Part shown: positions 1 through 33,917 of the stretch, piece by piece | How positions within the stretch are numbered: position 1 is the stretch's first letter | How the letters are laid out: every line of letters begins with the position of its first letter | Origin: an uncultured Prevotellaceae bacterium | GTDB lineage: Bacteria; Bacteroidota; Bacteroidia; Bacteroidales; Bacteroidaceae | Direction of reading: 5' to 3' | NCBI GenBank assembly: GCA_902801375.1 | Contig: CADCIB010000029.1 | Span: forward strand, 1-33,917 | DNA length: 33,917 bases | Notes under the pieces: model-generated | Seen by the model: the letters and a program-made list of their open reading frames with translations, nothing else | What the model was told of the DNA's origin: nothing | Databases searched by the model: none | Position numbers and translations under genes: made by a program

Positions 1-1
1 C

Positions 2-3000
2 CCTCCTGCAGGATGGGATAGTGAGGGTCTCACCAACGGCTATCACGCCGCTGAGGGCGCCAACGTGGTGCGCATGAACTTCCACGAGGGCGACATCCTG
101 CGCTTCGACGGCACGAGCGGCCAGATGCGTACCCTCTTGCACATCAGTCCGGAAAGCTCCCACGACGTGTTCTTCGACTTCTTCCGTTGTGAGGACGCTG
201 GCGGCTACAACTACCCGATTGTGCGCGCCGGTGACATGCTCTGGATGATGGAAGACCTGCGCCCGCTGGCAATGAGCGGCCTCATCAAGACCAGTAGCGC
301 CAATGTCTGGAAGAGTCAGGACGATATGGCAGCCGCTGAGTTCGTGGTGGGCGACCGTGCCTACTACACCATCAACGGCGGTCGTATGGCTCTGCCCGAG
401 GGCTGGCACCTGCCCAGCATCGACGAGATGTATGCCTTCGTCAAGGAATTGCAGTGCGATACCCTGAGTGTGGGCGACTTCCTGAAGGACCGCAGCTATG
501 GGGACTGGCCCATGATGCTGGCCGAAGGCCCCGACACCATCCACCTGCAGCTGATGGCAAACGGCTACATCAGCCCCGACGGCGAACTGGTCAACGAAGA
601 TGTGACGGGTGCCTGGGTTACCAACAACACGATGCGCCACGGCTGCCCCGTCAGCTTCGAAATCAGCGGGCTTGATTCCCAACTCCTCCCCCGTGTTATC
701 CACGAGAAGCGCAGCGGCTTCACCGTCCGCGGCTGCCGACCGGCACCCTCCGTCTATATGGAGATGCTGGTGGAGCAGTTCAAGTCGCAGGATGTGGCAC
801 AGGCCGCACGCCGCAAGATACCCATGCAGAAGGTGAACGAAGACGGCCCGCTCGGCGAATACTACACCTATGGAGCTGACCGCCAGAGCATTTTCTTCGA
901 CTATAGCTTTGCAACTAATCCTAATCACGATGGTTCTAATCTGTGTGTGAATCGTTCCGGTATTCTATCTAAGATAAACAATGGAAATGCCGAAGCATAC
1001 GTAGGCGAGAACAAGCAGTTGGTTCCTTTGGATATTAACGGTGCTGATTACCTGCACCATCTGCGCAAGGTGGCTTCCCAAGGAAACGCCGATGGTTACG
1101 AGAACGTGGTCTATGCCAGCTGGGGTAAGGCATTCCGGGCGTTATATCCATACAGTTCAGTTCCAACTGTGGCAGGCGAAGACGTGGTCTATATTACCAT
1201 CTTCGGCGACTCCATTCATGGCCATGCCATGCTCAACGACTATAGACTGAAGCTGCTTGATGCCAGTGGTAACGACTATGTCTGGGAAATGCCAAATGTC
1301 GGTGTGTGGTCTCGCAGAAGGCCTGGCTATGAGGACGACAACTGCTATCTTAGTGATTACAGATATGAATTCTATGCCCGTGCTTTCAACCTCAACTGCA
1401 TTCAGGACCAGACAGGCGACGGTGTGGAAGAAATCGTAATGAACGTAGGCGACAAGATTGCAGTCTTCGACGGTGTCACAATGAAATGCCTGCATGAGCG
1501 GAGAATACAAAGTACGAAAACCTTTACGGGCTCGGCTCACATGCGCTTCGACGTGGCTGACGTGAACGGCGACGGCTATGAGGATATCGTGCTGCTGGTG
1601 GACGAGGAAGCCTCAGGCGGACACCTGTATGTGTTCAGTAAAGGAAACGTCGACGAGAATCCCATCTTCTCGAAGAGTATCTTCAGGCAAATGGCATTCT
1701 GTGATGTCAAGGTGGGCAACATGAGTGGTCACGACTTGCCGGATATCGCCATTCTGATGCGAGGCACCATAGAAAACAGTGAAGAATTGAAGAAGGAAGG
1801 CTATCTTAACGTTCTGCGTCTTAGGTATAACGATGATATGGAGCTTGAAGTTTCCCATGAGTATGAACAAACAGTGGATTGCTTCTATATTCAAAGCCAT
1901 CGCAATTGGATTTTGGGTAATATGACCCTTTGTTTCGGCTATTTCCGTGGCCGTAATATCAAGGACCAGGATGGCAATACGATCTCATACAATCAAGACC
2001 TTGTGGTAGGCTACAAGTTGTATCGCTGGGACGAGACGACTGCCAAGCCCGTTTACGTAACAAATATGATAGCATCAGACCGTTATACTGTCCCTGCTGA
2101 TGCCATCGTGGCAGCGCAGACTCAGGATGGTAGCATTGAAAGTCTGTATTATTTCGAGGATGACCACATGTTTTGTGCATCAAAATGGCCGCGAAACAGC
2201 TCCAAACTGGTTGAGCGTTGGCTGGGCAGTGATGGCAAGACGGTAAAGACAAGGGACAATTTGTGTTCAACTAACTTTGGGTGGGCTGATTCACAGCAGA
2301 CTCGATTGCTGAATCTCGGTCTCGATAATCCTGAAGAAACCAACGCCCATCCAGTCCTCTGCAAGTTTGCCGACCGCGACCAGGCTAAGCGCTTCAAGTT
2401 CGTGAGCTACGATGTAGCGTTCAGTGAACCGCGCATCTATGCCGCCATCGCCGCTGCGCCCTACTACGAGGACCTCGGCTCCGACAATGCCTCCACCACT
2501 TGGGGTAAGAACGCATCGACAAGCGACAGTAAACTCAAGAGCGACACCTGGGGCGGCTCCATCATCATGGGCTATGAGCACTCCTACAGTGCCCCATTCC
2601 TCAGCTCCATGAACGCCGGTGTGGAGTTCACCGCCAAGGTCAGCGCCTCTGCCACCGTCGCTACGGAGCATGAGGATGAAATCACATTTGGGCAAAGTTA
2701 TGGCACCTCATACGCACACGGCGTGGTGATGCAGGCAAAGCCCTACGATGTCTATACCTACGAGATCATTGGCTCCAACGACCCCGACGAGATGGGTACC
2801 ACCTTCCAGGTTTCCATGCCCCGTGAGCGCGTCTTCGTCGGACTCGGACTGACAGACTATGTTCGCCTGATGGCCGACCAGAAAGGCGTGGCCAAGCCGC
2901 AGCTGCACCTGACCTCCACGCCCGGCAAGCCGTTCACCTATCCCGAGAACTACGACAACGTGCCGTATATCATCCGTAACAACAGTGACTATCCCTTCTG

Positions 3001-3364
3001 GAAGGCTCACGACGTGAATGGCGGCGAGACCAACGAGATGGTGGGCACCGAAGGAATGACAGGCACGCGCTACATTGAGATTAATAGCAGCACCACGCAC
3101 AGCACCTCCGTGGAAATCGGCGTGGAGACCGAACTGGTGGGAACACTCATGGGCGTGAAGGCCGGCGTGGGCTTCAACTACAACCACACCAACGAAAGCT
3201 CGCATACCTTCGGCGAAGGAACCTCTGTGGAAGGCACCGTGCCCAGCGTGCCTTCGACCAACGACCCGCTGCACCCGCAGTTCCGCTGGAACCTCGTGTG
3301 GTACTACGTGAAGGACGCCAACGGCGAAATCTATCCTGTGGTGAACTACATCGTGACAAGGTAA
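2..3364 (+). CDS. Large surface protein with FISUMP-like, FG-GAP-like and Ser/Thr-rich beta regions (5' truncated)
   Basis: The frame is open to the window edge, so the N-terminus and any signal peptide lie outside; the GTG at 65 is internal, not a credible start. A motif GWHLPSIDEM near 401-430 and a GFTVRGCRPAP end near 718-750 resemble the FISUMP/FGE-like lectin-type domain common in Bacteroidota surface proteins. DQTGDGVEEIV (about 1409-1441) and DVNGDGYEDIV (about 1559-1591) are Asp-rich FG-GAP/VCBS-type calcium loops, suggesting a beta-propeller. From about 2600 to 3260 the protein is rich in Ser, Thr and Gly in alternating patterns, as in amphipathic beta-hairpins. No sortase or T9SS signal is seen at the C-terminus (ending NYIVTR). 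The function is unknown; cell-surface adhesion or a pore-forming role are only possibilities. Confidence 0.75.
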   Translation, partial: PPAGWDSEGLTNGYHAAEGANVVRMNFHEGDILRFDGTSGQMRTLLHISPESSHDVFFDFFRCEDAGGYNYPIVRAGDMLWMMEDLRPLAMSGLIKTSSANVWKSQDDMAAAEFVVGDRAYYTINGGRMALPEGWHLPSIDEMYAFVKELQCDTLSVGDFLKDRSYGDWPMMLAEGPDTIHLQLMANGYISPDGELVNEDVTGAWVTNNTMRHGCPVSFEISGLDSQLLPRVIHEKRSGFTVRGCRPAPSVYMEMLVEQFKSQDVAQAARRKIPMQKVNEDGPLGEYYTYGADRQSIFFDYSFATNPNHDGSNLCVNRSGILSKINNGNAEAYVGENKQLVPLDINGADYLHHLRKVASQGNADGYENVVYASWGKAFRALYPYSSVPTVAGEDVVYITIFGDSIHGHAMLNDYRLKLLDASGNDYVWEMPNVGVWSRRRPGYEDDNCYLSDYRYEFYARAFNLNCIQDQTGDGVEEIVMNVGDKIAVFDGVTMKCLHERRIQSTKTFTGSAHMRFDVADVNGDGYEDIVLLVDEEASGGHLYVFSKGNVDENPIFSKSIFRQMAFCDVKVGNMSGHDLPDIAILMRGTIENSEELKKEGYLNVLRLRYNDDMELEVSHEYEQTVDCFYIQSHRNWILGNMTLCFGYFRGRNIKDQDGNTISYNQDLVVGYKLYRWDETTAKPVYVTNMIASDRYTVPADAIVAAQTQDGSIESLYYFEDDHMFCASKWPRNSSKLVERWLGSDGKTVKTRDNLCSTNFGWADSQQTRLLNLGLDNPEETNAHPVLCKFADRDQAKRFKFVSYDVAFSEPRIYAAIAAAPYYEDLGSDNASTTWGKNASTSDSKLKSDTWGGSIIMGYEHSYSAPFLSSMNAGVEFTAKVSASATVATEHEDEITFGQSYGTSYAHGVVMQAKPYDVYTYEIIGSNDPDEMGTTFQVSMPRERVFVGLGLTDYVRLMADQKGVAKPQLHLTSTPGKPFTYPENYDNVPYIIRNNSDYPFWKAHDVNGGETNEMVGTEGMTGTRYIEINSSTTHSTSVEIGVETELVGTLMGVKAGVGFNYNHTNESSHTFGEGTSVEGTVPSVPSTNDPLHPQFRWNLVWYYVKDANGEIYPVVNYIVTR

Positions 3365-3395
3365 AGCGTCAACGACAGTTGCATTCCCATAAATG

Positions 3396-3443
3396 AAAAG
3401 GGGGGACGCGCCGATTGTTCGGTCGTGTCCCCTCTTTCGTTTT
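3396..3443. terminator. Bidirectional terminator hairpin between convergent genes
   Basis: An A-run and G-rich arm (about 3396-3410) pairs with a C-rich arm and T-run (about 3424-3436), with a 13-base loop and a further T-rich stretch after it. It lies between the stop of the large plus-strand gene and the stop of the minus-strand transporter, so it can end transcription from both sides. Confidence 0.7.
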
Positions 3444-3464
3444 GAAGCAGTGACAGGTTTTTCT

Positions 3465-4049
3465 TTATTGCATCATGCGCCGCCACTTTCGATAGCCGAG
3501 GATGGCGATGACCACATAAAGCGCGTAAAGCGAGGCTTTGAAGGGAATGTCCTTGTAAAAATACAGGCAGCAGGTGACCACATCGACAACAATCCAGATG
3601 AGCCACTGCTCCAGGTATTTGCGAGCCAAAGCCCAGATGCCCACAAAGGAGAGGGCTGTGGTGAAGGAGTCGGCCACTGGCACACGCGAGTCAGTGCAAT
3701 AGGCCAGGAAAAGATAGAGTGCAAGCCAGATGCCCAGCGTGATAACGGTCCAGATGAGGGCCAGGCGGAGAGGAAAGTGGGTGATCTTGAGCGGTGAGCG
3801 GTGAGCGGTGAGAGATGAGTTTTTCCTCGTCCAATTCCACCATCCGTACACAGTCATGGCCAGATAGTAGAACTCCATGCCGCAGTCGGCATAGAGTCCC
3901 TTCTGGTAGTAGAGCACGATGCCCAGCGACTGCATGGCAAAGCCTACTGCCCACAGCCAGATGCTGGCGCGATATTCCAGGAGGATGTACGCCAAGCCAA
4001 GGGCTGTGGTCAGCATGTCGAGCCAGTGGGCTGCAAGAAATGATTCCAT
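3465..4049 (-). CDS. pnuT: PnuC-family vitamin transporter, probably thiamine (PnuT)
   Basis: A 194-residue protein with about seven hydrophobic segments and the family signature YGWWNW near residue 67; a later segment (KYLEQWLIWIVVDV) is also typical of the PnuC family. These proteins move an unphosphorylated vitamin across the inner membrane by facilitated diffusion. Thiamine is inferred as substrate because the gene follows the TonB receptor by 8 bp in an operon with a TPP riboswitch, an arrangement known from Bacteroides. Four heptamer repeats (3791-3818) are translated in frame just after YGWWNW, giving a Ser/Thr/Arg-rich loop (residues about 77-87) that looks inserted. No thiamine pyrophosphokinase gene follows, unlike many relatives. 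Confidence 0.85.
   Translation of the reverse strand: MESFLAAHWLDMLTTALGLAYILLEYRASIWLWAVGFAMQSLGIVLYYQKGLYADCGMEFYYLAMTVYGWWNWTRKNSSLTAHRSPLKITHFPLRLALIWTVITLGIWLALYLFLAYCTDSRVPVADSFTTALSFVGIWALARKYLEQWLIWIVVDVVTCCLYFYKDIPFKASLYALYVVIAILGYRKWRRMMQ
3791..3819 (-). repeat. Heptamer tandem repeat inside pnuT
   Basis: On the minus strand this reads as four consecutive 7-bp units: CTCATCT, then CTCACCG three times. It lies in the loop-coding part of the transporter gene and stays in frame. The same CTCAYNN unit recurs at 16438-16472. Confidence 0.8.
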
Positions 4050-4057
4050 AGTTGTTG

Positions 4058-6589
4058 TTAGAACCTCAGCGTCAGGCTGCCCATAGCGGTGAAGCCAGCC
4101 GACGGGATGAAGCCTATCTGATAATAGCGGTTGTCGTTGGTGTGGCCGTAGCTTTCAGCGATGGCGGAATAGACCCATCCTGAGGAAGCATAGCGGCGGT
4201 TGAAGATGTTGCCGAGGTTTAGGCCAAACACCATCTCCTTCACGCCAGCGTGCTTCAGTCCGAGCGTGTAGCTCAGATTCACATCGGTACGGGCGAAGCA
4301 GGGCAGTGAGCGAGAGCGGTTCTCCGTATTGTCGAGATACTGACGACTGACGTAGTTGGTGTGCCACACGGCTTGGAATCCTTTGTGGTGGAAATTCACG
4401 AAACCATTCAGGATGACCGACGGCGAGAAGGCCAGCGTGGCATCGTTGTAGTGGAACTCGCGCAGTTCGTCGCCGTTGCCGTCGATATGATAATGCTCGA
4501 TAGCATACTGGCGTGCGGCTTCATCCTTGCCATAGTTGTAGTCGTCCCAGTCTTCCACATATTCGGAAAAATCCTTCAGCTTGTTCTCGCTCAGCGCGGC
4601 ATTGCCCTCAAGGGTCAGACAGGGCAGGATGTCCCAGGCTGCCGTCAGCTCGATGCCCATGCGGTAGGAGTCCTTGATGTTGGTGGTGAGAAACTCGCCT
4701 ATCTCACTCTTCAAGCCTGTCTGCACAAACTGGTCGGTGTAGTCCATGTAGTAGAGGGTCATTCCTGCACGGAAGGTAGGAGTGCCAAAGGTGTAGCCCA
4801 GCTCATAGTCGAGCAGCGATTCTGCCTTCGGTGCTGGGTAGTTGCCGTTGTCGGTGAAGTTGTTGCGCTCTGGCTCACGATGGCTGAGGGCCATAGAGAA
4901 GAAGGCGCGATGCGGTCCGTGGTGGTAGCTCAGGCCAGCCTTGGGGTTGAAGAAGTCGTACTTCTTGTCGATGTCGAGGTAATGCTTTTCGCACAAGCCT
5001 GTACTGCTGTTGCTGATATACTTGTCATTGTAACCGCCTGTGATGTAGGCCACGTGGCGATACTGCAAGTCGCCGAAAACATCGAAATCGTAGTTGATGT
5101 GATAGGTGCCCTTGATGAAAATGTTGCCGTCAAACTTGTCGGCATCAGAGTCATAGTATTGATAGTTGCCACGGCTCATGACCAGCTGGCGCAGAATGTC
5201 ATTGCTGATATAGAGCGCATGCCCCCTGTTGTGTCCATGGAACTGTTGGAACGACACACCGCCGATGACGTCTCTTTTGCTGTCGTGGTAGTTCAGGTTC
5301 CACAGCGCGCCGTAGGTGTTCTGCCTCAAAGCCTTCTTGCGTACCCAGTCGGTGCGCTTCACGCCCTGCAGGTCAGGGTAGTCGGCATTGGGAAGGCCCA
5401 GTTTCTTGACCTTGTTGTCGCTGCGAAACTCTTTGTAGTAGCCGTAGCCGTGGGTGTAATGGAGCGAAGCCGTCGACTTCCAGTGTTCGTTGATGTCCCA
5501 AGCAGCCGAAAGGATGTTGTGGTTCTGCCAGAAGTTATCGGTGGTCTTGTCCCACGGCTTGCCATTGTTCATCTGGTAGCGTTCAGTCTGGTAGTTGCCG
5601 TTGGCATCGCGTGCGAAACTGCCGTTCTCATCATAGCAGAGATGCTCATAGAGGCTGTTGTAGCGACCCAGTCCCACGTTGTATAGGTCTTTGTAGGTCT
5701 TGATGCCCGTGTTGGCGCCGTAGATTCCGTCCATCAGACTGAGGTCGTCGTTGCCTGCCGTCACGCCGTTCCAGGCCTGCCCGGTCTTCTCGAAGTTGCC
5801 GATGTTTTTGTATCGGATGACAAAATCATCCGACACGTAACTCAGGCCGCCATAATAGCTGCCGCTGCGGCCGCTGGTTCCGTGGATGAATCCGTCGGTG
5901 TTGGTCTCATGGTAGGCTCCATCGAAGACGAGATGGTCCCAGAGCAGACCCGTGGAGAACTGTCCGCCGAGGTGGAACGTGTTGTAGGAACCATAAGAAA
6001 CATTGACTTCTGCCGAGGGCTTCAGCGAGGGCTGGCGCGTGGAGAGGGCAATGGTTCCCCCGAAAGCGCCATCGCCATTGGTGGATGTTCCTACACCGCG
6101 CTGTATCTGCACGCCACCCAGGAGGGAAGCGTACGAGTTCATGTTGGCCCAAAAGACCGTCTGGTCCTCAGGTGAATTGAGGGGAACACCGTCGAGGGTG
6201 ACGTTGATGCGCGAACCGGCAGCGCCACGGATGCGCATATAGGTGGTGCCTGTGCCCACACCGTTCTCGCTCCAGGAGAGGATGCCGGGCGTCTGCGCAA
6301 AGAGGAAAGGCAGTTCCTTGCCCGTAGCTGAGAACTGTTGCAGTTCCTGCTTCTTGATGTTTGCCACGGCGAAGGGTGCGTCTTTCGAGGCCCAGACGCC
6401 TTTCACCACCACTTCCTGAAGTTCCTCCATGCGGAGGGAGTCAGGGGTTTCGGGCTGCTGTGATATTGCAGCATGCGAAACCATAGGCAGAGCCGATGCA
6501 CCGCCCATCATGGCATTACTAACCTTAGGCAGGGCCATAGCGCTGCCAGTCGTTGCGATGGCCAGAGCCATCATCAGTGTTTTCTTCAT
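4058..6589 (-). CDS. TonB-dependent outer-membrane receptor, probable thiamine receptor
   Basis: An 843-residue receptor of normal length. A signal peptide (residues 1 to about 40) holds an odd near-repeat, ALPKVSNA at 19-26 and ALPMVSHA at 33-40. A TonB-box-like EVVVKG follows at 59-64. The plug (about 65-180) contains MRIRGAAGSRINVTLDGVPL and the VQIQRGVGTST segment; the rest alternates as a 22-strand beta-barrel and ends in LTLRF, with the aromatic C-terminal residue needed for outer-membrane insertion. It lacks the N-terminal carboxypeptidase-like domain of SusC proteins. The TPP riboswitch in its leader and the downstream PnuT gene point to thiamine or its phosphates as ligand. Start chosen at the ATG with a signal sequence, about 50 nt after the riboswitch core. 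Confidence 0.9.
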   Translation of the reverse strand: MKKTLMMALAIATTGSAMALPKVSNAMMGGASALPMVSHAAISQQPETPDSLRMEELQEVVVKGVWASKDAPFAVANIKKQELQQFSATGKELPFLFAQTPGILSWSENGVGTGTTYMRIRGAAGSRINVTLDGVPLNSPEDQTVFWANMNSYASLLGGVQIQRGVGTSTNGDGAFGGTIALSTRQPSLKPSAEVNVSYGSYNTFHLGGQFSTGLLWDHLVFDGAYHETNTDGFIHGTSGRSGSYYGGLSYVSDDFVIRYKNIGNFEKTGQAWNGVTAGNDDLSLMDGIYGANTGIKTYKDLYNVGLGRYNSLYEHLCYDENGSFARDANGNYQTERYQMNNGKPWDKTTDNFWQNHNILSAAWDINEHWKSTASLHYTHGYGYYKEFRSDNKVKKLGLPNADYPDLQGVKRTDWVRKKALRQNTYGALWNLNYHDSKRDVIGGVSFQQFHGHNRGHALYISNDILRQLVMSRGNYQYYDSDADKFDGNIFIKGTYHINYDFDVFGDLQYRHVAYITGGYNDKYISNSSTGLCEKHYLDIDKKYDFFNPKAGLSYHHGPHRAFFSMALSHREPERNNFTDNGNYPAPKAESLLDYELGYTFGTPTFRAGMTLYYMDYTDQFVQTGLKSEIGEFLTTNIKDSYRMGIELTAAWDILPCLTLEGNAALSENKLKDFSEYVEDWDDYNYGKDEAARQYAIEHYHIDGNGDELREFHYNDATLAFSPSVILNGFVNFHHKGFQAVWHTNYVSRQYLDNTENRSRSLPCFARTDVNLSYTLGLKHAGVKEMVFGLNLGNIFNRRYASSGWVYSAIAESYGHTNDNRYYQIGFIPSAGFTAMGSLTLRF

Positions 6590-6636
6590 GTTTTTAGTTT
6601 ACCTTTAATAAATACGAATAAAGGGTTTCGCCCAGA

Positions 6637-6713
6637 ATGTTCCTACGCCGGCATTATCCGGATCAGGTCAGAGGGTATCATCTCAGCCGCGGCACCTGCC
6701 GCAGCACCCCTTA
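6637..6713 (-). promoter_or_regulatory. TPP riboswitch (THI element)
   Basis: Read on the minus strand, the leader shows the conserved parts in order: GGGGTGC (6704-6710), GGCTGAGAT with CTGAGA at 6681-6686, ACCCTCTGACCTGATCCGGA, and AATGCCGGCGTAGGAA ending near 6639. This is the classic thiamine pyrophosphate aptamer. It lies just upstream of the TonB receptor ATG at 6589, so receptor and transporter are expected to be switched off when TPP is plentiful. Confidence 0.95.
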
Positions 6714-6736
6714 ACTTGCGCTTTGCAAATCGCCAG

Positions 6737-6744
6737 CAAAGGTA
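6737..6744 (-). promoter_or_regulatory. Candidate -7 promoter element of the thiamine operon
   Basis: TACCTTTG on the minus strand matches the Bacteroidota TAnnTTTG box and places the transcript start just before the riboswitch aptamer. No clear -33 TTTG was seen. Confidence 0.6.
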
Positions 6745-6842
6745 CAAAGAAATAACTAATTAAGAATAAAGTATGGCGAAATGCGACTTGGAATTAAGAT
6801 TATTTAGTACGTACATGGGAGTCTGCCTTTGTTCTGCACCTG

Positions 6843-7262
6843 CTATGGCAATTCATTCTCTGAGAGGAATTTCATACCACTGCGTTCAATGACCTGGCGG
6901 GTCAAGTCTGGTTGGTCGGTGCGAAGGATGAGGATGCCCTTGCCGTGATAGAGGAACGAGTACATGTAGGCAATGTTGATGCCTGCTGCGGTGAAGGCGG
7001 CGACGGCATCGGCAGCACGTCCGGGCTCATCGTCGAGTTCGATGGCGAAGACATCGCTCAGCATCACTGGCAGATCTGTTGCCTTCAACGCTTGGAGAGC
7101 CAGCTGCGGGTTGCTACAGATCAGGCGGTAGATACCATATTCGGCAGTGTCGGCCAGCGTGGAAGCGATAATCTGGATGTGCGCTTGCTTCAGTACGTTC
7201 AGCACGCGGATGAGTGTGCCGGGACGGTTCTCGATAAAAATGGATAGTTGCTGGATGGTCAT
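6843..7262 (-). CDS. Tandem ACT-domain protein
   Basis: 139 residues made of two ACT-like modules: IQQLSIFIENRPGTLIRVLNVL (residues 3 to about 65) and MLSDVFAIELDDEPGRAADAV (about 71-135). The RPGTL and EPGR turns are typical of the amino-acid-binding ligand loop. No catalytic domain is attached, so it is likely a small regulatory sensor. It follows the PaaK-type ligase by 59 bp on the same strand. In many Bacteroidota and archaea such an ACT protein lies with PaaK and indolepyruvate oxidoreductase genes for aromatic amino acid or arylacetate metabolism; the oxidoreductase genes are not next to it here. The exact ligand is unknown. Confidence 0.8.
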   Translation of the reverse strand: MTIQQLSIFIENRPGTLIRVLNVLKQAHIQIIASTLADTAEYGIYRLICSNPQLALQALKATDLPVMLSDVFAIELDDEPGRAADAVAAFTAAGINIAYMYSFLYHGKGILILRTDQPDLTRQVIERSGMKFLSENELP

Positions 7263-7321
7263 GGTTGATCGTTGTTTCGTTGTTGAGTCTATTCGGGAAA
7301 ACAGGATATCGTCAATCTGAA

Positions 7322-8623
7322 TCAGAATAACTTGCGAAGATCGCGAACGCGAACCGCCTTCTTCTCATCGCTCACGGCGAGGGTGCCTTTCGGCACGAGG
7401 CGCACCTTGGGCGTGACGAGGATCTCGTCTTTCAGCTGTCGGGTGATCGTGGCTGTGAGGTCCTGCAGACGGCGGTAGTCGTCGGTGAACAGTTCGCGTA
7501 GCTCCACGTCGATGGTCATCGTGTCGCCTTCGAGGGTAATCAGGTAGTCGGTACTCAGCTCAGGGAATTTCAGCAGAATCTTCTCCACCTGTATGGGGAA
7601 GATGTTCACACCCTTCAAGATGATCATGTCATCCGAACGCCCTTGCAGTCGTGCGATGCGCCGATGATGTCGTCCGCAGGGACATTCGCCGGGCAGGAAA
7701 CGTGTCAGGTCGCGTGTACGGTAACGCAGCAGCGGCATGGCCTCGCGGTTCAGGGTGGTGATGACCAGTTCGCCCAACTCGCCTTCGGGCACAGGTTCCA
7801 ACGTCTGCGGGTCGATGATCTCTACCAGGAAATAGTCCTCCCAGATGTGCAGGCCGTTCTGCTCCAAACATTCAAAAGCCACACCTGGCCCCATCATCTC
7901 AGAGATTCCATACGAGTTGTAAGCTTTCACGCCCAGGTTCTCTTCTATCCGCTGCCGCTGTTCCTCGCTGTGCGGTTCTGCCCCAATGCACAAAACTCGC
8001 AGTCGGGTGTCAGTTCGCGGATCAACGCCTGTTTGCTTCATGACATCATAGATGCGCGAGGCATACGAAGGGATGGCGTGCAAGACGGTAGTGCCGAAAT
8101 CGCAGATGAACTTAATTTGCCGCTTGGTGTTACCAGCGGCGGCAGGAACGGTGAGCATTCCCACGCGCTCAGCACCATATTGAAAGCCCAGTCCGGCTGT
8201 GAACATACCATAGCCGGCGGAATTCTGGAACACGTCGTCGGGGCGTGCCCCCACCATCCACAGGCAGCGTGCCACAGCCTCGGCCCATTCGTCGATGTCC
8301 TTTTGCGTATGGAGAACCACCGTGGGGTTGCCTGTGGTGCCACTCGACGAGTGCAGGCGCGTACATTGCCGCAGCGGTACGCAGGCCAGACCAAAGGGAT
8401 AGTTCTGTCGCAGGTCGTCCTTTGTGGTGAAAGGCAGACGGCGCACGTCGTCAAGTGATTGGATACTGTCTGGTGTGATGCCCAGAGCGCCTAACTGTTC
8501 GCGATAGAATGGCGCATTCATGCAGCGTCCAATGGTCAGCCGTAGCCGGTCCAGCTGCAATTGTTCCAGTTGTTTGCGTGGCATCGTTTCCAATTCGGGG
8601 TTGAAATACATTTCCTGGTTCAT
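7322..8623 (-). CDS. paaK: Phenylacetate-CoA ligase family protein (PaaK-like)
   Basis: 433 residues from the ATG at 8623, the usual PaaK length; the frame is open 37 codons further upstream, but that part does not look like the family and would overlap the preceding flippase gene. A purine-rich AAGGAA lies before this ATG. It has the adenylate-forming motif SSSGTTGNPT (about 92-101), YGISEMMGPG (about 240), a YRTRD motif, and RSDDMIILKGVNIFP near the C-terminus. It should activate an aryl acid such as phenylacetate or indoleacetate to its CoA thioester through an acyl-AMP. With the ACT protein downstream, a role in reversible conversion of aromatic amino acids to arylacetates is likely. Confidence 0.88.
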   Translation of the reverse strand: MNQEMYFNPELETMPRKQLEQLQLDRLRLTIGRCMNAPFYREQLGALGITPDSIQSLDDVRRLPFTTKDDLRQNYPFGLACVPLRQCTRLHSSSGTTGNPTVVLHTQKDIDEWAEAVARCLWMVGARPDDVFQNSAGYGMFTAGLGFQYGAERVGMLTVPAAAGNTKRQIKFICDFGTTVLHAIPSYASRIYDVMKQTGVDPRTDTRLRVLCIGAEPHSEEQRQRIEENLGVKAYNSYGISEMMGPGVAFECLEQNGLHIWEDYFLVEIIDPQTLEPVPEGELGELVITTLNREAMPLLRYRTRDLTRFLPGECPCGRHHRRIARLQGRSDDMIILKGVNIFPIQVEKILLKFPELSTDYLITLEGDTMTIDVELRELFTDDYRRLQDLTATITRQLKDEILVTPKVRLVPKGTLAVSDEKKAVRVRDLRKLF

Positions 8624-8681
8624 ACAATCTTTTTCCTTGTTATTATTTAAGTAGTGTTGTTGTCGTAGATGGCAAATCGTG

Positions 8682-10151
8682 TCATGTCTTTTTCTTGCGA
8701 AGGTAGGCCAAAGCCTCGCGGAAGGTCTCCACATGGAGCAGTTGCATGGCTGTGAGATAAAGGCTTGCGGCCACGATCACCTTGATTAAAAGGGAAAGAT
8801 AGAGGTTTCCGACAAACGACGCTGCCCACGCGGCGGCCAGTATGCAGGCGGCGGCGATGAACAGGAAGGGTAGGAGGTCGCGCAGGAAGAGCCAGAGCGA
8901 CAGCCGCGTCTGTTGCCAGATAAGTCCCCACCACACGAAGACCCACGCGATGTTCACGCCCACGAAAGCACAGACCATAGCCGTGATGCCCCATGAGCGG
9001 CATGCAATGACGGCAATGACCTGCACGATGCCGAAGGCGATGGTGTTTTTCAGACACACATCGCTGCGACCTTTGCTCACCAAGAGCTGGTACATGAGTT
9101 GTTGCAAGGGCAGGAAAGCCCCACCGATGCACACAATCTGCATCAGTTGGGCACTGCGCAGCCATTTCTCCGTGATGGCGATGGTGATGATTTCAGGTGC
9201 TGTCAGGGCCAATCCGAACATGCAAGGGAAACTGACAAAGGCGGCAAAACGCAGCATCTTACGGAACACACGCAGCAGTCGTTCGCGGTCATCCTCCACC
9301 TGTCGCATGACGGGTTGTGCTACACTGACAATCATTCCCTGAATGATGCTGTACCCCATGAGGTTCCATTTCGCGGCCTGGTTGTAGTAGCCCACCTCGC
9401 GCTCGTTGAAGAATCGGCCCAAGAGCACGGTCAGGATATTGTTGTTGAGAATGGTGATGAGATTCGAGGCCATGATCTTCAGACTGAAAGGAAGAAGGGA
9501 TTTCAGGGGGGAGAGAATATCTCGAGGAGCAAGGAGTGAGGAGCTCCTTGAAAACAACGTAGGCTTCCACCCGCTGACCATCCATCGGCCGGCTGCTACG
9601 CCTGCGATGTAGACTATGTTCTGTGTGGCCAAGCCCCAATAAGCCATTCCTTTCCAAGCCATGATGACGCCCACGGTGCCACTGACCACCAGACTCGACA
9701 TCATGATGATGGCGTTTTGCTTCACCTTCAGCTCACGCATGAGAATGGCGTTGTGGCAGATGCCAAGCGACGAAATGACAAAAGCGAGGAACGAATAGCG
9801 TGCCAGAGGGGTGAGCAACGGCTGGTGATAGAATGCGGCAATCAGCGGTGCGCATATAAATAAGATAAGGTATAGGGCAACGCTCACGGAGAGGCTGAAC
9901 CAGAAAACGGCGTTCACATCCTCGTGGCGCAGGTCTTTCTTGTTGATCAACGCGATGTTCAGTCCGCTCTCCTGCAGGGCAATGGCCACGAGGGAGAACA
10001 CCTGAAGCATGCCTACCATGCCGTAGTCGGCCGGTGTGAGCAAGCGGCCCAACATGATGCCAAAGGCGAGGTTGAGCAGTTGCATCACCCCGTTTGACAT
10101 GCCTCCCCAGAAGAGGCCGCGGGCTGTTTTGTCTTTCAGGTTTTCTTCCAT
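8682..10151 (-). CDS. Wzx-type polysaccharide flippase (MATE/MVF superfamily)
   Basis: 489 residues from the ATG at 10151 (an in-frame ATG nine codons upstream has no better ribosome site). The start KDKTARGLFWGGMSNGVMQLLNLAFGIMLGRLL and the LTPADYGMVGM motif are typical of Wzx/WzxC lipid-linked oligosaccharide flippases, with some 12-14 membrane segments. It would flip undecaprenyl-linked glycan units across the inner membrane. Its gene lies 51 bp after a glycosyltransferase and 58 bp before paaK, so a shared transcript is likely. Around 9513-9550 three CTCCTYR heptamers encode SSSLLAPRDI, which looks like an in-frame insertion just before the conserved LLPFSLKIMASN segment. Confidence 0.88.
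   Translation of the reverse strand: MEENLKDKTARGLFWGGMSNGVMQLLNLAFGIMLGRLLTPADYGMVGMLQVFSLVAIALQESGLNIALINKKDLRHEDVNAVFWFSLSVSVALYLILFICAPLIAAFYHQPLLTPLARYSFLAFVISSLGICHNAILMRELKVKQNAIIMMSSLVVSGTVGVIMAWKGMAYWGLATQNIVYIAGVAAGRWMVSGWKPTLFSRSSSLLAPRDILSPLKSLLPFSLKIMASNLITILNNNILTVLLGRFFNEREVGYYNQAAKWNLMGYSIIQGMIVSVAQPVMRQVEDDRERLLRVFRKMLRFAAFVSFPCMFGLALTAPEIITIAITEKWLRSAQLMQIVCIGGAFLPLQQLMYQLLVSKGRSDVCLKNTIAFGIVQVIAVIACRSWGITAMVCAFVGVNIAWVFVWWGLIWQQTRLSLWLFLRDLLPFLFIAAACILAAAWAASFVGNLYLSLLIKVIVAASLYLTAMQLLHVETFREALAYLRKKKT
9517..9550 (-). repeat. Heptamer tract inside the flippase gene
   Basis: Minus strand reads CTCCTCA, CTCCTTG, CTCCTCG in a row. CAAGGAG (9530-9536) and CTCCTTG (9544-9550) also form a short inverted repeat. 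The tract stays in frame. Confidence 0.55.
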
Positions 10152-10202
10152 TGCTTTTGAGGGTGGGGACAGCGGCATGCCGCTGCTTGCAGGACATGAT
10201 GG

Positions 10203-11228
10203 CTATTTGAAGTGGCGTCGGCCAGTGAGGATGCGCAGGCGGTTCTTGAGGGCCTTGCCGATGATGGAGAAATTGCCATAGCGCAGGTTGAGCAGCAGTT
10301 CTTCCAACGAGCGCGACACTTTTATCCACGGATGCTCCCAGGCATGAACACGGTAGAGCCGCTCTTTGAAGGCCACATGCTCGATGACGTGGCGTGGGTG
10401 GCGCAGGGGGAATTGCATCTCGTGGCGCTTCATGGTGAAGATGCGGCGGTAGGCACGTGGCGTGGTGTGGATGCTTCCTGTGAAGTGGGTAGAGTCGGCA
10501 GTGAGCCCCATGTTGTTAATCTGATTCTTGGTAGGCATGATGGCCAATGCAGAATTGAGAATCATGCTCGACCAGAAGATGGTCTCATAGTATTCTTTCC
10601 CCGATGCCCGATGGTCGTGGAGCATCTGCAGGAACTTGCGGTTGTAGCGGCGCTGCTTCATGACGGCCTGCAACTGCTGCATGGTCTGTTCATCGTCGAG
10701 AAACGAATACTGCCCGTCCCACTGGTTGATGACCCTTCGCCAGGAGGCCCATCCCCAGATGTTGCAGGTCTGCGTGAAGAAATAGTCGGCATCGACATCC
10801 TTCGTCTCCTCATCGATGTTGAAACCGCTGACCATCCAGATGCGGTCATCGTGCTCGTAGCGGTCGAGCATTTCTTTGCAGAAAGGGAAGAACGACTGCG
10901 TGGGCACATCGTCGTCTTCCAGCACGATGCACTTGTCCACGATGCTGAAAGCCCATTTCTGCGAGAGATATTCCGAAGGGTCGCAGCCGTAGTTCTGCTC
11001 CTGATATCTGCGATGCACCTGACATTGCCAGTCGATTTCGTCATCGCCGACCACAGCCCGACAAGCCTCAATGCCCGGCAGATCGCGGTCGCCACGCGGG
11101 CCGTCCTGGTAGAGGAAGAGCTTCGCGGGCCGAGCCTTCCGCACCTCATCGAACACCTCTTTCAGGTGGTCGGGGCGGTTGAAGAACAGAATCAGCACCG
11201 CCACATCGGTCTTTGCTGGATACTTCAT
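10203..11228 (-). CDS. GT-A fold glycosyltransferase (family 2-like)
   Basis: 341 residues from the ATG at 11228; an upstream in-frame start adds 19 unlikely residues and lies beyond the promoter box. The N-terminus VAVLILFFNRPDHLKEVF is a nucleotide-sugar-binding Rossmann-like strand, and IVLEDDDVPT (102-110) carries the DXD-type metal-binding acids. WGWASWRR and QINNMGLTADSTH segments are typical of a Bacteroidota family often annotated as glycosyltransferase or hemolytic protein HlpA-like. No membrane segment is seen, so it should work on the cytoplasmic face. It is first in a probable operon with the Wzx flippase, so it probably helps build a surface glycan; donor and acceptor are unknown. 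Confidence 0.8.
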   Translation of the reverse strand: MKYPAKTDVAVLILFFNRPDHLKEVFDEVRKARPAKLFLYQDGPRGDRDLPGIEACRAVVGDDEIDWQCQVHRRYQEQNYGCDPSEYLSQKWAFSIVDKCIVLEDDDVPTQSFFPFCKEMLDRYEHDDRIWMVSGFNIDEETKDVDADYFFTQTCNIWGWASWRRVINQWDGQYSFLDDEQTMQQLQAVMKQRRYNRKFLQMLHDHRASGKEYYETIFWSSMILNSALAIMPTKNQINNMGLTADSTHFTGSIHTTPRAYRRIFTMKRHEMQFPLRHPRHVIEHVAFKERLYRVHAWEHPWIKVSRSLEELLLNLRYGNFSIIGKALKNRLRILTGRRHFK

Positions 11229-11246
11229 ATCATTGATTTTTCCGTG

Positions 11247-11254
11247 CAAAAGTA
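11247..11254 (-). promoter_or_regulatory. Candidate -7 promoter for the glycosyltransferase operon
   Basis: TACTTTTG on the minus strand fits TAnnTTTG and lies 19 bp before the chosen start at 11228, giving a very short leader. This supports the internal ATG over the upstream one. Confidence 0.55.
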
Positions 11255-11297
11255 ATGATTTTTGTGCAATTATCATACATGACAACTAAAAAATGAT

Positions 11298-11305
11298 TAC
11301 CTTTG
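11298..11305 (+). promoter_or_regulatory. Candidate -7 promoter for the membrane protein gene
   Basis: TACCTTTG followed by C, about 31 bp before the ATG at 11337. It is divergent from the glycosyltransferase promoter. No TTTG at the usual 19-21 bp spacing was found. Confidence 0.6.
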
Positions 11306-11336
11306 CAGCGTTTTTTCAGATTATAGGCGACAACGG

Positions 11337-12725
11337 ATGGGAAAAAAGATTGAATTGTTTAAGACGTCTTGGTCGAAGGCGGTGGCTGCAACACGCAAGC
11401 TCTTCACGATTCAGAAGGAGGAGCGTTGGCTCGCTTGTTGTGGTCTGCTCTATTGTCTGACCCTTCAGGTGCTGATGTTCATAAAGTACGGAGAGCGCTT
11501 TATGGCTCGTGGCGCGTTCTGGGAGCATATCGTGAAAGACTTCAATATCTCGGGCTTCGACCCCTACGTAGACCTCATCCTCTCGCAGTGGCGGGTGATG
11601 TATGCCTTGTTCCGCCATCCCCTGATATCGGTCTTTCTCTATCCTTTCACCAAATTCAACGAAATGCTTATGGCCTTCGGGCTGCCCAACTGTGCCTTTT
11701 TCATCACGGCCACGGTCTACACTATCTTGGGCGTATATAGCATGTTGTGGCTCTTCCGCACACTGCGCCACGTAGTAGGATTGGCTTGGGGCGGCGCTAC
11801 GTTGCTCACCGCATGGTTTTTCAGTTTCGCCTCCATCATGCTGGCCGTCTTCGTGCCCGACCATTTCGCCATATCGCTCTGTGTGCTGATCTTGACTACC
11901 TATCTCAGCGGCATGTGTATGCTGCGCGGCAGAATGATCAAATGGTGGCAGCTGGCGCTGATGTTCACCTTTTCTGCAGGCGTGACATTGACCAACAGCG
12001 TGAAAATTATACTATCGGCCTTGTTCGTGAACCGTCGGGCGGCACTTCGTCCACGTTTCTGGCTATTGGCTTTCGTCTTGCCAGCCACACTGATGTTCGG
12101 CACATATAAATACATCTATGATGAGATTTACATGCCAGAGAGACAGGCGATAGAGGCCAATGAGATCGTGCGGGCGCAGAAAGACAAGAAGTTTGCCAAT
12201 CAACGGAAACGCGCCAAGAAGCGCGAGGCCGAGCGGCGCAAGCACCAGATAGCAGAAGGAGATTATTTCCAATGGACCGACAAGGACTTGTCGCGCACAC
12301 GCTCCATCACGGAGAATATCTTCGGTGAGAGCGTCCAGCTGCACCAGGATCACCTGCTGAAGGACGTGAACCGCGGCCGCCCGGTGTTTGTCAGCTACGA
12401 CTATTGGGCGCAGTACATCGTGGTAGCATTGGTCATATTGCTGTTCCTGGCTGGTGTCGTGGCCGGCATTCGCGAACCGCTGATGTGGATGCTCTTGTCG
12501 TGGTTTGTTTTCGACATGACCATCCATCTGGGCTTGGGCTTCGGACTGACAGAGGTGAGCATCATGGGTGCCCACTGGATGTTCATCATCCCCATCGGGA
12601 CGGCCTACCTGTTGCGCAGAATGTCAGGGCACTGGAAGGTGGCTCTGCAAACGTTGATAGGCTTGCTTGCCCTATACCTTATTATATATAATGGGAGTCT
12701 CCTTGTCAAGTATATGACACTCTGA
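11337..12725 (+). CDS. Polytopic inner-membrane protein, possibly DUF6080 / GT-C-like
   Basis: 462 residues with about ten hydrophobic segments: a first one near residue 35, a cluster at about 110-250, and a last group at 360-460. A periplasm-like acidic HxxDP feature (SGFDPYVDLILSQW, residues 73-86) follows the first membrane segment, reminiscent of the first loop of GT-C glycosyltransferases. A charged soluble stretch (about 265-340) is rich in Lys, Arg and Glu. I recognise it only as a Bacteroidota membrane family (DUF6080 is my best guess). Its neighbours all concern surface glycans, so a role in adding or transporting a glycan part is possible but unproven. Confidence 0.7.
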   Translation: MGKKIELFKTSWSKAVAATRKLFTIQKEERWLACCGLLYCLTLQVLMFIKYGERFMARGAFWEHIVKDFNISGFDPYVDLILSQWRVMYALFRHPLISVFLYPFTKFNEMLMAFGLPNCAFFITATVYTILGVYSMLWLFRTLRHVVGLAWGGATLLTAWFFSFASIMLAVFVPDHFAISLCVLILTTYLSGMCMLRGRMIKWWQLALMFTFSAGVTLTNSVKIILSALFVNRRAALRPRFWLLAFVLPATLMFGTYKYIYDEIYMPERQAIEANEIVRAQKDKKFANQRKRAKKREAERRKHQIAEGDYFQWTDKDLSRTRSITENIFGESVQLHQDHLLKDVNRGRPVFVSYDYWAQYIVVALVILLFLAGVVAGIREPLMWMLLSWFVFDMTIHLGLGFGLTEVSIMGAHWMFIIPIGTAYLLRRMSGHWKVALQTLIGLLALYLIIYNGSLLVKYMTL

Positions 12726-12763
12726 GGAAAAACACACGACAAGAATCACCCTTTTGTGAAACG

Positions 12764-12789
12764 TAGAGTTCACTCATCGAAGAACTCTA
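12764..12789. terminator. Possible weak terminator hairpin
   Basis: TAGAGTTC (12764-12771) pairs perfectly with GAACTCTA (12782-12789) across a 10-base loop. It overlaps the stop end of the LicD-like gene and lies between two convergent genes. It lacks a clear T-run, so termination is uncertain. Confidence 0.3.
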
Positions 12790-13597
12790 ACCGCTGCACG
12801 TGGCCCGTGAGGTGGTCGAGGTCGGGCAGCTGCATGTAGTCGCCAAACTGTGTGGTGAGCATCCGATGGTAGTTGCCGGGCACGGAGAGTTGCAGACCCT
12901 CGAACTCATGGGTGGTCAGGGGGAAGATGTCGCGCTCGTCATAGATGATGTGGAACGGTATGCCGTAGTCATAGGTAAGCGTTTTGCCGCAGGTCAAACG
13001 GCTGATGAACCGCAGGAGGGGGAACGTCAGGTGCTTGTTCGTCCAGGTGATGACCCGTATCTTTCGCATGGCCAAGGGCAGGTTGCGGCTGGTGCGGAAT
13101 ATTTTGAAGCAATGGGCCTGCAAGGGTTCGGCCAGCAGATGCGTCCACAGGCGCTGATGGCAGAAAGGAAACAAGTCGATGAAGATGCCCCGCTCGCGGA
13201 AAACGCTGTCGTAGTTGCCTTCGTCTAAGAACGAATGGCGGTCGCGGAGCTTTCCGAAGAAGTAGAAATAGTTCTTGTCCGTGTCGTTGGTTTGCAGGGC
13301 CACGTCGTCGGGAAGCTCCTGCGGTAGCACCTTCATCAGGCGCAGGTAGTCGCGACGCAGGAAACCCACGTCGAGGTCGTCGTCCCAGGGAATGAACCCG
13401 TTATGTCGGATGGCGCCTAAAAGCGTACCGCCATAGAGGAAATAGGGAATGTCATGACGGCGGCATACCTTGTCGAGCAAGTCCATCAATTCCAACATTC
13501 GCAATTGTTGGCGGCGTAGGGCCGAGCCATCGGGATTGAATCGGCGGCGCAGTTCTTCCTGAACAGACGGGGAGAGCGGTTGTTTGTTTTCTTCCAT
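12770..13597 (-). CDS. LicD-family phosphotransferase
   Basis: 275 residues. The signature YFLYGGTLLGAIRHNGFIPW (52-71) followed by DDDLDVGF (72-79) is the nucleotidyltransferase-like active site of LicD/fukutin-type enzymes; the acids bind metal. Such enzymes transfer phosphocholine or similar phospho-alcohols from a CDP carrier to sugars of surface glycans. The divergent neighbour is a TagD-like cytidylyltransferase that could make the CDP donor. Whether the group is choline, ethanolamine, glycerol or ribitol cannot be told from the sequence. No signal peptide is seen, so it should act in the cytoplasm. Confidence 0.85.
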   Translation of the reverse strand: MEENKQPLSPSVQEELRRRFNPDGSALRRQQLRMLELMDLLDKVCRRHDIPYFLYGGTLLGAIRHNGFIPWDDDLDVGFLRRDYLRLMKVLPQELPDDVALQTNDTDKNYFYFFGKLRDRHSFLDEGNYDSVFRERGIFIDLFPFCHQRLWTHLLAEPLQAHCFKIFRTSRNLPLAMRKIRVITWTNKHLTFPLLRFISRLTCGKTLTYDYGIPFHIIYDERDIFPLTTHEFEGLQLSVPGNYHRMLTTQFGDYMQLPDLDHLTGHVQRLEFFDE

Positions 13598-13620
13598 ACA
13601 TTCAAAAGCTATCGTGCCTG

Positions 13621-13628
13621 CAAAGTTA
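13621..13628 (-). promoter_or_regulatory. Candidate -7 promoter for the LicD-like gene
   Basis: TAACTTTG on the minus strand, 23 bp before the ATG at 13597. Confidence 0.55.
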
Positions 13629-13735
13629 GTGCTTTCCTGCCAAAAACGGGAAACACCACGTGCTTTTCAAAGCAAATTGTCATGAATTTCACAATAATTA
13701 TGAATGATGAATGAAGATTTGTGAATTATATTACC

Positions 13736-13743
13736 TACCTTTG
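13736..13743 (+). promoter_or_regulatory. Candidate -7 promoter for the cytidylyltransferase gene
   Basis: TACCTTTG followed by C, 26 bp before the ATG at 13770. A TTTG at 13718-13721 is closer than usual (14 bp), so the -33 element is uncertain. Confidence 0.6.
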
Positions 13744-13769
13744 CACGGACAAATAACAATCAAGCGACT

Positions 13770-14204
13770 ATGACAATAGGATACACCACCGGGGTCTACG
13801 ACCTCTTCCACATCGGACACCTGAATCTGCTGAAGAATGCCAAGGGCATGTGCGACAAGCTCATCGTCGGCGTGACGGTCGACGAACTGGTGTCGTATAA
13901 GGGTAAGCAGGCCATGATTCCCTTCGAAGACCGCATTGAGATTGTGCGCAGCATCAAATATGTCGACGCCGCCGTGCCACAGTACGACATGGACAAGTTG
14001 GCCGCCTGCAAGAAACTCGGTGCCAAGTTTCTTTTCGTGGGCGACGACTGGTATGGTACTGAGAAATGGCAGGCCTACGAGAAGGAATTTGCCGAGGCAG
14101 GCATTCAGATAGTCTATTTCCCCTATACCAAGGGTATCTCTTCCACGCAGATCACTAAGGCGCTCAATGCCGTGCGCGGACATAATTTAGAAGACGTAAA
14201 ATAA
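13770..14204 (+). CDS. TagD-like cytidylyltransferase
   Basis: 144 residues, close to the 130-odd of TagD. It has the nucleotidyltransferase motif HIGH (14-17), the TagD-type GDDWYGTEKW (91-100) and the C-terminal KGISSTQI (121-128), equivalent to RTxGISTT. It should join CTP to a phospho-alcohol, giving a CDP-alcohol and pyrophosphate; glycerol 3-phosphate is the classical substrate, but ethanolamine or choline phosphate cannot be excluded. It lies divergent from a LicD-like transferase and 8 bp before an asparagine synthase-like gene, with which it is surely co-transcribed. Confidence 0.88.
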   Translation: MTIGYTTGVYDLFHIGHLNLLKNAKGMCDKLIVGVTVDELVSYKGKQAMIPFEDRIEIVRSIKYVDAAVPQYDMDKLAACKKLGAKFLFVGDDWYGTEKWQAYEKEFAEAGIQIVYFPYTKGISSTQITKALNAVRGHNLEDVK

Positions 14205-14212
14205 GCAGCAAT

Positions 14213-15259
14213 ATGATTGACAAGGATTTTTGTTTGAGTTCCTACATCGCTTTCCGCTACATTTGGCGCGATGATATGGATTTCATGCCTGGCATGCACC
14301 ATCGCCTGTTTGAGAGTGTGCCCGCCAAAGAACGCATCGGAGTGAAAGCCTCTGCAGACATCGACCGCGAGATACAGCGACAGTTCGACGACCTGTATCG
14401 CCAATACAACAGTATCGGCATTTTGCTCTCAGGTGGCATGGACAGTGCCTGCCTGGCTTCCTACCTGAAACCTGGCAGCCACGCCTATACCTTCACGGCG
14501 CCCGACACGCAGGTGTTCAATGAAGACGAAGAGCGGGCAGCCGCCTATTGCAAGAAGCTTGGGCTGCAGCACCACTTCGTGAAAATCACCTTCGACGACT
14601 ACAAGCAATACACCCCAACGGTGATGGCCACGAAATGCGCCCCTGTCCACTCCATCGAACCACAGATTTATAAAGCCGCCTTGATGGCACGTGAGGATGG
14701 GGTGGAGCTAATGATCGTAGGCGAGAGTGCCGACCTCATCTTCGGAGGCATGGACAAGCTGATTTCGCGCGAGTGGCTCTTCGACGATTTTGTCAAGCGC
14801 TATACCTTCCTCGACCCGCAGTTGGTGCTCAGCAACCCCGTGGACATGAGTCCGCTCTACGAGCGCTATCGCCAAGGAGAGCACATCGACTACATGACGT
14901 TCATGGACGATGTGTTTGCTATCGAGAGCTCCAGTTCGTACCTGAATGCTTTCGGTACGGCAGAGATGCCTTACTACGATCCGTATGCCCGTCTGGTCAT
15001 GAGCGAGCCGCTCGACATGAACCGCGTGCGTAATGGCGAACCGAAATACCTCGTTCGCGGGCTATATGCCATGAAATATCCTGAGCGCGAGATACCGTTC
15101 AAAATACCCATGCCGCGCCCCGTCGATGCCATCTTCAAGGACTGGCAGGGGCCTGTGCGCGAAGAGTTCCGCAAGGACATTCCCATGGACACACTGACGG
15201 GCAACCAGAAGTGGCAGCTATGGTGCGCAGAACAGTTCCTTGATACATATTTCGCTTAG
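14213..15259 (+). CDS. Asparagine synthase-like ATP-pyrophosphatase lacking the glutaminase domain
   Basis: 348 residues. The PP-loop SGGMDS (73-78) binds ATP, and VELMIVGESADLIFGGMDKL is the second conserved region of AsnB C-terminal domains. Full AsnB has an N-terminal Cys glutaminase domain of some 200 residues; here only about 65 residues precede the PP-loop, and the start MIDKDFCLSS has no Cys at position 2. It probably adenylates a carboxylate and couples it to ammonia or another amine. The 8-bp spacing from the cytidylyltransferase suggests both serve one small-molecule decoration pathway. The substrate is unknown. A strong hairpin follows the gene. Confidence 0.8.
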   Translation: MIDKDFCLSSYIAFRYIWRDDMDFMPGMHHRLFESVPAKERIGVKASADIDREIQRQFDDLYRQYNSIGILLSGGMDSACLASYLKPGSHAYTFTAPDTQVFNEDEERAAAYCKKLGLQHHFVKITFDDYKQYTPTVMATKCAPVHSIEPQIYKAALMAREDGVELMIVGESADLIFGGMDKLISREWLFDDFVKRYTFLDPQLVLSNPVDMSPLYERYRQGEHIDYMTFMDDVFAIESSSSYLNAFGTAEMPYYDPYARLVMSEPLDMNRVRNGEPKYLVRGLYAMKYPEREIPFKIPMPRPVDAIFKDWQGPVREEFRKDIPMDTLTGNQKWQLWCAEQFLDTYFA

Positions 15260-15309
15260 ATATACCCATAAAAATATCTTTAGGAAGTTAAATAATTATA
15301 AATAATTAA

Positions 15310-15346
15310 GTGTTCGCGCGTCAACTTGTCGCGCGAACACAAAAAT
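15310..15346 (+). terminator. Strong GC-rich terminator hairpin
   Basis: GTGTTCGCGCG (15310-15320) pairs perfectly with CGCGCGAACAC (15330-15340) over a 9-base loop. It lies after the asparagine synthase-like gene and just before the ribosomal operon promoter, insulating the two. An A-run rather than a T-run follows, so termination relies on the stem. Confidence 0.65.
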
Positions 15347-15351
15347 ATAAG

Positions 15352-15359
15352 TACCTTTG
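15352..15359 (+). promoter_or_regulatory. Candidate -7 promoter of the rplM operon
   Basis: TACCTTTG followed by C. Transcription would start near 15366 and leave a leader of about 140 nt before rplM. Confidence 0.7.
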
Positions 15360-15365
15360 CAGTCC

Positions 15366-15506
15366 GATTATTGAGGGGGTACGCTTAGAGCCCCCGTGAG
15401 CACCGTGTAAATAGCTGTGGCTCTGGCCGGTCATGGCGGTTTGTGAATCGCTGCTCAAACAAGGGAATTTAAATATTGTTTTTTAGTAGTAACCATTAAA
15501 ATTAAA
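15366..15506 (+). promoter_or_regulatory. Structured 5' leader of rplM, candidate L13 autoregulatory leader
   Basis: The leader holds several self-complementary pieces: GGGGGT (about 15375) with the CCCCC run near 15392, GAGC (about 15398) with GCTC (about 15420), and GTTTG (about 15440) with CAAAC (about 15457). An L13 ribosomal-protein leader has been described in Bacteroidia, so autoregulation of rplM-rpsI by L13 is plausible; I matched position and folding, not the published consensus. Confidence 0.5.
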
Positions 15507-15968
15507 ATGAACACTTTAAGTTACAAGACGATTTCCGTAAACAAGGAAACTGCACAGAAGGAGTGGGTGGTCGTCGACGCTACCGATCAGGTGGTGGGCC
15601 GTCTGGCTTCGAAAGTGGCTAAGCTCATCCGCGGAAAGTACAAGCCCACATTCACCCCGCATGTTGACTGTGGCGACAACGTAATCATCATCAATGCCAA
15701 GAAGGCTTACTTCACAGGCAAGAAAGAGACCGAAAAGCTCTACACACGCTATACCGGTTATCCCGGTGGACAGCGCTTCAACACGCCTGCTCAGCTGCGT
15801 CAGCACCCCTATGGTATGGAGCGCATCCTGCGTCACGCCGTGAAGGGTATGCTGCCGAAGGGTCCCCTCGGACGCAGACTGCTCAAGAACCTCTTTATTT
15901 ATGACGGCACAGAGCATCCGCATGAAGCTCAGAAGCCCAAGGCAATCGATATTAACCAGTATAAATAA
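15507..15968 (+). CDS. rplM: 50S ribosomal protein L13
   Basis: 153 residues, normal for Bacteroidota. The core WVVVDATDQVVGRLASKVAK near the N-terminus and the later GMLPKGPLGRRLLKNL are diagnostic. L13 binds 23S rRNA early in 50S assembly. It starts the operon and is followed 9 bp later by rpsI, the near-universal pair. The start is the ATG after an A-rich leader. Confidence 0.98.
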   Translation: MNTLSYKTISVNKETAQKEWVVVDATDQVVGRLASKVAKLIRGKYKPTFTPHVDCGDNVIIINAKKAYFTGKKETEKLYTRYTGYPGGQRFNTPAQLRQHPYGMERILRHAVKGMLPKGPLGRRLLKNLFIYDGTEHPHEAQKPKAIDINQYK

Positions 15969-15977
15969 GAATAAGGT

Positions 15978-16364
15978 ATGGAAATGATTAATGCAATTGG
16001 TCGCCGCAAGAGTGCCGTAGCACGCGTTTACGTCACAGAAGGTACAGGCAAGATTACCATCAACAAGAAAGACCTTACGGAATATTTCCCCTCAGCTATC
16101 CTGCAGTATGTGGTGAAGCAGCCGCTGGAGTTGCTCGAAGCTACAGGAAAGTACGACATCAAGGCTAACCTCGACGGCGGTGGTTACACCGGACAGAGCC
16201 AGGCCCTGCGTCTGGGCATCGCCCGCGCACTGGTGAAGATCAATGCCGAGGACAAGAAGAACCTCAAGAACCACGGATTCCTGACACGCGACAGCCGCGA
16301 GGTGGAGCGCAAGAAGCCGGGTCAGCCGAAGGCACGTCGTCGCTTCCAGTTCAGTAAGCGTTAA
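15978..16364 (+). CDS. rpsI: 30S ribosomal protein S9
   Basis: 128 residues. It begins MEMINAIGRRKSAVARVY and ends in the conserved basic tail RRFQFSKR, which reaches the P-site tRNA in the small subunit. LGIARALVKI in the middle is also typical. It is translated from the same transcript as rplM. Confidence 0.98.
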   Translation: MEMINAIGRRKSAVARVYVTEGTGKITINKKDLTEYFPSAILQYVVKQPLELLEATGKYDIKANLDGGGYTGQSQALRLGIARALVKINAEDKKNLKNHGFLTRDSREVERKKPGQPKARRRFQFSKR

Positions 16365-16437
16365 TGACACTGGACATCGTTTAGTATCTAAACTCATGAG
16401 ACTTGGGAAACGGGTTGGCAGGCAGGTGAAGATTTCA

Positions 16438-16472
16438 CTCACTTCTCACCTCTCATTTCTCACCCCTCATTC
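16438..16472 (+). repeat. Five heptamer repeats CTCAYYY between rpsI and rpsB
   Basis: Five consecutive units: CTCACTT, CTCACCT, CTCATTT, CTCACCC, CTCATTC. They lie in the 182-bp gap before rpsB and match the heptamers found in the coding part of pnuT. No promoter box or terminator was recognised in this gap. Confidence 0.8.
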
Positions 16473-16546
16473 CCAATTACCCATGGGCTGATTCTAACAA
16501 GAATTCAAAAAGAAAGTAAACAACAATTTAAAAAGCATTTAACAAA

Positions 16547-17380
16547 ATGGCAAGAACAAATTTTGACATGCTGCTGCAGGCTGGCTGCCACTTCGGCCAC
16601 CTCAAGCGCAAATGGAATCCCGCCATGGCTCCCTACATTTTCATGGAGCGCAATGGCATTCACATCGTTGACCTTCACAAGACCGTGGCCAAGATTGATG
16701 AGGCCGCTGAAGCTTTGAAGCAAATCGCAAAGTCGGGCAAGAAAATTCTTTTCGTTGCTACTAAAAAACAAGCCAAGGACATCGTCGCCGAGAAGGCTAC
16801 GTCTGTCAACATGCCGTATGTGAACGAGCGCTGGCCAGGTGGTATGCTCACCAACTTCCCGACAATCCGCAAGGCTGTGAAGAAAATGGCCAACATCGAC
16901 AAGATGATGAGCGATGGTACGTTCAGCAACCTGTCGAAGCGTGAGATCCTGCAGATTAGCCGTCAGCGTGCCAAGCTGGAGAAGAACCTCGGTTCTATCG
17001 CCGACCTGACCCGTCTGCCGTCAGCTCTGTTCGTGGTCGACGTGATGAAGGAGAACATCGCCGTGCGCGAGGCTAACCGCCTGGGCATCCCCGTGTTCGC
17101 CATCGTCGACACCAACAGCGATCCTAACGACATCGACTTCCTGATTCCTGCCAACGACGATGCCAAGGACTCCATCGAGGTGATCCTGAACGCCTGCTGT
17201 CAGGCCATCGCCGAAGGTCTCGAGGAGCGCAAGGCCGAGAAGGCCGACGAGAAGGCTGCTAAGGAACAAGCCGAAGAGGCTGAGGACGCACACCCCCGTG
17301 CACGTCGTGCCCGCAAGGAAGAGGCTACCGCCGCAGAGGAAGCTCCTGCTGCTGAGGAAGAGGCTCCCGCCGCTGAGTAA
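16547..17380 (+). CDS. rpsB: 30S ribosomal protein S2
   Basis: 277 residues. Diagnostic segments include QAGCHFGHLKRKWNPAMAPY, VNERWPGGMLTNFPTIRK and VVDVMKENIAVREANRLGIP. The last 50 or so residues are a low-complexity Ala/Glu-rich tail beyond the usual S2 core, seen in other Bacteroidales. S2 joins the 30S subunit late and bridges its head and body. It precedes tsf by 58 bp, as in most bacteria. Confidence 0.98.
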   Translation: MARTNFDMLLQAGCHFGHLKRKWNPAMAPYIFMERNGIHIVDLHKTVAKIDEAAEALKQIAKSGKKILFVATKKQAKDIVAEKATSVNMPYVNERWPGGMLTNFPTIRKAVKKMANIDKMMSDGTFSNLSKREILQISRQRAKLEKNLGSIADLTRLPSALFVVDVMKENIAVREANRLGIPVFAIVDTNSDPNDIDFLIPANDDAKDSIEVILNACCQAIAEGLEERKAEKADEKAAKEQAEEAEDAHPRARRARKEEATAAEEAPAAEEEAPAAE

Positions 17381-17438
17381 TCAGACAACAGAATTATTAG
17401 AATTATTAATCGTAAATTCCGTAAATTGTAATAGTATT

Positions 17439-18443
17439 ATGGCTTACAAACCCAATATGGAAGACATCAAGAAGCTCCGCACCATGACAGGTGCAGGTCT
17501 GGCTGACGTGAAGAAAGCGTTGACCGAGGCCGAAGGAGACTTCAACCAGGCTAAGGATCTGCTCCGCGAGCGCGGACTGGCCATTGCCGCCAAGCGTTCT
17601 GACCGTGAGACTTCTAACGGTTGCGTCCTCGTAAAGGCTGTCGACGGCTTCGCCGCCATGATCGCCCTGAAGTGCGAGACCGACTTCGTGGCCAATGGTG
17701 CCGATTTCATCGCCCTGACACAGAGCATCCTCGATGCTGCCATCGCCAACAAGTGCGCTGACCTCGAGCAGGTGAAGGAACTCACCCTGGCCGACGGTCA
17801 GAAAGTGCAGGACGCTGTGACACAGCGCTCTGGTATCACAGGTGAGAAGATGGAGCTCGACGGCTATCTAACCCTCACTGGCGACAATATCGAGGTCTAC
17901 GACCACATGGGCAAGCACATGCTCTGCACCATGGTTCAGACCAACAAGCTCGCTCAGGACGCTGGTCACAAGCTGGCTATGCAGGTGGCTGCCATGAAGC
18001 CCGTTGCCCTTGACGCCAAGAGCATGCCCCAGGCTATCCTCGACGAGGAGTACAAGACCGCCGTGGAGAAGACCAAGCTGGAGCAGGTCGAGAAGTATGT
18101 GGACAGTGTGCTGAAGAAGGCTGGCATCAACCCCAACCTCGTTGACAGCGAAGACCACATCGAGAGCAACATGAAGAAGGGCTGGCTCACTCAGGAGGAG
18201 GCCGACAAGGCTCGCGAACTGAAGGAGAAGGCTGCTGCCGAGAAGGCTGCCAACCTGCCCGCACAGATGATCGAGAACATCGCCAAGGGTCGCGTGCAGA
18301 AGTTCCTCAAGGACAACTGCCTCGTTGACCAGGAGTTCCAGTTCGGCGACGGCGACAAGGAGACCGTCACCGCATGGCTGGCTCGCCAGGACAAAGAGCT
18401 CGCCATCTGTGACTTCAAGCGCTTCACACTCGTTGCTGAGTAG
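17439..18443 (+). CDS. tsf: Elongation factor Ts
   Basis: 334 residues from the ATG at 17439; the frame is open back into rpsB, but MAYKPNMEDIKKLRTMTGAG is the true family start. TGAGLADVKKALTEAEGD is the UBA-like ribosome/EF-Tu-contact region, and CETDFVANGADFIAL is the TDFV motif that expels Mg and GDP from EF-Tu. The protein recycles EF-Tu in the cytoplasm. It is the last gene of the ribosomal cluster and is followed by a strong terminator. Confidence 0.98.
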   Translation: MAYKPNMEDIKKLRTMTGAGLADVKKALTEAEGDFNQAKDLLRERGLAIAAKRSDRETSNGCVLVKAVDGFAAMIALKCETDFVANGADFIALTQSILDAAIANKCADLEQVKELTLADGQKVQDAVTQRSGITGEKMELDGYLTLTGDNIEVYDHMGKHMLCTMVQTNKLAQDAGHKLAMQVAAMKPVALDAKSMPQAILDEEYKTAVEKTKLEQVEKYVDSVLKKAGINPNLVDSEDHIESNMKKGWLTQEEADKARELKEKAAAEKAANLPAQMIENIAKGRVQKFLKDNCLVDQEFQFGDGDKETVTAWLARQDKELAICDFKRFTLVAE

Positions 18444-18467
18444 TCCTCACGACAAACAGTTTTCAAG

Positions 18468-18502
18468 GTGTCTGGTTTCGAAAGGAGCCAGACACTTTTT
18501 TT
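18468..18502 (+). terminator. Rho-independent terminator after tsf
   Basis: GTGTCTGG (18468-18475) pairs with CCAGACAC (18488-18495) and is followed by seven T residues. This is a textbook intrinsic terminator and ends the rplM-tsf transcripts. Confidence 0.92.
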
Positions 18503-18564
18503 GTGAACCTTGCCTTGGCCGAAGCCCCTCGCATCCGGAAATGAAAAGAAAAACAATCATTCCT

Positions 18565-18597
18565 TTTGCATTTCCCCCCCCTTTTTTTGTAACTTTG
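18565..18597 (+). promoter_or_regulatory. Consensus Bacteroidota promoter without an obvious gene
   Basis: TTTG (18565-18568), 21 bp, then TAACTTTG (18590-18597). The only nearby start is the ATG at 18609, which opens an 80-codon frame of doubtful reality that crosses the left end of the mobile element. Confidence 0.6.
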
Positions 18598-18650
18598 CCA
18601 TCAATAAGATGGCGAACTTACTCTGTCTCGGCAAAAAAGAAAGTATTTTC

Positions 18651-18681
18651 TTTGTTTTACTCTCGACTTTTCGTAACTTTG
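18651..18681 (+). promoter_or_regulatory. Consensus promoter, probably the original purL promoter cut off by the element
   Basis: TTTG (18651-18654), 19 bp, then TAACTTTG (18674-18681). The same -7 box with the same upstream TTTTCG recurs 7,970 bp away, 34 bp before the purL start. If the 8-kb element is removed, this -33/-7 pair would drive purL directly. In the present arrangement it points into the element's gene-free left end (18682-18959), where I see no gene on this strand. Confidence 0.55.
18668..18681 (+). repeat. Candidate attL (14-bp direct repeat copy 1)
   Basis: TTTTCGTAACTTTG, identical to 26638-26651. It contains GTAACTTTG, matching the GTAnnTTTGC core used by CTnDOT-type recombinases except for the last base here (T instead of C). 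It marks the left change from GC-rich to AT-rich sequence. Confidence 0.6.
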
Positions 18682-18959
18682 TAAGAATTCTCAGCTTTTC
18701 TTTATATAAAGGCAGTCTGGGGATTGAGGAAAATCAGGGTTACGAGTCACAATCAAGACTCTTGCCCGCTTCCTTTTCAAGCAAATCAATTTCTTGTCGA
18801 TTCTTTTCCAATTTGTCAGCGCATATTGATATTTCCAATAGATTTATTTGAATTAAGATGATCTGGTTCCGTTGTTTGGCCCATAAACACCGTTCGCTCA
18901 AATAAATTAGAGAAAGATGGACTTGTCCTTATAGTCGATTTTCTGTATAGAAAATGTGG

Positions 18960-19817
18960 TTAGCTAATTCCAAGCATATCAGCAACAGCGTGTTGTGAAA
19001 AGATATGGAAGTGTTCGGGGTTGTTGGCCTTTTGTTTGATAGCTTTTTCTTTCTTACTTGGACCAACTCCTTCCCCAACAATTAGGGCATTAGTCTTACC
19101 ACTAATGCTGCCTGTGACTTTGGTACCTATATCCTCAAGCCTCTTCTTTATAGTATCACGATATGCTGATTCTCCAGAGATAACACATGTTTTCCCATAA
19201 AAAGAATAATCGGTCAAGAGGTCATCCTCTAAATCCAAGCCCTCTATTGACACAGTTTGGTATCTTGTGCTTCCTGGATGAGATTTCTCTTTTGAAGGAA
19301 TATAATCTGACTTGATGTGTTGACTTACGTCTGTTCCTGCTTGAATATGAATAAAGAGTTCCGCAGTATGGCGAGCATCTTCTAATGAGTGATGATGATT
19401 TGGGAGTGATTTGCCCAAAACAGTCTTATATGACATTTCCAGCCCCTGGTGCGTAATGTCATATGTGTCTATGAACATATTGTACAAGCCTTTTAGTCCA
19501 TCAGCTTGTTCATTATAATATATATAGTTAAGGTCAGCCCCTTTATTATGACAAACAAGAAGTAAGCCTCCTATAAATTCTTTCATATCAGAATACACAT
19601 CCTTAAAAGTCGGAGAACTCTTTAGGACAGAATCTGTAATGTGCTTTAACGTTGTTTTTCCAAACAAGTTTCGAGACAAACCAGCTTTAGGGTTAATATA
19701 TGTATGATATTCTGTACACTTGCCCTCTATAACCTTTACCATGCCTATTTCGCAAACAGAAAGTGGACTATCGTCAAGTTTCTCGATGTCTATGGCTACA
19801 AAATCAACATTTTTCAT
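18960..19817 (-). CDS. DEDDh 3'-5' exonuclease fused to a BRCT domain
   Basis: 285 residues. The exonuclease part (1 to about 160) shows motif I as VAIDIE (D10, E12), motif II with HNKGAD (H90 to D95), and motif III HHHSLEDA, where H142 and D147 fit the DEDDh pattern of DnaQ/pol III epsilon-like enzymes. After a linker, residues about 205-283 form a BRCT domain: YGKTCVISGE, GTKVTGSISGKTNALIVGEG and a KKEKAIKQK helix, as in the BRCT of NAD-dependent ligase. The protein probably trims DNA or RNA ends and is targeted by BRCT. It is the last of a four-gene AT-rich minus-strand set. A role in repair or defence is possible. Confidence 0.82.
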   Translation of the reverse strand: MKNVDFVAIDIEKLDDSPLSVCEIGMVKVIEGKCTEYHTYINPKAGLSRNLFGKTTLKHITDSVLKSSPTFKDVYSDMKEFIGGLLLVCHNKGADLNYIYYNEQADGLKGLYNMFIDTYDITHQGLEMSYKTVLGKSLPNHHHSLEDARHTAELFIHIQAGTDVSQHIKSDYIPSKEKSHPGSTRYQTVSIEGLDLEDDLLTDYSFYGKTCVISGESAYRDTIKKRLEDIGTKVTGSISGKTNALIVGEGVGPSKKEKAIKQKANNPEHFHIFSQHAVADMLGIS

Positions 19818-19823
19818 AAGCTA

Positions 19824-20621
19824 TCAATTGTTTTCAAGAATATTATCTAACGTTTCTTCTAAATCAATGTCTAAATCTATTTTCAAAGAGTTGGCAGACC
19901 CTACGTGGAGTGTAAATATATCTACCTTTACTTGGTCACCTGGTCTGAACTTTGAATAAGTGATGCGTCCGTCATCTACAGCCACAATATTGTCTCTGCT
20001 ATTGTAGTAAGTCAATTTGTATTTGGGAGAATCAAGAGTATATGAGGATTTATTGGTAATAAGGAATGATCCTGTTGCCGAATCTACTAATTTTTGCCAT
20101 TTAATATGGCTTATCTCAAAGTAATCATTAGTGTAGAATTGCATTTTCATGATTACACTTGTCAATTTGCTTCTTACGGAATCTGTAACAGCACCTAATT
20201 GTTGGTCGGTTTCTGTGCCATTAGGAATCATATCGTGTCTATATGCATATTTATAGAGTTTTACATTGTCTTTGGGATAAAGGCCTTTTGAATCGACAAT
20301 CTTCATCGAATTATCATTGATGGGCTCCAGATAAAGAGAGACTTCTTTAGTGATAGGATTGTCTCCTTTTGTATATGTATTTGCAAGATTAACTTCGTAA
20401 CGATTATCTGAAATCTTTTTAACTGAGTTAATCTTATGTGAGTCCGTATGTGGGAAATAGTGTAAATGGTAAGCTAAAGGATATGCCTTTAGCATAGCCT
20501 CTTCATCGCCTTCCATAATTGCAGCAAAGAAACTTTCTGCAGTTTTTTCGCATTGGCCTATCCTCTTGTCACATGATGTAAAAAGAAGTAACACAAGAAC
20601 TGGTAAAAATAGATTCTTCAT
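19824..20621 (-). CDS. Putative lipoprotein of unknown function
   Basis: 265 residues. The N-terminus MKNLFLPVLVLLLFTSC is a signal peptide with a lipobox; C17 would be lipidated. DKR after the Cys lacks the Bacteroidota surface-export stretch of acidic residues. Residues about 22-85 (KTAESFFAAIMEGDEEAMLK) look like an NTF2-like fold; the second half (about 165-255) has alternating strands typical of a beta-sandwich. It lies 6 bp before the exonuclease gene, so they are co-transcribed, an odd pairing of an envelope protein with a nuclease. No family was recognised. Confidence 0.75.
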   Translation of the reverse strand: MKNLFLPVLVLLLFTSCDKRIGQCEKTAESFFAAIMEGDEEAMLKAYPLAYHLHYFPHTDSHKINSVKKISDNRYEVNLANTYTKGDNPITKEVSLYLEPINDNSMKIVDSKGLYPKDNVKLYKYAYRHDMIPNGTETDQQLGAVTDSVRSKLTSVIMKMQFYTNDYFEISHIKWQKLVDSATGSFLITNKSSYTLDSPKYKLTYYNSRDNIVAVDDGRITYSKFRPGDQVKVDIFTLHVGSANSLKIDLDIDLEETLDNILENN

Positions 20622-20668
20622 AACTACGATTCTTAATCAATATTGAATAAAACAGAAGTACAAACGCA

Positions 20669-21223
20669 TCAGAGGTCGTCAGTATGTTTCTTCTCAGCCT
20701 TTATCAATCCGTCCATATCTTCATAGCCAACAACAAGTTCACTCTCGTAAGGGTCATCGTTGTCAAATACAAATAGAACGATATTTCCGAGGATGTCGTC
20801 CTCATCATCAATAATCAATGCTGACAATGACTCATGACCGTTACTACTTCTTCCAGTCTTTGTATCAGCATATTTGTATTTTCTCAGAAGGTTCCTTTTA
20901 ATCTCTTTATATGCATTGTCCGCACTCGATTCGTAAACGAAATCTATTGACACTCTGACTTTATAGACAATTTTGTCATCAGGGAAATAATAGGCTTTCA
21001 AAGTGCACTCATGCCCAGAGAATCTTCCTTTAAAAGCTCTCTCGCCAACTGGGAGTTGTTTATTCTCTTTCGTGTCCAAACGATAATTCTTGGCTATCAA
21101 TTTCTGTTGAAAAGTAGCGATGTTACCTGCTATGGGGATTCCCAAAACGGTTAAATGCTTGGTTTGGCCATAGGACAGAATGGTCATCAAACAAAATAGA
21201 ACTGTTAATAATAGATTCTTCAT
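20669..21223 (-). CDS. Putative exported protein of unknown function
   Basis: 184 residues with a clear signal peptide ending near SYGQ (residues 17-20). The mature part begins TKHLTVLGIPIAGNIATFQQKL, a pattern seen in small Bacteroidota periplasmic proteins in which a short strand and helix are followed by several strands. The acidic IIDDEDDILG and VFDNDDPYES stretches might bind metal. No Cys follows the signal peptide, so it should be soluble. It is 47 bp upstream of the lipoprotein gene in the same direction. I do not recognise the family. Confidence 0.72.
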   Translation of the reverse strand: MKNLLLTVLFCLMTILSYGQTKHLTVLGIPIAGNIATFQQKLIAKNYRLDTKENKQLPVGERAFKGRFSGHECTLKAYYFPDDKIVYKVRVSIDFVYESSADNAYKEIKRNLLRKYKYADTKTGRSSNGHESLSALIIDDEDDILGNIVLFVFDNDDPYESELVVGYEDMDGLIKAEKKHTDDL

Positions 21224-21277
21224 AATATAATCTTACTTTTCTATATAAGATAATCTGTATAATTCAGCCGTAATATA

Positions 21278-21913
21278 TTACCAGTCAGAGTTAGATGACA
21301 AACCAGTAATGATTTTGGAAACATGATTATTAAATTTGTCCTCAAGGATTTTGGTAAATTCAGGTTTTAATTCATGTAATAATGAATACATTTTATTCAG
21401 ATCAATATTGAAATAGTCATAAATACCCGAACCTGCATATCTTCTTTCAGTTATATTAGAAATAGAAGGAGAGCACACTTTTATTTTACCTTCCTTATAT
21501 TCTATCTTAATATTATAGTTAAAATTGTAATCGTATACAAAGTCTTTAGTCGAATACCAACATGCATTTGATTCATGTGCGTTCAAGTTGATGATATTAT
21601 CTCCTAATGTTGATATAACTTTACTGGGATTGGAATACATGTCTGATAAAGCACTAACAACTGAAGATTTAATATCATTTACAGACTTTCCTGGAGCCGA
21701 AATGACTATAAAATCTTTTCCGTCTACGTCATTGACAAAGCCCTTAGTCCAATCAAACTTGAACTTGCCATTTGCAGATGGTGGCACAACCGGTTCCTTG
21801 GCGGGAGTAGTTGTCTTGGCTTTTCTGACAGATTTCGCTGTTCTTTTTGTTTGTGCATCACCGACAATGGCTAAAGACAAACATGCAATTAAAAGTAATA
21901 CTGTTTTTCTCAT
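21278..21913 (-). CDS. Putative exported protein, DUF4468-like
   Basis: 211 residues from the ATG at 21913, which gives a signal peptide (MRKTVLLLIACLSLAIVGDAQ); the longer frame upstream runs through the inverted-repeat region and lacks coding character. After a basic Thr/Pro linker (about 22-45) the mature domain FDWTKGFVNDVDGKDFIVIS with YNFNYNIKIEYKEGKIKV resembles the TBP-like DUF4468 domain of Bacteroidota. It is first of the minus-strand set of four and has a possible long leader (21914 to about 22178). Confidence 0.7.
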   Translation of the reverse strand: MRKTVLLLIACLSLAIVGDAQTKRTAKSVRKAKTTTPAKEPVVPPSANGKFKFDWTKGFVNDVDGKDFIVISAPGKSVNDIKSSVVSALSDMYSNPSKVISTLGDNIINLNAHESNACWYSTKDFVYDYNFNYNIKIEYKEGKIKVCSPSISNITERRYAGSGIYDYFNIDLNKMYSLLHELKPEFTKILEDKFNNHVSKIITGLSSNSDW

Positions 21914-21962
21914 AACGATATATTTTAAAACCTTAAACAATTCTTTAAAGTACAAATAAAAA

Positions 21963-22101
21963 CGTGAGCAATCTACTTCGCTTACGTTTCTGAGGCATTG
22001 GGGATAGCCTATCACCTTAAACGAGTAAATGCCCACGCCGAGCGGCGTGAACAATCTACTTCAGTTCTTGGTGATTCATCTAATTCCCCAATTATCAGAA
22101 A
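21963..22101. repeat. Nested inverted repeats and 16-bp direct repeats in a divergent intergenic region
   Basis: The 394-bp gap 21914-22307 holds: a hairpin CGTGAGC/GCTTACG (21963-21986); a long imperfect inverted repeat whose arms are 21987-22016 and 22070-22101; a central perfect stem CACGCCG/CGGCGTG (22034-22049); and two copies of GTGARCAATCTACTTC at 21964-21979 and 22047-22062. The arrangement may fold as RNA or DNA cruciform. Its function is unknown. Confidence 0.65.
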
Positions 22102-22184
22102 CAAGAATCGAAAGTGGACGTCCAGTCTTATGTCCTATTGTCTTTTATTTGTCCATTGGCATAAAATTTTTAATAAACATGATG

Positions 22185-22192
22185 CAAAATTA
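22185..22192 (-). promoter_or_regulatory. Possible -7 promoter for the minus-strand exported-protein set
   Basis: TAATTTTG on the minus strand. If used, the transcript would carry a leader of about 265 nt that includes the nested inverted repeats. Confidence 0.35.
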
Positions 22193-22254
22193 CTCAAACT
22201 TTGCCACATAACCAAACAATTTGTATTAAATAAGGTGTTTTTGTCTATTTATTC

Positions 22255-22285
22255 TTTGCCCTTTGCTAGAAAATACTTAATTTTG
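22255..22285 (+). promoter_or_regulatory. Consensus promoter of the ATPase-nuclease pair
   Basis: TTTG (22255-22258), exactly 19 bp, then TAATTTTG (22278-22285). The transcript would start about 16 bp before the ATPase ATG at 22308. Confidence 0.75.
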
Positions 22286-22307
22286 CAAGCAAAATAAAAT
22301 AAAGAAT

Positions 22308-23483
22308 ATGGCAGAGAATCAAAAAGAAAGACTTATAGTGAGGAATTTTGGTCCTATAAGTAATCTGGACATTGAAATTCGTCCCTTGACACTATTCATT
22401 GGCACACAAGGCAGTGGAAAGAGTACAATATCAAAGTTGCTGACTATTTGCCGAGATTTACGATGGTGGTTATTGTTATTAGAGAATGCAGAATCTGAAA
22501 AGATTATGAAACCTTTTTATGATTTTGCCATCAATGAGTTTTTCCAAGAGGATAGTTATATTTATTACACAGTAAATGGAGGTATCTTAAGATATGAACA
22601 TGGAATCTTTAGCTTCAAATCTGAGGTAGTTGATGCTGACATCATAAAAGAATATATTAGTTATTCGAATACAAAACTGATGCATAATTCTCTCGTTCCT
22701 ATTAGTGAGACGGAGGATAAGCTTTCAAATAATATAATGGATGCCAATGCGCGCATGATACTCTATATTTTGGCAGAACGCAATCTTGTAGGAAACCTGT
22801 CGGAATCATTGGCTTCAATGCTGACGGCACAAGTGCCCCTGCCTAAGCCGATGATGGAATATATGAGTATGTTCGAAAGAGCAAAGAAGGAATATCCGAC
22901 ATATAACATTCCATTCTTTGGAGTGAAATTCATAAAGAAAGAAGGACGAGAACGAATTGAACTGCAAGGAAAGAACAAGGATTTACCCCTTAGCGCATGT
23001 TCTTCTGGCTTGCAATCTGCCATCCCGATGTTAATGGTAATAGACTACGCTTTAAAGATGGAATGCTTTGACGCATTTGTCATTGAAGAACCAGAGCAGA
23101 ATCTTTTCCCGGAGAATCAATTTGAAATCCTTGGTTTCATCACTTCAAAATTTTGGGTAAAAGAGCAGTGTCAATTTGTCATTACCACCCACAGTCCCTA
23201 TATGCTTTCGAGTCTGAATGTCTTAATGTTGGCGTATAGGCTCCATCAAAATGAGGATGTACGTGAGCGGGTAGATGAAATCGTAAAGCCTGGATTTACT
23301 GTCAATCCAGATAATGTGGCTGTATATTCACTCTATCCTGATGGTAAGGAGTATTGTAGGAGTTTGATTTCGGAAAAGACAGGACTTGTATCTGTAAACG
23401 AACTGGATTCTGTATCGGAGATTATTGGCGATGATTTTGAACGTCTTTATTCTCTATACCTTCAAACCAAGAAAAAGAAGTAG
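22308..23483 (+). CDS. AAA15/OLD-like ABC-type ATPase (candidate defence ATPase)
   Basis: 391 residues. It begins LIVRNFGPISNLDIEIRPLT, the usual start of RecF/OLD-type ATPases, with Walker A GTQGSGKST (32-40). The SSGLQSAIPML segment (about 228-238) is the ABC-signature-like region, AFVIEEPEQNLFP is Walker B with the catalytic Glu pair, and VITTHSPYML is the H-switch. The middle, about 55-210, is a variable helical insertion. There is no C-terminal TOPRIM domain, which separates it from OLD nucleases; the effector is probably the next gene, 5 bp downstream. ATPases of this type in two-gene sets often sense phage or damaged DNA. Function here is inferred. Confidence 0.85.
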   Translation: MAENQKERLIVRNFGPISNLDIEIRPLTLFIGTQGSGKSTISKLLTICRDLRWWLLLLENAESEKIMKPFYDFAINEFFQEDSYIYYTVNGGILRYEHGIFSFKSEVVDADIIKEYISYSNTKLMHNSLVPISETEDKLSNNIMDANARMILYILAERNLVGNLSESLASMLTAQVPLPKPMMEYMSMFERAKKEYPTYNIPFFGVKFIKKEGRERIELQGKNKDLPLSACSSGLQSAIPMLMVIDYALKMECFDAFVIEEPEQNLFPENQFEILGFITSKFWVKEQCQFVITTHSPYMLSSLNVLMLAYRLHQNEDVRERVDEIVKPGFTVNPDNVAVYSLYPDGKEYCRSLISEKTGLVSVNELDSVSEIIGDDFERLYSLYLQTKKKK

Positions 23484-23488
23484 ATGAT

Positions 23489-24067
23489 ATGGCAGTAAAC
23501 CAAGCGGCTATAGACCATTTGAGGCTTGACGAGGCTTTCGATATAGAGACATACAAACCGTTTAACGACTGTTGGACGGTAAAGATGGACAGAGAACTAA
23601 TGGTAGTTGATGATGACATCGAAAAAGTGTCTCGTTTCTCTGATGATGAGGCAGAACTCCAAAGGGCCTTACTCGTAATCAATGAGAACTATCGACAGAT
23701 TGTCTTATTATCTATTGACAACAAACTTATTAAAGAACATGAAGGTGGTATTGCCGATAGCGCATTGTTTGATGAAGAACAATTTCGATTTATCGAATTC
23801 AAGACCAATGCTTATGGCAACTCTGAGCAAGCGGTCAGGGATACATTTGACAAAGCTACAGATCAATTAAAGGAAACCATTCATGTCTTTAAGGACAGAT
23901 TACAGAAAGTAAACATTCAGTTTGAAGATGCTGTTACTTTGAGTTGCCATATCGTCATTTCTCATAGATTTCCCAAAAGCAGAGCAGTAAAACAAGAATA
24001 TCAAATTCGCTTTGCAGATGATAATGACAACATTCCATTGTCTTTTGCAGAAAAGACTTATTGGTAA
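23489..24067 (+). CDS. Small protein with PD-(D/E)XK-like motif, partner of the ATPase
   Basis: 192 residues, no signal peptide or membrane segment. A possible nuclease core is EHEGGIAD (83-90) followed by FIEFKTNAYG (101-110): D90, E103 and K105 would form the D...ExK triad, with 13 residues between D and E. The helix after it (SEQAVRDTFDKATDQLKETI) fits the alpha-helix that follows the ExK strand in PD-(D/E)XK folds. The N-terminal DNKLIKEHE context supplies a preceding acid. It starts 5 bp after the ATPase stop, so the two are translated together and probably work together. I do not recognise the family; a non-catalytic partner is the alternative. Confidence 0.7.
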   Translation: MAVNQAAIDHLRLDEAFDIETYKPFNDCWTVKMDRELMVVDDDIEKVSRFSDDEAELQRALLVINENYRQIVLLSIDNKLIKEHEGGIADSALFDEEQFRFIEFKTNAYGNSEQAVRDTFDKATDQLKETIHVFKDRLQKVNIQFEDAVTLSCHIVISHRFPKSRAVKQEYQIRFADDNDNIPLSFAEKTYW

Positions 24068-24149
24068 TTGAAAGTGCCTATAGTAGATTCTTTAGTTAGA
24101 AGTTGTATATCGTAGTCTACATCTCCTAAAGTAAATAGTTCGCCTGTTT

Positions 24150-24296
24150 CAGCATGCTATGCTGCAATTAGGTTCCATAGAAGGGTGTAGCCTAATACGC
24201 ACTTTTCTGTGGAATGCCACACAAAGATGCTTGTCTGCTTTCTAATGAGCAAGCTCGGCAGACATTAGGATTATGTTTCCATGAAATGTTATTTCA
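24150..24296. repeat. Cluster of short perfect hairpins upstream of the HTH genes
   Basis: The 309-bp gap 24068-24376 holds four hairpins in 150 bp: CAGCAT/ATGCTG (24150-24164), TGTGG/CCACA (24208-24221), TGTCTGC/GCAGACA (24232-24264) with an alternative CTAATG/CATTAG pairing (24242-24268), and TGAAAT/ATTTCA (24282-24296). They may be recombinase or excisionase sites, an origin of transfer, or an RNA. No gene is seen here. Confidence 0.55.
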
Positions 24297-24339
24297 CAGA
24301 AAGGAATTTTCAGAATGAGCCTATCTAGAAAATGTGTCA

Positions 24340-24347
24340 TACCTTTG
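24340..24347 (+). promoter_or_regulatory. Candidate -7 promoter for the HTH gene pair
   Basis: TACCTTTG followed by C, 29 bp before the ATG at 24377; no TTTG at the usual distance. Confidence 0.6.
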
Positions 24348-24376
24348 CGCTCAAATATCACAAAACTAAACAAGAC

Positions 24377-24697
24377 ATGGAAGTAATTTCAATTGAGCGC
24401 AGTACCTATGAGGAACTGCTGACGAGCTTCAATAGCTTCGTCACACAAATGAGAGCAATGGCAGATAGAGGCACAGACAAAAGGTTAGGCGATTGGCTTG
24501 ATAACCAAGACGTGTGCCAGATGCTGAACATCAGTCCAAGAACATTACAAACGCTTCGTGACAACGGAACGTTGGCCTATTCTCAAATCAACCGTAAGGT
24601 ATACTATAAGCCTGAGGATGTGGAGAGTATTCTTCATGTTGTGGCTGGTAGGGATAAAGATGGCAAGGTGTATAACCTCAAAACGAAGTGCCTATGA
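24377..24697 (+). CDS. Excisionase-like helix-turn-helix protein
   Basis: 106 residues from the ATG at 24377, which follows the promoter box. The HTH_17-type domain is at about 40-88: LDNQDVCQMLNISPRTLQTL gives the helix-turn-helix, and the strand pair around KVYYKPEDVESIL gives the wing. The first 30 residues form an amphipathic helix. Pairs of such proteins lie beside tyrosine recombinases in Bacteroides mobilisable and conjugative transposons, where they control excision. The stop overlaps the next start. Confidence 0.85.
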   Translation: MEVISIERSTYEELLTSFNSFVTQMRAMADRGTDKRLGDWLDNQDVCQMLNISPRTLQTLRDNGTLAYSQINRKVYYKPEDVESILHVVAGRDKDGKVYNLKTKCL

Positions 24698-24987
24698 ACG
24701 AACTGATAATGCCGCATAACGTTGGAGTGAAGAACGCAGTGGAGAACATGGAGGAGGTGCTTGCCCTATACAAGAATGTGATAGGCTGCTATCGCCCGTT
24801 GCTTGATGGTGAACGTTACCTGACGGACAGAGAAGTAGCGCAGATTCTGAAAGTCAGCAGACGGACGCTACAAGAATATCGTAATGATGGCATGCTGCCT
24901 TATATATTAGGTGGCAAGGTGCTCTATCGTGAGAGTGATTTGGAGAGGGTTCTGGAAAGTTGCTATCATCCCGCATATAAACGATAG
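24694..24987 (+). CDS. Second excisionase-like helix-turn-helix protein
   Basis: 97 residues. The ATG at 24694 overlaps the preceding TGA (ATGA), a sign of translational coupling, and is preferred to a GTG two codons upstream. The winged HTH is at about 43-86: LTDREVAQILKVSRRTLQEY, then GGKVLYRESDLERVL. It is a diverged relative of the protein before it. With the recombinase convergent downstream, it probably helps excision of the element. Confidence 0.85.
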   Translation: MNELIMPHNVGVKNAVENMEEVLALYKNVIGCYRPLLDGERYLTDREVAQILKVSRRTLQEYRNDGMLPYILGGKVLYRESDLERVLESCYHPAYKR

Positions 24988-25034
24988 GGAGAAAGAAAAA
25001 GCCATTAGTGGCTTGTGTGTTGTGGGAATATAAC

Positions 25035-25079
25035 GCAGAAAGACGGATGACAGACTTCGCTAATCATTCGTCTTTCTGC
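25035..25079. terminator. Bidirectional terminator between HTH and integrase genes
   Basis: GCAGAAAGACG (25035-25045) pairs perfectly with CGTCTTTCTGC (25069-25079), with partial extension inward. It lies between convergent genes. A smaller hairpin AAGCCA/TGGCTT is at 24999-25014. Confidence 0.7.
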
Positions 25080-25104
25080 TTTGAAGGCTTTGGGTCGCTG
25101 TGAT

Positions 25105-26325
25105 CTATGCCATCTTAAGATTCTTGAATGATGCATTGAGTTTATTGCCGAGCATCGTCAGGTCATTGTCAAGTTTCTGGCTCGTGATTTTGGCATAAAT
25201 CTGGGTGGTCACGATATTGGTGTGTCCCAATACACGGCTCACGCTCTCGATGGGCATTCCCTTTGAAAACGCCAAAGTGGCGAACGAGTGCCGGCCACAA
25301 TGGTAAGATATGGCTTTTTCTATGCCGCAGGCTGTCATCACCGTTTTCAACTTCTTGCACATCGACCAGTAGTTCATCTTGCCGAACACCAGTTTGTCTT
25401 CCTGTAGGTGCTTGTAGCGGTCGATAATCTGCAAGGGAACGTCCATCAGTTTCACCTGGAAGGGGATGTTGGTTTTGTGACGCTTGCTGATAATCCACTT
25501 GTCACCGTTGATGTCTACGATGTTGTCCGTGGTCAGGTTCTTCACGTCGATGAACGAGAGGGCGGTGAAGCACACGAATACAAAAATGTCACGCACGAAG
25601 GCGAGATTGTCATCCTCGAACTCATGGGTTACGACGGCTTTCAGTTCATCCTCAGACAAGAACTCCCTTTCCTTGCAGTTCGGGCTGATATGGAACTGGG
25701 CGAACGGGTTACGGGGAATCTTGCCGTTGTAGTGCGCCCTCAGCACGACACCTTTTAGCCACATACACCGCTGCCAGATGGTGCCATTAGCCAGTCCACG
25801 GTCTGTGCTGAGGTAGGCGGCAAAGTCCTTGATGAACTCAGGTGTCAGTTCCAGCATCGACATATCCGTGCGACGGTAGTACGACTGGATGAACTCTGCC
25901 ACATCCTTCCGCGAACGCTCCATAGCCCAAAGAGTGCTCGCCGCTCTGTCCTTGCCCACACGTTTCTTCTGGTTGGCAATGTCCTTGTCGAAAGCACTCA
26001 GCAGCGTTTCGTACTCGCTGCCGAAACCCTGATAGGAGTTGCGCACCATCTCTTCCGTAACAAAAGCCTCGCGGTCTGACAGGTGCTGATAATGTTTGAT
26101 AATCTGTGCCTTGATGTTATCCAGTTCGCGGTTAATCTGCAAAGCCTCCTTGCTACGCCCCTTGGCACAATTGCCCTTCACGTCCCACATATCAAGCGAG
26201 ACCGACTTCTTGCAACTGAACTGGCTCTGGGTTCCGTTAATCGTTACCCTGCCCATCACTGGCACCACACCATTCTTCTCCTTACTCTTGTTCACATAGA
26301 ACAGAATGTTAAAAGTACTTCTCAT
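25105..26325 (-). CDS. IntDOT-like tyrosine recombinase
   Basis: 406 residues from the ATG at 26325, preceded by AGGAG; the 66 codons upstream in the same frame look non-coding. The N-terminal arm-binding part (1 to about 100) has the STFNILFYVNKSKEKNG start of Bacteroidota integrases; a SAM-like core-binding domain follows (about 105-205), then the catalytic domain. Active-site residues seen: K284, H342 and R345 in YHCGRH, H368 in LGHTN and the nucleophile Y377 in TTQIYAKI. The usual first Arg is replaced: FTALSFID has S257 there, as known for IntDOT of CTnDOT. It should integrate and excise the element at GTAnnTTTGC-type sites. Its gene lies 318 bp from the proposed right end. Confidence 0.92.
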   Translation of the reverse strand: MRSTFNILFYVNKSKEKNGVVPVMGRVTINGTQSQFSCKKSVSLDMWDVKGNCAKGRSKEALQINRELDNIKAQIIKHYQHLSDREAFVTEEMVRNSYQGFGSEYETLLSAFDKDIANQKKRVGKDRAASTLWAMERSRKDVAEFIQSYYRRTDMSMLELTPEFIKDFAAYLSTDRGLANGTIWQRCMWLKGVVLRAHYNGKIPRNPFAQFHISPNCKEREFLSEDELKAVVTHEFEDDNLAFVRDIFVFVCFTALSFIDVKNLTTDNIVDINGDKWIISKRHKTNIPFQVKLMDVPLQIIDRYKHLQEDKLVFGKMNYWSMCKKLKTVMTACGIEKAISYHCGRHSFATLAFSKGMPIESVSRVLGHTNIVTTQIYAKITSQKLDNDLTMLGNKLNASFKNLKMA

Positions 26326-26354
26326 GTTTCTTACTCCTTTTTTAATTTTGGCTG

Positions 26355-26362
26355 CAAAACTA
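26355..26362 (-). promoter_or_regulatory. Possible -7 promoter for the recombinase gene
   Basis: TAGTTTTG on the minus strand, 29 bp before the ATG at 26325. The 359-bp gap 26326-26684 otherwise holds only the right att candidate and the purL -7 box; no gene is seen. Confidence 0.45.
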
Positions 26363-26637
26363 CTATTTCTTTTGGCATCCATCGCTATGCAAAATGTAGC
26401 AGTTTGCGGAATAAGAAACTGGCGGTGAAAGGTGCCCCATTCTTCACCATTTTGCGTGATAACTTTACTCGGCTCCAAGGACATAAATTGGGTTACGAAT
26501 AAGAAACCTAACTCATTCATCAATCCTCCCCAATTTGCTTTTAGTCCCTATTTGAACTTCCTCATTCTGCCCCGTCTTGCCTTTATTACAGGCCGAATTG
26601 CGTTAATTCTCCAAAATCCGTTGCTCTTTACAAGCTT

Positions 26638-26651
26638 TTTTCGTAACTTTG
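26638..26651 (+). repeat. Candidate attR (14-bp direct repeat copy 2), also the purL -7 box
   Basis: TTTTCGTAACTTTG followed by C gives the full GTAACTTTGC core of IntDOT-type sites. TAACTTTG at 26644-26651 is also the promoter -7 element nearest to purL, 33 bp before its ATG. No TTTG lies 19-21 bp upstream, as expected if that part was displaced by the insertion. Confidence 0.6.
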
Positions 26652-26684
26652 CACCAGAATAAGAACATTCATTCCATTCAGACC

Positions 26685-29600
26685 ATGATATTATTCTTCA
26701 AGACACCGTCACAGCATGTGATAGCAGCCGAGGTGGACCATTCGTTCAGCCCGGAGGAAATCAGTAAACTTTGTTGGCTTTTCGGCGAGGCAACGCCTGC
26801 CAGTGAAAGCGATTTGCAAGGCCGCTTTGTTGGCCCGCGCCGCGAAATGGTGACACCCTGGAGCACCAATGCCGTGGAAATCACGCAGAACATGGGGCTC
26901 GCGGGTATTTCCCGCATCGAGGCTTTCATCCCGATGAAAGACGGCGATGAGCCCGACCCGATGCTCCAGCGACTCTACAACGGCCTGACGCAGGAGGTGT
27001 TCCGCGTGGACATTCAGCCTCAGCCCATCCAGCATGTCGACGACCTGGAAGCCTACAACGAGCAGGAGGGACTGGCACTCAGCCCGGAGGAAATCGCCTA
27101 CCTGAAGAAGGTGGAGCAGGACATGGGCCGTCGGCTGACCGACTCTGAGGTATTTGGTTTTGCACAGATCAACTCCGAGCACTGCCGCCACAAGATCTTC
27201 GGCGGGCAGTTCATCATCGACGGTGAGGAAAAAGAAGCCAGCCTGTTCCAGATGATCAAGAAGACAACGGCAGAGCATCCCTATAAAATCCTTTCCGCCT
27301 ATAAAGACAATGTAGCCTTTACGGAGGGCCCGAAGGTGGAGCAGTTTGCACCGGAAGACCAGACAAAGCCCGACTGGTTCCGCGTGAAAGAGATAGAGAG
27401 TGTCATCTCGCTGAAAGCCGAAACCCACAACTTCCCCACCACGGTGGAACCTTTCAACGGTGCTGCCACAGGTACAGGTGGAGAGATTCGCGACCGCATG
27501 GGCGGCGGCACTGGCTCGTGGCCTATCGCAGGTACAGCGGTCTACATGACCAGTTACCCGCGTTGCGAAGGAAACGTGAAAGACTGGGAAGACATCCTGC
27601 CCGTCCGCAAATGGCTCTATCAGACGCCGGAGCAGATACTCATCAAAGCCTCGAATGGTGCCAGCGACTTCGGCAACAAGTTCGGCCAGCCCCTGATTTG
27701 TGGCTCTGTCCTCACCTTTGAGCATCAGGAGCCCAAGGAAGCAGCCTATGCCTACGACAAGGTCATCATGCTGGCAGGCGGTGTGGGCTATGGCAAGAAG
27801 CGCGACTGCCTGAAGAAGGAGCCGCAGAAGGGCAACAAGATAGTGGTCGTGGGCGGCGACAACTACCGCATCGGTCTGGGCGGAGGTTCCGTGTCTTCCG
27901 TCGACACAGGCCGCTATGCCGGTGCCGTGGAGCTGAACGCCATACAGCGTGCCAACCCCGAAATGCAGAAACGCGCCTACAACCTAGTGCGTGCATTGGT
28001 GGAAGCCGATGAGAATCCCGTGGTGAGCATCCACGACCATGGTGCTGCCGGCCACCTGAACTGCCTCTCCGAACTGGTAGAGGATTGCGGCGGTGAGATT
28101 GACATGAGCCAGCTCCCCATTGGCGACAAGACGCTCTCAGCCAAGGAAATCATTGCCAACGAGAGTCAGGAGCGCATGGGACTGCTCATCGACGAGCAGC
28201 ACATCGACCGCGTGCGGCAGATTGCCGAACGTGAGCGCGCCCCGCTCTATGTGGTGGGCGAGACTACCGGCGATGCCCATTTCTCGTTCCGTCAGGCCGA
28301 CGGCCAGAAGCCTTTCGACATGGATGTGGCGCAGATGTTTGGCCATTCGCCCAAGACGGTGATGGTTGACAAGACTGTGAAGCACACTTATGCACCTGTG
28401 GAATATACCGTCGACTCCTTGCAGCAATACCTGGAACAAGTGCTACAGTTGGAGGCTGTGGCCTGCAAAGACTGGCTTACTAACAAGGTGGACCGCTCCG
28501 TGACTGGCCGTATTGCCCGCCAACAGTGCCAGGGTGAGCTGCAACTGCCGTTGAGCGACTGTGGCGTGGTAGCCCTCGACTACCGTGGCAAGAAGGGCAT
28601 TGCCACCGCCTTGGGACATGCTCCGCAGGCAGGACTCGTCAGCGCTGAGGCTGGCAGCATCCTCTCCGTGGCCGAAGCCCTGACCAACATCGTCTGGGCA
28701 CCGCTGGCCGATGGTCTCGACAGCGTGAGTCTGTCGGCCAACTGGATGTGGCCCTGCCGCTCGCAGGAGGGCGAGGATGCCCGCTTGTATCGTGCCGTGG
28801 AGACGCTGAGCCGCTTCTGTCAGGGCATCGGCGTGAATGTTCCCACGGGCAAGGACTCCCTTTCCATGACTCAGAAATATCCCAATGGCGAGAAAGTCAT
28901 CGCCCCCGGTACGGTTATCGTCAGTGCCGGAGCCGAGGTATCCGACATCAGGAAAGTCGTTTCACCTGTCTTGGTCAACGACAAGAGCACCAATATCTAC
29001 CACATCGACTTCTCGTTCCAGAAAGCCAAGCTTGGCGGATCGGCCTTTGCCCAAAGCCTTGGCAGACTGGGCAACGACGTGGCCTATGCTGATGCCGACG
29101 AGAAGATGACCTTCTACACAGAGTATTTCCGCGATGCATTCAACGCTGTGCAGGAAATGATCCGCCGCGGCTGGGTCCTTGCCGGACACGACATTTCGGC
29201 CGGCGGACTCATCACCACACTTCTGGAAATGTGCTTCGCCAACCCCACGGGCGGACTGCGCATCAACCTGAGTGGCTTCGAAGGCGACGACGTGGTGCGC
29301 GACCTGTTTGCCGAGAATCCCGGCGTCATCGTCCAGGTGGATCAGAAGGATGCCCGCGAAATGGAGAAATTCCTCGACAGCGAGGGTGTGGGCTTCATGA
29401 AGATTGGCTTCCCCACGCCGGGAGAGCGGACTGTGGTGGTGAGGAAAAACGACTTCGTCCACACGTTCGACATCGATGCACTGCGCGACGTTTGGTATAA
29501 GACTTCCTACCTGCTCGACCGCGACCAGAGCATGAACGGCTGTGCCGACGAGCGTTTCAGGAACTACAAGCATCAGCCCTTGGAGATGGTAGCCCCCAAG

Positions 29601-30491
29601 GGATTCACAGGAAAACTGGCGCAATATGGTCTGAACCCGCAGCGCAAGGCGGTAAGTGCCAAGAATCCCAAGGCCGCCATCATCCGTGAGAAAGGCACGA
29701 ATGGCGATCGTGAGATGGCTTACTCGCTCTATCTGGCTGGCTTCGACGTGAAAGATGTCACCATGACCGACCTCATCACAGGCCGCGAGACCTTGGAGGA
29801 AATCCAGATGATCGTCTTCTGCGGTGGCTTCTCCAACAGCGATGTGCTGGGCTCTGCCAAGGGTTGGGCAGGTGCCTTCCTCTTCAATCCCAAGGCCAAG
29901 GAGGCACTCGACCGCTTCTATGCTCGTCCCGACACGCTGTCTTTGGGCATCTGCAATGGCTGTCAGCTGATGGTTGAATTGGGATTAGTAGACAAGTTGA
30001 CAAGTAAACAAGTAGACCAGTTGATAGCTGGTGGGGCAGGAAGTAACAACTTGTCAACTCGTCAACTCGTCAACTCGTCAACTAAAATTAAGATGCTGCA
30101 CAACGACTCGCGGAAATTTGAGAGTGGCTTCGTCACCCTCAGCATTCCGCAAAACGACAGCGTGATGTTCCGCAGCCTCAGCGGCACGAAACTTGGCATC
30201 TGGGTGGCCCATGGCGAAGGAAAGTTCTCGTTGCCCGAGGAAGAGAATCAGTACAACATCATTGCGAAGTACAACCACGGCGGTTATCCCGCCAACCCCA
30301 ACGGTTCCGACTACGACGTGGCAGGCATCTGCTCGGCCGACGGCCGCCATCTGGCCATGATGCCCCATCTCGAGCGTGCCATCTTCCCTTGGCAGTGTGC
30401 CTGGTATCCTGGCAGCCGCCATGCTGACGAGGTGACACCTTGGATAGAAGCCTTCGTCAATGCCCGCAAGTGGCTCGAAGCAAGAAACTGA
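26685..30491 (+). CDS. purL: Phosphoribosylformylglycinamidine synthase (single-chain)
   Basis: 1268 residues from the ATG at 26685, the length of the large one-chain FGAM synthase. It converts FGAR, glutamine and ATP to FGAM in purine synthesis. Seen are the N-terminal PurS-like part, the synthase core (FAQINSEHCRHKIFGG, KAETHNFPTTVEPFNGAATG, SIHDHGAAGH), and the C-terminal glutaminase with VFCGGFSNSDVLGSAKGWAG, the nucleophile C1090 in GICNGCQLM and MPHLER near the end. Residues about 1103-1133 are encoded by inverted octamer arrays and look inserted between the nucleophile elbow and the conserved KMLHNDSRKFES. Its promoter is disturbed by the mobile element upstream. Confidence 0.97.
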   Translation: MILFFKTPSQHVIAAEVDHSFSPEEISKLCWLFGEATPASESDLQGRFVGPRREMVTPWSTNAVEITQNMGLAGISRIEAFIPMKDGDEPDPMLQRLYNGLTQEVFRVDIQPQPIQHVDDLEAYNEQEGLALSPEEIAYLKKVEQDMGRRLTDSEVFGFAQINSEHCRHKIFGGQFIIDGEEKEASLFQMIKKTTAEHPYKILSAYKDNVAFTEGPKVEQFAPEDQTKPDWFRVKEIESVISLKAETHNFPTTVEPFNGAATGTGGEIRDRMGGGTGSWPIAGTAVYMTSYPRCEGNVKDWEDILPVRKWLYQTPEQILIKASNGASDFGNKFGQPLICGSVLTFEHQEPKEAAYAYDKVIMLAGGVGYGKKRDCLKKEPQKGNKIVVVGGDNYRIGLGGGSVSSVDTGRYAGAVELNAIQRANPEMQKRAYNLVRALVEADENPVVSIHDHGAAGHLNCLSELVEDCGGEIDMSQLPIGDKTLSAKEIIANESQERMGLLIDEQHIDRVRQIAERERAPLYVVGETTGDAHFSFRQADGQKPFDMDVAQMFGHSPKTVMVDKTVKHTYAPVEYTVDSLQQYLEQVLQLEAVACKDWLTNKVDRSVTGRIARQQCQGELQLPLSDCGVVALDYRGKKGIATALGHAPQAGLVSAEAGSILSVAEALTNIVWAPLADGLDSVSLSANWMWPCRSQEGEDARLYRAVETLSRFCQGIGVNVPTGKDSLSMTQKYPNGEKVIAPGTVIVSAGAEVSDIRKVVSPVLVNDKSTNIYHIDFSFQKAKLGGSAFAQSLGRLGNDVAYADADEKMTFYTEYFRDAFNAVQEMIRRGWVLAGHDISAGGLITTLLEMCFANPTGGLRINLSGFEGDDVVRDLFAENPGVIVQVDQKDAREMEKFLDSEGVGFMKIGFPTPGERTVVVRKNDFVHTFDIDALRDVWYKTSYLLDRDQSMNGCADERFRNYKHQPLEMVAPKGFTGKLAQYGLNPQRKAVSAKNPKAAIIREKGTNGDREMAYSLYLAGFDVKDVTMTDLITGRETLEEIQMIVFCGGFSNSDVLGSAKGWAGAFLFNPKAKEALDRFYARPDTLSLGICNGCQLMVELGLVDKLTSKQVDQLIAGGAGSNNLSTRQLVNSSTKIKMLHNDSRKFESGFVTLSIPQNDSVMFRSLSGTKLGIWVAHGEGKFSLPEEENQYNIIAKYNHGGYPANPNGSDYDVAGICSADGRHLAMMPHLERAIFPWQCAWYPGSRHADEVTPWIEAFVNARKWLEARN
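29991..30083 (+). repeat. Inverted octamer arrays inside purL (93 bp, in frame)
   Basis: Left arm, four octamers: GACAAGTT, GACAAGTA, AACAAGTA, GACCAGTT (29991-30022). Right arm: CAACTTGT, then CAACTCGT three times, then CAACT (30047-30083). The arms are complementary. The stretch is 31 codons long and keeps the frame. Confidence 0.85.
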
Positions 30492-30496
30492 GCACT

Positions 30497-31036
30497 ATGA
30501 ACTTTGAACTGTTCAGAACCTTCTTTAAGATTGGCGTAGTCACCTTCGGTGGTGGCTATGCCATGATTCCCATCATCGAGACGGAGGTGGTGGACCGCCA
30601 CCATTGGCTCGACCGCGAAGAGCTGCTCGACCTGATAGCCATCGCGCAGAGCTGTCCCGGTGTTTTCGCCGTGAACATCAGCACCTTCGTGGGCTATAAG
30701 CTCGACAAAAACCGCGGAGCCTTCACGGCCTCCTTGGCCACCGCCCTGCCCTCGTTTCTCATCATCCTGCTCATTGCCATGTTCTTCCACCAGTTTCAGG
30801 ACAATCGCATCGTGGCCGCACTGTTCCGCGGAATCCGTCCTGCCGTGGTGGCACTCATCGCCGTGCCCACCTTCCGGTTGGCTAAGAAGGTGCCAGTGAC
30901 GTGGACGAACTGCTGGATTCCCGTCCTCGGGGCATTGGCTATCTGGGCTTTCGGCGTGTCGCCCATTCTCATCATCCTCCTTGCCGGCATTGGCGGTTAT
31001 GTGTACGGCAGAATCAGTCAGCACGCAAAAACATAA
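30497..31036 (+). CDS. Half-size chromate transporter (ChrA) family protein
   Basis: 179 residues from the ATG at 30497, 5 bp after purL; the longer frame overlaps purL and is unlikely. FKIGVVTFGGGYAMIP (10-25) and the CPGVFAVNISTFVGYK segment are CHR-domain signatures, with about five or six hydrophobic segments. Short CHR proteins usually come as adjacent pairs with opposite membrane orientation; here the expected second gene is missing. Its substrate may be chromate or sulfate, but in gut or oral anaerobes the role is not known. It is co-transcribed with purL. Confidence 0.85.
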   Translation: MNFELFRTFFKIGVVTFGGGYAMIPIIETEVVDRHHWLDREELLDLIAIAQSCPGVFAVNISTFVGYKLDKNRGAFTASLATALPSFLIILLIAMFFHQFQDNRIVAALFRGIRPAVVALIAVPTFRLAKKVPVTWTNCWIPVLGALAIWAFGVSPILIILLAGIGGYVYGRISQHAKT

Positions 31037-31049
31037 AAAGGCAGCCGTC

Positions 31050-32996
31050 ATGAGAAAACCGTGTTCCGCTCCTTTGGCAATGATTGTTGTGCTGGCCATG
31101 ATGCTCTTCGCCTGCACCTCGTCCCAGCACCGCGCCGTCCTCGACTGTGCTGATAGCCTGATGAATGCCCGGCCAGACTCGGCACTGACCCTCCTCAGCG
31201 CCCTGCTGCCCGACACCAACCAGATGCGGAAGGGCGACCTCATGCGCTTCCACCTGCTGCGCACCAACGCTGAGAACAAGTGCGACACCGTGCTCACCGC
31301 CCGCCACGCCGCCCTCATGCGCCGCGTCTGCGACTACTACGACCATAAGGCCTCCCCCTTTTGGGGGGATGAGAGGGGGGCTTCCCGTATGCTCGCCCAC
31401 TACCTCCTTGGCCGCTGCTACGACGACATGGGCGAAGCCCCCGCCGCATTAAGAGAATTCACACACGCCACGGAAATCGCAGATACAGCAGAAAATGGGT
31501 GTGTTTTTTTTCTATTGAGTAACATATTCTATCAGAGAGCACGACTCTTTTTATACCAGATGTTGTTACCAGAAGCTATTGATAGTTATGGTAGAGCAGA
31601 GCAATCTGCCTATCAGGGTGGGGACACATTGTTAGGAATTTCATGTCATGAACATATGGCAAGTGCTTATTTTATGGAGAATCGGCATGATAGTGTATTG
31701 ATTGTCTGTAAGTATGCGATGAAAGAATACAGGAAACATGGTTACATAAGGCAGTCATATAACTCTTATCCCCTCATCGCATCTATCCTAACGAAACAGG
31801 GCAGTACAGAACTCGCTTCCAGTTTCATGAAGGAATATGAGCAAGAATCAGGTCTTTTCGACAAACATGGTGAAATTGAAAAAGGGCGGGAAGATTATTA
31901 TTCCGTGAAAGGCGATTATCTTACAGCAATCGGCCAGTACGATTCTGCTAGGCATTATTACATGAAACTCTTGCAAACAGGATGTAATCTCAACAGCACA
32001 GAAGCGGCATCCAAGGGACTGTTCAAACTCTATGAGAAAATGAACATTCCAGATTCAATAGCCAAGTATGCCCGTTTTTATTGCGAGGCAAACGATTCTT
32101 CCTACCATCAAACTTATACGGAAGAACTGGTAAAGGCAAATTCCATGTACAATTACAACAGGTTGGAACGATTGGCTGCCAAGAAAACACTTCAGTCTTT
32201 AAGGCTAAAGAATACCATTTACATTTTGATGGCAATATTATCCATTGTACTCGTATGTCTTGCCCTTGTATCGTTGTGGGTGACGAGAAAGAGACGGGAG
32301 AATGAACGCCAATATGTCAAATTGAATATCGAATACAACTCACTTTTGATGGAATATAGGATTTCTGAAAAACAAAAGAACGAGATTGCCAGACAAATGA
32401 GCGGGCAACAGGCATTGTTGGCAGAGACCATAGCCAACTATGAAAAACAAATGTCCTACTATGTATCACGACAAGAGACTAACAATGACCGATATCTTGA
32501 GATGCTAAACAAGTACAGGGACAGCCAGCGGCAGATGTCGTTTCTTCAATCGCAATTCGAAAAAGAAATTGAGGTCAAAACCATTCAAAACACGGAATTA
32601 AGGATGAGATTGTCGCAGTTTATCGCCGAAGACAGCAGCGACTCGCCATCATGGAGTGCAGAACAGGCATTGATGTCATACGAAATTGTGAGGGAATTCC
32701 ACCAAATGGCCCTTCATCTGACTATTCCTATTGAACGGAAATGGAAAGAACTGGAGGAACTTGTGAGCATGCATCTGACTGATTTCTATCAGCGAATAAC
32801 AGACCCTCAGTTTGGACTAAACGAAACGGAAAAACGAATGGCTATCCTCATCAGGCTTCAGTTCATCGTTTCCGAATGCTATGTCCTGTTGAATAAGACG
32901 AAGCAGAATGCCAGCAACATCAGGTCATCAATCAACAAGAAATTATTCGGAAAGTCGGGAACTAAGGGACTTGACAACGAAATTGGCATGATTTGA
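31050..32996 (+). CDS. TPR-containing membrane lipoprotein with coiled coil and C-terminal helical (HTH-like) domain
   Basis: 648 residues from the ATG at 31050. A signal peptide ends in the lipobox MLFAC (C22). TPR-like helices (AHYLLGRCYDDMGEAPAALREF and later ones) fill about 100-380. One membrane segment (about 388-412, YILMAILSIVLVCLALVSLW) is followed by a basic RKRRENE stop, a coiled coil (to about 545) and a C-terminal domain with NASNIRSSINKKLFGKSG, like the C-terminus of Bacteroidota TPR regulators with a LuxR-like HTH. It probably senses an envelope signal and acts inside. A C/G-rich palindrome (31347-31386) encodes an inserted-looking ASPFWGDERGA. From about 31480 the base composition becomes AT-rich. 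Confidence 0.8.
   Translation: MRKPCSAPLAMIVVLAMMLFACTSSQHRAVLDCADSLMNARPDSALTLLSALLPDTNQMRKGDLMRFHLLRTNAENKCDTVLTARHAALMRRVCDYYDHKASPFWGDERGASRMLAHYLLGRCYDDMGEAPAALREFTHATEIADTAENGCVFFLLSNIFYQRARLFLYQMLLPEAIDSYGRAEQSAYQGGDTLLGISCHEHMASAYFMENRHDSVLIVCKYAMKEYRKHGYIRQSYNSYPLIASILTKQGSTELASSFMKEYEQESGLFDKHGEIEKGREDYYSVKGDYLTAIGQYDSARHYYMKLLQTGCNLNSTEAASKGLFKLYEKMNIPDSIAKYARFYCEANDSSYHQTYTEELVKANSMYNYNRLERLAAKKTLQSLRLKNTIYILMAILSIVLVCLALVSLWVTRKRRENERQYVKLNIEYNSLLMEYRISEKQKNEIARQMSGQQALLAETIANYEKQMSYYVSRQETNNDRYLEMLNKYRDSQRQMSFLQSQFEKEIEVKTIQNTELRMRLSQFIAEDSSDSPSWSAEQALMSYEIVREFHQMALHLTIPIERKWKELEELVSMHLTDFYQRITDPQFGLNETEKRMAILIRLQFIVSECYVLLNKTKQNASNIRSSINKKLFGKSGTKGLDNEIGMI
31347..31386. repeat. 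C/G-rich palindromic repeat inside the TPR lipoprotein gene
   Basis: CCCCC TTTT GGGGG forms a perfect inner stem (31354-31367), flanked by AAGGCCTC on the left and GAGAGGGGGGCTT on the right, which can pair in alternative ways. It is read through in frame. Confidence 0.65.
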
Positions 32997-33014
32997 CGTT
33001 GCAAGACAAGTTGT

Positions 33015-33027
33015 GTACAAATTGTAC
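33015..33027. promoter_or_regulatory. Palindromic operator candidate 1
   Basis: GTACAAATTGTAC is a perfect 13-bp palindrome just after the TPR lipoprotein stop, in the same intergenic region as the second copy. Confidence 0.5.
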
Positions 33028-33083
33028 TATCCTTAAAACTTTCTGATAAACAGGCACTTCCATCTTTCGCATGCTGAGAGTAT

Positions 33084-33096
33084 GTACAAAATGTAC
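33084..33096. promoter_or_regulatory. Palindromic operator candidate 2
   Basis: GTACAAAATGTAC, GTACA/TGTAC with a 3-base centre, one base different from copy 1 and 69 bp from it. It lies about 9 bp before the -33 element of the next gene, a position that suits an activator. Confidence 0.5.
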
Positions 33097-33104
33097 TAGA
33101 ATAG

Positions 33105-33137
33105 TTTGGGCGTTTTCTTGTTTTGTTATTAATTTTG
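33105..33137 (+). promoter_or_regulatory. Promoter of the DUF3244-like gene
   Basis: TTTG (33105-33108), 21 bp, then TAATTTTG (33130-33137), 49 bp before the ATG at 33186. Confidence 0.65.
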
Positions 33138-33185
33138 GGGAAAAAACACAAGTGGTTTATGTCTAATCCAAAAAATTATTACAAA

Positions 33186-33554
33186 ATGAAGAAAACATTA
33201 TTATTATCAACAAGTCTGTTGGCTATGCCTGTCGTGGCATTTGCACAGCAACCATCAGGTGACGGTCAGCAAGTCGATCTTCAAATGACCATTTTCAATC
33301 CCGATGGCATTTTGGGTGGAGGTCATAAAGGCCCCGTCCAGGTACCGTATGTAACCTACCTCGACCATACCTTATATATATGGTCGCAGCACAGTGGGTT
33401 CACCCTGACGTTGCTTGACGACAGCGACACCGTCGTCTATCAGACCTATCTGCCCGCAAGCGTACAGTTCTGCGCCCTGCCATCGACCCTCTCGGGCAGC
33501 TACACGCTGCAGCTATCTAACGACACGTATATGTTCACAGGAACACTAATGTGA
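33186..33554 (+). CDS. Small exported Ig-like protein, DUF3244-like
   Basis: 122 residues from the ATG at 33186; the signal peptide MKKTLLLSTSLLAMPVVAFA gives the start, and the upstream in-frame codons lie in the promoter. The mature part is a small beta-sandwich pattern: a variable stretch, then YVTYLDHTLYIWSQHSGFTL, VVYQTYLPASVQFCALPSTL and SGSYTLQLSNDTYMFTGTL, closely like the DUF3244 fold in which the last strands read GxYxLxLxx...YxGxF. Genes of this type often sit beside TPR lipoproteins in Prevotella. It ends with no sorting tail. The role is unknown; its first third is AT-rich and the rest GC-rich. Confidence 0.75.
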   Translation: MKKTLLLSTSLLAMPVVAFAQQPSGDGQQVDLQMTIFNPDGILGGGHKGPVQVPYVTYLDHTLYIWSQHSGFTLTLLDDSDTVVYQTYLPASVQFCALPSTLSGSYTLQLSNDTYMFTGTLM

Positions 33555-33608
33555 TTTAATAAAAGTTAATGTTTTTTCGTTAGGTGTCAACATCTCGTTT
33601 TTTATCAT

Positions 33609-33616
33609 TATTTTTG
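33609..33616 (+). promoter_or_regulatory. Candidate -7 promoter for the last gene
   Basis: TATTTTTG followed by C, 37 bp before the ATG at 33654. No -33 TTTG at usual spacing. Confidence 0.5.
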
Positions 33617-33653
33617 CATCTAAACAATCCTATAAAGAATTAGTGAAAGGCCA

Positions 33654-33917
33654 ATGATTATGAACAGTAGAAACACATTCAAGACATTGATGCTCACCGC
33701 CGTGCTTTCGCTGGTGGCATCATGGGCAATGGCAGAGCCATACAAAGAGAAGGCTTGGGAGGTGGTGAGGATGGCGCATGATGCCCAGCGCCTCTATCTG
33801 GCAACGGCAGAGCGTGGGCTGGTCGTCATCGACAAGGCTACAGGCGAACAGACATTCTTCAACGTGGAGAACGGCAAGCTCGAAAACAATGGAATCAACG
33901 ACGTGGTAGTCATTGGT
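33654..33917 (+). CDS. Large exported protein, beta-propeller-like start (3' truncated)
   Basis: Only the first 88 codons are in the window and the frame is open to the edge. The start MIMNSRNTFKTLMLTAVLSL with SWAMAEP is a signal peptide. AHDAQRLYLATAERGLVVID and the TGEQTFFNVENGKLENNGIN stretch match propeller-type repeats (Reg_prop or similar), in which each blade reads LYxATxxGLxxxD. It may be a surface binding protein or the sensor part of a hybrid two-component protein. An ATG two codons downstream is an equal alternative start. Confidence 0.7.
   Translation, partial: MIMNSRNTFKTLMLTAVLSLVASWAMAEPYKEKAWEVVRMAHDAQRLYLATAERGLVVIDKATGEQTFFNVENGKLENNGINDVVVIG

Follow-up and report, generated by a model that had tools for sequence, protein, structure and literature searches.

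What does a small operon-like pair of genes, one encoding an OLD-like ATPase (A) and the other a protein of 192 residues (B), do in an uncultured Prevotellaceae bacterium, and is it a system in its own right? The window, the whole stretch of 33,917 nucleotides that we analyzed, makes up contig 29 of a genome of 3.48 Mb, whose host is presumably a Prevotella-type bacterium of the gut or rumen. A sequence-only reading of it had proposed a phage defense pair with an effector unlike the known partners of such ATPases. Judged from its genes and their relatives, the A-B pair is real, well conserved, and functional-looking; it is an ordinary new member, from the Bacteroidota, of a kind that has already been described. 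The two-gene operon, composed of an OLD-like ATPase without TOPRIM and a PD-(D/E)XK-type nuclease, stands and is very probably anti-phage, but the claim of an effector without known likeness does not.

The gene pair and its conservation

Both open reading frames of the sequence-only reading are present (Table 1), with 5 nt from the stop codon of A to the ATG of B, and Lys38 of the A Walker A motif and Asp90, Glu103, and Lys105 of B all carry the residue numbers that it had assigned. Its description of A as an OLD-like ATPase without TOPRIM is likewise correct: A matches AAA_15 (1.6e-22) and AAA_21, ends at residue 391, and has no TOPRIM match. The Gln of the Walker A motif is typical of the family: among 74 A-like ORFs, with duplicates and fragments counted, 66 have it, four have no Walker A motif, three have Thr, and one has Asn in its place. 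As to the single consensus promoter that had been proposed for the pair, an E. coli-type sigma70 scan was near chance (12 found versus 8.5 ± 3.4 expected), but an exact match to TTTG-N19-TAnnTTTG, which we take to be the Bacteroidota-type promoter consensus, ends 22 nt upstream of the A ATG; the window has 7 such matches versus 0.25 expected from shuffles. RNA structure 3' of B was no better than in shuffles.

Table 1. Positions of the A-B pair, its motifs, and features of the probable carrier element in the window
Feature	Position	Strand	Remark
A, OLD/ABC-type ATPase without TOPRIM, 391 aa	22308..23483	+	probable sensor and activator
B, PD-(D/E)XK-type nuclease, 192 aa	23489..24067	+	PDC-M29B match, model pLDDT 93.1; probable effector
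Bacteroidota-type promoter-like element TTTG-N19-TAnnTTTG	22255..22285	+	exact pattern; probable A-B operon promoter
Walker A of A, GTQGSGKS (K38)	22401..22424	+	Q34 and K38 nearly invariant
ABC-signature-like motif of A, SSGLQS (S232-S237)	23001..23018	+	S232, S233, G234, Q236, and S237 invariant in 33 sequences
Walker B acidic residues of A, EEPE (E260-E263)	23085..23096	+	invariant in 33 sequences
H-loop of A, H295 (THSPY)	23190..23192	+	invariant
C-terminal extension motif of A (T358, N364, D367, S370, F377)	23379..23438	+	conserved
Catalytic candidate D90 of B	23756..23758	+	conserved in aligned homologues
Catalytic candidates E103-F-K105 of B	23795..23803	+	invariant in both alignments (23 and 32 sequences)
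HTH_17 (MerR/excisionase-like) protein	24332..24697	+	probable carrier element
Second HTH_17 protein	24688..24987	+	probable carrier element
Tyrosine recombinase	25105..26523	-	arm-binding, SAM-like, and catalytic domains; probable carrier element
14-bp direct repeat, left copy	18668..18681	+	perfect repeat; candidate att site
14-bp direct repeat, right copy	26638..26651	+	perfect repeat; at purL promoter

The pattern D90-x12-E103-x-K105 of B, on which the nuclease assignment had been based, goes beyond chance. Glu103 and Lys105 are invariant in 23 aligned homologues (window included), in which position 90 is Asp in 21 and Glu in 2, and all three residues are invariant in 32 nearer homologues. 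The other invariant or nearly invariant residues are Asn65, Asp77, Gln126, and Thr130, with no His among them; Asp41 is not peculiar to the Bacteroidales branch. In the predicted structure (pLDDT 93.1), Asp90 sits at the edge of strand 91-94, Glu103 and Lys105 lie on strand 98-105, and helix 113-139 carries Gln126. This predicted alpha/beta core, with a conserved Asp followed by E-x-K on the next strand, has the PD-(D/E)XK layout. The model resembles PD-(D/E)XK nucleases, albeit weakly.

Sequence searches with B returned little. Nothing in Pfam or NCBIfam passed a cut-off; among its relatives, one of 32 had a flavodoxin match in NCBIfam (0.0007), and PDDEXK_9 (0.005) and GumK_N (0.0085) of Pfam each matched one of 23. 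Solved structures, searched by sequence with B as well as with two profiles, showed no match under E 0.1, predicted viral structures searched with B gave nothing below E 0.001, and viral contigs held no relatives of B. Plasmids yielded no B with B itself or with two other B relatives as queries.

The association of the two genes was followed in two sets of loci, which are not independent because at least seven contigs are apparently common to both. The first returned 39 loci, one of them (L035) a repeat of the window, leaving 38 distinct. An A-like ORF stands beside B in 37 of the 38, the window among them, and lies on the strand of B in all 36 loci with an open B frame; the lone locus without one (L038) has a B with three internal stops. 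One locus (L032) holds fragments only, and A is split in two (L020 and L028). In the second set, drawn from named genomes, A is upstream of B in all 31 loci, or 32 pairs, one locus (L058) carrying two. In all but one of the 32 pairs, the gap between the genes measures from -23 to +15 nt when B is started at the first Met that lies within the last 25 nt of A or beyond, a rule to which larger overlaps are invisible and by which the start in L070 is internal. A simple gene caller applied to the second-set loci and the window found A in 32 of 32 sequences and B in 31, with any other neighbor cluster in at most 6, many loci being cut by contig ends. Distances among A and among B sequences correlate at 0.92, a value reached in 0 of 2000 permutations, and shared host history contributes to it. 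Saturation of dS precluded a dN/dS estimate (dN 0.10-0.29).

Within the genus, 9 of 200 genomes carry B, and across the phylum 29 of 395 match PDC-M29B, the PADLOC model that B matches, the genome of the window being counted in both. A plasmid search with A gave three A-like records, one of which also has B by profile; that pair (L073, 5124-6687) is on a Bacteroides finegoldii plasmid, within a glycosyltransferase cluster and not among defense genes. Six phage records have an A-like match (E ≤0.01); the two inspected are a gut contig (L072) with A and B and an annotated Septu pair (L071), whose PtuA carries Asn where the family Walker A has Gln. In L058, the two A-B pairs (2163-3878 and 6763-8582) are different and lie ~3 kb apart, as if accumulating in one island.

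Relation to PDC-M29, WonAB, and other ATPase-nuclease systems

The best PADLOC match of A is PDC-M29A (1.4e-43), followed by AriA (7.1e-24), and that of B is PDC-M29B (2.3e-9, 35.6 bits). PDC-M29A matches all 33 A sequences (E ≤1e-5), and PDC-M29B matches all 32 B sequences (E ≤0.1); because AriA and PDC-M56A also match every A sequence, the PDC-M29B match is the more telling. Gene order and size class are those of PDC-M29, with both genes adjacent on one strand, and the assignment rests on best profile match and adjacency rather than on PADLOC score cut-offs or a system rule. B is a divergent PDC-M29B, its 35.6 bits comparing with ~25 to 210 bits in genomes of the phylum. In PADLOC-DB, PDC-M29 has the status of a phage defense candidate only, and its name was absent from the main text, supplements aside, of the open-licence papers searched.

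The nearest tested system, with the same architecture, is WonAB, described in 2025 from the WASA-1 prophage of Vibrio cholerae as a two-gene system of lysis-independent abortive infection that halts translation; the account given here follows the accessible portion of PMC12137116. An OLD-ABC ATPase is followed by a 16.1-kDa PD-(D/E)xK protein, protection needs both genes, and it is lost in WonA K34A, R182A, E300A, and H333A and in WonB K71A. Overproduced WonB is toxic only together with ATPase-active WonA, which in the authors' view rules out simple sequestration. During WonAB action, chromosomal DNA stays intact and translation stops. WonAB is placed by its authors in a larger family of ABC-ATPase sensors with nucleases, for which they point to the OLD-ABC plus novel REase operon (Krishnan et al. 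2020), whose homologues encompass all WonAB homologues detected, and to PD-T4-4; the accessible part of PMC12409358 repeats these statements. The available text of PMC12839542 likewise describes, from BREX and related loci, OLD-ABC ATPases whose partners are nucleases of the PD-(D/E)XK or another type.

The A-B pair shares with WonAB an OLD-ABC ATPase without TOPRIM, with Walker A and B, signature, and H-loop, followed by a small PD-(D/E)xK nuclease. By a correspondence that is our own and not an alignment, WonA K34, R182, E300, and H333 likely have their counterparts in K38, R158, E260/E261, and H295 of A, and WonB K71 in K105 of B. The predicted key residues are K38, R158, E261, and H295 of A and D90 and K105 of B. 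The conserved C-terminal extension of A is a candidate docking surface for B by analogy with WonA, whose dimerized extension binds WonB (PMC12137116, accessible portion). WonB differs in size, with 16.1 kDa and its lysine at residue 71 as against 192 residues and K105 in the window; in the gut contig L072, A stands beside a B of 139 residues with the ExK lysine at residue 69, near WonB K71. WonAB also lies on a Vibrio cholerae prophage, whereas A-B is in a different phylum and not on a recognized prophage.

Sequences of WonAB entered the comparison as four published primers only. Three encode, in one of three frames, PQANGK (wonA) and NCLKGS and CDWILS (wonB), which fit the family Walker A with Gln, IDxCL, and CDxxL motifs; the probability of such a match in a random 20-mer is ~0.0002, 0.005, and 0.003, respectively, for patterns that were written post hoc. 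The fourth, the wonA reverse primer, gave nothing recognizable in translation. A point against this reading of the primers is that the wonB product would be only ~55 bp at the family spacing. The exact wonA primer matched none of the viral contigs.

Several better known systems have an ATPase like A with a different partner. The PtuA, AriA, and GajA models match A, and the PtuA and AriA folds resemble it, but the partners in Septu, PARIS, and Gabija are an HNH protein (PtuB), a TOPRIM protein (AriB), and a helicase next to a TOPRIM-fused ATPase, none of which B matches in our scans. Septu requires the HNH protein PtuB, and B has neither a PtuB match at E ≤5 nor a conserved His. PARIS requires a TOPRIM/DUF4435 AriB partner, for which B has no AriB or TOPRIM match, and Gabija requires the TOPRIM-fused ATPase and helicase GajB, whereas A stops at 391 residues without TOPRIM and the gene downstream is B. 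PD-T4-4 is again an ATPase-nuclease pair (PMC12137116, accessible portion), with a nuclease listed as PD-(D/E)XK in the available part of PMC10952713; A matches PD-T4-4_A at 4e-19, but B has no match to the PD-T4-4_B profile model at E ≤5, this being a comparison with profiles and not of the sequences directly.

Most likely, then, A-B is a Bacteroidota member of the already described PDC-M29/WonAB kind and not a new system. The suggestion that the effector differs from known partners fails, given the match to PDC-M29 and the architecture of WonAB, and with a database candidate and a named layout both at hand, little of the proposed novelty is left. The locus connects PDC-M29, so far an untested candidate of PADLOC, with WonAB, for which abortive infection has been proven by experiment, and places this kind in rumen and gut Bacteroidales, Prevotella-type genomes among them. 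It is possible, if rather doubtful, that PDC-M29, WonAB, and the OLD-ABC plus novel REase operon, which has the same architecture and is likened here by description only (as cited in the accessible parts of PMC12137116 and PMC12409358), form one family, a large one of ATPase-licensed nucleases, of which the Bacteroidales branch would be a subtype whose trigger or target nucleic acid differs. Effectors of the branch are mostly longer, with 172-210 residues in 31 of the 32 pairs from named genomes versus 139-175 in many others, but their lengths overlap with those of other relatives. Were this reading true, PDC-M29 would rise from an untested database candidate to a class amenable to testing, present in dominant gut bacteria.

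Proposed mechanism and alternatives

Starting from the two ORFs with their intact ATPase and nuclease motifs, the PD-(D/E)XK-like predicted fold of B, the conserved pairing, and the PDC-M29A and PDC-M29B matches, we consider it probable that A-B is an anti-phage pair of the PDC-M29/WonAB kind, in which A would license B, and B would cut an essential nucleic acid and arrest growth. A would be an ABC-type ATPase, presumably a dimer, that keeps B controlled. A signal of phage infection could drive the ATP cycle of A to license B, which, with D90, E103, and K105 at its putative active site, would then cleave a nucleic acid that the cell cannot do without, host RNA (tRNA or rRNA) being a likelier target than DNA. 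With growth arrested, the phage burst would be aborted. The sensing step, the activation of B by A, the RNA target (itself only suspected for WonAB), and the growth arrest are taken over from WonAB.

The target could instead be DNA, with A sensing phage DNA or DNA ends in the manner of Rad50- and PtuA-like ATPases and B degrading phage or cell DNA as in Septu-like systems. We regard this as fairly unlikely, since the nearest tested system, WonAB, spares chromosomal DNA and stops translation (PMC12137116, accessible portion), and tRNA is the substrate of AriB, which in PARIS is downstream of an ATPase related to A (PMC12839542, available text). The two tightly spaced genes, the nuclease effector, and the probable integrative element would also suit a toxin-antitoxin pair maintaining its carrier, with B as toxin and A as antitoxin. 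Such an arrangement is hard to reconcile with the WonAB effector being harmless without its ATPase, as far as the available text of PMC12137116 goes, with the retention of all ATPase motifs in A, or with the ATPase gene preceding the effector gene, and it appears very improbable.

Nor do we see more than a slight chance that the pair works in replication, in the cell cycle, or in maintaining the element instead of in defense. An archaeal OLD-family ATPase, Cran1, does have a part in cell-cycle progression and, it seems, none in antiviral defense (PMC12796447, accessible portion), and the plasmid-borne pair of L073 lies inside a glycosyltransferase cluster. However, the distribution of the pair is patchy (9 of 200 genomes in the genus, with that of the window), there are no widely shared neighbors, the nuclease partner is as in WonAB, and related pairs adjoin DRT3, SoFic, and restriction genes, an observation made with no control. 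There were 163 neighbors near A-B pairs (at most three per side), of which 124 were scanned; the others, comprising short ones, those of near-duplicate loci, and several long ones, were removed by hand. At E ≤1e-10 and among the best 25 of 180 PADLOC families, the 124 neighbors matched Drt3a/Drt3b, SoFic, components of type IIG and of type II restriction systems, mad2, PDC-S02, S04, and S72. Counted without a control set, these genes are only suggestive of defense islands. Phage_integrase occurs in at most 1 of the 124, being outside the 25 Pfam families listed, which include every family with two or more members.

The probable carrier element

The sequence-only reading had placed the pair on an integrative element. 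A tyrosine recombinase and a 14-bp direct repeat bracketing ~8 kb (Table 1) support this part of it, but the borders are unproven because the search for an empty site came up negative and each repeat copy is itself a promoter-like sequence containing the Bacteroidota -7 box. An empty site was sought via tsf and purL; purL did not turn up in the loci inspected around tsf in relatives, and in some genomes the two genes are many kb apart on the same contig. By eye, 10 of the 11 relatives inspected have a TAnnTTTGC box ahead of purL. In the left repeat copy, the TTTG-N-TAnnTTTG element (18651-18681) is complete, whereas the right copy is without the upstream TTTG box. This fits insertion into the purL promoter, and a chance likeness of promoter boxes is also possible. 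The repeat resembles the GTAnnTTTGC core of IntDOT-type recombinases.

Between the left repeat and A lie genes on the minus strand. One (18960-19817) encodes a DEDDh exonuclease fused to BRCT (RNase_T, 6e-11; BRCT, 1.4e-5) that matches PADLOC DEDDh (1.5e-17) and PDC-S48 (1.8e-16), and it may be another defense or repair gene on the same element. Three further proteins (19824-21910) have signal- or lipoprotein-like starts, and none is above Pfam cut-offs. Together with the exonuclease gene, they apparently form one operon behind a second element of the TTTG-N19-TAnnTTTG type (22185-22216), which is on the strand opposite to that of the A-B promoter-like element and faces these genes. Upstream of the divergent promoters is a 17-bp near-repeat (21963-21979 and 22046-22062, 83 bp apart), one copy of which appears by eye to lie within a short hairpin-like inverted repeat.
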